Part shown: positions 1 to 57,297 of the stretch, in pieces | Layout: each line of letters opens with the position of its first letter | Position numbering within the stretch: the first letter of the stretch is position 1 | Assembly: GCA_002721815.1 (NCBI GenBank) | Contig: PBLQ01000053.1 | Span: forward strand, 1 to 57,297 | DNA from: Myxococcales bacterium | GTDB lineage: Bacteria; Myxococcota; UBA727; GCA-2721815 | Length of the DNA: 57,297 bases | Direction: 5' to 3' | Translations under genes and position numbers: made by a program | Notes under the pieces: generated by a model | What the model was told of the DNA's origin: nothing | What the model saw: only the letters and a program-made list of their open reading frames with translations | Database searches by the model: none

Positions 1-768
<768 letters not shown>

Positions 769-788
769 AAGAGGGTCGACCAATCACC

Positions 789-823
789 AAAAAAAAAGGG
801 CTTCCGAATGAAGCCCTTTTTTT
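789..823. terminator. bidirectional rho-independent terminator
   Basis: Nine A residues, then GGGCTTC (798-804), the loop CGAAT, GAAGCCC (810-816) and seven T residues. The hairpin has T-runs on both strands, so it can end both mdh (plus) and the PilZ gene (minus), whose stop is 3 bp away. Confidence 0.9.
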
Positions 824-825
824 CG

Positions 826-1485
826 TTAAGCCGCTTGGGGTTGGTACCTTCTTCGTTGCGCTTGAATCCCTAGAAGGAAGCGTACCAAAACATCCGTGTC
901 GCGGTTACTTAAGCCATTCAGATGGATGGCAGCTATGGCCTGCTCACCGGTTTCATCTGGATAAGTGCGTACCACCTCTCCTTCGGCTTGAACGAAATGA
1001 TCATTCTCTAAGCGAAGACAGGCCTGAATTCGGTCACCGGCTTGCATGGGGGTATTCGGATCGACCTGCAGGGCAATACCGTTCCCACTGAGATTTTTGA
1101 CCTTGGGCTGGATTGCTTTGTGTTGACCGTTCTGAGCGAGCTGAAATCCGATGAAAGCCTCCACAGGGGGGTTATCCACTCGGAAGAACCGCCGGCGCTG
1201 ATAGGAACGTGGCTGACCAATGATTTGCAAACTGAAGTAGCTCAAAAAGTCATCCACCCATTGTAGCCGACCTGTAACCTCGGTCATCCCGTGCTCGGTA
1301 GGCGTTTCGAGTTTCAGTATGGTGCCTGAACGAAACCCTGTTTGGAAACTGGCAGAAACCCTCGCCCGGCATGCCACCGTTCTTTGGTAATCGTTCACCG
1401 CGTCTACTGCGGCCAATACCATTTGGCCCGTTGCATCGGTAATTCTGACCTCATTCCCTTTTTGTAAATACTGACGTAATTTCAT
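826..1485 (-). CDS. PilZ-domain protein (YcgR-like c-di-GMP receptor)
   Basis: This 219-residue soluble protein has two beta-rich halves. The N-terminal 90 or so residues resemble the YcgR-N domain. The C-terminal part is a PilZ domain with the two c-di-GMP signatures: RRFFR (RxxxR) at the domain boundary and NLSGNG ([D/N]xSxxG) about 35 residues on. Proteins of this shape slow flagella or tune pili and exopolysaccharide in response to c-di-GMP. A type IV pilus cluster elsewhere in the window is one possible target, but nothing links them directly. AAGGGA lies about 6 nt before the ATG. It is the last gene of the minus-strand run and ends at a bidirectional terminator. The domain call is firm; the target is unknown. 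Confidence 0.85.
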   Translation of the reverse strand: MKLRQYLQKGNEVRITDATGQMVLAAVDAVNDYQRTVACRARVSASFQTGFRSGTILKLETPTEHGMTEVTGRLQWVDDFLSYFSLQIIGQPRSYQRRRFFRVDNPPVEAFIGFQLAQNGQHKAIQPKVKNLSGNGIALQVDPNTPMQAGDRIQACLRLENDHFVQAEGEVVRTYPDETGEQAIAAIHLNGLSNRDTDVLVRFLLGIQAQRRRYQPQAA

Positions 1486-1504
1486 AGAAATCCCTTTTGG
1501 CTGA

Positions 1505-1533
1505 TGTAGGACAATCTCCCATCTGGCCCTACA
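1505..1533. repeat. inverted repeat upstream of the PilZ gene
   Basis: TGTAGG (1505-1510) and CCTACA (1528-1533) form perfect arms separated by 17 bp, centred about 35 bp upstream of the PilZ gene start. It could be an operator or a leader hairpin. The arms are short and chance is possible. The rest of the 155-bp fur-PilZ gap shows no convincing promoter. Confidence 0.25.
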
Positions 1534-1640
1534 TTTGCCAAGTTTTTGGTCGCTGTGGGTAATTTGGCGCTATTTACGCCGGTGTACGTCAATTTCTTCG
1601 GCTCAAACCGCTCAGATCTAAATAGGAAATGTGCGGAAGA

Positions 1641-2129
1641 TCACTTTTTTTGAGATTTTTCGCAGTTGTCGGAGCTGCAGTACCCGTAAAGCTCCATTTT
1701 ATGCCGGGTAACCGTGAAGCCAAAAGATGCCGCAACTTTATCCTGGAGTTGTTCAATCTCTTCATTGACGAATTCTACGATTTTACCACAACTCAAACAA
1801 ATGAGATGGTCGTGGTGATCTTCCTGATCGTCCACCACTTCAAATCGCGTTTGACCGTCGCCACCAAAGTTACGAGATTCGGCCAAATTTGAGTCGACCA
1901 GCAACTTGAGGGTGCGATATACCGTGGCCAAAGAAATACTAGCGTCACTTTGCCTCACCAAAAGAAGAAGGTCCTCGGCACTGAGATGATCGCTGGAACC
2001 GAAGAAAATCTCTGCAATCTTTTCACGCTGCCGAGTGGATTTCATTTGATTGGCCGAGACGTACGCCCGCAACTGGGCCATGCGTTGCTCCACCTTTTCT
2101 TGCACTGATTTTTCTTTGTTCGTTCCCAT
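1641..2129 (-). CDS. fur: Fur-family metal-responsive repressor
   Basis: This 162-residue protein has a winged-helix N-terminus (TRQREKIAEIFF, then LATVYRTLKLLVD) and a C-terminal metal-binding dimerisation domain with HHDHLICLSCGKIVEF. A second Cys pair, CSSDNC, is spaced CX4C as in Fur proper. Fe(II)-bound Fur normally represses iron uptake. Zur, PerR and Nur share the fold, so the metal is inferred only. I chose the ATG at 2129. An in-frame GTG at 2156 would add nine residues but has no ribosome-binding site and lies within 45 bp of the preceding ybeY stop. The gene follows ybeY by about 70 bp and may have its own promoter there, though I saw no clear Fur box. Confidence 0.85.
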   Translation of the reverse strand: MGTNKEKSVQEKVEQRMAQLRAYVSANQMKSTRQREKIAEIFFGSSDHLSAEDLLLLVRQSDASISLATVYRTLKLLVDSNLAESRNFGGDGQTRFEVVDDQEDHHDHLICLSCGKIVEFVNEEIEQLQDKVAASFGFTVTRHKMELYGYCSSDNCEKSQKK

Positions 2130-2198
2130 TCTGAAAAAACCTAATCTTAAAGCCACATCAAAACAAGGAAGATTGACGAAGGATGTGGATTTTAGTGC

Positions 2199-2681
2199 TC
2201 AAGCCAACAAAGCGCGCCCAATCAAACACCGCTCTACCGGCACCCCCATTAAACTCAAAAAACCCATCTCACATTCGGCTTGGCGAATTGCATCTTCGTC
2301 AGATAACTCGTGGTCCAATCCTAACAAATGCAACAAACCATGCGCAATGAGCACAGATATTTCATCCAAAAGGTCATGACCACAGTTGAGCGCTTGTTTG
2401 CGTGCTTGAGGGATAGCGATAACCAAATCTCCCAGGATATGCTCGAGGCCTGGCATAGGCTGCCCTTCCCATGCTGAAAAGGAGAGCACATCGGTCACTT
2501 TGTTCTGATGACGATACATCAAATTTAACCGCTTCATTTCAGCGTTGCTCACAAACACCACCGTTGTGTGCAGTTGGTCAAGCCCGGTTGCCCGAGCCAA
2601 CTGTCGCAACCGTCTTTTGAGCGGTCTTTGGACCGATACTGGCAACCCCTCAAAGCCTTGAAACGCAAAGCCCTCGAGCAC
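2199..2681 (-). CDS. ybeY: YbeY endoribonuclease / 16S rRNA maturation factor
   Basis: A 160-residue zinc-dependent single-strand endoribonuclease acting in 16S rRNA 3'-end maturation and 70S quality control. The family signature HGLLHLLGLDHE (HGxLHLxGxDH, three zinc-binding His) is intact near residues 115-126. It is preceded by the usual TDVLSFSAWE and LGDLVIAIPQA segments. Translation starts at a GTG directly after the phoH stop codon (TAAGTG), so the two are almost certainly co-translated. phoH-ybeY adjacency is very widespread in bacteria and supports both calls. The length is normal. Confidence 0.95.
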   Translation of the reverse strand: MLEGFAFQGFEGLPVSVQRPLKRRLRQLARATGLDQLHTTVVFVSNAEMKRLNLMYRHQNKVTDVLSFSAWEGQPMPGLEHILGDLVIAIPQARKQALNCGHDLLDEISVLIAHGLLHLLGLDHELSDEDAIRQAECEMGFLSLMGVPVERCLIGRALLA

Positions 2682-3677
2682 TTATTCTCGCTCCTTGACG
2701 CTCGCTTTGAATGCGGCGTTTTCGTAGGTTTGAACAATCTTCTGTACCAAAGAATGGCGCACCACATCTTTATCTTTAAGCTGTACGGAACCCACACCTG
2801 GGACATCCGACAGAATACCCATGGCGTGCTGGAGCCCGGACAACTGACCCACCGGAAGGTCTGTTTGGGTCACATCGCCAGTAATGATCATTTTACCGCG
2901 ATGCCCCAAGCGCGTTAAGAACATTTTCATTTGGTCGACACTGGTGTTTTGGGCTTCATCCAGAATCACGCATGCATCATTCAGTGTGCGCCCCCTCATA
3001 AATGCCAATGGCGCGATTTCGATGGTTCCTTTTTCGGCGAGCTCTTCCACTTCTCTTTGGCCCAAAAATTCATGTAACGCATCATGCAACGGACGCAGGT
3101 AAGGATTTACCTTTTCTTCCAAGTCGCCCGGTAAAAATCCGAGTCGTTCCCCCGCTTCCACGGCTGGTCTCACCAAAACCAATCGGGAAACTTCTTTGCG
3201 ACGCAGTAACGCTACGGCGTGGGCAACCGCCAAATAACTCTTGCCGGTTCCTGCGGGCCCAGAGCAGAACATCACGTCATGGGTTTGTAAACCTTGGACC
3301 AAAAGCGCCTGTCCTGGGCTTTTGGGCGAGATGCGTTTCCCCCGGTACGTGGTAAAGACCACCTCTGAAGTCATGGCCGCAGTATCTATATCGTGGTCTA
3401 ATTTCATGGCTTGGATTAACCCCATGACCTCTTCTGGGCTCACCGTTTTTTTGTTTTGCGACATCAACGTCACGAAACGATTCAGGACTTCGAGTGCATT
3501 GCCAACTTGGGCTGGTGCACCCTCAAGTAAAAGCATGCCGTCGGAGACAGAAATATCTACACCCAGTTGGCCCGACAGTAGTTTTAAGTGACCGTCTTCA
3601 TTTGCAGTCAAACGATCACTGATAGCGATATCTTCTAGCGGCAACTCCGCCTGAATGGTCCCTGGAGGTTGTTCCAT
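2682..3677 (-). CDS. phoH: PhoH-like ATPase
   Basis: A 331-residue cytoplasmic P-loop ATPase of the PhoH/YbeZ family. The Walker A is GPAGTGKSYLAVAHAV around residue 145 and the Walker B is ACVILDEAQN. VKPAVEAGE-type (here VRPAVEAGERLGFLPGDLEEK) and TGDVTQTDLP motifs follow. The N-terminal 110 residues form the KH-like RNA-binding region usual in this family. It partners with YbeY, whose gene follows without a gap. The ATG at 3677 overlaps the stop of the upstream carbamoyltransferase (ATGA), implying translational coupling. An upstream in-frame start at 3704 would lie inside that gene and is less likely. Confidence 0.93.
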   Translation of the reverse strand: MEQPPGTIQAELPLEDIAISDRLTANEDGHLKLLSGQLGVDISVSDGMLLLEGAPAQVGNALEVLNRFVTLMSQNKKTVSPEEVMGLIQAMKLDHDIDTAAMTSEVVFTTYRGKRISPKSPGQALLVQGLQTHDVMFCSGPAGTGKSYLAVAHAVALLRRKEVSRLVLVRPAVEAGERLGFLPGDLEEKVNPYLRPLHDALHEFLGQREVEELAEKGTIEIAPLAFMRGRTLNDACVILDEAQNTSVDQMKMFLTRLGHRGKMIITGDVTQTDLPVGQLSGLQHAMGILSDVPGVGSVQLKDKDVVRHSLVQKIVQTYENAAFKASVKERE

Positions 3678-4579
3678 CAAGCGAGCCGAACATCCAAAAG
3701 CCACTCAATGATGGCTTGCTGTACGCACAAGCGATTGCCTGCCTGCTCATAAACCACAGAGTGACGGCCTTCCAAGACTTCTTCGGTCACTTCTTCACCA
3801 CGACTCGCTGGCAACTTGTGCAAGAAGAGGTAATCATCATGGGCACCTTGCAGCAACGAGGAACTCACACGAAAAGCACTGCGCACTTCTTCATCATATG
3901 AGTCCTGAGGCCATTGGTCAGTGATCACAATGTCAGCGTCCTCTACGGCGGCAGTGGCGTCAGTAAACATCTTTATGGGCGCACCTTGCGCAATGAATCG
4001 TTCAAGCTTAGACTTTGCGTTTTCGTCTTCCTGAGGCAAAGCAAAGTTCATATTGATATTGGCCATCGCGGATAATCCAGCGTAGCCCATGGCGGTTGAT
4101 GTCATGGGGCCTATCCAGGTCCACTGGAGGTCAAAAGCATTTTCTCGACGTTCAAACACCGTAAACAAATCCGTCAGTACCTGACAGGGATGATCGATGG
4201 CGGTCATCCCGTTAATGACCGGAATCCCAGCATACTGGGCGAAAGTTTCGACGTGTTCATGATCTTTAGCACGTAACAGTAACACATCAGCGTAACGCCC
4301 CATCACTCGGGCCGTATCTCGTAGCGTTTCACCGTACTTGAGTTGCAGGTCGCGCGTTTGCATGGTCACTGCACTTCCACCCAACATAGAAATCCCTGAC
4401 TCAAAGGATAAACGGGTACGGGTGGACGGCTGGCCAAATACCATGGCCAAAACACGGCCCTCTAAAGTTTTCGGTACGTGCCCTTGTCGGCGCAGGCGTT
4501 TGAGCAATGAGGCACGCGCCATGATCATGCGTAATACGTTGGGATCGGGGATGTCACTGATTGTGCGAAGATGTTGCAT
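3677..4579 (-). CDS. carbamoyltransferase, ornithine carbamoyltransferase family with altered substrate pocket
   Basis: This 300-residue protein has the full carbamoyltransferase layout and the family length. The carbamoyl-phosphate site is intact: STRTR near residue 53, the Arg of LLLRAKDHEHVE, DHPCQ near 127 and EQAGNRL near the end. The L-ornithine side is not. The usual DGNN after the domain linker reads GPMTST, the SMG loop (DxWxSMG) reads DQWPQDS, and the catalytic HCLP reads HKLP. Only the Asp of TDQW is retained. It may be a diverged ornithine carbamoyltransferase (argF) or act on another amine. No arginine-pathway gene is nearby. AGGAAGC precedes the ATG, and the gene heads a run with phoH and ybeY. 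Confidence 0.75.
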   Translation of the reverse strand: MQHLRTISDIPDPNVLRMIMARASLLKRLRRQGHVPKTLEGRVLAMVFGQPSTRTRLSFESGISMLGGSAVTMQTRDLQLKYGETLRDTARVMGRYADVLLLRAKDHEHVETFAQYAGIPVINGMTAIDHPCQVLTDLFTVFERRENAFDLQWTWIGPMTSTAMGYAGLSAMANINMNFALPQEDENAKSKLERFIAQGAPIKMFTDATAAVEDADIVITDQWPQDSYDEEVRSAFRVSSSLLQGAHDDYLFLHKLPASRGEEVTEEVLEGRHSVVYEQAGNRLCVQQAIIEWLLDVRLA

Positions 4580-4643
4580 GAAAATGCTTCCTTCCTGGAA
4601 TTCGATGGTTGCCCAAGGACTCTGGCAGGACCCAGCCTCTGGC

Positions 4644-5816
4644 TCAAGGGTTTAAATGCGAAAAATCGATCAAGATGAGCCCGGGTGGAATTGTGATGGG
4701 TGCCCCCAAAACATTGGAGGTGGCGACCGCCCAATTCCCATCGGCATGAACCGAAAGAAATCGCTCCTCGAAACGGACACCTAAAAATCCATTCCCTGCC
4801 GATACCGCCCCTGGCAAGACATAATCGACGCCTTGGCTCTGAAGGTCTTTCTTTGCCAATCGGCGACCCGCAGAAAAATAAATGGCGTCGCCATTTGCTG
4901 AAAAAACAGGGGTTTGGAAACCACTCCACTGGGGTGCGCCCTTGAGGGCAGCGTGGTTTGCCGCAGACAAAAGAGGAACCCATTGGCCCATTGGCATCAT
5001 GAATCGCCAAAGGCTTGTGCCCGCCTGGGCTTGGCCAACCGAAGAGGAGACCCCTAATCGTTCCTGCCACTGCGGGGTCAGTAAGGCCACTTGTAATTCG
5101 ACCACCCAATCCTTGCCTTTGGGCCCAACCCGTGGCCGCCAAAGGGGGCAAGCCCCCCTGATACCTTCTACGAAAGCGACCGTTTGGGCCTTTTGACCTG
5201 CAGTTGCAGGGGGCTGGAAAGGAATTTTGGCAATCCGCGCACAGTCCGCAAATGCCAGGACGTTGCCATCCTGCACAAAGGTTGGCGTGCGAGCTTGCTG
5301 GACGCCCTCAACCGGAATCGTCGAAAGTCGTCTGCTTTTTAAATCAAAAACGCCAAATTGAGGGCTTAAGCCCTGCTCTTTTTTGGGCCCTCTCACGCCA
5401 AAAACCAGATGACGACCATCCGGGGAAAGGGCCAAATCCCCCAAACTGCGCCAACCCCACTTCTGCTTCATCTTTTCGTCTAAGACCACCAAAGGCTTTG
5501 CTGCATCGGAGGTATCGGAGGACTGAGACCATATGGCCCATCTGGATCGGGTTTTTCCTACAAAGTAAATCTGTTTCTTGTCAGGAGATAGCAATGGACT
5601 GCGAATGTGACGCATGTCTTTGTGTCCGGAGTAAAACCGGGTCACTCCCAAACGCGGCGCCAACAGCGGGATTTCTTTGATTTGAGCATCCCAATCTAAA
5701 ACAAGTGAGTGGGTTTCAGCTGCAGCACCAGACGGGTCGTCTGAAGTATTTTTGGGGCAACCTCCGAGAACCAACGCCCCGATTAACATTCCCCATGTGA
5801 ACAACTGTTTGTGCAT
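4644..5816 (-). CDS. lipoprotein with WD40-like (PD40/TolB-type) beta-propeller
   Basis: A 390-residue lipoprotein. MHKQLFTWGMLIGALVLGGC is a lipoprotein signal peptide with lipobox LGGC at about Cys19. Repeated propeller blades follow, with motifs such as SPLLSPDKKQIYFVGK, LALSPDGRHLVFG, and FSANGDAIYFSAGR near the C-terminus (PD40 type). Such propellers bind peptides or sugars in the periplasm or at the outer membrane; no partner can be inferred. The ATG at 5816 is the only start that keeps the charged n-region, but no ribosome-binding site precedes it because the nrdJ terminator hairpin ends about 3 bp upstream. Expression may depend on read-through or a weak leaderless start. Confidence 0.8.
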   Translation of the reverse strand: MHKQLFTWGMLIGALVLGGCPKNTSDDPSGAAAETHSLVLDWDAQIKEIPLLAPRLGVTRFYSGHKDMRHIRSPLLSPDKKQIYFVGKTRSRWAIWSQSSDTSDAAKPLVVLDEKMKQKWGWRSLGDLALSPDGRHLVFGVRGPKKEQGLSPQFGVFDLKSRRLSTIPVEGVQQARTPTFVQDGNVLAFADCARIAKIPFQPPATAGQKAQTVAFVEGIRGACPLWRPRVGPKGKDWVVELQVALLTPQWQERLGVSSSVGQAQAGTSLWRFMMPMGQWVPLLSAANHAALKGAPQWSGFQTPVFSANGDAIYFSAGRRLAKKDLQSQGVDYVLPGAVSAGNGFLGVRFEERFLSVHADGNWAVATSNVLGAPITIPPGLILIDFSHLNP

Positions 5817-5818
5817 AC

Positions 5819-5846
5819 AAAAATGGCCCCATGAATGGGGCCATTT
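5819..5846 (-). terminator. rho-independent terminator of nrdJ, abutting the next start codon
   Basis: AAATGGCCCCAT (5821-5832) and ATGGGGCCATTT (5835-5846) are perfect complements. On the minus strand the hairpin is followed by a run of five T. It lies about 20 bp after the nrdJ stop and about 3 bp before the ATG of the lipoprotein gene. It would end nrdJ transcription and could also mask the lipoprotein start. Confidence 0.85.
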
Positions 5847-5864
5847 GGACGCCAGACCTTGTGT

Positions 5865-8813
5865 CTAGCTGCAACCGCTGGTGGACCCGCAATTCAAGCA
5901 CTTATAACATGCACCATTTCGAATCATGATGGAACCACAATCGAGACAAGGTGGCGCATCCGATTGTAACTCGAATACATCTTCTGGGGCTCTGGTGGGC
6001 TTGCTGATGGCCCCCTCAGGCTTTCCTTGCTTCATCAAGTCCTGCGCCTTGGCCACCAACCGACGCTCAGCCTCGTCCGCATCGATGTTTTTGGCGGGCT
6101 CATTGTCAGCAAACTTTTCCACTTGGCTGCCGTAGGGGTTTTCAGCGTCTAAGAACTTAAACCCAAGCCAGCGGAAAATATAATCGGTAACACTCTTGGC
6201 AATGGGAATGTTTTGGTTGCCAGTAAACCCACTTGGCTCAAAACGGGTGTGGGAAAATTTATTCACCAAAACGTCCAGCGGGACACCGTATTGTAATGCC
6301 AAGGAAACAGCGGTGGCAAAAGCGTCCATCAAGCCACTAATGGTCGACCCTTCTTTAGACATGGTGCAGAAAACCTCACCTGGCGTTCCATCTTCGAACA
6401 ATCCCACAGTGATGTAACCTTCGTGTCCCGCAATGTTGAACTTATGGGTGATGGCCACCCGCTCATCGGGCAATCGTTTGCGTTCGATCATCCCAAGCTT
6501 GGCACCCAGTTCTTTTTCCGCGTTCATATCTTTGGCCGCCTCGATCAAGTCTTCGAGCGACACGGGACGGTACCCATCTACGGGCAAAGCGGGTCCAGTG
6601 GCCACATCCTCATTTGCGGAAGACTCTTTGGTCGTGCTCAATGGCTGTGATCGCTTGCACCCATCGCGGTAGATGGCAATGGCTTTGACACCCAATTTCC
6701 AAGCTTGAAAATAGATATCTTCAATGTCCTGAACGGTAGCCGTGTATGGCATGTTCACGGTCTTGGAAATGGCACCAGACAAGAAAGGTTGCGTGGCCGC
6801 CATCATTCGCACATGTCCCATGGGGGAAATGGACCGCGCGCCATTGGTTGCACGGAAAGCACAATCAAAAATCGCGAGATCCTCCTCTTTCAGGTGAGGC
6901 GCCCCTTCAATGGTTTCTTGTTCTTCGATGTAGTTGAGAATGGCCGAGCGCTCTTCTTGAGAATAGCCCAACACCGACAAAGCCAGTGGAACGGTTTGGT
7001 TGACGATTTTGAGCATACCGCCACCCACCATTTTTTTGTATTTCACCAGAGCGATATCTGGTTCAACACCCGTGGTATCGCAATCCATCATGAACCCGAT
7101 GGTCCCCGTGGGTGCCAACACCGTAACCTGTGCATTGCGATAACCATTGGTTAATCCCAATCCAACTGCACGTCCCCAAGCATCGCGCGCTTCGTTGAGC
7201 ACCGGTAACAAGTTTTCCGGCAAATTGGCATCGTTGATGGCTTCGGAGGATTCCCGATGCAACTCCATCACCTCAGAAAATGGTACCGCGTTACTGTGGT
7301 ACCCTTCGAAAGGCCCTTTCACTTTAGCGATGGTGGCCGAAGTGGCATAGGCCTCTCCTCCCATGAGTGCGGTCAGTGCTGCGGCGTAGGTGCGTCCTTC
7401 CTCTGAGTCATAGGGCAGCCCAGATGCCATGAGCAGTGCACCCAAGTTGGCGTACCCCAAACCTAAGGGGCGAAAGGCGTGGCTGTTTTTTGCGATAAGC
7501 TCGGTGGGATAGGAAGAATCATCCACGATGATTTCTTGCGCCAAAATCAGTGTGGCCACCCCATTCTTAAAGGCTTCAGTATCAAAAGAGCCATCGCCAT
7601 TTCTGAATTTCATCAGGTTGAGCGACGCCAAGTTACAAGCGGAATCATCCAAAAACATGTATTCAGAACAAGGATTGGAGGCATTGATCCGCGCGGTTTC
7701 CTTACAGGTGTGCCAACGATTAATGGTGGTGTCGAATTGGACCCCCGGGTCACCACAAATCCAAGCAGCTTCCGCCATTTTACGCCAAATACCTCTGGCA
7801 TCCTTGTCTTCCATGGGTTGTTTGTCTTTGACCGTCAGGGTCTTGTAGTTCGTGTCTGCTTCCACCGCGCGCATGAAGGTATCGGTCACCCGCACACTGT
7901 GGTTGGCGTTTTGAAAGAACACGGAGTCGTAGGCACCGCCCGGCACATTGAAGCCACCGTCATACCCGGCATCGATCAAAGCCCATGCTTTCTCCTCTTC
8001 TTGTCGTTTACAGTCTACAAACTCTTCAATGTCTGGGTGCTCAACATCTAAAATCACCATCTTTGCGGCACGACGGGTCTTGCCTCCTGATTTGATGACA
8101 CCTGCGAAAGCATCGAAGCCGCGCATGAATGATACTGGGCCAGAGGCGGTTCCCCCACCACTGAGCAGTTCTTTGGAGCTTCTCAAAGTCGAGAGATTTG
8201 ACCCTGCCCCTGAACCATACTTAAAGAGCATGCCCTCGGTCTTGGCGAGTCCCAAAATAGCCCCCATGTTGTCTTCCACAGAGTTAATGAAGCAGGCGGA
8301 ACACTGGGGTTCTTTTTCCACACCAACATTGAACCAAACGGGCGAATTGAAAGCTGCCTTCTGCGTGACAAGTAAATGGGTCAGTTCATCCTTGAAGGCT
8401 TGCGCGTCTTCGGGTGTCTCAAAATAGTTCCGGCTTTTCCCCCAGCCGGTAATGGTATCCGCCACCCGAGAGACCAATTGACGTACGGAGGTTTCACGCT
8501 CGGGCGTGCCGGGAGCCCCCCGAAAGTACTTGTTCACCACAATATTGGTGGCGGTTTGGGACCAGCTGGTGGGCACTTCCACGTCTTTTTGTTCAAAAAT
8601 CACTTCCCCGTTACTACCGGTAATGGAGGCCGTGCGCTTTTCCCACAGCACACCGGCCTCTTCGCTCATGGGGTCCACACCTTCGCGCGTGAAATACCGA
8701 TTGACCCGAATACCCTCAGGGCTGGCGTTTAGAAAACGCGCTTTCTCAACCGTAGAAGGGTTGTTATTTGTTTGGGCATTGGTTCGTGGTGTTAGGCGGG
8801 CCTGATCGAGCAT
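5865..8813 (-). CDS. nrdJ: class II (adenosylcobalamin-dependent) ribonucleoside-diphosphate reductase
   Basis: A 982-residue single-subunit reductase that makes deoxyribonucleotides using adenosylcobalamin, independent of oxygen. Recognisable parts are the N-terminal region with VNKYFRG and QLVSRVADTITGWG, the barrel with FNSPVWFNVGV, NPCSEYMFLDDSACNLASLNL and LAPTGTIGFMMDCDTTGVEPD, and a TSCPD-type domain (GEVFCTMSKEGSTISGLMDAFA). The C-terminal tail carries Cys pairs (CLDCGS, CYKCLNCGSTSGC), as usual for thioredoxin-regenerated NrdJ. Length and order are typical. GGAGG sits 4 nt before the ATG. It is monocistronic, with a terminator directly downstream. Control by NrdR is suggested by boxes upstream; I found no B12 riboswitch. 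Confidence 0.96.
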   Translation of the reverse strand: MLDQARLTPRTNAQTNNNPSTVEKARFLNASPEGIRVNRYFTREGVDPMSEEAGVLWEKRTASITGSNGEVIFEQKDVEVPTSWSQTATNIVVNKYFRGAPGTPERETSVRQLVSRVADTITGWGKSRNYFETPEDAQAFKDELTHLLVTQKAAFNSPVWFNVGVEKEPQCSACFINSVEDNMGAILGLAKTEGMLFKYGSGAGSNLSTLRSSKELLSGGGTASGPVSFMRGFDAFAGVIKSGGKTRRAAKMVILDVEHPDIEEFVDCKRQEEEKAWALIDAGYDGGFNVPGGAYDSVFFQNANHSVRVTDTFMRAVEADTNYKTLTVKDKQPMEDKDARGIWRKMAEAAWICGDPGVQFDTTINRWHTCKETARINASNPCSEYMFLDDSACNLASLNLMKFRNGDGSFDTEAFKNGVATLILAQEIIVDDSSYPTELIAKNSHAFRPLGLGYANLGALLMASGLPYDSEEGRTYAAALTALMGGEAYATSATIAKVKGPFEGYHSNAVPFSEVMELHRESSEAINDANLPENLLPVLNEARDAWGRAVGLGLTNGYRNAQVTVLAPTGTIGFMMDCDTTGVEPDIALVKYKKMVGGGMLKIVNQTVPLALSVLGYSQEERSAILNYIEEQETIEGAPHLKEEDLAIFDCAFRATNGARSISPMGHVRMMAATQPFLSGAISKTVNMPYTATVQDIEDIYFQAWKLGVKAIAIYRDGCKRSQPLSTTKESSANEDVATGPALPVDGYRPVSLEDLIEAAKDMNAEKELGAKLGMIERKRLPDERVAITHKFNIAGHEGYITVGLFEDGTPGEVFCTMSKEGSTISGLMDAFATAVSLALQYGVPLDVLVNKFSHTRFEPSGFTGNQNIPIAKSVTDYIFRWLGFKFLDAENPYGSQVEKFADNEPAKNIDADEAERRLVAKAQDLMKQGKPEGAISKPTRAPEDVFELQSDAPPCLDCGSIMIRNGACYKCLNCGSTSGCS

Positions 8814-9007
8814 GTAACCTCCGGTAACGGGTATTGAAAAAAGTTGGTTTTAACTTCGCTTGGCGCTGACCGAAAAAAGCACAAACTTCTCCCGTGCACG
8901 TACTGGGACCTTTTGCTCCCAAGCGCCAATATTCCTTCCAGTTGTGTGTAGATCGTCAGCTTTTCAGAACGTGTGTGAACGCTCATCCTCGCCTTCGAGC
9001 TGATTGA

Positions 9008-9037
9008 ATAAAAACAGCAATGCCCCCACAAAGTCAA
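9008..9037 (-). promoter_or_regulatory. candidate sigma-70-type promoter of nrdJ
   Basis: On the minus strand TTGACT (9037-9032), an 18-bp spacer and TTTTAT (9013-9008) form a fair sigma-70-like promoter about 195 bp upstream of the nrdJ ATG. The -35 overlaps the second NrdR-like box. Confidence 0.45.
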
Positions 9038-9071
9038 AATACTGACCAAAGAAAACCACAATATGTTGTGA
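9026..9071. promoter_or_regulatory. candidate NrdR box pair upstream of nrdJ
   Basis: CCACAATATGTTGTGA (9056-9071) matches the NrdR consensus acaCwAtATaTwGtgt at 13 of 16 positions. A weaker second site, CCACAAAGTCAAAATA (9026-9041), keeps one half-site. It lies 30 bp away centre to centre and covers the -35. Paired boxes about three helical turns apart are how NrdR represses reductase genes. The nrdR gene itself is not in the window. Confidence 0.55.
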
Positions 9072-9165
9072 GTTAGGCACTTACGCCCCCAAGATCTTGA
9101 TCCATCCAAACGATCGGATTAGTTCAGGTTCACGCACCACCCCGTTCTGGGGATTTAATCATAAA

Positions 9166-9193
9166 TTTAAGGAATTTAACTTCGCTCCTTAAA
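9166..9193. repeat. inverted repeat in the nrdJ-kinase intergenic region
   Basis: TTTAAGGA (9166-9173) and TCCTTAAA (9186-9193) are perfect 8-bp arms around 12 bp. No T-run follows, so it is more likely an operator-like site than a terminator. No regulator can be named. Confidence 0.3.
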
Positions 9194-9272
9194 CTTCCCC
9201 GCCACCTAAATATGTCACTAGAACTCTCACGGCTAACCCATTGTTTTTGATCGGTTCCGTCATATTTTGAGG

Positions 9273-9288
9273 ACTGAACACTTGCGCC
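9273..9288 (+). promoter_or_regulatory. motif shared with the lexA promoter (possible LexA operator)
   Basis: ACTGAACACTTGCGCC matches ACTGAACACTTGCACC at 20163-20178 in 15 of 16 bases, the first 13 being identical. Here it lies 258 bp upstream of the kinase start. Its TTGCGC could serve as a -35, though no good -10 follows. Confidence 0.35.
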
Positions 9289-9545
9289 CCTTTGTTTGCC
9301 GATACAAATTCAAGGGCAACGATTTAATCCCATTAAATTTTTTTTCAACTCTGGTTTTTAAAGTTTGGTGTACTTGCCTGTTTCTATGGATTCTTTCGAA
9401 CGTGGACAAAATAATTATTCATTTTATGGCGCCAGTCATCGCGATTTCATCCGCATTCCCAATAGAATCAAATAACAGGTCGTTTTTGATCCGCATTTTT
9501 TGATTCTTGGGCATAATTTAACTAGTTTTCCCCCTAGGAGTAACC

Positions 9546-10880
9546 ATGGAATCCACGGAAGCGTTGCCCGCAGGGTACCGCGTCTTTTCTAAATATGTAG
9601 TGGTCGCAAAGCTGGCCCAAGGGGGAATGGCGGAAGTCTATTTGGCCTACCGCAATTATGGCGAACCAGACGAAGAGTTACTGGTACTGAAACGCATCAA
9701 GCCTCACCTTCGTGAAAATCAACAATTTGTGGATATGTTTAAAAATGAAGCCAAGGTGGCAGGCGTTCTTAAGCATCAGAACGTGGTTCAAATTTATGAA
9801 ATCGGTCATGAACGTGGTGAGTGGTTCATGGTCATGGAGTACCTGGATGGCCGTGACATGTTGCAACTGGGTCGCGCGTGCCGCCAAAGAAAAAAAGCGG
9901 TGCCCTTCGAAGTGACCGCTCGGCTACTCTCGGAAGCATGCGGCGCCCTGGCCCATGCCCACAATTTAAACGACCCCCAGGGCAAACCCCTCAATTTGGT
10001 CCACCGCGACATGTCACCAGAAAACATTTTCCTGACCTTTGATGGGGATATCAAGCTGCTCGATTTCGGGATTGCCAAATCAAAGGACTCTGGTGAGCTC
10101 ACCCAGGCCGGACAAGTGAAAGGCAAGCTGGGCTATGTTTCCCCCGAAGCCATCAAAGGAAAAACCGTAGACGGACGCAGTGACATCTACGCTGTGGGCG
10201 CGACACTTTATTTGTTTTTGACTGGACGCCCTGCTGTTAAAGGCAACAATCCCCTGGAGGTTTTTGAACAGACCCTCCGTCCACCCATTCCCCCCACCGA
10301 ACTCAATCCACATATACCCAAAGAGCTTGAAACCATCTGTATGAAAGCCATGGCGATCAATCCCAAGGAGCGCTACCAAACCGCCCTGGCCATGCAAAAA
10401 GACTTAGAGGTTTTTCTGAAGTCACGAACACTCAAACTCGAGCGAAAACAAAGACAAAAATTCATGGCCATGCTCTTTCCACCCGAGAAGGATAACATGC
10501 GCGCGAAAGTGCATGAGTTACTCAAAAACTTTAAGGTGGAACACAAGGCCAACAAAAACCATTTCGCAGAGGAGACCAACACCTCTGAAACCGACCTTTC
10601 GCCGGATGGGCCCAGCGGCTCTCTTGCAACCAGCTATGACACCTCTTCTTTGGTGAGCACCGAAGATCCAGATGCCATCGATTTGCTGGATCCCATTCCC
10701 AGCGTGAGCGGCGATGACGGTCCGCCCACGCGTCCGCCGAGTACCGACTCTATTGAAATGCGGGTTTTTCAACCTGTCGAAAACCAACCCGCCGGTTTCT
10801 CCTTAGGCGGTTTTGCCATGGGCATTCTTTCTGGCGCGGTATTGGTTCTTCTTGGACATTTCTTTTTGTTTGGATTTTAG
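9546..10880 (+). CDS. Hanks-type Ser/Thr protein kinase with C-terminal membrane anchor
   Basis: A 444-residue membrane-tethered eukaryotic-like kinase. The catalytic domain spans about residues 15-295: Gly loop LAQGGMAEVY, ATP-binding Lys49 (LVLKR), alpha-C Glu68, catalytic loop HRDMSPEN (Asp155), DFG at 173-175, and a GKLGYVSPE P+1 region. All catalytic residues are present, so it should be active. A low-complexity Ser/Asp/Pro linker of about 100 residues (a possible phosphosite region) leads to one helix near 420-440. The kinase would face the cytoplasm, with no extracytoplasmic sensor. AGGAG precedes the ATG. The exported nucleotidase-domain lipoprotein starts 9 bp later, suggesting an operon. 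Such kinases are abundant in Myxococcota. Confidence 0.9.
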   Translation: MESTEALPAGYRVFSKYVVVAKLAQGGMAEVYLAYRNYGEPDEELLVLKRIKPHLRENQQFVDMFKNEAKVAGVLKHQNVVQIYEIGHERGEWFMVMEYLDGRDMLQLGRACRQRKKAVPFEVTARLLSEACGALAHAHNLNDPQGKPLNLVHRDMSPENIFLTFDGDIKLLDFGIAKSKDSGELTQAGQVKGKLGYVSPEAIKGKTVDGRSDIYAVGATLYLFLTGRPAVKGNNPLEVFEQTLRPPIPPTELNPHIPKELETICMKAMAINPKERYQTALAMQKDLEVFLKSRTLKLERKQRQKFMAMLFPPEKDNMRAKVHELLKNFKVEHKANKNHFAEETNTSETDLSPDGPSGSLATSYDTSSLVSTEDPDAIDLLDPIPSVSGDDGPPTRPPSTDSIEMRVFQPVENQPAGFSLGGFAMGILSGAVLVLLGHFFLFGF

Positions 10881-10889
10881 AGGAAACCC

Positions 10890-11861
10890 ATGCGCGCAAG
10901 ATTACCAACCAGCCCTTTATCTTTGTTCTACCTGTGCGGCGGTCTTTTGGCATTATCTAACAGTCTCAGCGGCTGCTTGGCTTATAACACCTGCACCGAG
11001 GAAAAAGGAGCAGTGATTGGAAACGTTTCCTTGGAACTAGACTTGCGAGAAAGCAGCGTTCGTAAACAGGAAACGCCGGTGGGTAATATGGTCACCGATG
11101 CATTTTTAGAGGTGGCCCGCAATGCCATCGGCTGTACCAGCCTACCCACCAATGTGGGTGAAACCTTGGACCTCGATGAAACAGGCCCTGATGGCACCCC
11201 TTGTCCGGTGATTGCCATTCAAAATGCAGGTGGCATCCGTCAGGAAACGGGCTGTGGCCTACGCGACAATATCCCTGCCGGAAACATTTACGCCAAAGAC
11301 ATCGAAGACATGCTCCCCTTCAGCAACGAACTGTGGACGGTACGGCTCAAAGGCAAAGACCTTTTGCTGCTGTTGGAGCACTCAGTAGACGCATTGGGAA
11401 TTTTAGGAATCGGCTCGGAGGCCGGCTACTTCCTGCAGGTTTCCGGGCTGTCCTTTCATGTTGATTGCACCAAAGATCCACAGGTTTTGTCTGCGGATCA
11501 AAAACAAATCGTGACCCTTGGTGAACGGGTATCCAATGTATTGATTGGACAAGGGGCCGCCGTCTCCCCTTTGGACGACGAGACGGAATATGAAATACTC
11601 ACCAACGCATATATTGCGGGCGGCAACGATGGCTTTTTAGGTTTTTTGCAACGAGATACCGATGAAAATGTTCTGGTAGATGCCAATGGAAATGCATTAA
11701 CCAAGGCCAACCGAGACCAAGACATCATCCAAAGTGATGCATCACCCTTATTAGACAGTGAGGCGGTCAAAACCTGGATTCGGTCTTATTACGACCAAAA
11801 CCAATCGGTTGGACGCATTCCCCAAGGACGCATCACCCTCGAGGACAGCTGTTTTAATTGA
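10890..11861 (+). CDS. lipoprotein made of a stand-alone 5'-nucleotidase C-terminal domain
   Basis: A 323-residue exported protein. A hydrophobic signal segment ends in SLSGC, a lipobox-like site near Cys29. The rest matches the C-terminal substrate-binding domain of UshA-type 5'-nucleotidases: RKQETPVGNMVTDAFLEV near the start, IQNAGGIRQ, a YAKDIEDMLPFSNEL segment, and a GGNDGF loop. The N-terminal metallophosphoesterase domain with its metal-binding His/Asp motifs is absent, and there is no room for it upstream. It could bind nucleotides or related ligands without hydrolysing them, or partner with a separate catalytic chain. Asp-rich stretches may bind calcium. It follows the kinase gene by 9 bp. 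Confidence 0.8.
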   Translation: MRARLPTSPLSLFYLCGGLLALSNSLSGCLAYNTCTEEKGAVIGNVSLELDLRESSVRKQETPVGNMVTDAFLEVARNAIGCTSLPTNVGETLDLDETGPDGTPCPVIAIQNAGGIRQETGCGLRDNIPAGNIYAKDIEDMLPFSNELWTVRLKGKDLLLLLEHSVDALGILGIGSEAGYFLQVSGLSFHVDCTKDPQVLSADQKQIVTLGERVSNVLIGQGAAVSPLDDETEYEILTNAYIAGGNDGFLGFLQRDTDENVLVDANGNALTKANRDQDIIQSDASPLLDSEAVKTWIRSYYDQNQSVGRIPQGRITLEDSCFN

Positions 11862-11892
11862 CATTAAAAACAAACACTTAGACTTTGTTCAC

Positions 11893-11920
11893 TTGTCCGC
11901 CCACCACGAATGTTTATGAT
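11893..11920 (+). promoter_or_regulatory. candidate promoter of clpB
   Basis: TTGTCC (11893-11898), a 16-bp spacer and TATGAT (11915-11920, 5 of 6 to consensus) lie 26 bp before the clpB ATG. It reads as a sigma-70-type promoter; I see no good heat-shock sigma-32 element and no CIRCE repeat. Confidence 0.4.
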
Positions 11921-11946
11921 GAGAACTCACAAGGGATGGCTCACAC

Positions 11947-14550
11947 ATGCAACTTGAAAAATTAACCAAAAACGCCAAAACAGCTTTGGAAAACGCAAGA
12001 CAAGCCTGCGTGGCCGCTGGGCATCAGGAACTCAATGTGGGCCACTTGCTCTTGGCCTTGTTGGATTTCCCCGAGAGTAATATTCCTAGCCTTCTCACCA
12101 ACCTTGGCGTCAACTGTGAGTCCCTCTCCCAAGCCCTGCGCAAAGAGCTGGCCACACTGCCACGGGTGACCGGAACCGACGCAGAAGTGTTTTTTGCACC
12201 GAGCACCAAGAAAGCGTTTGAAAAAGCAGAACGCGAGGCCCAGCAGCTGGGAGACCGCTACCTTTCAGCAGAGTTACTCCTGCTGGCGCTTCTCGACGTG
12301 GGCATCACCGCCCGCTTACTCAAAGAACAAGGCGTTACAAAAGCGCAACTTAAAGAAGTGGTGATGAAATATCGGGGCGCTTCCGCGGTGACCGACGACG
12401 ACCCAGAGTCAAAAAGGGAAACCCTCAAAAAATACACCCGTGATCTTACCGCCGATGCCCGCGCAGGCCATCTCGATCCGGTGATTGGTCGGGACGAAGA
12501 AATTCGTCGCGCCATGCAAGTATTGAGTCGGCGGACGAAAAACAACCCGCTGCTCATCGGCGAGCCTGGGGTCGGCAAGACCGCCATCGTCGAAGGCATC
12601 GCACAACGTATCGTCGTGGGCGACGTTCCTGAAAGTCTTAAAGACAAACGGGTCCTATCACTCGACCTCGGCATTTTATTGGCTGGAACCAAGTTCAGAG
12701 GCGAATTTGAAGACCGTCTCAAAGCACTTATCAAAGAACTGCAAGAAGAACACGGCTCCGTCGTTCTGTTTATCGATGAAATCCATACCATCGTGGGTGC
12801 CGGTAGTGCCGAAGGTGCCCTTGATGCCAGTAACATGCTCAAACCCGCTTTGGCGCGTGGCGAGCTCAGATGCATTGGGGCCACCACCACCGACGAATAT
12901 CGAAAACACATTGAAAAGGACGCTGCCCTAGAGCGACGTTTTCAACCCGTTTTGGTGGCGGAGCCCATTCTAGAAGATGCCATCGCCATTCTAAGAGGCC
13001 TCAAAGAGCGCTACGAGGTACACCATGGGATTCGAATTACCGATGGGGCCATCGTCGCCGCTTGCCAGCTTGCGCACCGGTACATTGCCGACCGAAAAAT
13101 GCCAGACAAAGCCATTGATTTAATGGACGAGGCGGCCTCTGCCCTCAAAATGCAAATGGAATCGGTCCCCAGTGCCATCGACGATCTCGAACGTGAAATT
13201 GGTAAACTGGAACTGGCCAGGCACGCACTCATGCGCGAGAAGGATGAGGACAGTCAAAAGAGTCTTAAAGACATTGAGCAGCGGCTCGAAAAGACCAAAG
13301 AGTCTGCCGCTGTTTTACGCAAGCAATGGGCTTCAGAGAAAGACAACCTACAAGCGATCAAAGACAAACGGGCACAGGCCGAACAACTTCGACACCAAAT
13401 CGAAATGGCCCAAAGCCAAGGCGATTTTGATGAAGCCGCGCGGCTTCAATACGGAGAGCTCTACCAACTTGAGCTCGATATTAAATATGCGCAAGACCAA
13501 CAGGCACAGCAACAAGACCCAAATGCATTCATCAAAGAAGAAGTGACCGACGAGGACATTGCCACGGTGGTTTCACGATGGACGGGTATCCCAGTCCAAA
13601 AGATGCTTGAAAGTGAGCAACAACGGTTACTCCACATGGAAGAGGCATTGGCAGCACAGGTTATCGGGCAACATGAAGCCATTGAAGCTGTTTCAAATGC
13701 GGTTCGTCGTAGTCGTGCGGGACTTTCCGAAGAAAACCGCCCCACGGGCTCCTTTTTATTTTTGGGGCCCACAGGGGTTGGTAAAACCGAACTGGCGAAA
13801 ACCTTAGCGAGCTTCTTGTTCAACGACCCCCAAGCCATGGTGCGTCTCGACCTGTCCGAATACATGGAAAAACACGCTGTGTCCCGGCTCATTGGGGCCC
13901 CCCCCGGCTACGTGGGTTTTGACCAAGGTGGGCTGCTCACCGAACAAGTCCGGCGCAGACCTTACTCCGTCATTTTATTGGACGAGGTAGAAAAAGCCCA
14001 TGTTGAAGTCTTCAATGTCCTGTTGCAGCTGCTCGAAGACGGTCGGCTCACGGACAGTCATGGCCGCACGGTTGATTTTCGAAACACCGTGGTGCTGATG
14101 ACCAGCAATCTTGGGAGTCAATACCTGACTGAAGGCGTTACCGATGTCGCAAAAGACAGGGTTAATGAAGCCTTGCGCAATCATTTTCGTCCGGAGTTTC
14201 TCAACCGCATTGATGATATTATCCTTTTCCACGGGCTGACGCCGGACAACTTAACCGCCATTGCAGACATTCAGATTCATGCCATCACCGAGCGGCTCAA
14301 AAACAAACACCTCCAATTGGAAGTAGATGCCAAAGCCAAAGCTTATTTGGCCCATAAGGGTTATGACCCTGCCTACGGCGCTCGTCCCCTTAAGAGGGTC
14401 CTTCAAAAAGAGCTGATCGATGTCATTGCCAAGCTGGTACTCGAGGGGCGCTTTCTGCCTGGCGACACCGTCTATGTGACGGTCGTGCAAGACCAGTTGC
14501 ACATCCAACGTGGCGCCTCAGAGGGCACACAACCTCCGGGTGAGGCATAA
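11947..14550 (+). CDS. clpB: ClpB disaggregase (Hsp100)
   Basis: An 867-residue hexameric AAA+ chaperone that pulls proteins out of aggregates with DnaK. Order: a Clp N-terminal repeat domain (1-145), nucleotide-binding domain 1 with Walker [14 protein letters not shown] near 205 and Walker [11 protein letters not shown], and a coiled-coil middle domain (about 410-525) rich in Glu/Lys/Gln. Nucleotide-binding domain 2 follows with [15 protein letters not shown] near 607, [13 protein letters not shown], and sensor 2 [13 protein letters not shown]. Length and middle domain distinguish it from ClpA and ClpC. The gene probably has its own promoter. No hairpin terminator follows, so the next gene may be read through. 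Confidence 0.97.
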
Positions 14551-14615
14551 TCAGCTAATTTTGGGAAAAAACCCATAAATTTGCCCGAATTCGGTTCACC
14601 CATTAAGTTACAGAG

Positions 14616-16484
14616 GTGAAATCGACGCTCCGAAATTTAGCGATTCAACTGAACCAACCGGGGGCCATCTGCTGGATCTTATTTCTTGCTGGACTCCCCT
14701 TTTTGGCCCAAACCCCTTTGCTCAATGACGGCCCTGAAGTGGTTTCAACGGCCCTAACTGGAGGAACCCTTCACCCGCCTGGTTTCCCGCTGCAAAGCGG
14801 CGTCGACCAAATCGTGGTTTGGCTGCCCTTTTCTTCCCCCTCCTACCGCTTGGCCATGGTCTCCTATGCCGCCCATTGTGGCGCCGCTTATTTCTTTTTC
14901 AGGATTCTGCTTCATCTCAGTCTGACCACCCTTTGGCGATTCCTGTTGGGCTGCACTTTTTTTGTGGGAGGCCCCCTCATCTTTTTGGGTACCCAACCCG
15001 AAGTCTTCGCCCCCTCGCATTTTATGATCATGGCTTCGGCGGCCCTTTGGTTTCATTTTGCCCAAGGCAATGACAAGCCCGTCCACCCCATGTTAGGCAT
15101 TCAAACCAGCCTCCTGATTGGGCTTTCAGCCCTAACCCACCCCATCACCGTTTTGGCGCTGCCTTTTTGGGTCGGGCTGGGTATGAAGGTGATTCGTGAC
15201 CGCACCAGTTACCACGATTTACTGTTTCTCTTTTTCCCAGGCTTTTTAATTTGGGGTTTTGGGTACAGCACCTTGATGTTGCCCCACCAAGGATTTTGGC
15301 CACACTGGGGAGGCATTACCACCTTCAGCGAGGTGATGGATCACTTTTTGCGTTCCGAATATGGCACGTTCTCTTTACAAGAGGACCAATTGGGTGAGCC
15401 TCAAAACGCACTTTCCCTGCTGTTCTTCCACAATGCAGCGTGGGGTCTCGGCCTTTATTTGTCCATGGCTTTGGTCTTTGTCCTGTTACCGTTTCTGCCG
15501 CGTGGCTGGACCTATACCGGTTACGCGCCTGCCACCTTCGCGTTTTTGTTGTCTATGGGTTTTGCGGCCATGGCTTCTACCTACGGCGATAATGAGACCG
15601 CCAACTGTGTCGCTTATCGGTTCACGGCCATCCCTTGGATGTTTACCCTTATCTGTGCCGCTTGCTTTTTGGCCAAGGCAGACATCAAACCCATGCGTAA
15701 CAAAATCCTAGCGGTTCTTGCATTTTTGCAACTTGGGGTCATGCTCTATCATGAAACGCCAAACCTCATCGCCATGCGGGACAACACGTTTCATTTGTTC
15801 CATCAGCGTATCCAAGATTCTTTGGCCCCAGACGACCTATATATCTCGCATTCAGACATTGAGGCATTCCTCTCAACGGCCGAGCATCCCATGGAAACCC
15901 TTTTCCCCTTGGAGCACAGCCTTTACCCCAAATCCTGGTACCGAGAACAACTGACCCAGCTGCGTCCTTATTTGTTTGGAACCATGAAAGAATGGCCAGA
16001 TACTGCGGGAGAGCTCTATGTGCAGCAATGGAAGTCAGGACATACGCTAAAAGCCACCCAAGAACATCTGGTGGCCATTCCACAGACCACGCCCCTCCTA
16101 GACGGTCTTTTATATGAAACCCTTCCGCCGGACTCCCAGGCCCCCAGCGATTTGCAAAGGGTCAAAAATCATTTAAGTCTTTGTGACGATATAATTCAAA
16201 TGGGGCCCGTGCCTGGATCACCCTTTACCGAGGACAACTACAGTTATCTCAGGACCCGACGTTTTGCTTTTGTCCATGGCCTTCGTTACTTTTATTTGCG
16301 CGCTTTCGCAGATGCCTACGAACTGGCCCTTAACCTTCAGCTGCCCAGTGCCCTGAACGAAAACCTTCAATTGATCATCGAATCCTTACAAACGGGTCAA
16401 GATTCTGAAATCTGGATTAACGCCTGTCAACAACTACAGAATACGCCACATTTATTTGCCGAGCCGAGCAGCGACGGCACTTAA
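14616..16484 (+). CDS. DUF2723-like multispanning membrane protein (GT-C type)
   Basis: A 622-residue membrane protein with about ten hydrophobic segments in the first 400 residues and a soluble C-terminal 220. The N-terminus has LLNDGPEVVSTALTGGTLHPPGFPL, the Asp-then-HPPGxPL pattern of DUF2723 proteins, which look like polyprenyl-phosphate-sugar-dependent GT-C mannosyltransferases. The expected role is transfer of a sugar to a protein or lipid outside the cytoplasmic membrane; substrate unknown. The GTG at 14616 is the only start that keeps the first helix, but the AGAGG beside it is too close for a normal ribosome-binding site. The 3' end overlaps the convergent ureohydrolase gene by 33 bp. 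Confidence 0.7.
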   Translation: MKSTLRNLAIQLNQPGAICWILFLAGLPFLAQTPLLNDGPEVVSTALTGGTLHPPGFPLQSGVDQIVVWLPFSSPSYRLAMVSYAAHCGAAYFFFRILLHLSLTTLWRFLLGCTFFVGGPLIFLGTQPEVFAPSHFMIMASAALWFHFAQGNDKPVHPMLGIQTSLLIGLSALTHPITVLALPFWVGLGMKVIRDRTSYHDLLFLFFPGFLIWGFGYSTLMLPHQGFWPHWGGITTFSEVMDHFLRSEYGTFSLQEDQLGEPQNALSLLFFHNAAWGLGLYLSMALVFVLLPFLPRGWTYTGYAPATFAFLLSMGFAAMASTYGDNETANCVAYRFTAIPWMFTLICAACFLAKADIKPMRNKILAVLAFLQLGVMLYHETPNLIAMRDNTFHLFHQRIQDSLAPDDLYISHSDIEAFLSTAEHPMETLFPLEHSLYPKSWYREQLTQLRPYLFGTMKEWPDTAGELYVQQWKSGHTLKATQEHLVAIPQTTPLLDGLLYETLPPDSQAPSDLQRVKNHLSLCDDIIQMGPVPGSPFTEDNYSYLRTRRFAFVHGLRYFYLRAFADAYELALNLQLPSALNENLQLIIESLQTGQDSEIWINACQQLQNTPHLFAEPSSDGT

Positions 16485-17408
16485 TATTTCCCAAATGACG
16501 GTCACACCTGTCAGCGCCGTGATATCATGATGGTCATAAGGCGGCGACACCTCAACGAGGTCGGCCCCTACCACGTTAATATGTGAGGTGGCGCGCAGGA
16601 TTTGCTGCGCCTCCCAGGTGGACAAACCACCCGGCACGGGCGTGCCAGTACCGGGCGCACAACTGGGGTCTAAACAATCAATATCGAATGAAATGAAAAA
16701 AGGCCCATCGTCCAGCTGCTGGATGTGTTGCACCACAGCTCCTACCCCTTGTTGTTTAACATCGTCCACCGTGAAAACGCGGTATCCATATTGGGTGGGC
16801 ACATGAATGTCTTGCTCCGTGGAAAAGGGCCCTCGAATGCCCACTTGGACCACCGCATTCTCTCGAAACCAACCCCGTTCTTTGCCCAAACGCATGAAAG
16901 TACCGTGGTGGACATCGCATCCCCATGCTGCGGGGTATGTATCGGTGTGTGCATCAAAATGAATGATGCCCAAAGGGCCATGATGCGCCACCAAGGCATC
17001 CAGTGTCCCGATCGTGGTAGAATGGTCTCCCCCAACCACCATGGGAAACGTACCCGCTTTCAGCACCTCGGCAACGCGTTCTTTAATTTGCGCATGGGTT
17101 TTGGAGATATCTTGCGGGGTCACAGGGCAATCGCCCGCATCCCCCACCTTCATGCCTTTAAAGATATTGACGTCGTGTTCCGGGTGATGTCCGCGACCAA
17201 GGGAGGACATACTCCGTATTTTTTCTGGTCCAAAACGAGCACCCGGTCGATAGGAAGTACCACCGTCAAAAGGCGCGCCCAGCAATGCCACATCGGCGGC
17301 CTGCAATGATGCCTCGTCGGGCAAGAACGGCAATCGATAAAAAGTCTTGATGCCAGAGAACCGCGGGTAAACACGGCCATCTACCGGTGAAAAATTGTTC
17401 ACGCTCAT
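16452..17408 (-). CDS. agmatinase/ureohydrolase-family enzyme
   Basis: A 318-residue binuclear-metal (usually Mn) ureohydrolase. All metal-ligand motifs are present: GGDHS near 130, DAHTD near 152, and SFDIDCLDP near 243. The protein has the long N-terminal region of the agmatinase/guanidinobutyrase branch (GAPFDGGTSYRPGARFGPEKIR). It should release urea from a guanidino compound such as agmatine or 4-guanidinobutyrate; the exact substrate cannot be read off. Its ATG overlaps the msrA stop (ATGA), so it is the last gene of a coupled run pyrH-frr-flavin reductase-msrA. No polyamine genes are nearby. Guanidine or guanidinopropionate hydrolase are alternatives. Confidence 0.85.
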   Translation of the reverse strand: MSVNNFSPVDGRVYPRFSGIKTFYRLPFLPDEASLQAADVALLGAPFDGGTSYRPGARFGPEKIRSMSSLGRGHHPEHDVNIFKGMKVGDAGDCPVTPQDISKTHAQIKERVAEVLKAGTFPMVVGGDHSTTIGTLDALVAHHGPLGIIHFDAHTDTYPAAWGCDVHHGTFMRLGKERGWFRENAVVQVGIRGPFSTEQDIHVPTQYGYRVFTVDDVKQQGVGAVVQHIQQLDDGPFFISFDIDCLDPSCAPGTGTPVPGGLSTWEAQQILRATSHINVVGADLVEVSPPYDHHDITALTGVTVIWEILSAVAARLGK

Positions 17409-18121
17409 TTCTGTTTTCCTTGGGACGCGCCCCAGTGCTGTCGAATAAAAGGCCCCCGACCTGAGGCCTCGTAATACCGGTCATACACTTCGGGGTGCAG
17501 ACGGTAATAGTCCTGATGATAGGTTTCAGCCGGCCAAAATTTATCAAAATCTTTAATGGTGGTGGTAATTTTCAATGGCGCAAACTTTTTAGAAGCCGTT
17601 AAAGTCGCCAAGCTTTTGGTGGCGCGCTCCCGTTGTTCAGGGGTTCGAACAAAAATACTCGCAATATACTGGGGCCCGAGATCAGCGAACTGCCCGTTCC
17701 CCTGGGTGGGGTCGATATTGCGCCAAAACACCTCGAGCAATACGTCAAAAGAGACCTGCTCCGTATGGAAAACCACCCAAACCGCTTCTTGATGACCAGT
17801 TTTTCCGCTGGCCACATCTGCGTATGCAGGACGCTCTTCTGGACCGCCGGTATAACCGGAAATAACCGAAAAAACACCCGGCACTTTTTCAAGGGCCGAT
17901 TCCATACACCAAAAACAGCCGCCCGCAAAAATGGCTACGTCTAATGGAGGTTGCGGCAACACCAATGCGTCCCGGCTCGGCGCCGCTCTTTTTGGCGCTG
18001 GTTGAGAGCTGGGCGCCTTTTGGGGCTTTTCACGTAAGGCCTTTTTGGGGGCCACGCCAGGGCCAAAGGCGGCCAAACAACACAGGGCCACGCCCAGGAA
18101 GATCAAATGAAACCATTTCAT
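17405..18121 (-). CDS. msrA: exported peptide-methionine (S)-S-oxide reductase
   Basis: A 238-residue MsrA preceded by a signal sequence (MKWFHLIFLGVALCCLAAFG) and a Pro/Ala/Lys-rich linker to about residue 58. The catalytic motif GGCFWCME gives the nucleophile Cys69, with Cys72 next to it. YTGGPEERPAYADV, GHQEAVWV and the C-terminal YHQDYY are family features. It would repair oxidised methionines in periplasmic or surface proteins; no MsrB is nearby. Adjacent cysteines in ALCC do not form a good lipobox, so cleavage or an uncleaved anchor both remain possible. ATGA overlaps at both ends tie it to its neighbours. Confidence 0.93.
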   Translation of the reverse strand: MKWFHLIFLGVALCCLAAFGPGVAPKKALREKPQKAPSSQPAPKRAAPSRDALVLPQPPLDVAIFAGGCFWCMESALEKVPGVFSVISGYTGGPEERPAYADVASGKTGHQEAVWVVFHTEQVSFDVLLEVFWRNIDPTQGNGQFADLGPQYIASIFVRTPEQRERATKSLATLTASKKFAPLKITTTIKDFDKFWPAETYHQDYYRLHPEVYDRYYEASGRGPFIRQHWGASQGKQK

Positions 18122-18765
18122 GATGTAGTTCCTTCTGGATTGCGTCGCGGTACTTTAACGCTCGGCATTCTAAAGGGCGTTTGCAATAAAGCGTAAGCGC
18201 CATCGCCCAAACGCCCCACCACTTGCATGGCCTCTTGATTGGCCATTTTCTGGTCGGGCATCACGATGTCATTGGCCATGTGCACCCTGATAACCTCAGC
18301 CACCACCAAGTTGATCTTTTTCTTGTTCCCGTAACGGTGCACATCGACCAAACGGCATTCGAAGGCCGCTCTCGCATCAGCAACCCGAATACAAGATATT
18401 GTATCACACGGTACCGAGGACACCTGAGCGACATCAAACTCGGACACCTCCGGGGGAAATGCACCACTGCTTTCGTGCATGGCCTCCGCATGGTGGGCTT
18501 CGACTAGGTTAATACAAAAAATCCCTGTCTCTTCAATGGCGCGAAATGAATCTTTAGGGCCATCACGATTGTCCCCAATGGCCACAGAAACCAACGGTGG
18601 GTCAGAACACATGCCGTTGAAATAGGAAAATGGTGCCAAGTTAGAAACACCATTTTTATCCACGGTGGAAATCCATGCGATGGGTCGCGGCACCACCAAG
18701 CTGGTGAGCAGAAAGTAAACCTCTTTCGAAGACAGGTTGTTAAGATCGATGGCCTGATGTTGCAT
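18118..18765 (-). CDS. flavin reductase-like FMN-binding protein
   Basis: A 215-residue split-barrel flavoprotein of the flavin reductase/DIM6-NTAB family. SLVVPRPIAWISTVDKNGVSNLAPFSYFN and the following PPLVSVAIGDNRDGPKDSFRAI are its FMN-binding hallmarks. Relatives reduce flavins or act as small FMN oxidoreductases; the partner is unknown. I chose the ATG at 18765, with GGAGG about 12 nt upstream inside frr. A TTG at 18777 overlapping the frr stop is the alternative but sits too close to GGAGG. It ends in a 4-bp overlap with msrA, suggesting a small redox unit attached to the translation genes. Confidence 0.8.
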   Translation of the reverse strand: MQHQAIDLNNLSSKEVYFLLTSLVVPRPIAWISTVDKNGVSNLAPFSYFNGMCSDPPLVSVAIGDNRDGPKDSFRAIEETGIFCINLVEAHHAEAMHESSGAFPPEVSEFDVAQVSSVPCDTISCIRVADARAAFECRLVDVHRYGNKKKINLVVAEVIRVHMANDIVMPDQKMANQEAMQVVGRLGDGAYALLQTPFRMPSVKVPRRNPEGTTS

Positions 18766-18773
18766 GAATGTGA

Positions 18774-19331
18774 TCAAACCTCCATTATTTCGGCTTCTTT
18801 CGCATTCAGTATCTCGTCTACAGACTTAACGTAACCATCGGTCAGGTCTTGCACCGCTTTGAGACCACGTTTTTCTTCGTCCTCAGAGATATCACCGTCT
18901 TTGGTGGCGGTTTTAAGCATGTCATTCGCGTCGCGGCGCGCATTTCGAACCGCTACTTTGCCATCTTCGCATTTATTACGGGCTTGTTTCACGAATTCTT
19001 TTCGGCGTTCCTCTGTGAGGGTCGGAATCGGGACGCGCACCACTTCCCCATCGGTGGCTGGGGTCAAGCCCAGGTTGGCCTCAAGAATACCCTTCTCAAT
19101 CTCTTTCAGGAGATCTTTTTCCCAGGGTTTCACCATCAACATACGCGCGTCGGCAACGGTGATGGAGGCGACTTGGTTGAGAGGCGACGGGGTACCGTAG
19201 TAATTCACTCGCACAGGGTCGAGCATTCCCACATTGGCCCGGCCAGTGCGAATGGTACTCAAACTTTTCTTCAGGGCTTCCATGGCCTTTTCCATCTGGG
19301 ATTTGGCATCTTGTTGGATATCTTCGAGCAT
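18774..19331 (-). CDS. frr: ribosome recycling factor
   Basis: A 185-residue protein that, with EF-G, splits the post-termination ribosome. It shows the standard three-helix bundle and small domain: MEKAMEALKKSLSTIRTGRAN, VRVNYYGTPSPLNQVA-type segment (here DPVRVNYYGTPSPLNQVAS), then RVPIPTLTEERRKEFVKQA and VAVRNARRDAND. Length is as usual. GGAGAACGTC precedes the ATG. It follows pyrH by about 20 bp, the common pyrH-frr order, though rpsB and tsf are not upstream here. Confidence 0.97.
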   Translation of the reverse strand: MLEDIQQDAKSQMEKAMEALKKSLSTIRTGRANVGMLDPVRVNYYGTPSPLNQVASITVADARMLMVKPWEKDLLKEIEKGILEANLGLTPATDGEVVRVPIPTLTEERRKEFVKQARNKCEDGKVAVRNARRDANDMLKTATKDGDISEDEEKRGLKAVQDLTDGYVKSVDEILNAKEAEIMEV

Positions 19332-19350
19332 GACGTTCTCCTAAAAAGGG

Positions 19351-20076
19351 CTACTCTGCTTTAACTACAGTGCCGACGTGTTCACCCATAACAACACGAC
19401 GAATATTGTTAGGGTCATTAAGGTTAAAAACATGAATGGGAAGCGCATTGTCCATGCACAGGGAAATGGCTGTGGAGTCCATCACACGCAGGCCTTTTTG
19501 TAACACTTCGAGATAACTTAATTCATCAAACATCACCGCATCGTTGTGCTGAACGGGGTCTTTATCGAACACCCCGTCTACTTTGGTGGCCTTGAGGATA
19601 GCCTCCGCTTTGATTTCCATGGCGCGCAAACTGGCCGCGGTATCGGTGGTAAAATAAGGATTGCCCGTGCCTGCGGCGAAAATAACCACGCGGCCTTTTT
19701 CGAGATGGCGCATGGCTCGCCGTCGGATATAAGGTTCGCAGAGTTCTTGCATTCCGATGGCCGACATCACCCGGGTGTGCACATCAATGCGCTCTAAGGC
19801 ATCTTGCATGGCCAATGCGGTCATCACCGTGGCCAACATCCCCATGTAGTCTGCATGGGCCCGGTCCATGCCTTTAGTGGACCCTGCGACCCCACGAAAG
19901 ATGTTGCCACCCCCGATCACCAAGGCCAGCTCAATGCCCGCTTGGTGCACAGCCCTTACTTGCTGGGCCAATTCAGAAATAATGGCTGGTTCGATGCCGT
20001 GGCCCTGATCCCCTTGGAGGGCCTCTCCCGACAATTTGAGAAGAACTCTTTTAAACGGCTCGCGGTTTTGCGCCAC
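19351..20076 (-). CDS. pyrH: UMP kinase
   Basis: A 241-residue hexameric bacterial UMP kinase (amino-acid-kinase fold; UMP to UDP). Visible are [12 protein letters not shown] at the start, IGGGNIFRG, and a [19 protein letters not shown] helix, followed by [20 protein letters not shown] and [13 protein letters not shown]. The start is the GTG at 20076, because a perfect AGGAGG lies 5 nt upstream. The in-frame ATG at 20118 would add 14 residues, has no ribosome-binding site and is not part of the family. It leads the run pyrH-frr-flavin reductase-msrA-ureohydrolase and is divergent from lexA. Confidence 0.95.
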
Positions 20077-20081
20077 TTGGG

Positions 20082-20087
20082 CCTCCT
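20082..20087 (-). promoter_or_regulatory. ribosome-binding site that fixes the pyrH start
   Basis: AGGAGG on the minus strand, 5 nt before GTG at 20076. It lies inside the longer possible reading frame from 20118 and argues against that start. Confidence 0.8.
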
Positions 20088-20162
20088 GAAAGGTAAATGC
20101 TCGTTTTTGCTCTAACATTGCTGAGGTGATCAGGTAAAGTGCTCATTTTAATCAAAAACACC

Positions 20163-20178
20163 ACTGAACACTTGCACC
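20163..20178 (+). promoter_or_regulatory. candidate LexA operator in the lexA promoter
   Basis: ACTGAACACTTGCACC overlaps the lexA -35 and recurs with one change at 9273-9288. CTGAAC is the outer half of the Myxococcus-type LexA motif as I remember it (reverse complement ends GTTCAG); the rest matches only partly. The position suits autorepression. Confidence 0.45.
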
Positions 20179-20200
20179 ACTGCACACTTTTTGGCATTAT
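20172..20200 (+). promoter_or_regulatory. candidate lexA promoter
   Basis: TTGCAC (20172-20177), a 17-bp spacer and CATTAT (20195-20200) lie 46 bp before the lexA ATG, with GAGAGG as ribosome-binding site. Confidence 0.45.
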
Positions 20201-20245
20201 GGGGTCCGCGATGGTATTGCTCCATTAATCCAAGAGAGGTGTGAA

Positions 20246-21016
20246 ATGGCCACGACCGATTCAAATTTCCCAAAAGACCTTACAGAACGGCAATTTAAGG
20301 TTTTGAGCTTCATTGAAAAAGAGATTCAAGAGCAAGGCTACCCCCCCACCATTCGTGAAATCGGCCGCCAGTTGGGCATTCGTAGTACCAATGGGGTAAA
20401 TGATCACCTCAAAGCCCTCCAGCGCAAGGGTTATATTGCGCGGTCAGACCATAAAAGCCGAACGCTCAAGGTCCTCAAATCGAGCTTACCTGCGCAGTCG
20501 GATACCCCCAACAATGTGATTTCCATGCAGCCCAAAAAACCGGCCAACATTCCTGCAGTTTTGGGGGCTCCGGCCTCATCTGGATTTGGGGCGCCTGCCA
20601 ACGATGTGGCCAATATTCCAATGCTCGGTCGCGTGGCTGCCGGCTCGCCCATTTTGGCCATCGAAAACATGGAAGATGCCCTCCCGGTTCCGGATTGGCT
20701 TTTATCGGGATCATCCAAGCAAAAACAATTCGCGCTGGAAGTTCACGGAGATTCCATGATTGGTGACGGCATCTATGACGGAGACGTGGTCTTCGTGGCA
20801 CAAAACAACACGGCGAAGGCCGGTGACTTGGTGGTGGCCATGATCGACGAAGAAGTCACCGTGAAACGTTTTTTCCCAGAAGGCGACCGCATTCGTCTGC
20901 AACCCTCGAATCCTCGTTTAGATCCGATATTTGTAGACAAGAGTGAAGGCGTTACCTTTGCTGTTTTGGGGCATGTCACCGGCGTTTTTGGTCGCTTTCC
21001 CCGCAGAGGGCTTTAG
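20246..21016 (+). CDS. lexA: LexA repressor (SOS response)
   Basis: A 256-residue self-cleaving repressor of DNA-damage genes. Order: winged helix-turn-helix (about 10-75; PPTIREIGRQLGIRSTNGVNDHLKAL), then an unusually long Pro/Ala-rich linker (about 80-125) and the S24 peptidase-like domain. The cleavage site is Ala132-Gly133 in GRVAAGSP, nucleophile Ser170 in HGDSM and general base Lys207 in VTVKRF, all intact. It is about 50 residues longer than the E. coli protein, almost entirely in the linker. A motif overlapping its own -35 may be its operator. It stands alone and no SOS effector gene follows. Confidence 0.95.
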   Translation: MATTDSNFPKDLTERQFKVLSFIEKEIQEQGYPPTIREIGRQLGIRSTNGVNDHLKALQRKGYIARSDHKSRTLKVLKSSLPAQSDTPNNVISMQPKKPANIPAVLGAPASSGFGAPANDVANIPMLGRVAAGSPILAIENMEDALPVPDWLLSGSSKQKQFALEVHGDSMIGDGIYDGDVVFVAQNNTAKAGDLVVAMIDEEVTVKRFFPEGDRIRLQPSNPRLDPIFVDKSEGVTFAVLGHVTGVFGRFPRRGL

Positions 21017-21036
21017 CTGCTCAGCGACTTCTCGGT

Positions 21037-21053
21037 CTTGGCTTTTGGCCAAG
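21037..21053 (+). repeat. hairpin-forming repeat after lexA
   Basis: CTTGGC (21037-21042) and GCCAAG (21048-21053) flank a 5-nt loop 20 bp after the lexA stop. No T-run follows, so a rho-independent terminator is not supported, but a 3'-end stabilising hairpin is possible. Confidence 0.3.
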
Positions 21054-21108
21054 CCGGCCTCTCTCAAAAGCCCCATATAAAAAAAAACAATATTAATGAC
21101 GAGAATCG

Positions 21109-21138
21109 TTGACCCTCGGAAGCGCTTGCCGTTATTTT
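21109..21138 (+). promoter_or_regulatory. candidate promoter of sctV and possibly the glycan cluster
   Basis: TTGACC (21109-21114), an 18-bp spacer and TATTTT (21133-21138) lie about 55 bp before the sctV start. The genes that follow are spaced by only a few bp. Confidence 0.4.
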
Positions 21139-21193
21139 GTCATGGTTTTTAAGGGGTTAGTGATTTCTTCCCCCCACTTGGCAGGATGAGCGT

Positions 21194-23347
21194 TTGAAAC
21201 AACTCGTAGATATCGTCATGCAGGGCGACTTGCTCACCGTCCTACGCCGTTATGCGGACATCGGCTTGGCCTTTTTGGTCGCTGCGGTGGTGGGCATGAT
21301 GATCGTGCCGGTCCCGCCTTTTATTCTCGACCTCCTGTTGGTGCTTAACATTTCAATCTCCATGGTGATGCTGTTGATCGCCATGTACATTCCCAGCGCC
21401 CTCCGCCTGGCCGCCTTTCCCACCATCATCCTGGTGACCACTCTTTTTAGATTGGCATTGAATGTGTCCTCTACCCGACTGATTTTGCTCGAGGCCTTTG
21501 CTGGCGAAGTCATCGAATCATTCGGCCAATTCGTGGTGCGGGGTAACTTTGTGGTGGGTGCGGTGATCTTCTTGGTCCTCCTGCTCATCAACATGCTCGT
21601 CATCGCCAAAGGTTCTGAGCGCGTGGCAGAGGTGGCGGCCCGATTCACCCTCGATGCCATGCCTGGCAAACAAATGTCCATTGATGCCGACTTGAGAGCT
21701 GGTGCGCTCGACCTCGATGAAGCGCGTCAAAAGCGAAAAGACTTAGGGCGCGAAAGTCAGCTGTTTGGTTCTATGGACGGGGCCATGAAGTTCGTGAAAG
21801 GCGATACCATCGCCGGCCTGATCATCACGGCCATCAACATCATCGCCGGTATCATTATTGGGGTGACCCAAAAAGGCATGACCGCGGGCGAAGCGGTGGA
21901 AACCTATTCCATCCTCACCATTGGTGACGGATTGGTGTCTATCATTCCTGCCCTTTTGATGTCGGTGTGTGCGGGTCTTATCGTGACCCGTGTGGCCTCC
22001 GAAGAGGAAGATGCCAATCTCGGTATGGATGTGGCCACCCAGGTGTTCGCGCAACCCAAAGCTTTCACCATCGCCGGTGGCTTCATCTTTCTAATTGGTT
22101 TGGTTCCTGGCCTCCCCACCGTTCCATTCTTCATTATGGCCTTTGTCATCACAGGTCTGTCCTACGGCCTGTTCCAGGCGCACAAGACCAAAGGCGGCTT
22201 GGGTGGTGAAGTCGATGATCTGGTGGAGCAACGCGAAGACAATCTCGAAACCCAAAAACAAGAGGCTGTCAAAAAAGCAAAAGCGCAAGAAGGCCAAAGC
22301 TCACAGATGATGCCGGTGGTCACTCCGGTCGCCCTTGAAGTGGCTCAGGACTTGGTGCCGTTGGTGGATGACACCACAGGGTCTAACTTTCTCGGTGAGT
22401 TGGTCCCAATGATGCGCGATGGCCTTTTTTACGAATTGGGCGTACGCTTTCCAGGGCTCCGCGTCCGTGCCAACGATGGCGATATTCCCCCTGGTGGCTA
22501 TGTGATCATGGTGAATGAGATTCCCATCGTGATGGGCAGTGTGGACCAGGACAAGTGCTTGGTCAACGATACCCCTGACCGTCTTCGGTTGCTGGGCATC
22601 ATGGCAGAGCCCGCGCAGAACCCCGCCAACGGCAACGCCTGTGCTTGGGTACCCATCTCAGAAAAAGCCACCGCTGAACAATCTGGGCTCACCACCTGGG
22701 ACGCTGCAGGCTATATTGTCCTACACCTGGCTGCAGTACTGCGTAAGAATGCCAATGAGTTTATTGGTATCCAAGAAGCGCAGAACATGTTGGAGCAATT
22801 GGAACAAGCCTTTCCTGCGTTGGTCAAAGAAGTGGTGCCCAAAGCGGTGAGCATCTTCCAGCTCACCGACATTTTGCGTCGCTTGGTGGAAGAAGAAATA
22901 TCCATTCGTGACCTTCGGTCTGTGCTCCAAGCTTTGGCCGAATGGGGGCCCGTCGAAAGCGACACCGTCATGCTCACCGAGTATGTGCGCGCGGCCCTTA
23001 AGCGCTACGTGAGTCACAAGTACGCGCGTGGGCAAAATACGCTCATCGTTTACCTGCTCGACCCTCAAATCGAAGAAACCATTCGCTCCAGTGTACAACA
23101 CACCTCTTCGGGCTCGTACTTGGCTCTGGAGCCCGAAATAACCCAAGAAATTCTCACCGCAGTTCGTAACGAAGTGGGCAATCTGCCGCCCAGCGCCCAG
23201 CAGCCGGTGGTCCTGACCACCATGGAGATTCGCCGTTATTTTCGCAAACTCGTTGAACTCGAATTTCCTCATTTGGCAGTGGTGAGCTACCAAGAGCTCA
23301 GTCCTGAAATGAACATCCAACCTATTGCGCGGATTACTCTGGTTTAA
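21194..23347 (+). CDS. sctV: type III secretion export-gate protein SctV (FlhA/InvA family)
   Basis: A 717-residue export-gate protein. The N-terminal 330 residues hold about eight membrane helices with the family core GKQMSIDADLRAG, RESQLFGSMDGAMKFVKGD and TIGDGLV. A charged linker leads to a C-terminal cytoplasmic domain that forms a nine-fold ring for chaperone-substrate docking. The ending (YVSHKYARGQNTLIVYLLDP, then SGSYLALEPE) resembles InvA/YscV more than flagellar FlhA. A TTG start at 21194 with GGATGAG upstream gives the full family length. It is odd that no other secretion or flagellar gene lies in the window, and the next gene, a sugar flavoenzyme, starts 3 bp after its stop. Confidence 0.88.
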   Translation: MKQLVDIVMQGDLLTVLRRYADIGLAFLVAAVVGMMIVPVPPFILDLLLVLNISISMVMLLIAMYIPSALRLAAFPTIILVTTLFRLALNVSSTRLILLEAFAGEVIESFGQFVVRGNFVVGAVIFLVLLLINMLVIAKGSERVAEVAARFTLDAMPGKQMSIDADLRAGALDLDEARQKRKDLGRESQLFGSMDGAMKFVKGDTIAGLIITAINIIAGIIIGVTQKGMTAGEAVETYSILTIGDGLVSIIPALLMSVCAGLIVTRVASEEEDANLGMDVATQVFAQPKAFTIAGGFIFLIGLVPGLPTVPFFIMAFVITGLSYGLFQAHKTKGGLGGEVDDLVEQREDNLETQKQEAVKKAKAQEGQSSQMMPVVTPVALEVAQDLVPLVDDTTGSNFLGELVPMMRDGLFYELGVRFPGLRVRANDGDIPPGGYVIMVNEIPIVMGSVDQDKCLVNDTPDRLRLLGIMAEPAQNPANGNACAWVPISEKATAEQSGLTTWDAAGYIVLHLAAVLRKNANEFIGIQEAQNMLEQLEQAFPALVKEVVPKAVSIFQLTDILRRLVEEEISIRDLRSVLQALAEWGPVESDTVMLTEYVRAALKRYVSHKYARGQNTLIVYLLDPQIEETIRSSVQHTSSGSYLALEPEITQEILTAVRNEVGNLPPSAQQPVVLTTMEIRRYFRKLVELEFPHLAVVSYQELSPEMNIQPIARITLV

Positions 23348-23350
23348 GAC

Positions 23351-24763
23351 ATGACCGACCTCGGTGCATCCATTGTGATCATTGGTCTTGGGCCCACCGG
23401 GATTGGGGCCGCCCTACGTCTGCAAGAATTAGGACACAAAGATTTTTTGGTGATCGATCGGGCCCCCCAGGCTGGGGGGTTGGCGGGTTCGGTGGTGGAC
23501 CCTCAAGGTTTCACTTGGGATTACGGCGGTCATGTTCAGTTTTCCCACTACGAAAAGTTTGACCAAGCCATGGAACTCGCCCTGGGTACCGATGGATTCT
23601 TTCAGCATCAGCGCGAAAGCTGGGTGTACATGAAAGATCGTTTTGTCCCCTACCCATTCCAATACAACCTCCACCGACTCCCAAAAAGTGATCAGCAAAT
23701 GGCATTGGCTGGATTGCAAGCGATTCAGGGCCAACCTCAAAACAAAACTAATTTTGACACCTTTTTGCGAAGTTCCTTTGGCGACGGACTTTGTGATATT
23801 TTTCTCACGCCATACAACTTTAAGGTCTGGGCCCACCCTGCAGAACTCATGAGTTGTCAATGGACCGCGGAACGGGTGGCACCCGTTTCCTTAGAAAAAG
23901 TTCAAACCAATATTGAAGAACAAAAAGACCAGGTGAGCTGGGGACCCAACAACACCTTTCAGTTTCCTAAATTCGGCGGCACGGGCGCCATCTGGCGAAG
24001 TTTGGCCGATAAGATCTCGACCAACAAAATGCTGCTCGGAAGCAGTGTACAATCCATCTGCGCTGAAGAAAAAATCATCACCTTAAGTGATGGCCGAACC
24101 GTGGCCTACGACCAGCTCGTGAGTTCCATGCCCCTGAATCAGCTGGCAGCGGTCCTGGGCGACAAAGAGCTTATGGAGCAAACCAGCCAGCTCTTATTCA
24201 GCGCCACCCATATTTTTGGCGTGGGTCTCCAGGGCCAACCCCCCGAACATCTCAAAACCAAATGCTGGATGTACTTTCCAGAATCCGACTGTCCCTTTTA
24301 TCGAGTGACGGTCTTCAGCAACTACAGCCCCAACAACACCCCTCGACCCGGTGAAACTTGGTCACTGATGGCCGAAGTGTCCGAATCAGTTCACAAAACC
24401 ATCAATCCTGACACCCTGTTTCAAGAGGTCATTCAGGGCATGAAAAACACCAAGCTTATTCAAGAAGGTGATGGCATTCTCAGCGAATTTCACCTTCGGC
24501 TTCCCCAAGGCTATCCCGTGCCGGGCCTCCAACGGGATGCCGTTTTGGGCCAAGTCCTCCCCACTTTAAAAGACATGGACATTTACTCCCGAGGCCGTTT
24601 TGGCGCTTGGAAATACGAAGTGAGCAACCAAGATCATTCCTTCATGCAAGGCGTCGAAGTGGTGGAGCACCTGCTCCATGGCCGAGAAGAAATCACCCTT
24701 CATCGGCCAGACGACGTCAACAAACAACACAACCCCTTCCCTTATCCGGATTGGAAGGCATAA
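23351..24763 (+). CDS. FAD-dependent amine-oxidoreductase / UDP-galactopyranose-mutase-like protein
   Basis: A 470-residue flavoprotein. The N-terminal FAD-binding fold is IVIIGLGPTGIGAALRLQELG with ERAPxxGG-like DRAPQAGGLAGS. GGHVQFSHY and WVYMKDRFVPYPFQYNLHRLP match the region of UDP-galactopyranose mutase-like and protoporphyrinogen-oxidase-like proteins of polysaccharide clusters. The C-terminus has GRFGAWKYEVSNQDHSFMQGVE, where the flavin is capped. The likely role is a sugar-nucleotide rearrangement or oxidation feeding the glycan genes downstream, but the substrate is unknown. It starts 3 bp after sctV and ends 1 bp before the next gene. Confidence 0.75.
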   Translation: MTDLGASIVIIGLGPTGIGAALRLQELGHKDFLVIDRAPQAGGLAGSVVDPQGFTWDYGGHVQFSHYEKFDQAMELALGTDGFFQHQRESWVYMKDRFVPYPFQYNLHRLPKSDQQMALAGLQAIQGQPQNKTNFDTFLRSSFGDGLCDIFLTPYNFKVWAHPAELMSCQWTAERVAPVSLEKVQTNIEEQKDQVSWGPNNTFQFPKFGGTGAIWRSLADKISTNKMLLGSSVQSICAEEKIITLSDGRTVAYDQLVSSMPLNQLAAVLGDKELMEQTSQLLFSATHIFGVGLQGQPPEHLKTKCWMYFPESDCPFYRVTVFSNYSPNNTPRPGETWSLMAEVSESVHKTINPDTLFQEVIQGMKNTKLIQEGDGILSEFHLRLPQGYPVPGLQRDAVLGQVLPTLKDMDIYSRGRFGAWKYEVSNQDHSFMQGVEVVEHLLHGREEITLHRPDDVNKQHNPFPYPDWKA

Positions 24764-24764
24764 A

Positions 24765-25970
24765 ATGGCGGGCACCAAAACATCAAAGTGGTCCTTTTCA
24801 AAGTCAGGACCTCTTGCGGTGGTACCCGACGTGGTGTGTCTCACCTACCGGCCAGACAAAGGTGCCACGGGGGGCCCAGGCGGTGTTTTACACCTCACAA
24901 AAATGCTCCTTGGCCCCCGAGTTGATGACCTCAAAGTCGTTTACCATTTCAAAGACTCCGCCCAACCTTTTGGTATCCCGGGCCCCATCAAAAAAGCCAT
25001 CAATCGTTTGGGTTTTTGGCCAGATATGATGGAAGCCGCGCGATTCGGGTTTCAAATGGGGTGGCAATACCGACATTCCTCCTTCATTACTCACGACGCC
25101 GGCACCGCATGCGGACTCGCTCTGGCCCGCCGACGTTACGCCTTGGTGTATCATCAGCAAGGCGCCCTCGCTTCGGAAAAACTGGGCCAAGGAAAGAAGC
25201 TCAACGCAAGAGAGATTCAAGCCCTCAACTTGGTGGAGGCCTATGCTTTCAAACAGGCGCATACCGTTCATTTTCCGAGTAACGGTGCCTACCGATCTTT
25301 TCTCGACAGTTCAGAAACATTAAGAAATGGTGATTTCAATTATGGAGGGCCTTTGTACAACACGGTACCGCCGGTGATTGAAACCGAAATCTCCGAGTCC
25401 CCACCGTGGATGGCCCAACTGCCCAGCGGACAACCCTTATTTCTCTCCGTGGGCGCCTTCACTTGGGAAAAAGGCGTGGACCAAGTTGCGTCCTTTATGC
25501 ACACCTTGGGTGCGAAACTGAACTCCCCGGTGACTTGGGTTTTGGTGGGTAATGGCCCTTTTTGGGATAAAATCGAACAGCGCTGCCGCTCTCTTCCCGA
25601 AAACATCACCCCCATCATGGTACCCGGACCCGTACCTCATGCCCTCATCGGAAAGCTCATGCAGCGGGCAGACCTCTTTTTCATGGGCCACCGCCGCTCG
25701 ATTTTCGATTTCACCACCTTAGAGGCCATGCAGGCAGGCTGCGGCCTGGTTTTGTCTCCCGTGGGCGGTAACCTCGAATTCGATCTGCGAAAGAACGTTA
25801 TTTGGCTTTATCCTGAAGACCCGGAGCGCTCCGCTCAGAAAATCCTACAGACGGACTGGCACTTGCTGGGTCAACGCAACCAGCGCCTGTTTTTCGACCG
25901 GTTTTCACCGAAGGTTTTTAAGGAAACTTATTCCGATCTCTGTCATACTCTGCACCAGGAGGCTGACTGA
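24765..25970 (+). CDS. glycosyltransferase family 4-like (GT-B)
   Basis: A 401-residue GT-B protein. DVVCLTYRPDKGATGGPGGVLHLTKML is an N-terminal domain with a Gly-rich acceptor loop. LFLSVGAFTWEKGVDQVASFM opens the C-terminal nucleotide-sugar domain, and DLFFMGHRRSIFDFTTLEAMQAGCGLVLSPVGGNLEF is the donor-binding ExxxxxG region typical of GT4. The start is the ATG at 24765, 1 bp after the previous stop; an earlier in-frame start at 24678 lies inside that gene. Donor and acceptor are unknown. The chain is probably built on the polyprenyl carrier at the inner face of the membrane. Confidence 0.75.
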   Translation: MAGTKTSKWSFSKSGPLAVVPDVVCLTYRPDKGATGGPGGVLHLTKMLLGPRVDDLKVVYHFKDSAQPFGIPGPIKKAINRLGFWPDMMEAARFGFQMGWQYRHSSFITHDAGTACGLALARRRYALVYHQQGALASEKLGQGKKLNAREIQALNLVEAYAFKQAHTVHFPSNGAYRSFLDSSETLRNGDFNYGGPLYNTVPPVIETEISESPPWMAQLPSGQPLFLSVGAFTWEKGVDQVASFMHTLGAKLNSPVTWVLVGNGPFWDKIEQRCRSLPENITPIMVPGPVPHALIGKLMQRADLFFMGHRRSIFDFTTLEAMQAGCGLVLSPVGGNLEFDLRKNVIWLYPEDPERSAQKILQTDWHLLGQRNQRLFFDRFSPKVFKETYSDLCHTLHQEAD

Positions 25971-25973
25971 AAC

Positions 25974-27146
25974 ATGGGCACCATTGCCATCATTCCCGCT
26001 CGAGGCGGCTCTAAAGGCCTCCCAAAAAAGAACCTCAAAGAACTCGGGGGGATTCCTCTGCTCGGCCGCACCATTTTAGCAGCCACAAAAAGCAAAAGCG
26101 TGGACACCGTTTATGTCACCAGTGACGACCCGCAAATCCTGGCGTGCGCCCAACATTACGGCGCCGAAACCATTCTTCGGCCAGAAACACTGAGCGGCGA
26201 TACGGCCAGTTCAGAATCCGCCCTCTCCCATGCTTTACAGGAAATCGAAAAAAACACAGCATTGCCCCAACACTTTTTCTTTCTGCAATGTACCTCTCCT
26301 TTTCTGAACTCTCAAGATCTCGATGATGCCTTTGACGCCTATCGAGCAAAGCAAGCCGACACTTTGTTCAGCGGCTCGCCCTTTTCGCATTTTGTCTGGC
26401 GGCAAGCAGTCCAATCCGACGACTTCACCGGTGTGAACCATGACAAATCCAAACGTTTGCGTCGCCAAGATCGAGAAGCCGAGGTGCTTGAAAACGGCGC
26501 CCTTTACTTAATGACCACCCAAGGATTTCTCCGCCACCAACACCGTTTCTTTGGATGCACGGTGACCCATCTGATGCCAAGCATTCGTTCCCTCGAGGTT
26601 GACACACCCGAAGATTTCACTGTGGCGCAATGCCTTTTGCCTTTGGTAGAACCCGATGGTCTGCGAAAACTGCTCAAGGGCGTTCAAGCTTTGGTGAGTG
26701 ATTTTGACGGGGTACTAACCGACAACAAAGTCCATTTGAACGATGAGGGACATGAAACAGTGCGACTGGACCGTGGCGATGGCATGGGCATTTCGAATCT
26801 AACCAAAACCCAAATGCCGGTTTTGGTGCTGAGCAGCGAACAAAATCCAGTGGTCAAACACCGCTGTGACAAACTGGGCATCCCCGCCATTCAAACCAAA
26901 GAAGCCAAAAGTAAAATTCTGAAACGATGGTCTGAAGAACAGGGCATCCCATTGTCCACAACAGCCTATATTGGCAATGACGTGAACGACCTCCCCGCCT
27001 TTGAAGTGGTTGGCGTGGCATTGGCAGTGGCCGATGCCCATCCCGCTGTCCTACAAAAGGCTGACTATATTATTCCCAAAAAAGGTGGCCACGGTGCTGT
27101 ACGCGCAGTGTGTGACGCTTTACTCCACGAAAGGGGTTCCCAATGA
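25974..27146 (+). CDS. neuA: bifunctional acylneuraminate cytidylyltransferase - HAD (KdsC-like) phosphatase fusion
   Basis: A 390-residue fusion. Residues 1-230 are a CMP-nonulosonate synthetase (CTP plus sialic-type acid to CMP-sugar): IPARGGSKGLPKKNLKELGG, then TSDDPQI, FLQCTSPFLNSQDLD and RRQDREAEVLENGALY. Residues 235-390 are a C0-type HAD phosphatase with VSDFDGVLTDNKVH (nucleophile Asp near 243), LSSEQNPVVKHRCDKLGI, and YIGNDVNDLPAFEVVGVALAV. The same order occurs in animal CMAS and some bacterial NeuA. The phosphatase half could remove the phosphate from a NeuB-type 9-phosphate product, so one polypeptide would do two steps. neuB overlaps its end by 4 bp. Confidence 0.9.
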   Translation: MGTIAIIPARGGSKGLPKKNLKELGGIPLLGRTILAATKSKSVDTVYVTSDDPQILACAQHYGAETILRPETLSGDTASSESALSHALQEIEKNTALPQHFFFLQCTSPFLNSQDLDDAFDAYRAKQADTLFSGSPFSHFVWRQAVQSDDFTGVNHDKSKRLRRQDREAEVLENGALYLMTTQGFLRHQHRFFGCTVTHLMPSIRSLEVDTPEDFTVAQCLLPLVEPDGLRKLLKGVQALVSDFDGVLTDNKVHLNDEGHETVRLDRGDGMGISNLTKTQMPVLVLSSEQNPVVKHRCDKLGIPAIQTKEAKSKILKRWSEEQGIPLSTTAYIGNDVNDLPAFEVVGVALAVADAHPAVLQKADYIIPKKGGHGAVRAVCDALLHERGSQ

Positions 27147-28024
27147 CACCAAGCATTCAAGTGGGCGATTCAACCATCGGCGAAGGAAACCCCGTCTATT
27201 TGATCGCCGAAATTGGCATCAACCACAACGGCGACTTAAAGAACGCTTTTGGGCTCATTGATGCAGCCGTTTTGGCGGGCTGCAACGCTGTCAAATTTCA
27301 AAAACGTACGCCTGAGTTGTGTGTTCCCAAAGATCAATGGGACATCCGACGCGACACCCCCTGGGGCGAAATGACCTATATTGATTATCGCCACAAGGTG
27401 GAATTCGACCAAAAAGACTACCAGGCCATCAGCGACTACTGTGCACAAAAAGAAATCCATTGGTTTGCATCATGCTGGGACGAAGAGGCTGTTGCCTTTA
27501 TGGAGCAGTTCAATCCCCCCACGTACAAAATCGCCTCGGCCAGCCTCACTGACACCCCCTTGCTTCAAGCCCTCTTGGCCACCCAAAAACCACTCATTCT
27601 ATCCACCGGGATGTCCACCCAAGATGAAATTGATCAAGCGGTAAAAACCCTCTCCGCCAACCCATTGGCCATCGCGCACAGCACGAGCTCCTATCCATGC
27701 CCCGCCGAAGAACTCAACCTCAAGATGATCCACACACTTGGGGAACGCTTCCCCGCCGCACCCATCGGATATTCCGGCCATGAGGTGGGCTTACAAACCA
27801 CCATTGCCGCCGTGGCCATGGGTGCCACATTCGTCGAGCGGCACATCACACTAGATCGCACCATGTGGGGCAGCGACCAAAGTGCCAGTGTTGAGCCATG
27901 GGGCCTCATGCGATTGGTCCGCGATATCCGCGTGGTAGAAAAATCCCGGGGAGATGGCATCAAGCAAGTCTACCCCAGCGAACTCAAAGCGCGACAAAAA
28001 TTAAGGCGTCAAACCAACTCATGA
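27143..28024 (+). CDS. neuB: N-acetylneuraminate/nonulosonic acid synthase, short form
   Basis: A 293-residue TIM-barrel enzyme that condenses phosphoenolpyruvate with a hexosamine to make sialic-type nonulosonic acids. The family features are present: LIAEIGINHNGDL, GCNAVKFQKRTPE, FASCWDEEAV, YKIASASLTDTPLL, ILSTGMST, the HSTSSYPCP and IGYSGHE segments, and FVERHITLDRTMWGSDQSAS. Usual length is about 340-350, with a C-terminal antifreeze-like (SAF) domain that completes the neighbour's active site. Here the protein stops after GIKQVYPSELKARQKLRR, with only the linker left, so it belongs to the SAF-less short forms. It overlaps neuA (ATGA) and the next gene (ATGA). Confidence 0.9.
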   Translation: MTPSIQVGDSTIGEGNPVYLIAEIGINHNGDLKNAFGLIDAAVLAGCNAVKFQKRTPELCVPKDQWDIRRDTPWGEMTYIDYRHKVEFDQKDYQAISDYCAQKEIHWFASCWDEEAVAFMEQFNPPTYKIASASLTDTPLLQALLATQKPLILSTGMSTQDEIDQAVKTLSANPLAIAHSTSSYPCPAEELNLKMIHTLGERFPAAPIGYSGHEVGLQTTIAAVAMGATFVERHITLDRTMWGSDQSASVEPWGLMRLVRDIRVVEKSRGDGIKQVYPSELKARQKLRRQTNS

Positions 28025-30240
28025 ATCATTCGGCCCTCGACAACTGGCAACGTCTCACCGACGCACTTTGGGATCTCACCGAGGACCACCCAGTCATCGC
28101 GCTCTTGTGCCGAACCTGGGCATTCCAGATCGCCAATGAAGTCAACCCGAAGACCACTCCCGCTTTTTCAGAGCAAACTTCTCATCCCCCCTTTAACATC
28201 CAATCACGCACGCTCACTTGTGACGTGGTTTTTGCGCCTTGCCTCGACCGAAGCAACTACTTAGGGACCTGTAACGAGGTCCTCAAAAACTTCAAATCCA
28301 GCAACCCCGATTTATCCGCCGGAATTCTCACCACAGGCCTCTCCGAAAGAGCGCTGAACCAGCTCATCAAAACCAGCGAATGGCCCCTTCTGTCCGGCCC
28401 TAATTTTCGTGCGCCACTTTTACGCCACCTCCCCCAAGTACATCACATCACCCAACGCATCGAAGAACGTGTCAATGCCATCAAGGAACTCGCTCCTTTT
28501 TTTCGTCGCCATCGTTCAGATAAATTTCAGAGAATAAGCGGAGACATCGAACGAATCGCTGCATTTAAACATTGGCTCACGGCCATTAATTGCAAGTGCG
28601 TGGTCATCCCCAATGAGCAACTCGAACCCGCTTCTCATTTGGTCTGCGCGGCCAAAGAACTTCAAATAGAAACCATTCAACTTTTGCATGGTATCCCGAC
28701 CCAACTCTACCATCCCATGCTTTCAGATCAGCTCTGGCTTTGGGATGAAGCGCAGGCACAAACCTTTCAAAAATGGGGTCTAACGAAAAGTCGAATTCAC
28801 GTGAGTGGGTTTTTGGAGCCCATACACATTCCCGATGCACCGGCCACCAAAAGCCAAACCCCTTCGTCACGCAATTGGCTTTTTGCCAGTCAATGGCAAG
28901 GCGCCGCGCTTTGGGGACAAACCCATTTTCACACCGCTGCCAAATGGGTGGCCCAAAGCCAGTTGCCATCTGACACCCAATTAACGGTTCGGTTTCACCC
29001 TCAAGACACTGAGAGCGACAAAACCGCCATCAAAAAACTATTCGAACATTGGACCGTGGCGCCACGTTTCACCGACAAACAAACCCCGTTGGGCGAGCAA
29101 ATGACCCACGTTCAAGGGGTGATCACCGCTTCATCCTCTGTAGGCTATATCGCGGGTGTCATGGGGCTCCCCACCGCCATCCTTTGGGACCCAGCCATGA
29201 CCGGCCTTCACGGAGACACCCATTTCCCAGGCAGTACACGCATTGAAGGGCCAGAAGCGCTGACACAATTTATTGCAGAGAACAATGACAGACGCTTAGA
29301 AGGCAACCCTTTCACCCAGCACCAACAAAGTGCTCTCACCCATACGGTGGATATACTCGGTGATGAGGCAAGAAAGAAGTCCCAAGAAAAATGGAGCGTT
29401 TCAGCAACCCACACCGGCGAGCATCTGCTGCCTGACCCTGGCAACATTCATTTTGGCATCGTCATTCCCAATCTGAACCAGGGGTCATTTTTAGAGGAAG
29501 CCCTCAAGTCGGTCATCGAGCAGGACTGGCCCCATCGGTCCCTGGTCATCATGGACGGCGGGTCTACCGACAACTCCATTGAAGTCATCCGTGAATACGA
29601 AGAACAAGCAAAAAACGTACGCATAGGACCTGATGGAGGTCAAACCCACGCCATCGCCGCTGGTTTCCACCAAATTCCCGAAGCCACCCACCTTCTATGG
29701 CTCAACAGCGATGACCGTCTCCTACCCGGGGCCCTGTCAACCTTTGCACGCATGATCAAACGTGAACCCAGACACGCGCTTTACATTGGTGCCGGGTGGC
29801 AGATTTCTGGTGATGGTCGCCGACGACTTGTCCTTCGCGATGAGATACGATGGCCCACGGTGCGGCTGTGGCCCCAACAATATTTTCTTCAACCTGCAAC
29901 CATGATTTCTAGGCCAGCCTACGAAGCGGTGATGGGTGTGAATCCCGATGTCCTCCACGCCATGGACTATGACCTGTGGCTGCGCTTGCTCCACCATCAC
30001 TCCGCCAAATGTTTTTCTACGCCGGTGTGTGAAGTTCAAATGCACCCCCAACAAAAAACGGCCCGCATTCGCAATGAAGTTCTTTGGGAAACCCTTGCCC
30101 TGTGTTTTGACGACGGTGGCCGTAAAGATGCTTTACAACTGGGTTCCCACCTTCTCCGGCACGAACCCCAGTTTGCAAGTTGGGCGGCTGAAAAAGGACT
30201 GCAACTCTTTTCGCGCCTTAGTAAGTTTGGCAAATCTTAG
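28021..30240 (+). CDS. two-domain glycosyltransferase: GT-B-like N-terminus plus GT2 C-terminus
   Basis: A 739-residue protein starting at the ATG that overlaps the neuB stop; longer in-frame starts lie inside neuB. Residues 1-460 resemble surface-polysaccharide GT-B proteins: IQLLHGIPTQLYHPMLSDQLWLWDEAQ, then a VSGFLEP turn, RFHPQDTES, and VITASSSVGYIAGVMGLPTAILWDP (donor-side loop). No exact family can be named. Residues 475-739 are a GT2 GT-A domain with IVIPNLNQGSFLEEALKSV, MDGGSTDNS, LWLNSDDRL (DxD-like) and the late MDYDLWLRL motif. It may add two different sugars. Its 3' end overlaps the convergent inverted gene by 23 bp. Confidence 0.75.
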   Translation: MNHSALDNWQRLTDALWDLTEDHPVIALLCRTWAFQIANEVNPKTTPAFSEQTSHPPFNIQSRTLTCDVVFAPCLDRSNYLGTCNEVLKNFKSSNPDLSAGILTTGLSERALNQLIKTSEWPLLSGPNFRAPLLRHLPQVHHITQRIEERVNAIKELAPFFRRHRSDKFQRISGDIERIAAFKHWLTAINCKCVVIPNEQLEPASHLVCAAKELQIETIQLLHGIPTQLYHPMLSDQLWLWDEAQAQTFQKWGLTKSRIHVSGFLEPIHIPDAPATKSQTPSSRNWLFASQWQGAALWGQTHFHTAAKWVAQSQLPSDTQLTVRFHPQDTESDKTAIKKLFEHWTVAPRFTDKQTPLGEQMTHVQGVITASSSVGYIAGVMGLPTAILWDPAMTGLHGDTHFPGSTRIEGPEALTQFIAENNDRRLEGNPFTQHQQSALTHTVDILGDEARKKSQEKWSVSATHTGEHLLPDPGNIHFGIVIPNLNQGSFLEEALKSVIEQDWPHRSLVIMDGGSTDNSIEVIREYEEQAKNVRIGPDGGQTHAIAAGFHQIPEATHLLWLNSDDRLLPGALSTFARMIKREPRHALYIGAGWQISGDGRRRLVLRDEIRWPTVRLWPQQYFLQPATMISRPAYEAVMGVNPDVLHAMDYDLWLRLLHHHSAKCFSTPVCEVQMHPQQKTARIRNEVLWETLALCFDDGGRKDALQLGSHLLRHEPQFASWAAEKGLQLFSRLSKFGKS

Positions 30241-31339
30241 TCAAAAAACCATCAATGGCAGTACCCATCACTTGCCAAGAGGGTACGCCGTGTTTGTGAA
30301 CGGGTCCGTGCGCCAAAGCTTCTACAACCCCTTGAGATAGCCCTGGCCCCCCTTTGTCAGGTTCGAACAAGGTGCCACCCACTTCCCCAGCATGCTCGGC
30401 TTGGTTGCCGCACCGAGGCATGGCTACCGGCTTCCCAAAAGTTGCTGCCAAAAACGGGATGCCCGAATTGAGACCACGGGTTCTTGGCACCACCACACAG
30501 TCCGCGGCCAACACTTCTCCAACCAATTCATGGTCGCTCAACCGTCGCTGGTAACAGAACACTTCATGAGACTTGCTGAGTTTATTGAGTCGCCAATAGG
30601 TGGGTTTGCGGCGCCCATTGAATGTCTCGCCGCCAGCTAAAACCCACTGCACATGGCCCTGGTGGTAAGCAATGGCGTCAAGAACCATATTGACTTCGGC
30701 CTTGGTCCTTAAGTCACCCGGAATGAAAATACGGGGCACCCCATCTCGCTTCAAAGGCAAGATTTGTTCCGCATGTTGGAAGGTTAACAACTGTTCAAAC
30801 AAACCGTGACTCACCCGAAATGCCGCCGGTTGTTGCTCTTCTAACCCAAAGCGCTCAGTCCAATTATCCAACGAAAATTGTCCCAAGTGAATCACACCAT
30901 CGGAATGTTGGACCAAGTGTCGGTACAGCGCGATCCAATGCCGACCCGCGTTGCCCAGAACGCAGCGGGGCATAAAATTGTGTAACACGCCCATCACTGG
31001 CACTTTCGCCTTCCATTGGCTCAGCATGGATTCAAATGACTCCCGCTGTTTGAGGGTGAGATGGCCCAAGCGTCCCCCCAATGAATGCCGAAAAAAGCCT
31101 TCGGGCCACATCCATAAAAGCAAGTCTTCCTCGGCCGGCCCACGCCAAAAAGAGGCTGAGTCCACTGTGACCGTATGGCCCATAGACCTTAAAGTTGCCG
31201 TAAAATCATGGATATATGTGCGATATACCCATATGTCTGGTATCAAAATGCGTATGGTTTCAAAGTTGCCATTCGGGCTTAGCCGTGATGTTATAAGATA
31301 GTACGGGAAAAGGGAAAAGTTCAGTTTTTTATGCAACAC
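30218..31339 (-). CDS. glycosyltransferase-like protein, inverted within the cluster
   Basis: This gene is on the minus strand among plus-strand glycan genes. Its 373 residues have a GT-B feel: RILIPDIWVYRTYIHDFTATLRSMGHTV at the start, VPVMGVLHNFMPRC, DGVIHLGQFSLDNW, FIPGDLRTKAEVN, then a donor-side end LAADCVVVPRTRGLNSGIPFLAATFGKPVAMP. The substrate is unknown. The GTG at 31339 has no ribosome-binding site and overlaps the divergent gene start by 9 bp. A more natural start lies at an out-of-frame ATG just upstream of RILIPD, so a one-base indel is possible. It overlaps the preceding gene by 23 bp. Confidence 0.65.
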   Translation of the reverse strand: MLHKKLNFSLFPYYLITSRLSPNGNFETIRILIPDIWVYRTYIHDFTATLRSMGHTVTVDSASFWRGPAEEDLLLWMWPEGFFRHSLGGRLGHLTLKQRESFESMLSQWKAKVPVMGVLHNFMPRCVLGNAGRHWIALYRHLVQHSDGVIHLGQFSLDNWTERFGLEEQQPAAFRVSHGLFEQLLTFQHAEQILPLKRDGVPRIFIPGDLRTKAEVNMVLDAIAYHQGHVQWVLAGGETFNGRRKPTYWRLNKLSKSHEVFCYQRRLSDHELVGEVLAADCVVVPRTRGLNSGIPFLAATFGKPVAMPRCGNQAEHAGEVGGTLFEPDKGGPGLSQGVVEALAHGPVHKHGVPSWQVMGTAIDGFLTKICQTY

Positions 31340-32485
31340 AATGCTCTGGCCATCGTCATTCCTGCCTTCAACCGCCCTCAGGCCTTAAAAAGGCTCTTGG
31401 GCTCCTTGCAACAGGCTCGATATCCCACTCAAATCGAGGTCCCACTCTATTTGGCCATAGACGCCGAAACACCCGGCCAATGCAATGCGGATGTGTTGCA
31501 AATGGCACGGGCCTTTCCATGGCCTCACGGGCCAAAAACGGTTTTGGAGACAGACCAACCCTTGGGATTGCGGGACAACATTCTGCGGTGTGGTGAGCTC
31601 ACCGCAAAGCATCAGGGGATTATTTTGCTGGAAGACGATCTGTGGGTAAGCCCCGTTTTTTATGAGGCAGCCCAGCAGTTGTTCGACGGTTATCATGGAC
31701 AAGAAAATATCGGCGCCATTTCCCTGTATGGCTTTCGCTACAATGAACATGCGCGAAGGCCTTTTGTCCCCATCGCGGATGGCCATGATGTTTTCTTCGT
31801 ACAAACGTCCTCTTCCTGGGGGCAAATCTGGTGGTCAGAAGTATGGGCCCCTTTTAAAGCGTTTTTAGAAAGCGATATTCCTACTGCCCCTCACAATATT
31901 CCAGCAGACATTCCCCACTGGCCGAACTCCTGGAAAAAAGATCACATTCACTTTCTCGCCACAAAAGATTGGTACAGCGTGGTGCCACGCACGTCGTTCA
32001 CCACCAACATGGGTGACGGTGGAAAAAATCACTCTGCGCTGCCCCACTTGCTCCAGGCTGATGTGGCTTTGAACAACCCGCTTTACCAATTGTGTGCATT
32101 GGCAGATTCCGGTGCTGTCTACGATGCTTTCTTTGAGCCCACGCCTGCAACGATCCAGCGTGCTTTCCCTGATTTAACCTCGCCAATGGAGGCGGATTTT
32201 TACGGCATCAAACCCTTGTCTTTCTTGAAAGGCAAACGATGCATTTCAGCCAAAAGCGCCACGCAATACCACGCGCGCTACGAGCATCTTTTGCGCCCAG
32301 ATGCCATGAATTTGGCTTTGCCCACTGAAGATGGTTTTTTCTACGAGGCTCAAGGCGATCATCTAGAGAAAATGACCGAGCAACGGTATCTCGCCCTTCT
32401 TGAAAAAGACCACCCTTCCTTTTCGGGCAGGGATGGCTTTAAACTGTCGTGGAGTAAACTGCGCAAGAAGATTTTCCGAGATTAA
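31331..32485 (+). CDS. glycosyltransferase family 2-like (GT-A)
   Basis: A 384-residue protein with AIVIPAFNRPQALKRLLGSL, the GT2 N-terminal fold, followed by PLYLAIDAETPG and GIILLEDDLWVSPVFYEAAQQL, where LEDD is the metal/donor-binding DxD equivalent. IGAISLYGFRYN and WGQIWWSEVWAPFKAFL are conserved in a branch of GT2-like proteins that also includes POMGnT-type folds. The C-terminal 120 residues are soluble with no membrane segment. It starts back to back with the inverted gene, so its promoter, if separate, must lie within that gene. The acceptor is unknown. Confidence 0.7.
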   Translation: MQHNALAIVIPAFNRPQALKRLLGSLQQARYPTQIEVPLYLAIDAETPGQCNADVLQMARAFPWPHGPKTVLETDQPLGLRDNILRCGELTAKHQGIILLEDDLWVSPVFYEAAQQLFDGYHGQENIGAISLYGFRYNEHARRPFVPIADGHDVFFVQTSSSWGQIWWSEVWAPFKAFLESDIPTAPHNIPADIPHWPNSWKKDHIHFLATKDWYSVVPRTSFTTNMGDGGKNHSALPHLLQADVALNNPLYQLCALADSGAVYDAFFEPTPATIQRAFPDLTSPMEADFYGIKPLSFLKGKRCISAKSATQYHARYEHLLRPDAMNLALPTEDGFFYEAQGDHLEKMTEQRYLALLEKDHPSFSGRDGFKLSWSKLRKKIFRD

Positions 32486-32504
32486 CCCAATCCAAAAGGA
32501 CGCC

Positions 32505-33308
32505 ATGTTTTCCATCATCACACCGGTATTAAATGGGATGCCCTACCTGCCCCAAGCTGTCCGCTCGGTGGCCGAAGCCAGCGAGGGGGTGGTGGTCCAA
32601 CACATCATCATGGATGGGGGTTCCACCGATGGCACCTTACGGTGGCTCGAAGACAACCAAGATTATGGATACGAAATAGTGTCTGGCAAGGACAGCAGCC
32701 AAAGTGAAGCGCTCATCAAAGGGTTTGAAAGGGCTCACGGCCGGTATCTCGCATGGCTCAATGCTGACGACCTCTTAGAACCCGATGCGCTCGCTAAAGT
32801 CCACCGGGCCTTCAGCACCAGTGACGCCTGGGTGGCCGTGAGTGGTGCCGCTTTGGTCATCAACGGTGAAAACGAAATTATCGGCTCCACCAAAGCGCTT
32901 CCAAACGGGGAACTTTCGTCTCTGCTCGGTCATCTGCAAAACATCCCACAGCCCTCGACGTTTTTCCGAAGAGACATCTACAATCTGGTGGCGGGCATCA
33001 ACCTCAATCTGAACTACGCCATGGATGTGGACCTGTGGTTGCAACTGGCCAAACACGGCCCCATCCACGTGATGAAAAATGAGATTCTTTCCCGTGTTCG
33101 CATTCATGACGGTGCCAAAACGGTCAACAATCAAGATGCCACCGCCAGAGAGGACCTCATGGTGCGGCTGAAACATGGCATGTCACTCACCTCAAAAAAC
33201 AGCCTTCATCTTTCTAAACGCGGGTTCATCTACCCATGCTTACGCCCTTTCCAAAAATTAGCCAAACGCGCTTTGGCCAAGACCCCTTTGAAACACAACG
33301 GGAAATAA
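32505..33308 (+). CDS. glycosyltransferase family 2
   Basis: A 267-residue GT2. MFSIITPVLNGMPYLPQAV is the N-terminal strand, followed by IIMDGGSTDGTLRWLED and the DxD-type LAWLNADDLLEPDAL. The last conserved block, YAMDVDLWLQLAKHGP, is the same as in the C-terminal domain of the 28021 gene, so the two may have shared an ancestor. The ATG at 32505 with AAAAGGA before it is preferred; a longer frame from 32400 overlaps the previous gene. It lies 6 bp before the next one. Confidence 0.85.
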   Translation: MFSIITPVLNGMPYLPQAVRSVAEASEGVVVQHIIMDGGSTDGTLRWLEDNQDYGYEIVSGKDSSQSEALIKGFERAHGRYLAWLNADDLLEPDALAKVHRAFSTSDAWVAVSGAALVINGENEIIGSTKALPNGELSSLLGHLQNIPQPSTFFRRDIYNLVAGINLNLNYAMDVDLWLQLAKHGPIHVMKNEILSRVRIHDGAKTVNNQDATAREDLMVRLKHGMSLTSKNSLHLSKRGFIYPCLRPFQKLAKRALAKTPLKHNGK

Positions 33309-33313
33309 ATTTC

Positions 33314-34966
33314 ATGAAGGGCAATGCATCCAATCAACCGACTCATGGCCCCCTAGAGGTGGTCCTGCCCGTCATGGGGCACAGTTTAGGTCAAGTCGCG
33401 CACGCCATTCGTTCTTTACGTCGCCAAGACTACCCAGTGTCTCGGATTGTCTTGGTGGGGCAAGGCCCTGAAGATCGTCTCGTCCAGACCGGCTTACACT
33501 TTTCAAGTCAGCAAGTGTCCACCGTTCGTCTGCCGCCCCAAACAATGCTTTTTTCCGAAGCCTGGTGGAAAGCCCTTGCGCCACACCTGTCTGGCACCTG
33601 GGTCGGTGTCCAGCTGCCGGGGGCCATCAGTCATGGGAACCGTTTTCAAAACCAGCTGGATTATTTGGCTCGAAACACTGCGGTTCCTTTGGCTCTGTCT
33701 AACCTGCGGCTCGCTGACGAAAACGGGCTCCTGACTTCGGCCAACATCAACCCACTTGAGAGCCCTTTGGCACAACGACACATCAAGACACTCGCGTGGG
33801 GCACCCATTGCTTTCGCACCCACTTGCTTACAAGTCATGACCTGAGCACCATCATCCCTGCGCAAGGCAAGGCCGGAAGCACGGCTCATTACAGATTCTC
33901 AGAAAGCCTGGGTACCATTTGGCTACCACAAGAATCCCTTGAACACGCCGAACTCGAGGCGAAGGTGGGGCATCCTTTCCAAACCTCCATTGACCCCTCT
34001 TTTTACCCAAGCATCGGGGTCTGCATTCCTGGAAAAAACATCGAAGCTTTTCTGCCCGAAGCCCTCGAGAGTTTATCCCGACAAAGTTACGTGCCCGACG
34101 AAGTGATGTTCATCGACGACGGTTCCACCGACCGCTCGGGCGATATTGCCACTGCTTCAGGGGTGGTCACGCAATGCATCCCGGGCCCAGGACGATGGGC
34201 CTCTGGCGCGAGGAACAAGGGCATCGGAGTGATGACCAGTGACATCATCGTATTGCTCGATGGCGATGATGTCCTTGAACCTGACTGGGTCGCACGCGTC
34301 GCAGGCATATTCGCCCGTCATTCAGATGTGGGTGTCATGTGCGGCAAGTACACCTATATGGATGAAGAAGGAAACCGGCTTTTCACCAGGGCGCCCGAAG
34401 TGAACGACTGGACCCCTGGCGGCCTCAAACAACGCAACGTCATGGCAGGTGGCGCGGGCTTTGCGTTTCGCCGCACCGCCTTTTTGGAAGCCGGGGGATA
34501 CAATGAAAAAGTTCGCATTGGAGAGGATTGGGACCTTTGGCAACGCATGGTCAATCACAATGGTTTGATGGTTGCCAATGCCCCCGCCTACCGCATCCGG
34601 TCGCGTCGCGGTTCGGCATTGCGAGACGGCGCCTTTCAGGAAGCCGAAGTCTGGGGGCTTTTGCGCGTTGAAGACGCTCCCGAAGAAGAAAAACAACAAG
34701 CGTACCAAATGATTCTGATCGATAATGCGAAACGGGCCTTGGCGTTTGGGGACGAAAAATACGCGAGAGAAGCCACCCGTAAGGCCATACGCATGGGCGG
34801 AAAAAAATCGCTTGATGTTTTGCCCCTTCTTGTGGCCAGCCATTTACCCAAATCGGCCCAATCGAAGGCCTTTGAATTGCGCCGCAGCATCCGGCGAAAA
34901 ATTGGCGCTTGGCTTGATGACAATTTGGAACGGCCCTATGGCAAAAAAACAGAGGACCCCGAATGA
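33314..34966 (+). CDS. tandem glycosyltransferase family 2 protein
   Basis: A 550-residue protein with two GT-A-like halves. The first (about 1-230) begins LEVVLPVMGHSLGQVAHAIRSLRRQDYP and lacks a clear DxD, so may be degenerate. The second (about 235-480) is a standard GT2: VCIPGKNIEAFLPEALESLSRQ, FIDDGSTDRSGD, IVLLDGDDVLEPDWV, and the EDWDLWQRM motif. A helical tail follows. It could be a processing or dual-site transferase. The ATG at 33314 is 5 bp after the previous stop. The end overlaps the next gene start (ATGA at 34963). Confidence 0.8.
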   Translation: MKGNASNQPTHGPLEVVLPVMGHSLGQVAHAIRSLRRQDYPVSRIVLVGQGPEDRLVQTGLHFSSQQVSTVRLPPQTMLFSEAWWKALAPHLSGTWVGVQLPGAISHGNRFQNQLDYLARNTAVPLALSNLRLADENGLLTSANINPLESPLAQRHIKTLAWGTHCFRTHLLTSHDLSTIIPAQGKAGSTAHYRFSESLGTIWLPQESLEHAELEAKVGHPFQTSIDPSFYPSIGVCIPGKNIEAFLPEALESLSRQSYVPDEVMFIDDGSTDRSGDIATASGVVTQCIPGPGRWASGARNKGIGVMTSDIIVLLDGDDVLEPDWVARVAGIFARHSDVGVMCGKYTYMDEEGNRLFTRAPEVNDWTPGGLKQRNVMAGGAGFAFRRTAFLEAGGYNEKVRIGEDWDLWQRMVNHNGLMVANAPAYRIRSRRGSALRDGAFQEAEVWGLLRVEDAPEEEKQQAYQMILIDNAKRALAFGDEKYAREATRKAIRMGGKKSLDVLPLLVASHLPKSAQSKAFELRRSIRRKIGAWLDDNLERPYGKKTEDPE

Positions 34967-36027
34967 CAGCATCCAAAGGACAAATCATTCACCTCATCGT
35001 TGGCCTTGACCCGGGGGGCGCCGAACATGCCTTGTTGCATTTGGTGAAGGAACAAAAAAAACAAGGCTGGCATCCTGAGGTTTTTTATCTCAAATCTGCG
35101 GCATCCAAACTTCGACATCGTTTTGAAGACCACGGCATACCGGTGCACAATGCCATGTCGTCGCCATGGCTCATAAAGACCTTGCGCGATCGCTACAAAC
35201 AAAACCCGCGACTTCTGCTCCATTCCCATCTTTTGTACGCGGACTGCGTGGCTTGGTTTTTAAAGGACTTATTGGGATGTCCTTGGGTTTGTACCCTTCA
35301 CAGCACCTATGATTTCCACACCCAACGAAAGGCACGGCAAGCGCTGGCCCAGCGGATCTACAAGCGGTTGGACCAGGCCATCGCTGTCACAGAGGTTGTG
35401 GGAGAAAGTTTTATCAGCGCAGGCGCCATCAGTGCCCACACGGTGATTGGAAATGCCGTCCATGAAGATTTTTTTCGTTGTTCCCCAAAAACAACCAACC
35501 CTCAGGACAAACGGTTGCTTGTTTTAGGCCGACTCTCCCCCGAAAAACAATTTTCAATGGCGTTGGATGCCCTATCCTTTTTGGACCCATCGTTCTCTTT
35601 AGATGTGGTGGGCGACGGCCCTGCCGCTGAATCGCTGCGGCGCCGAGCCAGTGACCGTAACATCAGTGACCGCGTCCGGTTTCATGGCCTCGTGGGCCTC
35701 CCCACCGCGGTGATGGCCCAATCTGATGTGGTCCTCCTGCCCTCGGCCACCGAAGGCCTTCCCTTGGTGGCCTTAGAATCCATTGCCACTGGTACCCCCA
35801 TCATCGCCAATGCAGTGGGTGGCTTGGTGGCGCTCCTCGAAGCGTCCCCCATTCCAAGCGTCAACATTCAAACCGGCCAAGACTTGGCACAAGAAATCCA
35901 ACGGGTTTTTGCTGGTCCCAAAACCATCCCCCAGTGGCAAAAATGGGCCGAGACTGCCCGCGAAGCCTTCATGCCCCAAGTCATTGGGCGAGAAGTTACG
36001 CAATGCTATGAAGACGTGTTAGGCTAA
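34963..36027 (+). CDS. glycosyltransferase family 4
   Basis: A 354-residue GT-B. IIHLIVGLDPGGAEHALLHLVKEQKKQG carries the GGAE acceptor loop, VCTLHSTYDFHTQRKARQAL is the mid-domain, and LLVLGRLSPEKQFSMALDALS starts the nucleotide-sugar domain. LPSATEGLPLVALESIATGTPIIANAVGG contains the E(x7)E catalytic/donor region. No membrane segment. It starts in a 4-bp overlap with the GT2 gene and precedes the WecA-like gene by 20 bp. Donor and acceptor are unknown. Confidence 0.88.
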   Translation: MTASKGQIIHLIVGLDPGGAEHALLHLVKEQKKQGWHPEVFYLKSAASKLRHRFEDHGIPVHNAMSSPWLIKTLRDRYKQNPRLLLHSHLLYADCVAWFLKDLLGCPWVCTLHSTYDFHTQRKARQALAQRIYKRLDQAIAVTEVVGESFISAGAISAHTVIGNAVHEDFFRCSPKTTNPQDKRLLVLGRLSPEKQFSMALDALSFLDPSFSLDVVGDGPAAESLRRRASDRNISDRVRFHGLVGLPTAVMAQSDVVLLPSATEGLPLVALESIATGTPIIANAVGGLVALLEASPIPSVNIQTGQDLAQEIQRVFAGPKTIPQWQKWAETAREAFMPQVIGREVTQCYEDVLG

Positions 36028-36046
36028 ACCCAGTTAAAGGATTCAT

Positions 36047-37087
36047 ATGGACCCCTTCTGGTCAGATATTTTTAGGATAGGCTTAAGCTGCGTGGTCGCC
36101 TGGGCCATCGCTCTATATCTCGCGCCCGGCATCATCGCTGCAGCGGAGCGCTACGGCATTGTGGATTCCCCGGACCACCCACTGAAGCAACAAGAAAAGC
36201 CAGTGGCCTATTTGGGTGGTTTGGTCATCTTCATCGGCTTTGTCCTTGGATTAGCAGTGACCACCGAATTCGACGCCCGGGTTTTGGGACTTTTACTGGC
36301 CTCCAGTTTGGTGGTGGCGGTGGGCTTAATCGATGATTTGGGCACGCTGATTCCACGAGACAAATTGCTTGGCCAAATTCTCGCCGCACTAATTCTGGTT
36401 AAATCCGGTCTTCAACTTAATTTGGCAGGTGTCCCCTACCCGATCAATGAAACCGCGACCATCCTTTGGTTGGTCACCTGTATGAATGCTTTCAATATAG
36501 TGGACGTCTCTGATGGATTAGCAACCACAGCCGGTATCATTGGCGCTTTGAGCGTGGGCGTCTTGGCCACTTTATCCGGTGATCACCAAGCTGCCACTGT
36601 TGCCTTTTGTCTCCTCGGGGGCTGCTTAGGATTCCTAAAGTACAACAAAGCTCCGGCCCGTATGTATTTGGGCGACACGGGTTCAATGATGCTCGGTACC
36701 ATTCTTGGGGGACTCTTTGTGGCCGGCCAGTACAGTCAAGCAAATCAAATGGCAGCATTCATCGCGCCCTTATCCTTGCTTGCCATTCCCTTGTTTGATT
36801 TGGCCCTGGTTATCATTGCACGACTGGCCACGGGCAAAACCATCTATCATGGTTCGACCGACCATTTTGCCGTCCGTCTGCGGGGTGCGGGGTGGACGCC
36901 CAATCAAATCGCACTCGCTGCTGGTGTGGCCGGTGCCATTTTTGCTGCGGGTGGTATAACGCTGTCTTTGGCTACGCCCCAATCGGCACTTTGGCTCTGT
37001 CTGGGGATTCTTAGTTTCGGATTTTTATTGCTGTTCATCATGCTTTTAAAATTCCCAGCGCCCTCTGCCCAGAAAGAACAATCCTGA
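36047..37087 (+). CDS. polyprenyl-phosphate sugar-1-phosphate transferase (WecA/MraY family)
   Basis: A 346-residue protein with about ten or eleven membrane helices. Family motifs: KPVAYLGGLVIF (a KPxxGG-like motif), VGLIDDLGTLIPRDKLLGQ (catalytic Asp-Asp), FNIVDVSDGLA (the NxxDGxDGLA region, here with DVSDG), MYLGDTGSMMLG, and the HGSTDHFAVRL His motif. It should move a sugar-1-phosphate (GlcNAc or similar) from UDP-sugar to undecaprenyl phosphate, starting assembly of this cluster's glycan. It is in the plus-strand run, 3 bp before the last GT gene. MraY is less likely, as no murein genes are near. Confidence 0.88.
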   Translation: MDPFWSDIFRIGLSCVVAWAIALYLAPGIIAAAERYGIVDSPDHPLKQQEKPVAYLGGLVIFIGFVLGLAVTTEFDARVLGLLLASSLVVAVGLIDDLGTLIPRDKLLGQILAALILVKSGLQLNLAGVPYPINETATILWLVTCMNAFNIVDVSDGLATTAGIIGALSVGVLATLSGDHQAATVAFCLLGGCLGFLKYNKAPARMYLGDTGSMMLGTILGGLFVAGQYSQANQMAAFIAPLSLLAIPLFDLALVIIARLATGKTIYHGSTDHFAVRLRGAGWTPNQIALAAGVAGAIFAAGGITLSLATPQSALWLCLGILSFGFLLLFIMLLKFPAPSAQKEQS

Positions 37088-37090
37088 GCC

Positions 37091-38236
37091 ATGGGCGCCC
37101 TGGTGCATATCATCACTTCCATGGAACTGGGCGGTGCGCAGAAAATATGTTTATCCACAGTTCAACATTTTGCCGCCCAAGGCCGCCCCACTTTCTTGAT
37201 CTACGGTGAGGATGGTCCTCTCACGCCATTAGCGAGGGAGTACATGGGAGCCAAACTGATCAGAGTCCCCGCATTGCAACGTGCCATTTCCATTCCCAGG
37301 GACATACAATGCGCCTTGCAGTTGCAAAAAATAATGCAGCAACTTCGCAACAAACACGATGACTTGGTTGTTCACACCCACAGCAGTAAAGCTGGCATTC
37401 TAGGCCGATTGGCCGCTGGCTCCCACCCAGGACAGAAAGTATGTCACACCGTTCACGGGTTTGGCTTCCCCGCTTTCACGCCGGCAACCCAATGGGTACC
37501 CATCCAATTAGAACGAATGGCCGGCGCGCGCACCCACCATTTACTTTTCGTGAGCGAGCAGGACCAGCAACGAGCCGAACAATTAAGGTTGGCCCCCTCC
37601 GCACAATCACATATTTTAAGAGCGGGCGTCGACCCCAGTGCGATTCAACAACCATTAGACGAAACGGAGCGGTTTCATCACCTCCAAGAAATGGGCTTCA
37701 ACCCGGATGACTTGTTGGTGGTGAGTGTTGCCAATGCCAAACCGCAAAAAGACCCGTTGTTTCACGTGATGATTCTGGCGGAATTGGTAAAAATGAATCC
37801 CAAGTTTAAAATGATTTTCTTAGGGGACGGCCCGCTGCTCAGCGATATGAAACAAAAAGCGCAATCGTTGGGCATAGAAAAGCATCTTTTTGCACCAGGC
37901 TTTGTTTCAGACGTTCGTCCTTATTTGCATCTCAGCCAAGGATTTGTATTGGCCAGCCGGTTTGAAGGACTCCCCTGTTCAGTTTTAGAGGCACTCTGTG
38001 TGGGTCTTCCGACTTTCGTGCGGGACAATGGTTGGGCCCGTGATCTTCGACAATGGGCACAACGCTTTTTCCCGCTGGCAGCGGATGCCTCGGCTGAATA
38101 TTTTGCCGAAACCATTGTTGGAGAGATAAAGGGTTCGGGCACCCACGTGCCCAATGCGCTTCCATCCGAGTTCACGCTCGCCGGCATGCTCCATCAACTC
38201 GAAACCATTTACGTTTCGTCGTCCAAACCGTTTTGA
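37091..38236 (+). CDS. glycosyltransferase family 4
   Basis: A 381-residue GT-B: HIITSMELGGAQKICLSTVQHFA opens with the GGAQ loop, HTHSSKAGILGRLA and HTVHGFGF are the acceptor side, and LLVVSVANAKPQKDPLFHVMILAELV begins the donor domain. FVLASRFEGLPCSVLEALCVGLPTFVRDN holds the ExxxxxE motif. It resembles transferases of O-antigen and exopolysaccharide clusters and probably adds the sugar after the WecA-type step. It is the last gene of the cluster and overlaps the convergent pilR gene by 28 bp. No Wzx flippase, Wzy polymerase or ABC exporter is present in the window. Confidence 0.85.
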   Translation: MGALVHIITSMELGGAQKICLSTVQHFAAQGRPTFLIYGEDGPLTPLAREYMGAKLIRVPALQRAISIPRDIQCALQLQKIMQQLRNKHDDLVVHTHSSKAGILGRLAAGSHPGQKVCHTVHGFGFPAFTPATQWVPIQLERMAGARTHHLLFVSEQDQQRAEQLRLAPSAQSHILRAGVDPSAIQQPLDETERFHHLQEMGFNPDDLLVVSVANAKPQKDPLFHVMILAELVKMNPKFKMIFLGDGPLLSDMKQKAQSLGIEKHLFAPGFVSDVRPYLHLSQGFVLASRFEGLPCSVLEALCVGLPTFVRDNGWARDLRQWAQRFFPLAADASAEYFAETIVGEIKGSGTHVPNALPSEFTLAGMLHQLETIYVSSSKPF

Positions 38237-39609
38237 ATGCCGAGCTTGGCGACCCGATAACGAAACGACCGAAAACTGAGCCCCAACAACTTGGCCGCTT
38301 CTTTCTTTTTGCCATTGGTTTTTTCCAAAGCCAAAGTTAAAAGGTGAGATTCATAAGCTTCCAGCCAGTCTTCCATGGGAATGCCTTGTTCGGGAATCTC
38401 TTGCACCTCAAAATTAGCAGAAAAGGAGTTCGAACGCTCAACGTCACGCACCCTTTGGGGCAAATCTTTCAAAGAGAGTGCGGTTCCCTGTCCCAAAGTC
38501 ACAGCACGTTCTACGGTGTTTTCTAACTCCCGCACATTCCCCGGCCAATGCCATGCAACCAATTGGGCCATGGCTTCATCGTGGATGCCATGCATGTTTC
38601 GGTTCTGCTCTTCGCAATATTTAACGAGAAACGATTCGGCCAACAGGGGGATGTCTTGTTTGCGGTCCCTTAGGGGAGGCAGATGGATGGGAATGATATT
38701 TAAACGGAAGAACAGATCTTCACGAAAGCGTCCCTCTTTCACCTCTTCTTCAAGGTCTCTATTCGTGGCCGCTAAGAAACGGCAATGGATTTGTGTGTCG
38801 TGATTCGCGCCCACGGGGCGCACCTGTTTTTCTTGCAGCACCCGAAGTAATTTAACCTGCATGAGCATGGGCAGTTCGGCAATCTCATCTAAAAAAACAG
38901 TGCCCGTTTCAGCCGCAGTCAACAATCCCTCTTTGTCTTGGTTGGCGCCGGTAAAGGCACCTTTCACATGGCCAAACAATTCGCTTTCGATGAGGTTTTC
39001 AGGAATGGCACCGCAGTTGATGGGGACGAAAGGGTCCGCCGCCCGCAACCCACGCGAATGGATGGCCCGTGCCACCATTTCTTTGCCCGTGCCACTTTCG
39101 CCGGTGATCAAAACGGTTGAGTTGGTAGGGGCCACGCGTTCCACAATATCGAGCACATCCTTGAGAGCAGGCGCACTGCCGATGAGTCGCTGCCTTGCGG
39201 TACGCGTCTCAAGTTGGTGCCGCAGTTTTGTGTTTTCGTTTTCCAGGTTGATGCGTTTGATTGCACGTGCAATCACTAATTTGAGTTCGTCGACTTTAAA
39301 TGGCTTGATGATGTAATCGTAGGCCCCACCCTTCATGGCCTCTAAGGCGTTTTCCGTGGTGGCAAAGGCCGTCATCATTAGTACCAAAGTAGATGAGTTG
39401 TTATCTTTCACCCATCGTAAGACGTCCATGCCCGACCCTCGAGGCATTCTCAAATCGGTAAGAACGATATCGAAAGTTTTCTCCCCCAATTTGGCGATAC
39501 CGCTCACCGCATCTTCTACCAAAGTCGGGTTATAACCTTCTCGGCGGAGAAAAATATCAAGGAACTCTCTGATGGAAGGTTCATCATCTATGACGAGAAT
39601 ATTTACCAA
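38209..39609 (-). CDS. pilR: sigma-54-dependent response regulator PilR-like
   Basis: A 466-residue NtrC-type activator. Receiver: ILVIDDEPS, Asp in VLTDLRMPRG (phosphorylation site near residue 52), and KPFKVDEL. AAA+ domain: GESGTGKEMVARAIH, GAFTGA (sigma-54 contact) and FLDEIAELP. A Fis-type helix-turn-helix closes it (KKKEAAKLLGLSFRSFRYRVAKLGI). The start is TTG at 39609, with AAGGAG 6 nt upstream; a longer frame from 39672 runs back into pilS. It should activate pilin transcription with PilS, but pilA is not in the window. It is the last gene of the pilB-pilT-pilC-pilS-pilR run. Confidence 0.92.
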   Translation of the reverse strand: MVNILVIDDEPSIREFLDIFLRREGYNPTLVEDAVSGIAKLGEKTFDIVLTDLRMPRGSGMDVLRWVKDNNSSTLVLMMTAFATTENALEAMKGGAYDYIIKPFKVDELKLVIARAIKRINLENENTKLRHQLETRTARQRLIGSAPALKDVLDIVERVAPTNSTVLITGESGTGKEMVARAIHSRGLRAADPFVPINCGAIPENLIESELFGHVKGAFTGANQDKEGLLTAAETGTVFLDEIAELPMLMQVKLLRVLQEKQVRPVGANHDTQIHCRFLAATNRDLEEEVKEGRFREDLFFRLNIIPIHLPPLRDRKQDIPLLAESFLVKYCEEQNRNMHGIHDEAMAQLVAWHWPGNVRELENTVERAVTLGQGTALSLKDLPQRVRDVERSNSFSANFEVQEIPEQGIPMEDWLEAYESHLLTLALEKTNGKKKEAAKLLGLSFRSFRYRVAKLGIQNGLDDET

Positions 39610-39619
39610 TGCAGGCTCC

Positions 39620-41416
39620 TTAAACTTCCTTGATGCTGGCCATGGCTTGCTGTGCCGCTTCTGTGGCCTCAATCTGAGATTCTGTGATCATGCCGTCGGC
39701 CAAGGGAACCCGCAGCCATACGGCGGCACCACCGTATTTACTCTGTCGCACTTGGATGGTCCCGTTTTGAGCACGAATGATTTGGTATACCCAAGCCATG
39801 CCCAATCCGGTGCCACTGCTTTTGGTGGTGTAAAAGGGCTCAAAAATTTTACCTCGGTTTTCGTTGGGGATGCCCGGCCCATTGTCTTCAATGCGCAATA
39901 AGGCCTTGCCCCGGTCTCGCCCCACCCAGATCCACACGCCAGGTGCCTCTTGATCGGGAACGCTGTCCAGGGCCTCCAGTGCGTTCCGGATTAAGTTCCA
40001 AATCACCTGCTCCATGTGATGGGGATCGACGAAGGCGGGTATATCCTCGGTGACGGTAATTTGAATCTTCGCGCTGGGCTCGAGGCCCGTTCGAATGGTT
40101 TCTACAGTGCGTTCCACCAATTCGCCCAGTCGCACCAAGTCCAGGTGTGGGGGCTTGGGACGCGCATAGTTGAGAAAATCTTTCACCAATGAAGAGAGAC
40201 GGTTTGACTCCCGTTGGATAATTTGAATCATCCTTGCATTTTCACCCCGTTCTTGCAGCGTGGGGTCTTGCGCCAGAAGCTCGAGGCAACCTGACATGGC
40301 CGCCAACGGATTTCTAATCTCGTGGGCCAGCCCCGCAGAAAACCGCCCCAGAGTAGCCAATCGGTCATGGTGTTTCATTTCCTCTTGCAGCGACCGCAAT
40401 TCTGTGAGGTTTTCGAATGTGATCACCTTCCCCGTCATCCCCCGAATCCCTTCAAGAGGTGCGATATTGCCGCCAATGAAAATGGGGTCGTTGTCATTGC
40501 CCAGCCGCAACTCAAATTGTTGGCGCGGTGACTGACCCTTGAGACAATCTGCCAGTTTGGGCATCACCCTTAAGATCGGTTCGCCAGCCAGCGTGTGCCG
40601 GCTGCCGGTCAAAAGAACATTCGCGATGGTGTTCGAAAAAACGATGATGCCATCGGTGTTGATGGTGAGCACGCCGGCCGGCAAGGACTGCAGCATGATG
40701 CCTGCCATACGTTCGAGCAGCTTGAACTGCACGCGAATCTCGCGGATGGCCTCGCGAGAGCTGCGCAATTGGTCACCCAGAAAAATAGCCAAAAAGGTGA
40801 TGACCCAAACCCCGCCCGTATGCGTGGTGAATCCCCACATAAGCTCTTTTTCACTCAATGCTCGGTCTTCGCCAAAAGGCACCAGCATACCCGAATACTG
40901 CCAGACGGCCACGAGCAAATAAGTGAGCGTCACCAACAGGGCGTAAAGTATCGTCCCCCGACGCGTTAAGAGTAAGGTGGCGCTGAGAACCAGGAGGGAA
41001 TAAAGAAAGAGGAAACCAGAGTCGACACCACCGGTGGCAATGATCAAAGCCGTGGACAGCATGATGTCGAATACCAGTTGGGAGTGAATGTGTGACCCTA
41101 AATGGCTTTGTCCTCGCCAACGCAACCAAGCCGAACCAACGAGGATTCCCACATACGCCAAAAAGCAGATAAAGTAGAGGGACCGTCCCCAGCGTTCTGA
41201 TACCAATCCCTGGGTTTTGAGTGCGACCACCAGGACCACGATCATCATCAAGGTGTATAAGACCACACGGAACGCCAATAACCACGTGAGACGGTTCACC
41301 AGCGCATTCTGTTCCGACCTTCGCTCCGTGAGTTTTTGAAACTCAGTGCGCGTTGGTAAAACGGCCAAGCTGCCAGGGTCTGTATCGGCTCTCGGCTCCT
41401 GGGCCACAAATGACAT
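39620..41416 (-). CDS. pilS: sensor histidine kinase PilS-like
   Basis: A 598-residue kinase. About six membrane helices (residues 45-210) form a sensor without a large periplasmic part, as in PilS. A PAS-like domain follows (LPAGVLTINTDGIIVFSNTIA), then HisKA with HEIRNPLAAMSG (phosphorylated His near residue 380) and HATPase motifs NLIRNALEAL, VEDNGPGIP-like IEDNGPGIP, and GTGLGMAWVYQI. It phosphorylates the PilR whose start is 10 bp downstream. The ATG at 41416 has GGTGGG upstream; a TTG one codon earlier is possible. The gene is 30 bp after pilC. Confidence 0.9.
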   Translation of the reverse strand: MSFVAQEPRADTDPGSLAVLPTRTEFQKLTERRSEQNALVNRLTWLLAFRVVLYTLMMIVVLVVALKTQGLVSERWGRSLYFICFLAYVGILVGSAWLRWRGQSHLGSHIHSQLVFDIMLSTALIIATGGVDSGFLFLYSLLVLSATLLLTRRGTILYALLVTLTYLLVAVWQYSGMLVPFGEDRALSEKELMWGFTTHTGGVWVITFLAIFLGDQLRSSREAIREIRVQFKLLERMAGIMLQSLPAGVLTINTDGIIVFSNTIANVLLTGSRHTLAGEPILRVMPKLADCLKGQSPRQQFELRLGNDNDPIFIGGNIAPLEGIRGMTGKVITFENLTELRSLQEEMKHHDRLATLGRFSAGLAHEIRNPLAAMSGCLELLAQDPTLQERGENARMIQIIQRESNRLSSLVKDFLNYARPKPPHLDLVRLGELVERTVETIRTGLEPSAKIQITVTEDIPAFVDPHHMEQVIWNLIRNALEALDSVPDQEAPGVWIWVGRDRGKALLRIEDNGPGIPNENRGKIFEPFYTTKSSGTGLGMAWVYQIIRAQNGTIQVRQSKYGGAAVWLRVPLADGMITESQIEATEAAQQAMASIKEV

Positions 41417-41447
41417 CAATACCCACCGTTCGAAAAGAAATGCGTTG

Positions 41448-42653
41448 CTATTGGATGTTACCTGCGATGGTAAAAATCGGCAAATACATCGCGATCAAAA
41501 ATCCACCCACCACAATGGCCAAAAACACCATGATGAGCGGCTCGAGCATAGAGGTGAGCCCACTGACCGAGGCGTCCACTTCCTCTTCGTAAAAATCAGC
41601 AATTTTGTTTAACATGGTATCGAGCGCGCCAGTATTCTCACCAATGGCCACCATATTCACCACCATGGGTGGGAAAGCGGATAAGTGCCCAAGGGGCTCC
41701 GACATGTTTCTCCCCTCACTCACCTTTTCACGCGTATAGAGAATGCCGTCCGAGACCACGGCATTCCCTGAGGCTTGGGCAACGATTTCCAAGCTGTCCA
41801 TGATGGGCACGCCGGAAGACAACATGGTGCCCATGGTCCGGGTGAACCGAGCCACCGCCACTTTTCGAATGATTTCACCCATGATCGGGGCATGGTAAAA
41901 GAACCGGTCCAAGGCTCTTTTGCCTTTAGGGTTGGATCGGATGGCATTGAATAAGGTGCCTAGCGCTATGGCCCCTAACACCGCCATCCACCAATTTTTC
42001 TGGGCCCCTTCAGACAAATCGATAACGAACTGTGTGGGCGCAGGTAGGCTACCACCAAAATCCGCAAACATTTGCTCAAAAACTGGAACCACCCAAATCA
42101 AAAGTACAGCAACCGCCATCATGGCCACGCCCATAATAGCGAGGGGATATACCAACGCGCCTTTCACTTGCTTGCGAAGTGCCACCTGCTTTTCGATGGC
42201 ACCGGCCAAACGCGCCATAATGGTGTCTAAAATCCCACCCACCTCGCCGGCAGCCACCAAGTTGACGAACAAGGGGTCAAACACTTTGTTGTGTTTCCTC
42301 AGCGCCTCAGCAAAGGTCTTTCCTGACTCTACGTCTTCTTTGACGTTCACCAAAACTTGTTTAAACCAGTAGTTCTCTTGCTGAGCACCCAAAATTTCGA
42401 GTCCTTGGACCAATGGCAAACCGGCATCGATCATGGTGGACAGCTGCCGGGTAAAAATCATGAGGTCTTTTGGCGTGACCCCACTGGAGCCAGGCATTTT
42501 TATGTAAAATTCTTTGGGCTTGTTTTTAACGTTGGTGACGTTCAGGCCTTGAGAGGACAGTTTTTGTTCAACCGCCTCTTTACTGGGACCATCCATCTCA
42601 CCTTTGATGGTGTCTCCAGTCTTGGTTTTCGCTGTCCATAGGAATGTGGCCAT
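41448..42653 (-). CDS. pilC: type IV pilus inner-membrane platform protein PilC
   Basis: A 401-residue GspF/PilC protein. It begins ATFLWTAKTKTGDTIKGEMDG and has two T2SSF domains. The first (about 65-190) has LMIFTRQLSTMIDAGLPLVQGLEIL and FVNLVAAGEVGGILDTIMARLA. The second (about 265-390) repeats the pattern with FTRTMGTMLSSGVPIMDSLEI and MVAIGENTGALDTMLNKIADFYEEEVD. Three membrane segments are expected near 170, 215 and 380. It anchors the PilB/PilT motors. AAGGGA lies 6 nt before the ATG. The gene is 71 bp after pilT. Confidence 0.95.
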   Translation of the reverse strand: MATFLWTAKTKTGDTIKGEMDGPSKEAVEQKLSSQGLNVTNVKNKPKEFYIKMPGSSGVTPKDLMIFTRQLSTMIDAGLPLVQGLEILGAQQENYWFKQVLVNVKEDVESGKTFAEALRKHNKVFDPLFVNLVAAGEVGGILDTIMARLAGAIEKQVALRKQVKGALVYPLAIMGVAMMAVAVLLIWVVPVFEQMFADFGGSLPAPTQFVIDLSEGAQKNWWMAVLGAIALGTLFNAIRSNPKGKRALDRFFYHAPIMGEIIRKVAVARFTRTMGTMLSSGVPIMDSLEIVAQASGNAVVSDGILYTREKVSEGRNMSEPLGHLSAFPPMVVNMVAIGENTGALDTMLNKIADFYEEEVDASVSGLTSMLEPLIMVFLAIVVGGFLIAMYLPIFTIAGNIQ

Positions 42654-42724
42654 CTGTTTCCCTTTTGCCTGTTTCGTACCCGCCGTGAAGATTTATAACA
42701 TCTATCCCAGCATTAAATCACGCT

Positions 42725-43831
42725 TTAGCCCCTATTTTTAACGTGATCGGTTTGCCCAAACACATAGCCGCTTTGCTTCAGCATGTTCCTTAGTTCTTCT
42801 TCTTCTAAGGATTTCACCAAAGCGGTGTCAGCCGTGATTTTCTCCTGTTTCACCAAAGACATCAAACTTTGGTTGAGCGTCAGGTTCCCGGACTGGCTCT
42901 GACCCATCTGCATGGCTGCATAAATCTGGTGCAGCTTATCATCCCGAATCAGACTGCGAATCCCAGAATGTGGCACCAAAACCTCCAAAGCCAATGATCG
43001 ACCATGACCCTCATCCACGGGCAGTAGGTTTTGACTGATCACCCCAACCAGCACAAAACTCAAAATGGTACGCACTCGCGCTTGATGGTTGGCGGGAAAA
43101 ACGTCGATAATGCGGTTTAAGGTTTGGACCGCGCCATTGGTGTGGAGGGTGGCCAAACACAAATGCCCGGTCTCCGCGAGCGTCATAGCCGCCTCGATGG
43201 TTTCAAGATCTCTCATTTCACCGATCAGCACCACATCCGGATCTTGTCGCAAGACATAACGTAAAGCATCCTTGAAGGATCGCGTGTCCTTACCCACTTC
43301 TCTTTGATTCACGATGCCTTTTTTATTGGGATGAATGTATTCAATGGGGTCTTCAATGGTGAGAATGTGACCTTCAGTTTCACGGTTAATTTTATCAACA
43401 ATACTCGCCAAGGTGGTGGACTTCCCTGAGCCCGTCGGTCCGGTGACCAATAATAAGCCGCGCGGTTTTTTCGCCAAATCAGCCACCACGGCCGGTAAAC
43501 CCAACTGCGCAAAGCTGGGCACCACAAATGGAATGCGACGAATGGCCGCGGCCACACTGTCTCGCTGAAAAAAGAGGTTTACCCGAAAGCGAGCCACGTC
43601 CTCGAGACCAAAACTGAGGTCCAGCTCTTGCCGTTCTTCAAACTCAGCTTTCTGTTTTTCGTTTAAGATGGAATAGGAAAGTGTCTTGATCTCGTCATTG
43701 GTTAAAGCAGGCGATTGCACTGGACGTAAAGTGCCGTTGACGCGTAGTTGTGGCGGTACACCCACGGTTAAATGCAAATCAGATGCATTCACATTGATCA
43801 TGGCCTTCAGCAAATCGATAAGTTGTACCAT
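42725..43831 (-). CDS. pilT: type IV pilus retraction ATPase PilT
   Basis: A 368-residue hexameric ATPase that retracts pili (twitching). NASDLHLTVGVPPQLRVNGTL, GPTGSGKSTTLASIVD (Walker A), TIEDPIEYIH, GEMRDLETIEAAMTLAETGHLCLATLHTNGA (Walker B and His box), and the C-terminal helical motif NLTLNQSLMSLVKQ are typical. I chose the ATG at 43831; a TTG at 43840 is nearer to AAGG. It lies 27 bp after pilB. The C-terminal retraction motif AIRE is not obvious here, but family assignment is secure. Confidence 0.94.
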   Translation of the reverse strand: MVQLIDLLKAMINVNASDLHLTVGVPPQLRVNGTLRPVQSPALTNDEIKTLSYSILNEKQKAEFEERQELDLSFGLEDVARFRVNLFFQRDSVAAAIRRIPFVVPSFAQLGLPAVVADLAKKPRGLLLVTGPTGSGKSTTLASIVDKINRETEGHILTIEDPIEYIHPNKKGIVNQREVGKDTRSFKDALRYVLRQDPDVVLIGEMRDLETIEAAMTLAETGHLCLATLHTNGAVQTLNRIIDVFPANHQARVRTILSFVLVGVISQNLLPVDEGHGRSLALEVLVPHSGIRSLIRDDKLHQIYAAMQMGQSQSGNLTLNQSLMSLVKQEKITADTALVKSLEEEELRNMLKQSGYVFGQTDHVKNRG

Positions 43832-43858
43832 AATGTTCAAATAACCTTATTTGGACGG

Positions 43859-45589
43859 TTATTCGTCATTAACCGTTACTCGGGTCACCTCTTCGATCGT
43901 GGTCACCCCTTCAAGTAGATGGGAAACGGCACTTTGGCGAAGGGTTTTAAATCCCAACTTCATCGCTTCCTGTTTGAGCTCCCCAGTGGATGCCCCATTC
44001 AAAATAAAATCTTTCAATGGCTCGTACATTTTTAACACTTCGAAAAAAGCGATCCGGCCTTTAAAACCCGTACCATTACACGCTTCGCAGCCCGAACCCT
44101 TGAATGCTTGAAAGGTACCGATTTTATCTTCCGGGACTTGCGCCCGTAACAAAGCATCACGAGGTAAATCGATAGGTTCTCGGCACCCTTGGCAAACACG
44201 CCGACCCAAACGCTGTGCCACGATCACATTCACCGCCGCCGTCACCAAGAACGGTTCGATGCCCATGTTAAGCATACGGGTGACCGTGGAAGGCACATCG
44301 TTGGTGTGGAGCGTGGACAACACCAAGTGACCGGTCAACGCAGCCTTCACCGCAATCTCTGCCGTTTCAAAGTCACGAATCTCCCCCACCATGATGATGT
44401 CAGGATCTTGTCGCAGAAACGAACGCAGCGTGGCCGCGAAGTTCAAACCAATGTCGTCATGCTGCTGTACCTGATTAATTCCTGCAAAGTTAAATTCAAC
44501 TGGGTCTTCAGCCGTAGAGATGTTCACCTCTGGGGTGTTGAGTGAAGAGAGCGCGGAGTACAACGTGGTGGTTTTCCCCGAACCCGTGGGGCCGGTCACC
44601 AAGCACATGCCGAAGGGTTTGAGAATCGCTTCTTTCCACACCACCAGCTGATCCTCATCGAGGCCAAGCTTGGTCATATCCAGCTGCAGGTTACTTTTAT
44701 CGAGCAGTCGCAAAACGATTTTTTCACCGTACAGCGTAGGACACACGGATACACGGTAATCCATCTCTTGGCCTTTACCGATGCGGAGCTTAATCCGGCC
44801 ATCCTGAGGCAGGCGACGTTCCGCAATGTCCAAACTCGACATAATCTTCACACGGGAAGCAATGGCGTTTTTCAGTTTCACCGGCGGGCGCATCACCTCA
44901 TACAAAGAGCCATCAATACGGTACCGAACCCTGAATTCTTTTTCGTAAGGTTCAATATGGATATCACTGGCCCCTTTTTTAATGGCATCCACCAAAATCA
45001 AGTTACACAGTTTCACCACTGGCGCATCTTCGGCCGCTTTGGCCAAATCGATACCGCCCCCCAAATCTTCCAGTTCGGTGACCTCGATGTCTTCTTCAGC
45101 AAAGTCATCCATAATGGAGTCAAAGTCCATGCCACCCAGGGCGTCTTCTTGGTCCTCTGCCTCCACCACGATGTAATACTTTTCGATGGCGTCTCTAATG
45201 GAAACTTCAGCGGCCACCACCACTTCAATGTTGTAACCCGTGATAAACTTCACCTCATCGATGGCGAAAATATTAGAGGGGTCGGCGATGGCCACAATCA
45301 ATGAGGCTCCCGCACGGTTCACTGGAATCACTTGGTGTTTTTCTGCCACCTCTTTGGGGATGAGTTTGATGATGTCACTGTCAATTTCAAAATCGCTCAG
45401 GTTGATGGCCGGAACGCCATACTGCTTTGCCAAGAACTGAGTCAGGTCGGCTTCTTCGATAAAGCCCAGTTTGATCAAGTGGTAGCCCAAACGACCGCCC
45501 TCTTGCTTTTGGGCCGTTTGCGCCTCTTGCAGCTCCACCAGGGAAATCATGTTTTCTCGAACGAGGAGTTCGCCCAAACGTCCTGCCAT
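43859..45589 (-). CDS. pilB: type IV pilus extension ATPase PilB (GspE family)
   Basis: A 576-residue motor. The N-terminal part (1-150) is a GspE_N/MshEN-like domain (LGELLVRENMISLVELQEAQTAQ, FLAKQYGVPAINLS), of the type that can bind c-di-GMP in relatives. The ATPase core has SDIHIEPYEKEFRVRYRIDG, GPTGSGKTTTLYSAL (Walker A), an Asp box AEDPVEF, and GEIRDFETAEIAVKAALTGHLVLSTLHTND. A four-Cys zinc site CQGC...CEAC sits near 460-505. It drives pilus extension through PilC. GAGG precedes the ATG. It is first of five pilus genes, 91 bp after ribF. Confidence 0.95.
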   Translation of the reverse strand: MAGRLGELLVRENMISLVELQEAQTAQKQEGGRLGYHLIKLGFIEEADLTQFLAKQYGVPAINLSDFEIDSDIIKLIPKEVAEKHQVIPVNRAGASLIVAIADPSNIFAIDEVKFITGYNIEVVVAAEVSIRDAIEKYYIVVEAEDQEDALGGMDFDSIMDDFAEEDIEVTELEDLGGGIDLAKAAEDAPVVKLCNLILVDAIKKGASDIHIEPYEKEFRVRYRIDGSLYEVMRPPVKLKNAIASRVKIMSSLDIAERRLPQDGRIKLRIGKGQEMDYRVSVCPTLYGEKIVLRLLDKSNLQLDMTKLGLDEDQLVVWKEAILKPFGMCLVTGPTGSGKTTTLYSALSSLNTPEVNISTAEDPVEFNFAGINQVQQHDDIGLNFAATLRSFLRQDPDIIMVGEIRDFETAEIAVKAALTGHLVLSTLHTNDVPSTVTRMLNMGIEPFLVTAAVNVIVAQRLGRRVCQGCREPIDLPRDALLRAQVPEDKIGTFQAFKGSGCEACNGTGFKGRIAFFEVLKMYEPLKDFILNGASTGELKQEAMKLGFKTLRQSAVSHLLEGVTTIEEVTRVTVNDE

Positions 45590-45680
45590 CTACAACCTCA
45601 CTTTATTGAAGGGGCCTCGATCGCGACCCTGCAACAGTGAGAGTTTAACTCAGCGAATGCACTGAATCCAAATAAGAGCC

Positions 45681-46622
45681 CTATTTCTCAAGGATTTTTT
45701 TTGTTTCAGCGATATCTTTTTGAATCTGAGCCACCAGCGCCTCTTTGGATGGAAATTTTCGTTCTGGTCGAATGCGCTCAACGAACTCCAACACCAGTTC
45801 AGAACCATACAAATCGGCATCGAAATCGAGCAAATGGGCCTCAACGCGGACCCCTTCTCCCTCAAATGTAGGCCTTAAGCCTACATTGATCACCGCTGGC
45901 AAACGCTTTCCATCGATGATGGCGTGGGCGGCATACACCCCCCGTTTGGGAATGAGCTCTTGCTCGGGTTGAACATTGGCGGTGCGGGTACCGATGCTGC
46001 GTCCCCTCTGATCACCGGAAACGACAGGACCGCTCAACCGAAAGGGGCGCCCCAACAGGGTACAAGCCCCATGAACGTTGCCTTCTAAAATGAACGCTCG
46101 GATTTTGGTAGAGGACATGACCAAACCATCAAGACTTTGGGCGGTGATGATGTGAACCGACACCCCATGCGGCTCAAGCCACACTTTAAGATCTTTAGCT
46201 TTCCCTGCAGCTTTTCTACCAAAAGAAAAGTCATACCCCACCACCACAGCACGCACCCCCATGGCATCTTTCAGCACCTCGGTGGCGAAATCTTCAGGGG
46301 CCATTTGCGCAAAGTCAGGGGTGAAAGCTTGCATGAGCAAATAGTCGAACCCTTTTTGGGCAATGCCAGCGATTTTATCGGAGCGACTGAGGATGGTGGG
46401 CGGCGCCAATGTGGGAGCCAGCACCTTCACAGGGTGCGGATCAAAGGTCACTACGCCGGTGATGCATTTTTCTTGCTGGGCGATTTGGTGCACCCGTTGA
46501 AAAAGCGCGTTATGGCCCAGATGGAGCCCATCAAAAGACCCGATGGCCACCACTGCACCGCGCATGGAGTCAGAAATTTCACTAAAAGATTCGTATACTT
46601 CCATAGTTTTCATTGTAGACAT
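45681..46622 (-). CDS. ribF: bifunctional riboflavin kinase / FAD synthetase
   Basis: A 313-residue enzyme: riboflavin to FMN to FAD. The N-terminal adenylyltransferase has AIGSFDGLHLGHNALF (GxFDGxHxGH) and VGYDFSFGRKAAG; the C-terminal kinase has GRPFRLSGPVVSGDQRGRSIGTRTANV and EAHLLDFDADLYG, as usual. The kinase ATP motif that is normally GxPTAN reads GTRTAN here (Pro to Arg), so kinase efficiency is worth checking. The ATG at 46622 is kept, but in-frame ATGs follow 9 and 18 bp later and none has a clear ribosome-binding site. It sits upstream of pilB in the same direction. Confidence 0.93.
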   Translation of the reverse strand: MSTMKTMEVYESFSEISDSMRGAVVAIGSFDGLHLGHNALFQRVHQIAQQEKCITGVVTFDPHPVKVLAPTLAPPTILSRSDKIAGIAQKGFDYLLMQAFTPDFAQMAPEDFATEVLKDAMGVRAVVVGYDFSFGRKAAGKAKDLKVWLEPHGVSVHIITAQSLDGLVMSSTKIRAFILEGNVHGACTLLGRPFRLSGPVVSGDQRGRSIGTRTANVQPEQELIPKRGVYAAHAIIDGKRLPAVINVGLRPTFEGEGVRVEAHLLDFDADLYGSELVLEFVERIRPERKFPSKEALVAQIQKDIAETKKILEK

Positions 46623-46768
46623 GAGAAGGAATATAGCCCAAACACGTCAAAAAAAAAGACCGCGTGCCACCTAACTTGCGTTTTCGCGCCTAAAATCGGT
46701 CAATAACGGGATTGTAATAACGTTCTGTGCCGCTAAAGTCCCCCCTCATTATTCAAAAAGGGACATTA

Positions 46769-49700
46769 ATGAATCATCAGTTTATCTTTTCTCTGGCCGG
46801 TATTCTCACTGTATTGGGATCGGGCGCGAGCGCTCATGCTTTAGACCTCCAACAAAAAGCCAATCCCCAAAACCGCGCATTCGAAAACCTGCCCCAGTTG
46901 AACCTCATTCGGGGCGCCCAGCTCAAAGACATCCCTCTGGAAATTACCGCTGAGGGCGATTGGACCCTGAGCGCCAATAAAAGTTGGGCTCAGTTGGACG
47001 CTACTTCAGGCAACGGCAACCAAACGGTGGTTCTTCGCATTGATGAGCAAGCATTGACCAGCCTGGACGATGCCACCGCAACGCTCACCCTGTCTGCCCC
47101 GGGCAGCGATGATGTGGCCTTAGAGGTGGATATCGATATTTGGCCCAAAATACCGCCGGCCGATGCCACGCCCGCCCAACTACGCGACTTTGTAAAAAAC
47201 CGTGACAACTGGCCCAGCGACGGCTCGTTTCCCCGCATGTGGGAATTGTGGGGCTTCTTACCCGACCAGGAAACCCACCCTGATACCGCTTCCGGCGCCA
47301 ACATGGATGCCTGGGAAAAGGTGGCATGCGACGACGGCACAGCCTCAGAAGACTGTGTGCGCGAAGGCCAAGCGGGCCTCCATTCCGGTATGGCGGCCGA
47401 TCAAGCTTGGCTCCTTTCCACCGGTGATCCACGGGTCAGAGTGGCGGTCTTGGATTCGGGCATTAAGTGGGGCGAAAAAAACCTCACCACCAAACACTAC
47501 CTTAACCCAGAAGAACTTCGGGTTTGCCCTCCTCCAGGGGGTGACCTCAATGCAGAGCCCTTGGCCACAGGATTTGATGTAAACGGCGACGGCCTCTTCA
47601 ACATTCGAGACTACGATGAAGCCACGTGGATCACCGATGTGAATGCCAACGGTCACCATGACCCCCAAGATTTAATCTGGAGCACCTTTACAGATGGCAC
47701 CCCTTGTAGTGACGGCATTGATGATGACGTCAATGGCTATATGGATGACATCTCTGGTTGGGATTTCTTTTGGAATGACAACGACCCCTCCGATGACACC
47801 CAGTACGGACACGGCACGGGCGAAGCCAACGATTCCACCGGTGAGCCCCACGATGGCCGTGGCATGATTGGAATTTGCCCCCGATGCACCGTCCTCAACC
47901 TTCGGGTGGGTGACAGCTTTGTGGTGGATGCCAACAAGTTCGCAGAAGCGGTGGTTTACGCCGCAGACAACGAAGCGAAAGTGGTGCAAGAAGCTCTGGG
48001 TTCCGTCAACAACACACCCTACGCGCAATCCGCCATTAACTATGCGTACAACAAGGGCACGGCCATCATCGCCTCCGCAGCCGACGAAAATTCCTACCAC
48101 CACAACTACCCTGGAAATGCAGACCACACTTTCTACGTGCACAATATCGTAGCGGACACCGATGGCGACTACGAAAATGCGGCCACTTTCCTCAACTACG
48201 GCAACTGCAGCAACCATGGCGGCCACTTGATGCTGAGCACCCCTGGCACCGGTTGTTCCTCAGAGGCCACTGGCAACACCTCAGGTCAAGCCGGCCTGCT
48301 CTACAGTTACTTTCTGCAACTGCAGGACGCTGCCACCGGTGATGAAGCGTCTTATTTCGAAGCACCTCTCTCCGCCGAAGAACTGTATCAAGTGATGGTG
48401 GCCTCTGCAGATGACATTGACATCCCAGGGATGGAAACCGACGAAGAAGCCTTGGCCGCCTTGCGCTTTCCATCCAACGAAGGTTGGGACCAGCATTTTG
48501 GATATGGCCGGAACAATGTGCGACGTTCTCTTGAGCGCCTACGTGACCAGCTGATTCCTCCCGAGGCGGATATTTTGAGGCCCCGTTGGTTTCAAACCAT
48601 CGACCCCTCCAGACAAGACCAGCTCGCTGTGATTGGAAGCGTGGGTTCCCCGCGACTGACCGACCTCAAATGGACGCTGAGTGTTGCGGAAGGCCCAACC
48701 CCAACTGCAGATGCGTTCGTGACCTTTGCCAGCGGCGAAGGAACTTCTAAAGACGAAGAACTCGCTGTGTTGGATTTGACCACCGACGGTCCGTTGGGTG
48801 GGCTCGTCGAACGCGCCAACGACAAGGTCACCGGCTACCCCGAGCAATACACCGCGGTCATCCTCTTGCAAGTCACCGGCACCAGCCCAGTGGGCGAAGT
48901 CACCGGGCGGTTCCGCAAAACATTCCATTTGCGGCAAGACGATGACATGATGAAGGGCTTCCCGCTGTATCTGGATGCATCGGGTGAAAGCAGCCCCAAA
49001 GTGGCCGACATCGATGGCGATGGCAAAATGGAAATCATATTGGCCACTGCAGATGGCCGTGTTCACGCCATTGATCACAACGCTTCTGAGTTGCCAGGTT
49101 TTCCCCTGGAAACACCCATCATCGGACCTTTGAACGATGACGTGTGCGCTGTCTCCCCTGCCCAGTGCCACCAAAACGCACCGGCTTACCAAGCGGACTC
49201 CCCCCTCGCCCCAGAGAAACTGCGCGAATCGGTCACTGCCACGGTGGCCCTGGGCGATCTCAACGGTGATGGCAATGATGAAAAAGACATTGTGGTGTTC
49301 ACCTTCGACGGCAGCGTGATGGTCTGGGACAATGAGGGCAATCTGTTCGATGGTTTCCCGGTTCACCTGGACAAATCCAAAGTTTCTGAGTTTGAAGGGG
49401 CCTTGCGCTGCGAAAATGATGCGGGTGAGGAAATCATTGGCTGCATGTCCAAACAACGCTTTGCTGAATCCGGTTTTCACGCCAGTCCCGTCCTGTACGA
49501 TCTGGACAGTGATGGCGATCTGGAAATCATCGGCGCCGCGATGGACCAATGGATTTATGCCTGGCACCACGATGGTGAACTGGTGACGGGATGGCCGGTG
49601 CACCTGCAAGACAGCCGGGTTCCGCCTTTCGACGATGCGGGAGAAATCCGTCGCTACGATGGTCGGATCATCTCCACGCCCGCCGTGGGCGATATTTTTG

Positions 49701-50737
49701 GCGATGGCACTCCCATTGTGCTGGTGGGCACCAACGAGCGTTTTGAAAACGACACCAACTCACGCTTGTACGCCATTTACCCCGAAGGCAACTCCCGCAG
49801 TGGGGGTGCCTTCCCTGATGGTTGGCCAGCATTTGTGACCGGCTTTATCCCCGATGAGATTTTGCCCTTCCTTGGACGCGGCAATCCCAACTCCCCCGCT
49901 GTTGTGGATTTTGATAATGATGGCATGGACGATGTGATCGTCTCCGGCCTGGGTGGCGTCATGACCATCCTGGACAACCAAGGCCGCACCAAGGCCATGA
50001 TGGAATCCAGCGGTTACTACTACGGGGACAACAGCAACGTGGATGAGCCTTTGGGATCTCTCCCCATCGTTAACAACCCCTCCGTGGGCGACCTCGACGG
50101 CGATGGCCGCATGGAACTCATCAACGGCACTGCAGGTTTGGGGCTCGTGCAAATCGCTTCTAATGGGGGGCTGCGCGCTGAGTTTGATCACTCCGTCTCC
50201 GCATGGGTTGCCGAAAACGGCCTTTTTCACGAGGGATTCCCCCATAAAGTGCACGACTACCAGTTCTTTATGAACTATGTGGTGGCCGACTTGGTGGGCG
50301 ACGGCAAATGGCACGTGGTGTTTGGTGATGGCGGCTATTACGTTTACGCGCCTGACTACCAAGGGCACGAAGCCCCAGGCTTTCCAAAGTTCACGGGCCA
50401 ATGGCACATTTCCACCCCAGCGGTGGGTGATGTCAATGGTGACGGTCGTATCGATGTGGTGGCCCCCACTCGAGAAGGCTGGTTGTTCGTCTGGGAAGCC
50501 CAAGGCGCGGTCGGTGGGTACGAAAAACATCCACATCCCGCCATCCAGTGGGGCAGCTTTCACCATGATGACCAAAACACTGGCAACATGACCACGCCAT
50601 TGCATGAATATCCACGGGTCGCTGAACAACAACCGCCGGAGGAAGAAGAAGGTTGTGGATGTCAAACCACCCACACTTCCCCCTTCAACGCCTTGTGGCT
50701 TCTACCGCTGTTCTTGATTCGACGCCGAAGGGAATAA
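46769..50737 (+). CDS. secreted subtilisin-like (S8) protease with FG-GAP/VCBS-like repeats and a C-terminal sorting tail
   Basis: A 1322-residue surface protease. A signal peptide (MNHQFIFSLAGILTVLGSGASAHA) precedes a short beta domain. The S8 domain (about 210-580) has catalytic Asp in VAVLDSGIKWG (near 229), His in QYGHGTGEAND (near 348) and Ser in GNTSGQAGLL (near 504). The oxyanion segment is atypical (ASAADENS rather than AAGN). A Ca-type insertion has DVNGDGLFN repeats. From about 740 to 1260 come FG-GAP-like repeats (VADIDGDGKMEIILAT, VGDLDGDGRMELI, VGDVNGDGRIDVV), a likely beta-propeller. The end is GCGCQTTH, a hydrophobic helix and RRRRE, like MYXO-CTERM anchors. AAAGGGAC precedes the ATG. 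Confidence 0.88.
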   Translation: MNHQFIFSLAGILTVLGSGASAHALDLQQKANPQNRAFENLPQLNLIRGAQLKDIPLEITAEGDWTLSANKSWAQLDATSGNGNQTVVLRIDEQALTSLDDATATLTLSAPGSDDVALEVDIDIWPKIPPADATPAQLRDFVKNRDNWPSDGSFPRMWELWGFLPDQETHPDTASGANMDAWEKVACDDGTASEDCVREGQAGLHSGMAADQAWLLSTGDPRVRVAVLDSGIKWGEKNLTTKHYLNPEELRVCPPPGGDLNAEPLATGFDVNGDGLFNIRDYDEATWITDVNANGHHDPQDLIWSTFTDGTPCSDGIDDDVNGYMDDISGWDFFWNDNDPSDDTQYGHGTGEANDSTGEPHDGRGMIGICPRCTVLNLRVGDSFVVDANKFAEAVVYAADNEAKVVQEALGSVNNTPYAQSAINYAYNKGTAIIASAADENSYHHNYPGNADHTFYVHNIVADTDGDYENAATFLNYGNCSNHGGHLMLSTPGTGCSSEATGNTSGQAGLLYSYFLQLQDAATGDEASYFEAPLSAEELYQVMVASADDIDIPGMETDEEALAALRFPSNEGWDQHFGYGRNNVRRSLERLRDQLIPPEADILRPRWFQTIDPSRQDQLAVIGSVGSPRLTDLKWTLSVAEGPTPTADAFVTFASGEGTSKDEELAVLDLTTDGPLGGLVERANDKVTGYPEQYTAVILLQVTGTSPVGEVTGRFRKTFHLRQDDDMMKGFPLYLDASGESSPKVADIDGDGKMEIILATADGRVHAIDHNASELPGFPLETPIIGPLNDDVCAVSPAQCHQNAPAYQADSPLAPEKLRESVTATVALGDLNGDGNDEKDIVVFTFDGSVMVWDNEGNLFDGFPVHLDKSKVSEFEGALRCENDAGEEIIGCMSKQRFAESGFHASPVLYDLDSDGDLEIIGAAMDQWIYAWHHDGELVTGWPVHLQDSRVPPFDDAGEIRRYDGRIISTPAVGDIFGDGTPIVLVGTNERFENDTNSRLYAIYPEGNSRSGGAFPDGWPAFVTGFIPDEILPFLGRGNPNSPAVVDFDNDGMDDVIVSGLGGVMTILDNQGRTKAMMESSGYYYGDNSNVDEPLGSLPIVNNPSVGDLDGDGRMELINGTAGLGLVQIASNGGLRAEFDHSVSAWVAENGLFHEGFPHKVHDYQFFMNYVVADLVGDGKWHVVFGDGGYYVYAPDYQGHEAPGFPKFTGQWHISTPAVGDVNGDGRIDVVAPTREGWLFVWEAQGAVGGYEKHPHPAIQWGSFHHDDQNTGNMTTPLHEYPRVAEQQPPEEEEGCGCQTTHTSPFNALWLLPLFLIRRRRE

Positions 50738-50738
50738 C

Positions 50739-51311
50739 ATGAGACTCACATCCGTCTTTGGCGCAATGCTTCTCTTGGCTGCGCCCATCACTTCTTGCAT
50801 TCCCGAGGGGCTTCGCACCTTCACCTTCGATATTGATGAGACCGTCACCGTCCCGGGACGCAACCCACTGGTGAACACCGGACTGGTTCCGGCTGACGTC
50901 ATTCCACCGGATTTGGCCGGCATTCTGTCTGAGGGCGTGAAAAATGAAATGGATACAGAACAAGTGCCCACCAATGCACTTGAAAGCCTCCAGTTCACCA
51001 ACATCACTTTAACGGTTCAAGACCCCGAAGAGAATGGCACCCAAGTTCGTGACCTGTCATTTTTATCATCTCTGGTTTTTAAAATCGGAGAAGGGGGCGA
51101 TGTGACCACCATCGCCGAAAGTGAGGCGAATGCTTTCGGTGAGGGGAGCACCACCTACACTTTTCCTAACCAAGATGTAGAGTTGCTGCCCTTTTTTGAA
51201 GCGCATGACACGCTTGAGATCATCACCGAGGCGGAAGTGAACGACCGTCCCAATTTCGAAACAAAATTAGACTTTCACTTCGAGATCACCGCCATCGCAA
51301 AAGGGTTCTAA
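50739..51311 (+). CDS. putative lipoprotein of unknown function
   Basis: A 190-residue protein starting 1 bp after the protease stop. MRLTSVFGAMLLLAAPITSC is a lipoprotein signal with Cys20 in a PITSC lipobox. The mature part is acidic and beta-rich, with FTFDIDETVTVPG, LESLQFTNITLTVQDPEENG and a final FETKLDFHFEITAIAKGF. I do not recognise a family; the ITLTV pattern recalls LEA14-like beta sandwiches, but this is weak. The tight spacing suggests it works with or is co-expressed with the surface protease, perhaps at the outer membrane. Confidence 0.7.
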   Translation: MRLTSVFGAMLLLAAPITSCIPEGLRTFTFDIDETVTVPGRNPLVNTGLVPADVIPPDLAGILSEGVKNEMDTEQVPTNALESLQFTNITLTVQDPEENGTQVRDLSFLSSLVFKIGEGGDVTTIAESEANAFGEGSTTYTFPNQDVELLPFFEAHDTLEIITEAEVNDRPNFETKLDFHFEITAIAKGF

Positions 51312-51330
51312 GCAGCCAAAGGTTCTTCTC

Positions 51331-52317
51331 ATGCACAACCTCTTCCAAGATCATGCGTTTTTCACCCCTCTGTCAGGCCACCACATTACCCGATGTTCCG
51401 GCGCAGATACTCGCAGTTTTCTGCACCGCATGAGCACCCAAGAACTCAATGCATTGACAGCTGGCGACGGCACCCTCAATTGTTTCGTCAATCAAAAGGG
51501 TCGCATGGTGGATTTGGTGCATCACCTTCAAATCCAAGATGACCTTGCCCTTTTGGTGGGGCATTGCGCTGTGGCAGGTGGGCTCTCCCAATGGCTCGAC
51601 CAATTTCATTTCATTGAGCAAATTGCATTTGAAGACCTCACCCCTGGCAGCCAAGCCTTCTTGTGTTTGGGCGGCGGGGCCACGCAGGCCTTGGCGTCGT
51701 TGACCTCTCAATCCGTGGACCTTCAACCCTGGCAATTTCTTCAGCATGAGAATTGCTATGTGGTGCGTACCTTTGACCATGGCGCTTCACCGGATGCCAT
51801 GCACCCCGCCTATTTGGTCTTTCATACGGACGCAGATGGTGCCAGCCTTGAGGAAGCGCTGACACAGGCCGGAGCATCCCCCTGTAGCCCAGCGCAGTTG
51901 CAAGATGTGCGCGTTCTCAGTGGGGTTCCCCATGCGCCACAAGAAGTGAACGATTCGGTGACACCCTTGGCTTTGGGCCTTCACGATGCAATTTCTTGGT
52001 CCAAGGGTTGCTACATCGGGCAAGAGGTCATCGCTCGCATGGATACCTACGATCGGGTGACCAAGAACCTTGCTCTCTTGGCTGCCAATGAAAACACCGT
52101 TCTGTCCCCAGCGATGGATATCTACCTAGGCGAAAAAGTAGTGGGACAAATCACTTCTAGCACCAACGAACCACAGGCCGGGCAACATTTCGCCCTGGCA
52201 CTGCTCAAACTCAAAGAACCCGAATTCGCGGGCGCTGAGTTACACGTCAACAGCAACGGCAATGACGTGGCCACAACGATTATGACGCGCGCTGCAGCCC
52301 AAACCCCTCACGACTAA
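51331..52317 (+). CDS. ygfZ: YgfZ/GcvT-like folate-binding protein (Fe-S cluster maintenance)
   Basis: A 328-residue protein of the aminomethyltransferase-like YgfZ family. The signature KGCYIGQEVIARMDTYDRV is present near residue 230, with LHRMSTQELNALTAG and CFVNQKGRMVDLV at the start. YgfZ helps assemble or repair certain Fe-S enzymes (for example MiaB) with folate. Length agrees with the family. AAGG lies 8 nt before the ATG. It follows the lipoprotein gene by 19 bp and overlaps the convergent cNMP-protein gene by 4 bp. Confidence 0.9.
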   Translation: MHNLFQDHAFFTPLSGHHITRCSGADTRSFLHRMSTQELNALTAGDGTLNCFVNQKGRMVDLVHHLQIQDDLALLVGHCAVAGGLSQWLDQFHFIEQIAFEDLTPGSQAFLCLGGGATQALASLTSQSVDLQPWQFLQHENCYVVRTFDHGASPDAMHPAYLVFHTDADGASLEEALTQAGASPCSPAQLQDVRVLSGVPHAPQEVNDSVTPLALGLHDAISWSKGCYIGQEVIARMDTYDRVTKNLALLAANENTVLSPAMDIYLGEKVVGQITSSTNEPQAGQHFALALLKLKEPEFAGAELHVNSNGNDVATTIMTRAAAQTPHD

Positions 52318-53879
52318 TCCGATTCTTTACGTCGGGATTCAAATATTTCATTGAGCTGTGCCAAATCACCAGGCACTTTGGCGCTGCCCGCAAACACGTG
52401 CTGAGAGACCATGAGGCCTTTTTCATCGAAGGCTTGCCGAGTGGCACGGGTGTTCGGGTGATTGATCAACATTTGCCGAATGGATTTATGGGTGAGCATG
52501 GCCACGGCCACATCTCCCACCGCTCGCGCGCCCAGGTCAGCTTCGGCTTTATCTGCGCGGGCAAAACTGCCCACATAATCGCCTGCCTTTAGGGTATATT
52601 TGACGTCGACATCACCATCGGCCATTTCATCGATGAGTTGCACCTGCCCTTGCAAGACCACCCACAAGCCGTTGTAATCAGCGCCCTGAAAAAACAAATC
52701 TTCTTCTTCTTCAAGCTCGACCAATTTAAACTCGTGAACCAACCCTTCGCGGGTGGCCATGGGCAACGAGGCGAAAACGGGCAAAATACTCAGCAAGTTC
52801 ATGACGAGCCGCTCTCTAAAAAAATCTGCCAACACCTCTCGCATGGCCGGGTCCACGTGCAGCAGGTCTTCGATCACCGATCGTTTGATTTCCAAAAGGT
52901 CGAGATCTGTTTGGGCTTTGAGGGTGGCCTGTCGGGTCTCCGCTGCCATCAGTCCAAAGATGCCCGCACAATCGCGAGAGCGCAAAACGGACATGACCAC
53001 ATCTTGACCATCCACTTGTCGTGAAACCGCTGCTTCACCGTCAACGATCACCACGAAAGAGTCACCAGCGTCACCCTCGGCAAAAACCAACTCGCCTTCA
53101 GGGATGTGCTTGAACTCCACCCCTTCGATGAGGTGAATGAATGCATCGGTCGAGAGTTTCGAGAACAAAGGCACCTCGGGCAAAATGGCTCGCCCAGGCT
53201 CTGGTACCCCTACCCGGCTAAAGTGTTCGGCAATGTTTTTGCCCTGCGAGGCTTCGGGCACCTTTTCAAGGGTGTCTTTGCTGACTTTGCGACCTTCGTC
53301 CACCGTGAGAGGCTCTTCTGTTTGCTGCTGGGTGGCAGGGTCATCCGCATGAAACGGGCTCACCTCCAAAATATCGGTGTCATCCAAAATGAAATCTTCG
53401 CCCGGGTCTAACTCTTCGGCACTGTAATCATCGATGTCATTCACCCGAATCATTTCTTCGGCGGGCTTGGGCTGAATGGCATTCCACAGCGCTTTGGGTT
53501 GTTCGGGCATCCCATCGGGCATGGCCAATCGTTCGGGCAGCTCTGTTTGAATGGGCTTGGCCACACGCCCCACATCCACGCCCATTTGTTGACCGGTACG
53601 CGCGTAGAGTTTGGCGATAAACATCAACGTTTCTTGATGTTTGGGGTCGACCTGCAACAACTCTTTGAGCACCATAATGGCCATGAGCGGCTTGCCCGCC
53701 AATGAAAGATAACGTGCCACTTGCTGGTAGTGATCGATGGCCTGATCGGGGCTTTTCAAAAGGCGCAGGGTCCGAGCCACCCGCATGCGGGCGTCCAAAT
53801 CCATGGGCCGCTCTTCGAGAACAGCTCGCAGCTCTTTGAGGTTTCGTCTTAATTCCCGACGTGTTGGCGCCGTATCCAT
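52314..53879 (-). CDS. TPR protein with two cyclic-nucleotide-binding domains
   Basis: A 521-residue cytoplasmic protein. Residues 1-100 look like TPR helices (RELRRNLKELRAVLEERPMDLDARMRVARTLRLL). An acidic linker (about 125-225) leads to two cNMP-binding domains: one with EGELVFAEGDAGDSFVVIVDGEAAVSR (about 255-370), the other with EEEDLFFQGADYNGLWVVLQGQVQLI (about 395-490). No helix-turn-helix or kinase follows, so it may scaffold or sense without DNA binding. The ATG at 53879 has GGAG about 9 nt upstream; a longer frame to 53954 is less likely. Ligand residues are not clearly those of CRP, so the nucleotide is uncertain. Confidence 0.82.
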   Translation of the reverse strand: MDTAPTRRELRRNLKELRAVLEERPMDLDARMRVARTLRLLKSPDQAIDHYQQVARYLSLAGKPLMAIMVLKELLQVDPKHQETLMFIAKLYARTGQQMGVDVGRVAKPIQTELPERLAMPDGMPEQPKALWNAIQPKPAEEMIRVNDIDDYSAEELDPGEDFILDDTDILEVSPFHADDPATQQQTEEPLTVDEGRKVSKDTLEKVPEASQGKNIAEHFSRVGVPEPGRAILPEVPLFSKLSTDAFIHLIEGVEFKHIPEGELVFAEGDAGDSFVVIVDGEAAVSRQVDGQDVVMSVLRSRDCAGIFGLMAAETRQATLKAQTDLDLLEIKRSVIEDLLHVDPAMREVLADFFRERLVMNLLSILPVFASLPMATREGLVHEFKLVELEEEEDLFFQGADYNGLWVVLQGQVQLIDEMADGDVDVKYTLKAGDYVGSFARADKAEADLGARAVGDVAVAMLTHKSIRQMLINHPNTRATRQAFDEKGLMVSQHVFAGSAKVPGDLAQLNEIFESRRKESD

Positions 53880-54002
53880 GGTGCTTGTCTCCGGGGGATT
53901 TCCCGCCTTTTTTGGGGCAAACCCCCTATTGCGCAGAATGACATAAGGAAGCATAAAGTGGCAACGAGGAAAAGACTTAAACGACCTATAAGGAGTCGAT
54001 CA

Positions 54003-56144
54003 ATGGGTATGAGTGGAACAATTTCCCCCCTTTTCATCCAAAATATCTCAAAACCGCTGTGCTTGCTGGCATGTGTGGGCTTGGTCCTGGGCTGCCCCAA
54101 AGAGCCTGAGCCCCCAGAAAACACTGAAAAACCGTATGAATACAAAGAAGTCTTGGGTTTGCCGGCCTGTGATACCGCGGATATCGAGCAATACCCCGAC
54201 CATCGCTGTTTCAGTTACCGAGCGGTGGCTGGCGTGAGCATGGGGGGCGGTGCTTCTTCCAAAATGGGCTTCACCTACCCCGAACTTTTCGATGTGGTGG
54301 GCGTGATGGGCACCCCTTTTTCCGATACCACCTTCTTTTGGAACATGATGATCAACGAATTCATGGGCGGATTTTGCGATCTCGAAACCTTAGAGGCGGT
54401 CATGGCCGCTCATCCAGACAACCCTGACATTCTCAATGACCCCACGGTGCCCGGCGTGTTTTGTGGCCTGCACGACATCACCCCTGAAGATGGCTATACC
54501 GATGCATACCAGCAAGTAGAGCCCCACCAGTACCCTTCGGTAGAAAACAGCCAATGTTACATGTTCCGTTCGGATTACAACAACTGGTACCGGGGACCCG
54601 ATGCTGGTCGCGGCGGCACTTTTTCGCGCAATGGCCTCACCGAAATCTTCCATGACATTGTGGCGGCTTACGGCAACCCCCTCTATCACAACCCCGACAG
54701 CAACTACTTTCCGCCGGGGGTGGATGAGAGCAACTGGTACACCCCACCTGGTGAAAACAAACACAACACTGAAATGTGTAACAACCCCGTGGTGCTCGAA
54801 AACTTTTACAATAAAGAGTTCAATCCCAATGGCACCTATCCTGTCATCACCTTCTGCGATGGGGCCACCGGCAGAACAGGCGCTTTTGACCCCACCCAAG
54901 AAAACGCGCACAATCTTGTGGTGGACTATCTCCTCGCGGTGGACCTCAATGGCAATGGCAAAAGAGAATATGGCGAGCCCGTGCTCAGCAACCACCGGGA
55001 ACGTTTTGAAGACACGGGCACCGATGGGTTGGCCGATGAGGACGAACCCGGCTACGATGCCACCAGCAACCCCGACCCCAACGGGGACAACTGGGATCCC
55101 ACCTTTAACATTCGCGGCACCGAGAAAAACGCCACCTTTGACGAAGGGGAAGTCTATGAAGATTTTGGCCTGGACGGTGTGGCAGACACGAATGATTATG
55201 GCGAAGGCAATGGCGCCTACGACATCTCCCCGGGTTTGGCGAAAATCCTAGAGGTCAGCCCCGCCAAACTGTATCGAGAAATGCCCCAAGCTCAGGTAGA
55301 ACGATTGGATGTGTGGATGGACGCGGGCATCCGTGATTTCATCAACAGCGCACAAATCACCAATGCGCTGTTCAGCGAGATGCAACTGCGCCTTGACGAC
55401 ACCCGCGCCTTTAACGATTTTCCTTCCTTACCAGGCATCCCCGAAGGCGAAAGCTACACCTACTTCAAAGCCGACTACAGTCGTGAAGCCATGGGCCAGA
55501 TTACCTATTTGCGGTATGGCGATCCTGACCTGTGCCCCGCCAGCGATGAAATCATGGGCGAAGGCAATCACGTGGGCCCCAGCATCGTTAACCGCCTCTA
55601 CACGCTCTTTTCTTTTCTGAGTGCACGCATCCCTCCCGAAGGGCGTGATTCGAGCTTTGGGGGCGACGTGGGCGATCTGGAAGGCCCCACAGGCACCCTT
55701 GAAGACTTTGGTTTTCTCGACAGCTATCACAGCGAAGTCTTGGGCCGGGACAATGAGTTTGGCGTGCTGCTGCCCCCCGACTATTATTTGGAACGGTCCA
55801 TCGAAACCGACGAACGCTACCCCGTGATGTATTTTTTCCACGGCCAAGGGCAAAGCGCAGCCGATATGGTGCTGGCTGGATTGGCCATCTGGGGGTCCAT
55901 GAAAGAGAGTTTCCGCAGCGATCGCCAGGCAGCCGGCCTCACCGATTTGCAAAGGGCGATCATTGTATGGGCCGATGGCGAATGTAAGACGGACGAATGC
56001 TGGACGGGCAATTTTTACGCGAATTTCCAGGGCATGCCCCGGGCAAATCGCAATTATGAAGATGCCATGATCGAGCTGATGCAGGTGGTAGAAGAGCGAT
56101 ATCGCACCAAAAGACCGGCTTTGGTGCCCTTGAAAGATCTCTAA
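54003..56144 (+). CDS. lipoprotein with esterase-type alpha/beta hydrolase halves in swapped order
   Basis: A 713-residue lipoprotein. The ATG at 54003 has AAGGAG 8 nt upstream; a GTG at 53958 is less likely. The signal ends in a GLVLGC lipobox. Next comes SYRAVAGVSMGGGASSKMGF with nucleophile Ser79, which in esterase-D-type enzymes lies in the middle. An Asp-rich centre follows (VDLNGNGKREYGEP, DTGTDGLADEDEPG, DFGLDGVADTND), probably calcium-binding. The last 130 residues hold the part that normally comes first: FGVLLPPDYYLE, ERYPVMYFFHGQGQSA (oxyanion side), IIVWADGE, and VVEERYRTK at the end. This order suggests a circular permutation; substrate unknown. Confidence 0.72.
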   Translation: MGMSGTISPLFIQNISKPLCLLACVGLVLGCPKEPEPPENTEKPYEYKEVLGLPACDTADIEQYPDHRCFSYRAVAGVSMGGGASSKMGFTYPELFDVVGVMGTPFSDTTFFWNMMINEFMGGFCDLETLEAVMAAHPDNPDILNDPTVPGVFCGLHDITPEDGYTDAYQQVEPHQYPSVENSQCYMFRSDYNNWYRGPDAGRGGTFSRNGLTEIFHDIVAAYGNPLYHNPDSNYFPPGVDESNWYTPPGENKHNTEMCNNPVVLENFYNKEFNPNGTYPVITFCDGATGRTGAFDPTQENAHNLVVDYLLAVDLNGNGKREYGEPVLSNHRERFEDTGTDGLADEDEPGYDATSNPDPNGDNWDPTFNIRGTEKNATFDEGEVYEDFGLDGVADTNDYGEGNGAYDISPGLAKILEVSPAKLYREMPQAQVERLDVWMDAGIRDFINSAQITNALFSEMQLRLDDTRAFNDFPSLPGIPEGESYTYFKADYSREAMGQITYLRYGDPDLCPASDEIMGEGNHVGPSIVNRLYTLFSFLSARIPPEGRDSSFGGDVGDLEGPTGTLEDFGFLDSYHSEVLGRDNEFGVLLPPDYYLERSIETDERYPVMYFFHGQGQSAADMVLAGLAIWGSMKESFRSDRQAAGLTDLQRAIIVWADGECKTDECWTGNFYANFQGMPRANRNYEDAMIELMQVVEERYRTKRPALVPLKDL

Positions 56145-56180
56145 ATCTGCAAAAGGGTTTCAGAATACTAAGATAGCACC

Positions 56181-56209
56181 TTGACAGTCCAAATTAGGCT
56201 GCGTAGAAA
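56181..56209 (+). promoter_or_regulatory. promoter of tRNA-Lys
   Basis: TTGACA (perfect -35, 56181-56186), a 17-bp spacer and TAGAAA (56204-56209), 13 bp before the tRNA 5' end. Confidence 0.75.
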
Positions 56210-56222
56210 TCTCAAGCTTTCC

Positions 56223-56298
56223 GGGTCGCTAGCTCAGTTGGTAGAGCACCGGACTTTTAATCCGATGGTCCCGAGTTCGAGTCTCGGGCGTCCCACCA
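56223..56298 (+). tRNA. tRNA-Lys (anticodon TTT)
   Basis: A 76-nt cloverleaf with CCA encoded. The D arm is GCTC...GAGC, the anticodon loop CTTTTAA places TTT at 56256-56258, and the T arm is CCGAG-TTCGAGT-CTCGG. The discriminator is A. The acceptor stem GGGTCGC/GCGTCCC has a T-T mismatch at its fourth pair, and the anticodon stem CCGGA/TCCGA has a C-A mismatch at the outer pair. Both are unusual but the loop sequences are normal. It has its own promoter and terminator. Confidence 0.92.
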
Positions 56299-56331
56299 GC
56301 CCCGCTTTGTCACCAAAGTGGGGCTTTTTTT
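56298..56331 (+). terminator. rho-independent terminator of tRNA-Lys
   Basis: AGCCCCGCTTTG (56298-56309), loop TCAC and CAAAGTGGGGCT (56314-56325, one G-U pair), followed by seven T. The stem begins at the last base of the tRNA CCA. Confidence 0.92.
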
Positions 56332-56387
56332 ATGGTTTGTGGGCAAAACCCCCTGCCCAAATGCGCTGCAAAAGGTAAAACCTAAGC

Positions 56388-56495
56388 ATGAATTATTACG
56401 CACTGGCCGGTATTGCTTTGGTCGTTCTTACGGTGACCACTTGTCCGTTTATTCGGGGGGAGTGTGTGCGGGCTTGTAGGCGGTTGATTCGCTAG
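56388..56495 (+). CDS. possible 35-residue Cys-containing membrane or exported peptide
   Basis: An ATG at 56388 with AAAGG about 11 nt upstream opens a 35-codon frame: MNYYALAGIALVVLTVTTC, then PFIRGECVRACRRLIR. A hydrophobic segment is followed by three Cys and a basic tail, so it could be a small membrane peptide or degraded lipoprotein. I know no family for it. There is no homologue evidence and chance is quite possible. Confidence 0.22.
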   Translation: MNYYALAGIALVVLTVTTCPFIRGECVRACRRLIR

Positions 56496-56515
56496 TCAGA
56501 AAACACCGTTTGTTA

Positions 56516-57297
56516 TTACGGGTTCAACACGAGTTCTTTCCATTCATTTGTTCCCGGGCAATCAGGCAAACCATTTAAAGCGTCTGCGTCAACATTGTTT
56601 TCCAGATCAATGAGTGCTCCCAAACTCTTGTTGGCGACACATATCTTATGGGTGCCATCGGTATCCACCAACCAGTCTACCCGCTCATACGAGATCCCGT
56701 TCATATGTGCGATAAAAGTGTGCCACTTTGAGTAAGCGTTATTTGTTGGATCTTTGGAATAATAATACTCAAGTTTACCGGAATCGCTATTGCCCCAGTC
56801 GGTCCAAATAATACCGCCGGCCTCATTGCTGAGTTCGTATTCTTGGGCTGTACCTGAAACCGTATACGTGCTCCGCTCCGGCAGAAAGTCCTGTGGCGTT
56901 TTCAAATCGATCCAATAATCCTCCAACTGGTCATCACAATCCTTCACCGGGTCATTGGTCGCAACACCCGCACCTGGAAGAGAATTCTCGTCAGACTGTT
57001 CAGATGACCACGCCAAACAAAGCCCCGAGTCTGTCTTTCGCCAATCGAGTTGGACATAGGCATCAACGGTTTCGTTTTCAGTCCTCAAGTGGACATAGCC
57101 TTCATCATGGTCCGTTTTGATGATGCGATACACTTTACCACCGTATTCGATCTGGCCTTTGAAATCGGCTGCAAACACCACCCCGTTATTCTCGTAACTT
57201 CCGATCAAATCAAACTCGATGGGATAATCACATTGGGTATCCCCTTCTAAACGAAAATCGCCCGCCTTGTTTTCGCTGCCATCTTCACATGGGGTGC
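56516..57297 (-). CDS. putative secreted protein of unknown function, partial (5' end outside)
   Basis: A frame open from the window edge to a stop at 56516, at least 260 residues on the minus strand. It is rich in Asp, Tyr and Trp, with spaced Cys (PCEDGS, TQCDYP, GLCLAW, VKDCDDQ, KICVAN, PDCPG), as in disulfide-bonded secreted proteins. GGIIWTDWGNSDSGKLEYYYSKD and the end WKELVLNP suggest beta structure. I do not recognise a family. No signal peptide is visible because the start is outside. No hairpin terminator is visible after the stop, towards the tRNA. Confidence 0.6.
   Translation of the reverse strand, partial: TPCEDGSENKAGDFRLEGDTQCDYPIEFDLIGSYENNGVVFAADFKGQIEYGGKVYRIIKTDHDEGYVHLRTENETVDAYVQLDWRKTDSGLCLAWSSEQSDENSLPGAGVATNDPVKDCDDQLEDYWIDLKTPQDFLPERSTYTVSGTAQEYELSNEAGGIIWTDWGNSDSGKLEYYYSKDPTNNAYSKWHTFIAHMNGISYERVDWLVDTDGTHKICVANKSLGALIDLENNVDADALNGLPDCPGTNEWKELVLNP

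Follow-up and report, generated by a model that had tools for sequence, protein, structure and literature searches.

A transcarbamylase paralogue that keeps the carbamoyl-phosphate site and has lost the ornithine site: a possible carbamoyl-phosphate binder in one bacterial class

Transcarbamylases are recognized through a conserved carbamoyl phosphate (CP) site, and to our knowledge the new members so far added to the group are enzymes re-tooled for other amines. The protein described here is encoded in a window of 57,297 nucleotides, positions 1 to 57,297 of contig PBLQ01000053.1 of a Myxococcales bacterium. It resembles ornithine transcarbamylase (OTC, ArgF) in fold (4f2g), CP site, length and ancestry, but it lacks DGNN, DxxxSMG and HCLP, lies outside an arginine cluster and belongs to a genome that uses N-acetylornithine carbamoyltransferase (AOTCase). 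With putrescine carbamoyltransferase (PTCase) it shares the fold, a Gln in the first motif and the missing SMG motif, but it has no C-terminal helix, falls far under the family cut-off and comes from a genome in which the agmatine route is unmatched. Like the diaminopropionate and diaminobutyrate enzymes (DPTCase and DBTCase) it sits on the OTC branch with a changed 240's loop and HxLP residue; unlike them, it has neither HDLP nor (T/S)RWQxxG. The YgeW-type YTCase is similar in that its CP site is evident and its second substrate unknown, but YTCase is knotted, carries extra helices and a polar second site and lies near carbamate kinase, whereas the window protein is unknotted and its second-site polar residues are not conserved. 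None of the open papers whose full text was searched describes an inactive or CP-only transcarbamylase.

The gene (Table 1) reads on the minus strand from an ATG at 4579 down to 3677, behind a ribosome-binding-like stretch (AGGAAGGAAG, 4596-4587), and stop codons occur on the plus strand across 3677-4579. Pfam matched both transcarbamylase domains, and the NCBIfam models for OTC ranked first, yet the protein scored under their cut-offs (TIGR00658, 249 versus 280.85; NF001986, 287.6 versus 306) and under that for PTCase (TIGR04384, 213.9 versus 500). Its AlphaFold2 model (pLDDT 95.2) has the two-domain transcarbamylase fold, matching transcarbamylase structures at Z 35-40, with OTCs nearest (4f2g, Z 40.3, rmsd 1.7, 286 aligned). 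The superfamily motifs Fx(E/K/N/D/A/Q)xSxRT, HPxQ and HxLP appear as FGQPSTRT, HPCQ and HKLP; the third position of the first is Gln in the window protein, Lys in OTCs and Arg in the orthologue L053. The features that mark the individual families are missing. At the OTC loop DxxxSMG the protein reads DQWPQDS, and the Asn167 equivalent of the DGNN loop is Ser161, SMG and this Asn each being present in 58/58 canonical sequences. At the PTCase loop (Y/W)(G/W)(V/L/I)x it reads WPQDSY, and the chain stops at 300 aa with no C-terminal helix extension; HKLP and DQWPQD stand at the DPTCase/DBTCase signatures HDLP and (T/S)RWQ(T/S)(T/M)G. The ATCase RxQxER loop is absent, as are, on alignment with the genome's own AOTCase, the proline-rich loop and extended 120's loop of the knotted AOTCase and SOTCase.

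Table 1. Features of the window discussed in the text
Feature	Coordinates	Strand	Basis or remark
Transcarbamylase paralogue, 300 aa	3677..4579	-	ORF; Pfam OTCace_N + OTCace
STRTR motif, residues 52-56, phosphate of CP	4412..4426	-	invariant in five-member clade
HPCQ motif, residues 130-133, carbamoyl group of CP	4181..4192	-	invariant in 21/21 sequences, alignment A2
GPMTSTA, residues 157-163, replaces GDGNNVA	4091..4111	-	canonical N160 56/58 and N161 58/58; here T, S
DQWPQDSYD, residues 221-229, replaces DVWxSMGQE loop	3893..3919	-	SMG 58/58 canonical, absent here
HKLP, residues 254-257, replaces HCLP	3809..3820	-	orthologues HPLP (3), HSLP (1)
phoH, likely ATG start at 3677	2682..3677	-	PF02562, E 9.8e-88
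ybeY	2199..2681	-	PF02130, E 3.7e-27
PD40 beta-propeller lipoprotein-like protein, upstream	4644..5816	-	PF07676
B12-dependent ribonucleotide reductase, upstream in window and L053	5865..8813	-	

Positions on the CP side and the amine side were assigned after Table 1 of PMC4581275. On the CP side, S52, T53, R54, T55, R103, H130, Q133, L256 and R283 are invariant in all five members of the clade formed by the window protein and its orthologues L053, L054, L055 and L056. The groups that stabilize the tetrahedral intermediate (R54, T55, R103, H130, Q133 and the HxLP backbone) are all present, as in working enzymes. At the 80's-loop CP contact (window position 79) the five proteins, in that order, have Q, Q, H, W and W, and Gln, His or Trp is used at this contact by E. 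coli OTC, human OTC and AOTCase (PMC4581275). The sequence-only reading had called the STRTR, LLLR, DHPCQ and EQAGNRL motifs intact. The first three are (FGQPSTRTR, LLLR with R103, and DHPCQ with H130 and Q133); the last is so in its CP-binding Arg and in its Asn, but the usual Glu (55/58) and His (57/58) of the ENRLH region are replaced by Gly and Cys. We infer that the clade proteins bind CP in the N-domain.

The ornithine motifs are changed as first reported, with IGPMTSTA for GDGNNVA, TDQWPQDS for TDVWxSMGQ and HKLP for HCLP. The changes are no matter of chance: in the canonical OTC-type set (n = 58), N160 is found in 56/58 and N161, D221, S225, M226 and G227 in 58/58 each; in the clade, position 161 reads S, S, G, A, P (window, then L053 to L056), position 221 reads D, A, E, A, A, and the SMG triplet is missing from all five. 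The Asp of the SMG loop, noted earlier as kept, is thus kept in the window protein but not in its orthologues. Less telling is the variable residue of HxLP (K, P, P, S, P); HxLP touches substrates through main-chain atoms only (PMC4581275), which leaves the Cys of HCLP weak as a marker. Between residues 150 and 252, T220 is the sole polar residue common to the five proteins. A sequencing fault or misread limited to the window gene is ruled out by the same loss in four orthologues. Judged from these alignments, the ornithine-contact residues have been lost in the clade, and the description of a carbamoyltransferase paralogue unlike the normal ornithine enzyme, its CP site whole and its ornithine site gone, stands.

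The loss extends beyond the contacts themselves. Against 2000 quintets of canonical OTCs roughly matched for mean identity, the clade has 0/9 amine-side positions invariant (residues vary among the orthologues) versus a mean of 8.1/9, and a C-domain to N-domain ratio of invariance of 0.47 versus 1.06 (SD 0.15, minimum 0.63); 0/2000 quintets were as low, a count that is no formal probability because the canonical sequences are themselves related. The C/N ratio of identity to the window genome is 0.53-0.76 for the clade protein, versus 0.93-1.04 for AOTCase and 0.86-1.08 for PyrB. The AOTCase and PyrB of these genomes retain their second-substrate loops (KSWGALP and RIQKER), whereas at this site the clade protein is different, or about 14 residues shorter, in each genome. 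For L055 and L056, the most similar pair (about 75% identity), dN/dS is about 0.22 (N-domain 0.15, C-domain 0.31; NG86), values that are rough because dS is high (about 0.9); this pair is under purifying selection, weaker in the C-domain. Across the clade, the entire C-domain is relaxed.

When the class (16 genomes) and phylum (195 genomes) were searched with profiles, orthologues proved confined to the class of the window genome, in four other genomes and three families in all, and the members with named records are Deltaproteobacteria/Myxococcales MAGs. The five members, 45-75% identical, score at least 489 bits, followed by L010 at 341 and then by 286 bits. The gene was not found by profile search in the ten remaining class genomes, all small (0.3-2.8 Mb), nor in the other large one, G010, where the contig runs out within the neighbouring gene, so that this is no proof of absence. 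In a tree built without the amine-site columns, the five form one clade (support 100/99) whose sister (99/98) is L010, a canonical OTC from a different order of the same phylum, its gene lying immediately downstream of argD; the place of the window protein inside the clade is unsure because its branch is long (1.18). On this tree the clade protein descends from OTC, and because the sister is canonical the ornithine site was most likely lost within this lineage. A horizontal origin from DPTCase or PTCase was rejected, the clade being placed beside a same-phylum OTC in a tree from which characterized DPTCase and PTCase are absent.

We favor, at a probability of roughly 0.47, the reading that this is an OTC-derived CP binder whose small-amine site was given up rather than re-tooled. 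The transcarbamylase fold, and presumably the trimer, would still form, CP would be bound in the N-domain as in OTC, and the small-amine site of the C-domain would be abandoned. Because no acceptor pocket is conserved, CP binding may itself be the selected function, with a pseudo-transcarbamylase sensing or reporting the CP level or, alternatively, holding CP for other users such as PyrB and AOTCase. Binding by OTC or ATCase slows CP breakdown more than 5000-fold (PMC6022934), so a CP-only transcarbamylase could plausibly be useful. That such a protein, sensing or holding CP and taking no second substrate, is what one bacterial class has conserved we offer more tentatively. If true, a clade that keeps the CP half alone would show how an enzyme can turn into a protein that binds a labile high-energy metabolite. 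Members of the clade are likely mis-annotated as argF where present, and the AOTCase and PyrB of most member genomes provide internal controls, making the question directly testable with one purified protein.

The main rival to the CP-binder reading, because the intermediate-stabilizing groups are all present, is that the protein still works as a carbamoyltransferase but on a new acceptor, be it a different amine or a large substrate, such as a protein, recognized outside the old pocket. We regard it as possible, though on the doubtful side. Retention of every CP-site and intermediate-stabilizing residue is what it expects, some ATCases share the HPLP of three orthologues, and transcarbamylase clades of unknown substrate exist (PMC4581275). 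A single small substrate acquired early should, however, have left a conserved new pocket, as in AOTCase, and none is seen in the five sequences, where T220 stands alone while AOTCase, a family whose different substrate is settled, retains its loop across these genomes; nor does any biosynthetic neighbour point to an amine. The earlier suggestion that the protein carbamoylates another amine is possible but disfavored by the comparison, since the orthologues, unlike AOTCase and PyrB of these genomes, share no residue at the known amine contacts.

It is improbable that the gene is a redundant one being lost, its structure a remnant and its function no longer selected. The long branch of the window protein and an amine site whose erosion takes a different form in every genome would suit such decay, but frames are intact in five genomes of three families, the CP site is invariant at 45% identity, and dN/dS is about 0.22 in the one pair.

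A secondary or degenerate OTC is very improbable. OTC descent and the rank of OTC families as the closest (NF001986, 287.6 bits) speak for it, but the protein falls below both OTC cut-offs, the Asn, Ser and Met contacts are lost, with the Asp lost too in the orthologues, and the genome has another route to arginine. Three transcarbamylases are encoded in the window genome (4.6 Mb, 98% complete). Contig 9 carries an AOTCase (540 bits, cut-off 288) in an operon ordered AOTCase-argG-argE-argB-argC-argH, in which argE is an acetylornithine deacetylase, argB an acetylglutamate kinase of the PRK04531 type, and argG falls under the cut-offs of its models but matches nothing else. Another, on contig 34, is PyrB, flanked by open reading frames resembling PyrR and dihydroorotase on inspection of the sequence, with the single CP synthase large subunit above cut-off on the same contig. 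Because this arg operon lies elsewhere in the genome, arginine synthesis is independent of the window gene. The gene is therefore not the sole argF candidate, and the suggestion of an odd argF serving the arginine pathway is excluded. Model searches of the genome matched no carbamate kinase, arginine deiminase or agmatine deiminase (at a loose threshold the carbamate kinase model matched 14/14 control genomes but not this one), which makes a catabolic OTC or PTCase role unlikely, and it was rejected. Every member genome has a second arginine-type enzyme, AOTCase in four and a canonical OTC (L042) in G002. This OTC (contig C16; L042, L115) belongs to a different OTC branch and lies near parAB; in G002 AOTCase was not seen, and arginine genes were not found beside L042, a case that hints at replacement of arginine carbamoyltransferases within the class.

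Least probable is a PTCase, DPTCase or DBTCase, to which the Gln of FGQ (the PTCase residue) and a loop that keeps an Asp and a nearby Tyr would point, but the PTCase model gives 213.9 bits where 500 are required, the C-terminal helix extension is missing, agmatine deiminase and carbamate kinase are unmatched, HDLP and (T/S)RWQ are absent, and the orthologues lack both Asp and Gln.

The gene was said to be coupled to phoH-ybeY by an ATGA overlap and not to arginine genes. Its neighbours are indeed phoH, ybeY, the PD40 protein and ribonucleotide reductase; the overlap with phoH exists but is of one base, the stop at 3679-3677 meeting the phoH ATG at 3677-3675 as TGATG. The window and L053 share the order, with ribonucleotide reductase and PD40 upstream (PD40 homologues 24% identical, E 4.8e-20) and phoH and ybeY downstream. 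No link to carbamoyl metabolism was found among the neighbours (PD40, HEAT-cyclophilin, TPR, DUF4388, phoH, ybeY, ribonucleotide reductase), whose order is partly conserved. A HEAT-repeat protein with a C-terminal cyclophilin is encoded immediately or almost immediately upstream of orthologues L053 to L056 (L053:4147-6705, L054:5578-7866, L055:3416-5986, L056:5772-7922); no homologue was found in the window genome at E 1e-20.

A separate group of OTC-like proteins (L064, L066-L071, L073, L075, L077 and L088), from MAG records of which several are named planctomycetes, has DGNN and DVWASMGQ intact and HDLP for HCLP; HDLP is reported as a DPTCase/DBTCase signature, making this group a mixed case. 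Finally, in the order of the window genome, G005, G007, G009 and G011-G015 measure 0.3-1.8 Mb versus 4.6-7.7 Mb for other members, and some are of high estimated completeness (87 at 0.3 Mb, 91 at 0.5 Mb and 99 at 1.3 Mb), a spread of size that amounts to strong genome reduction in one family.
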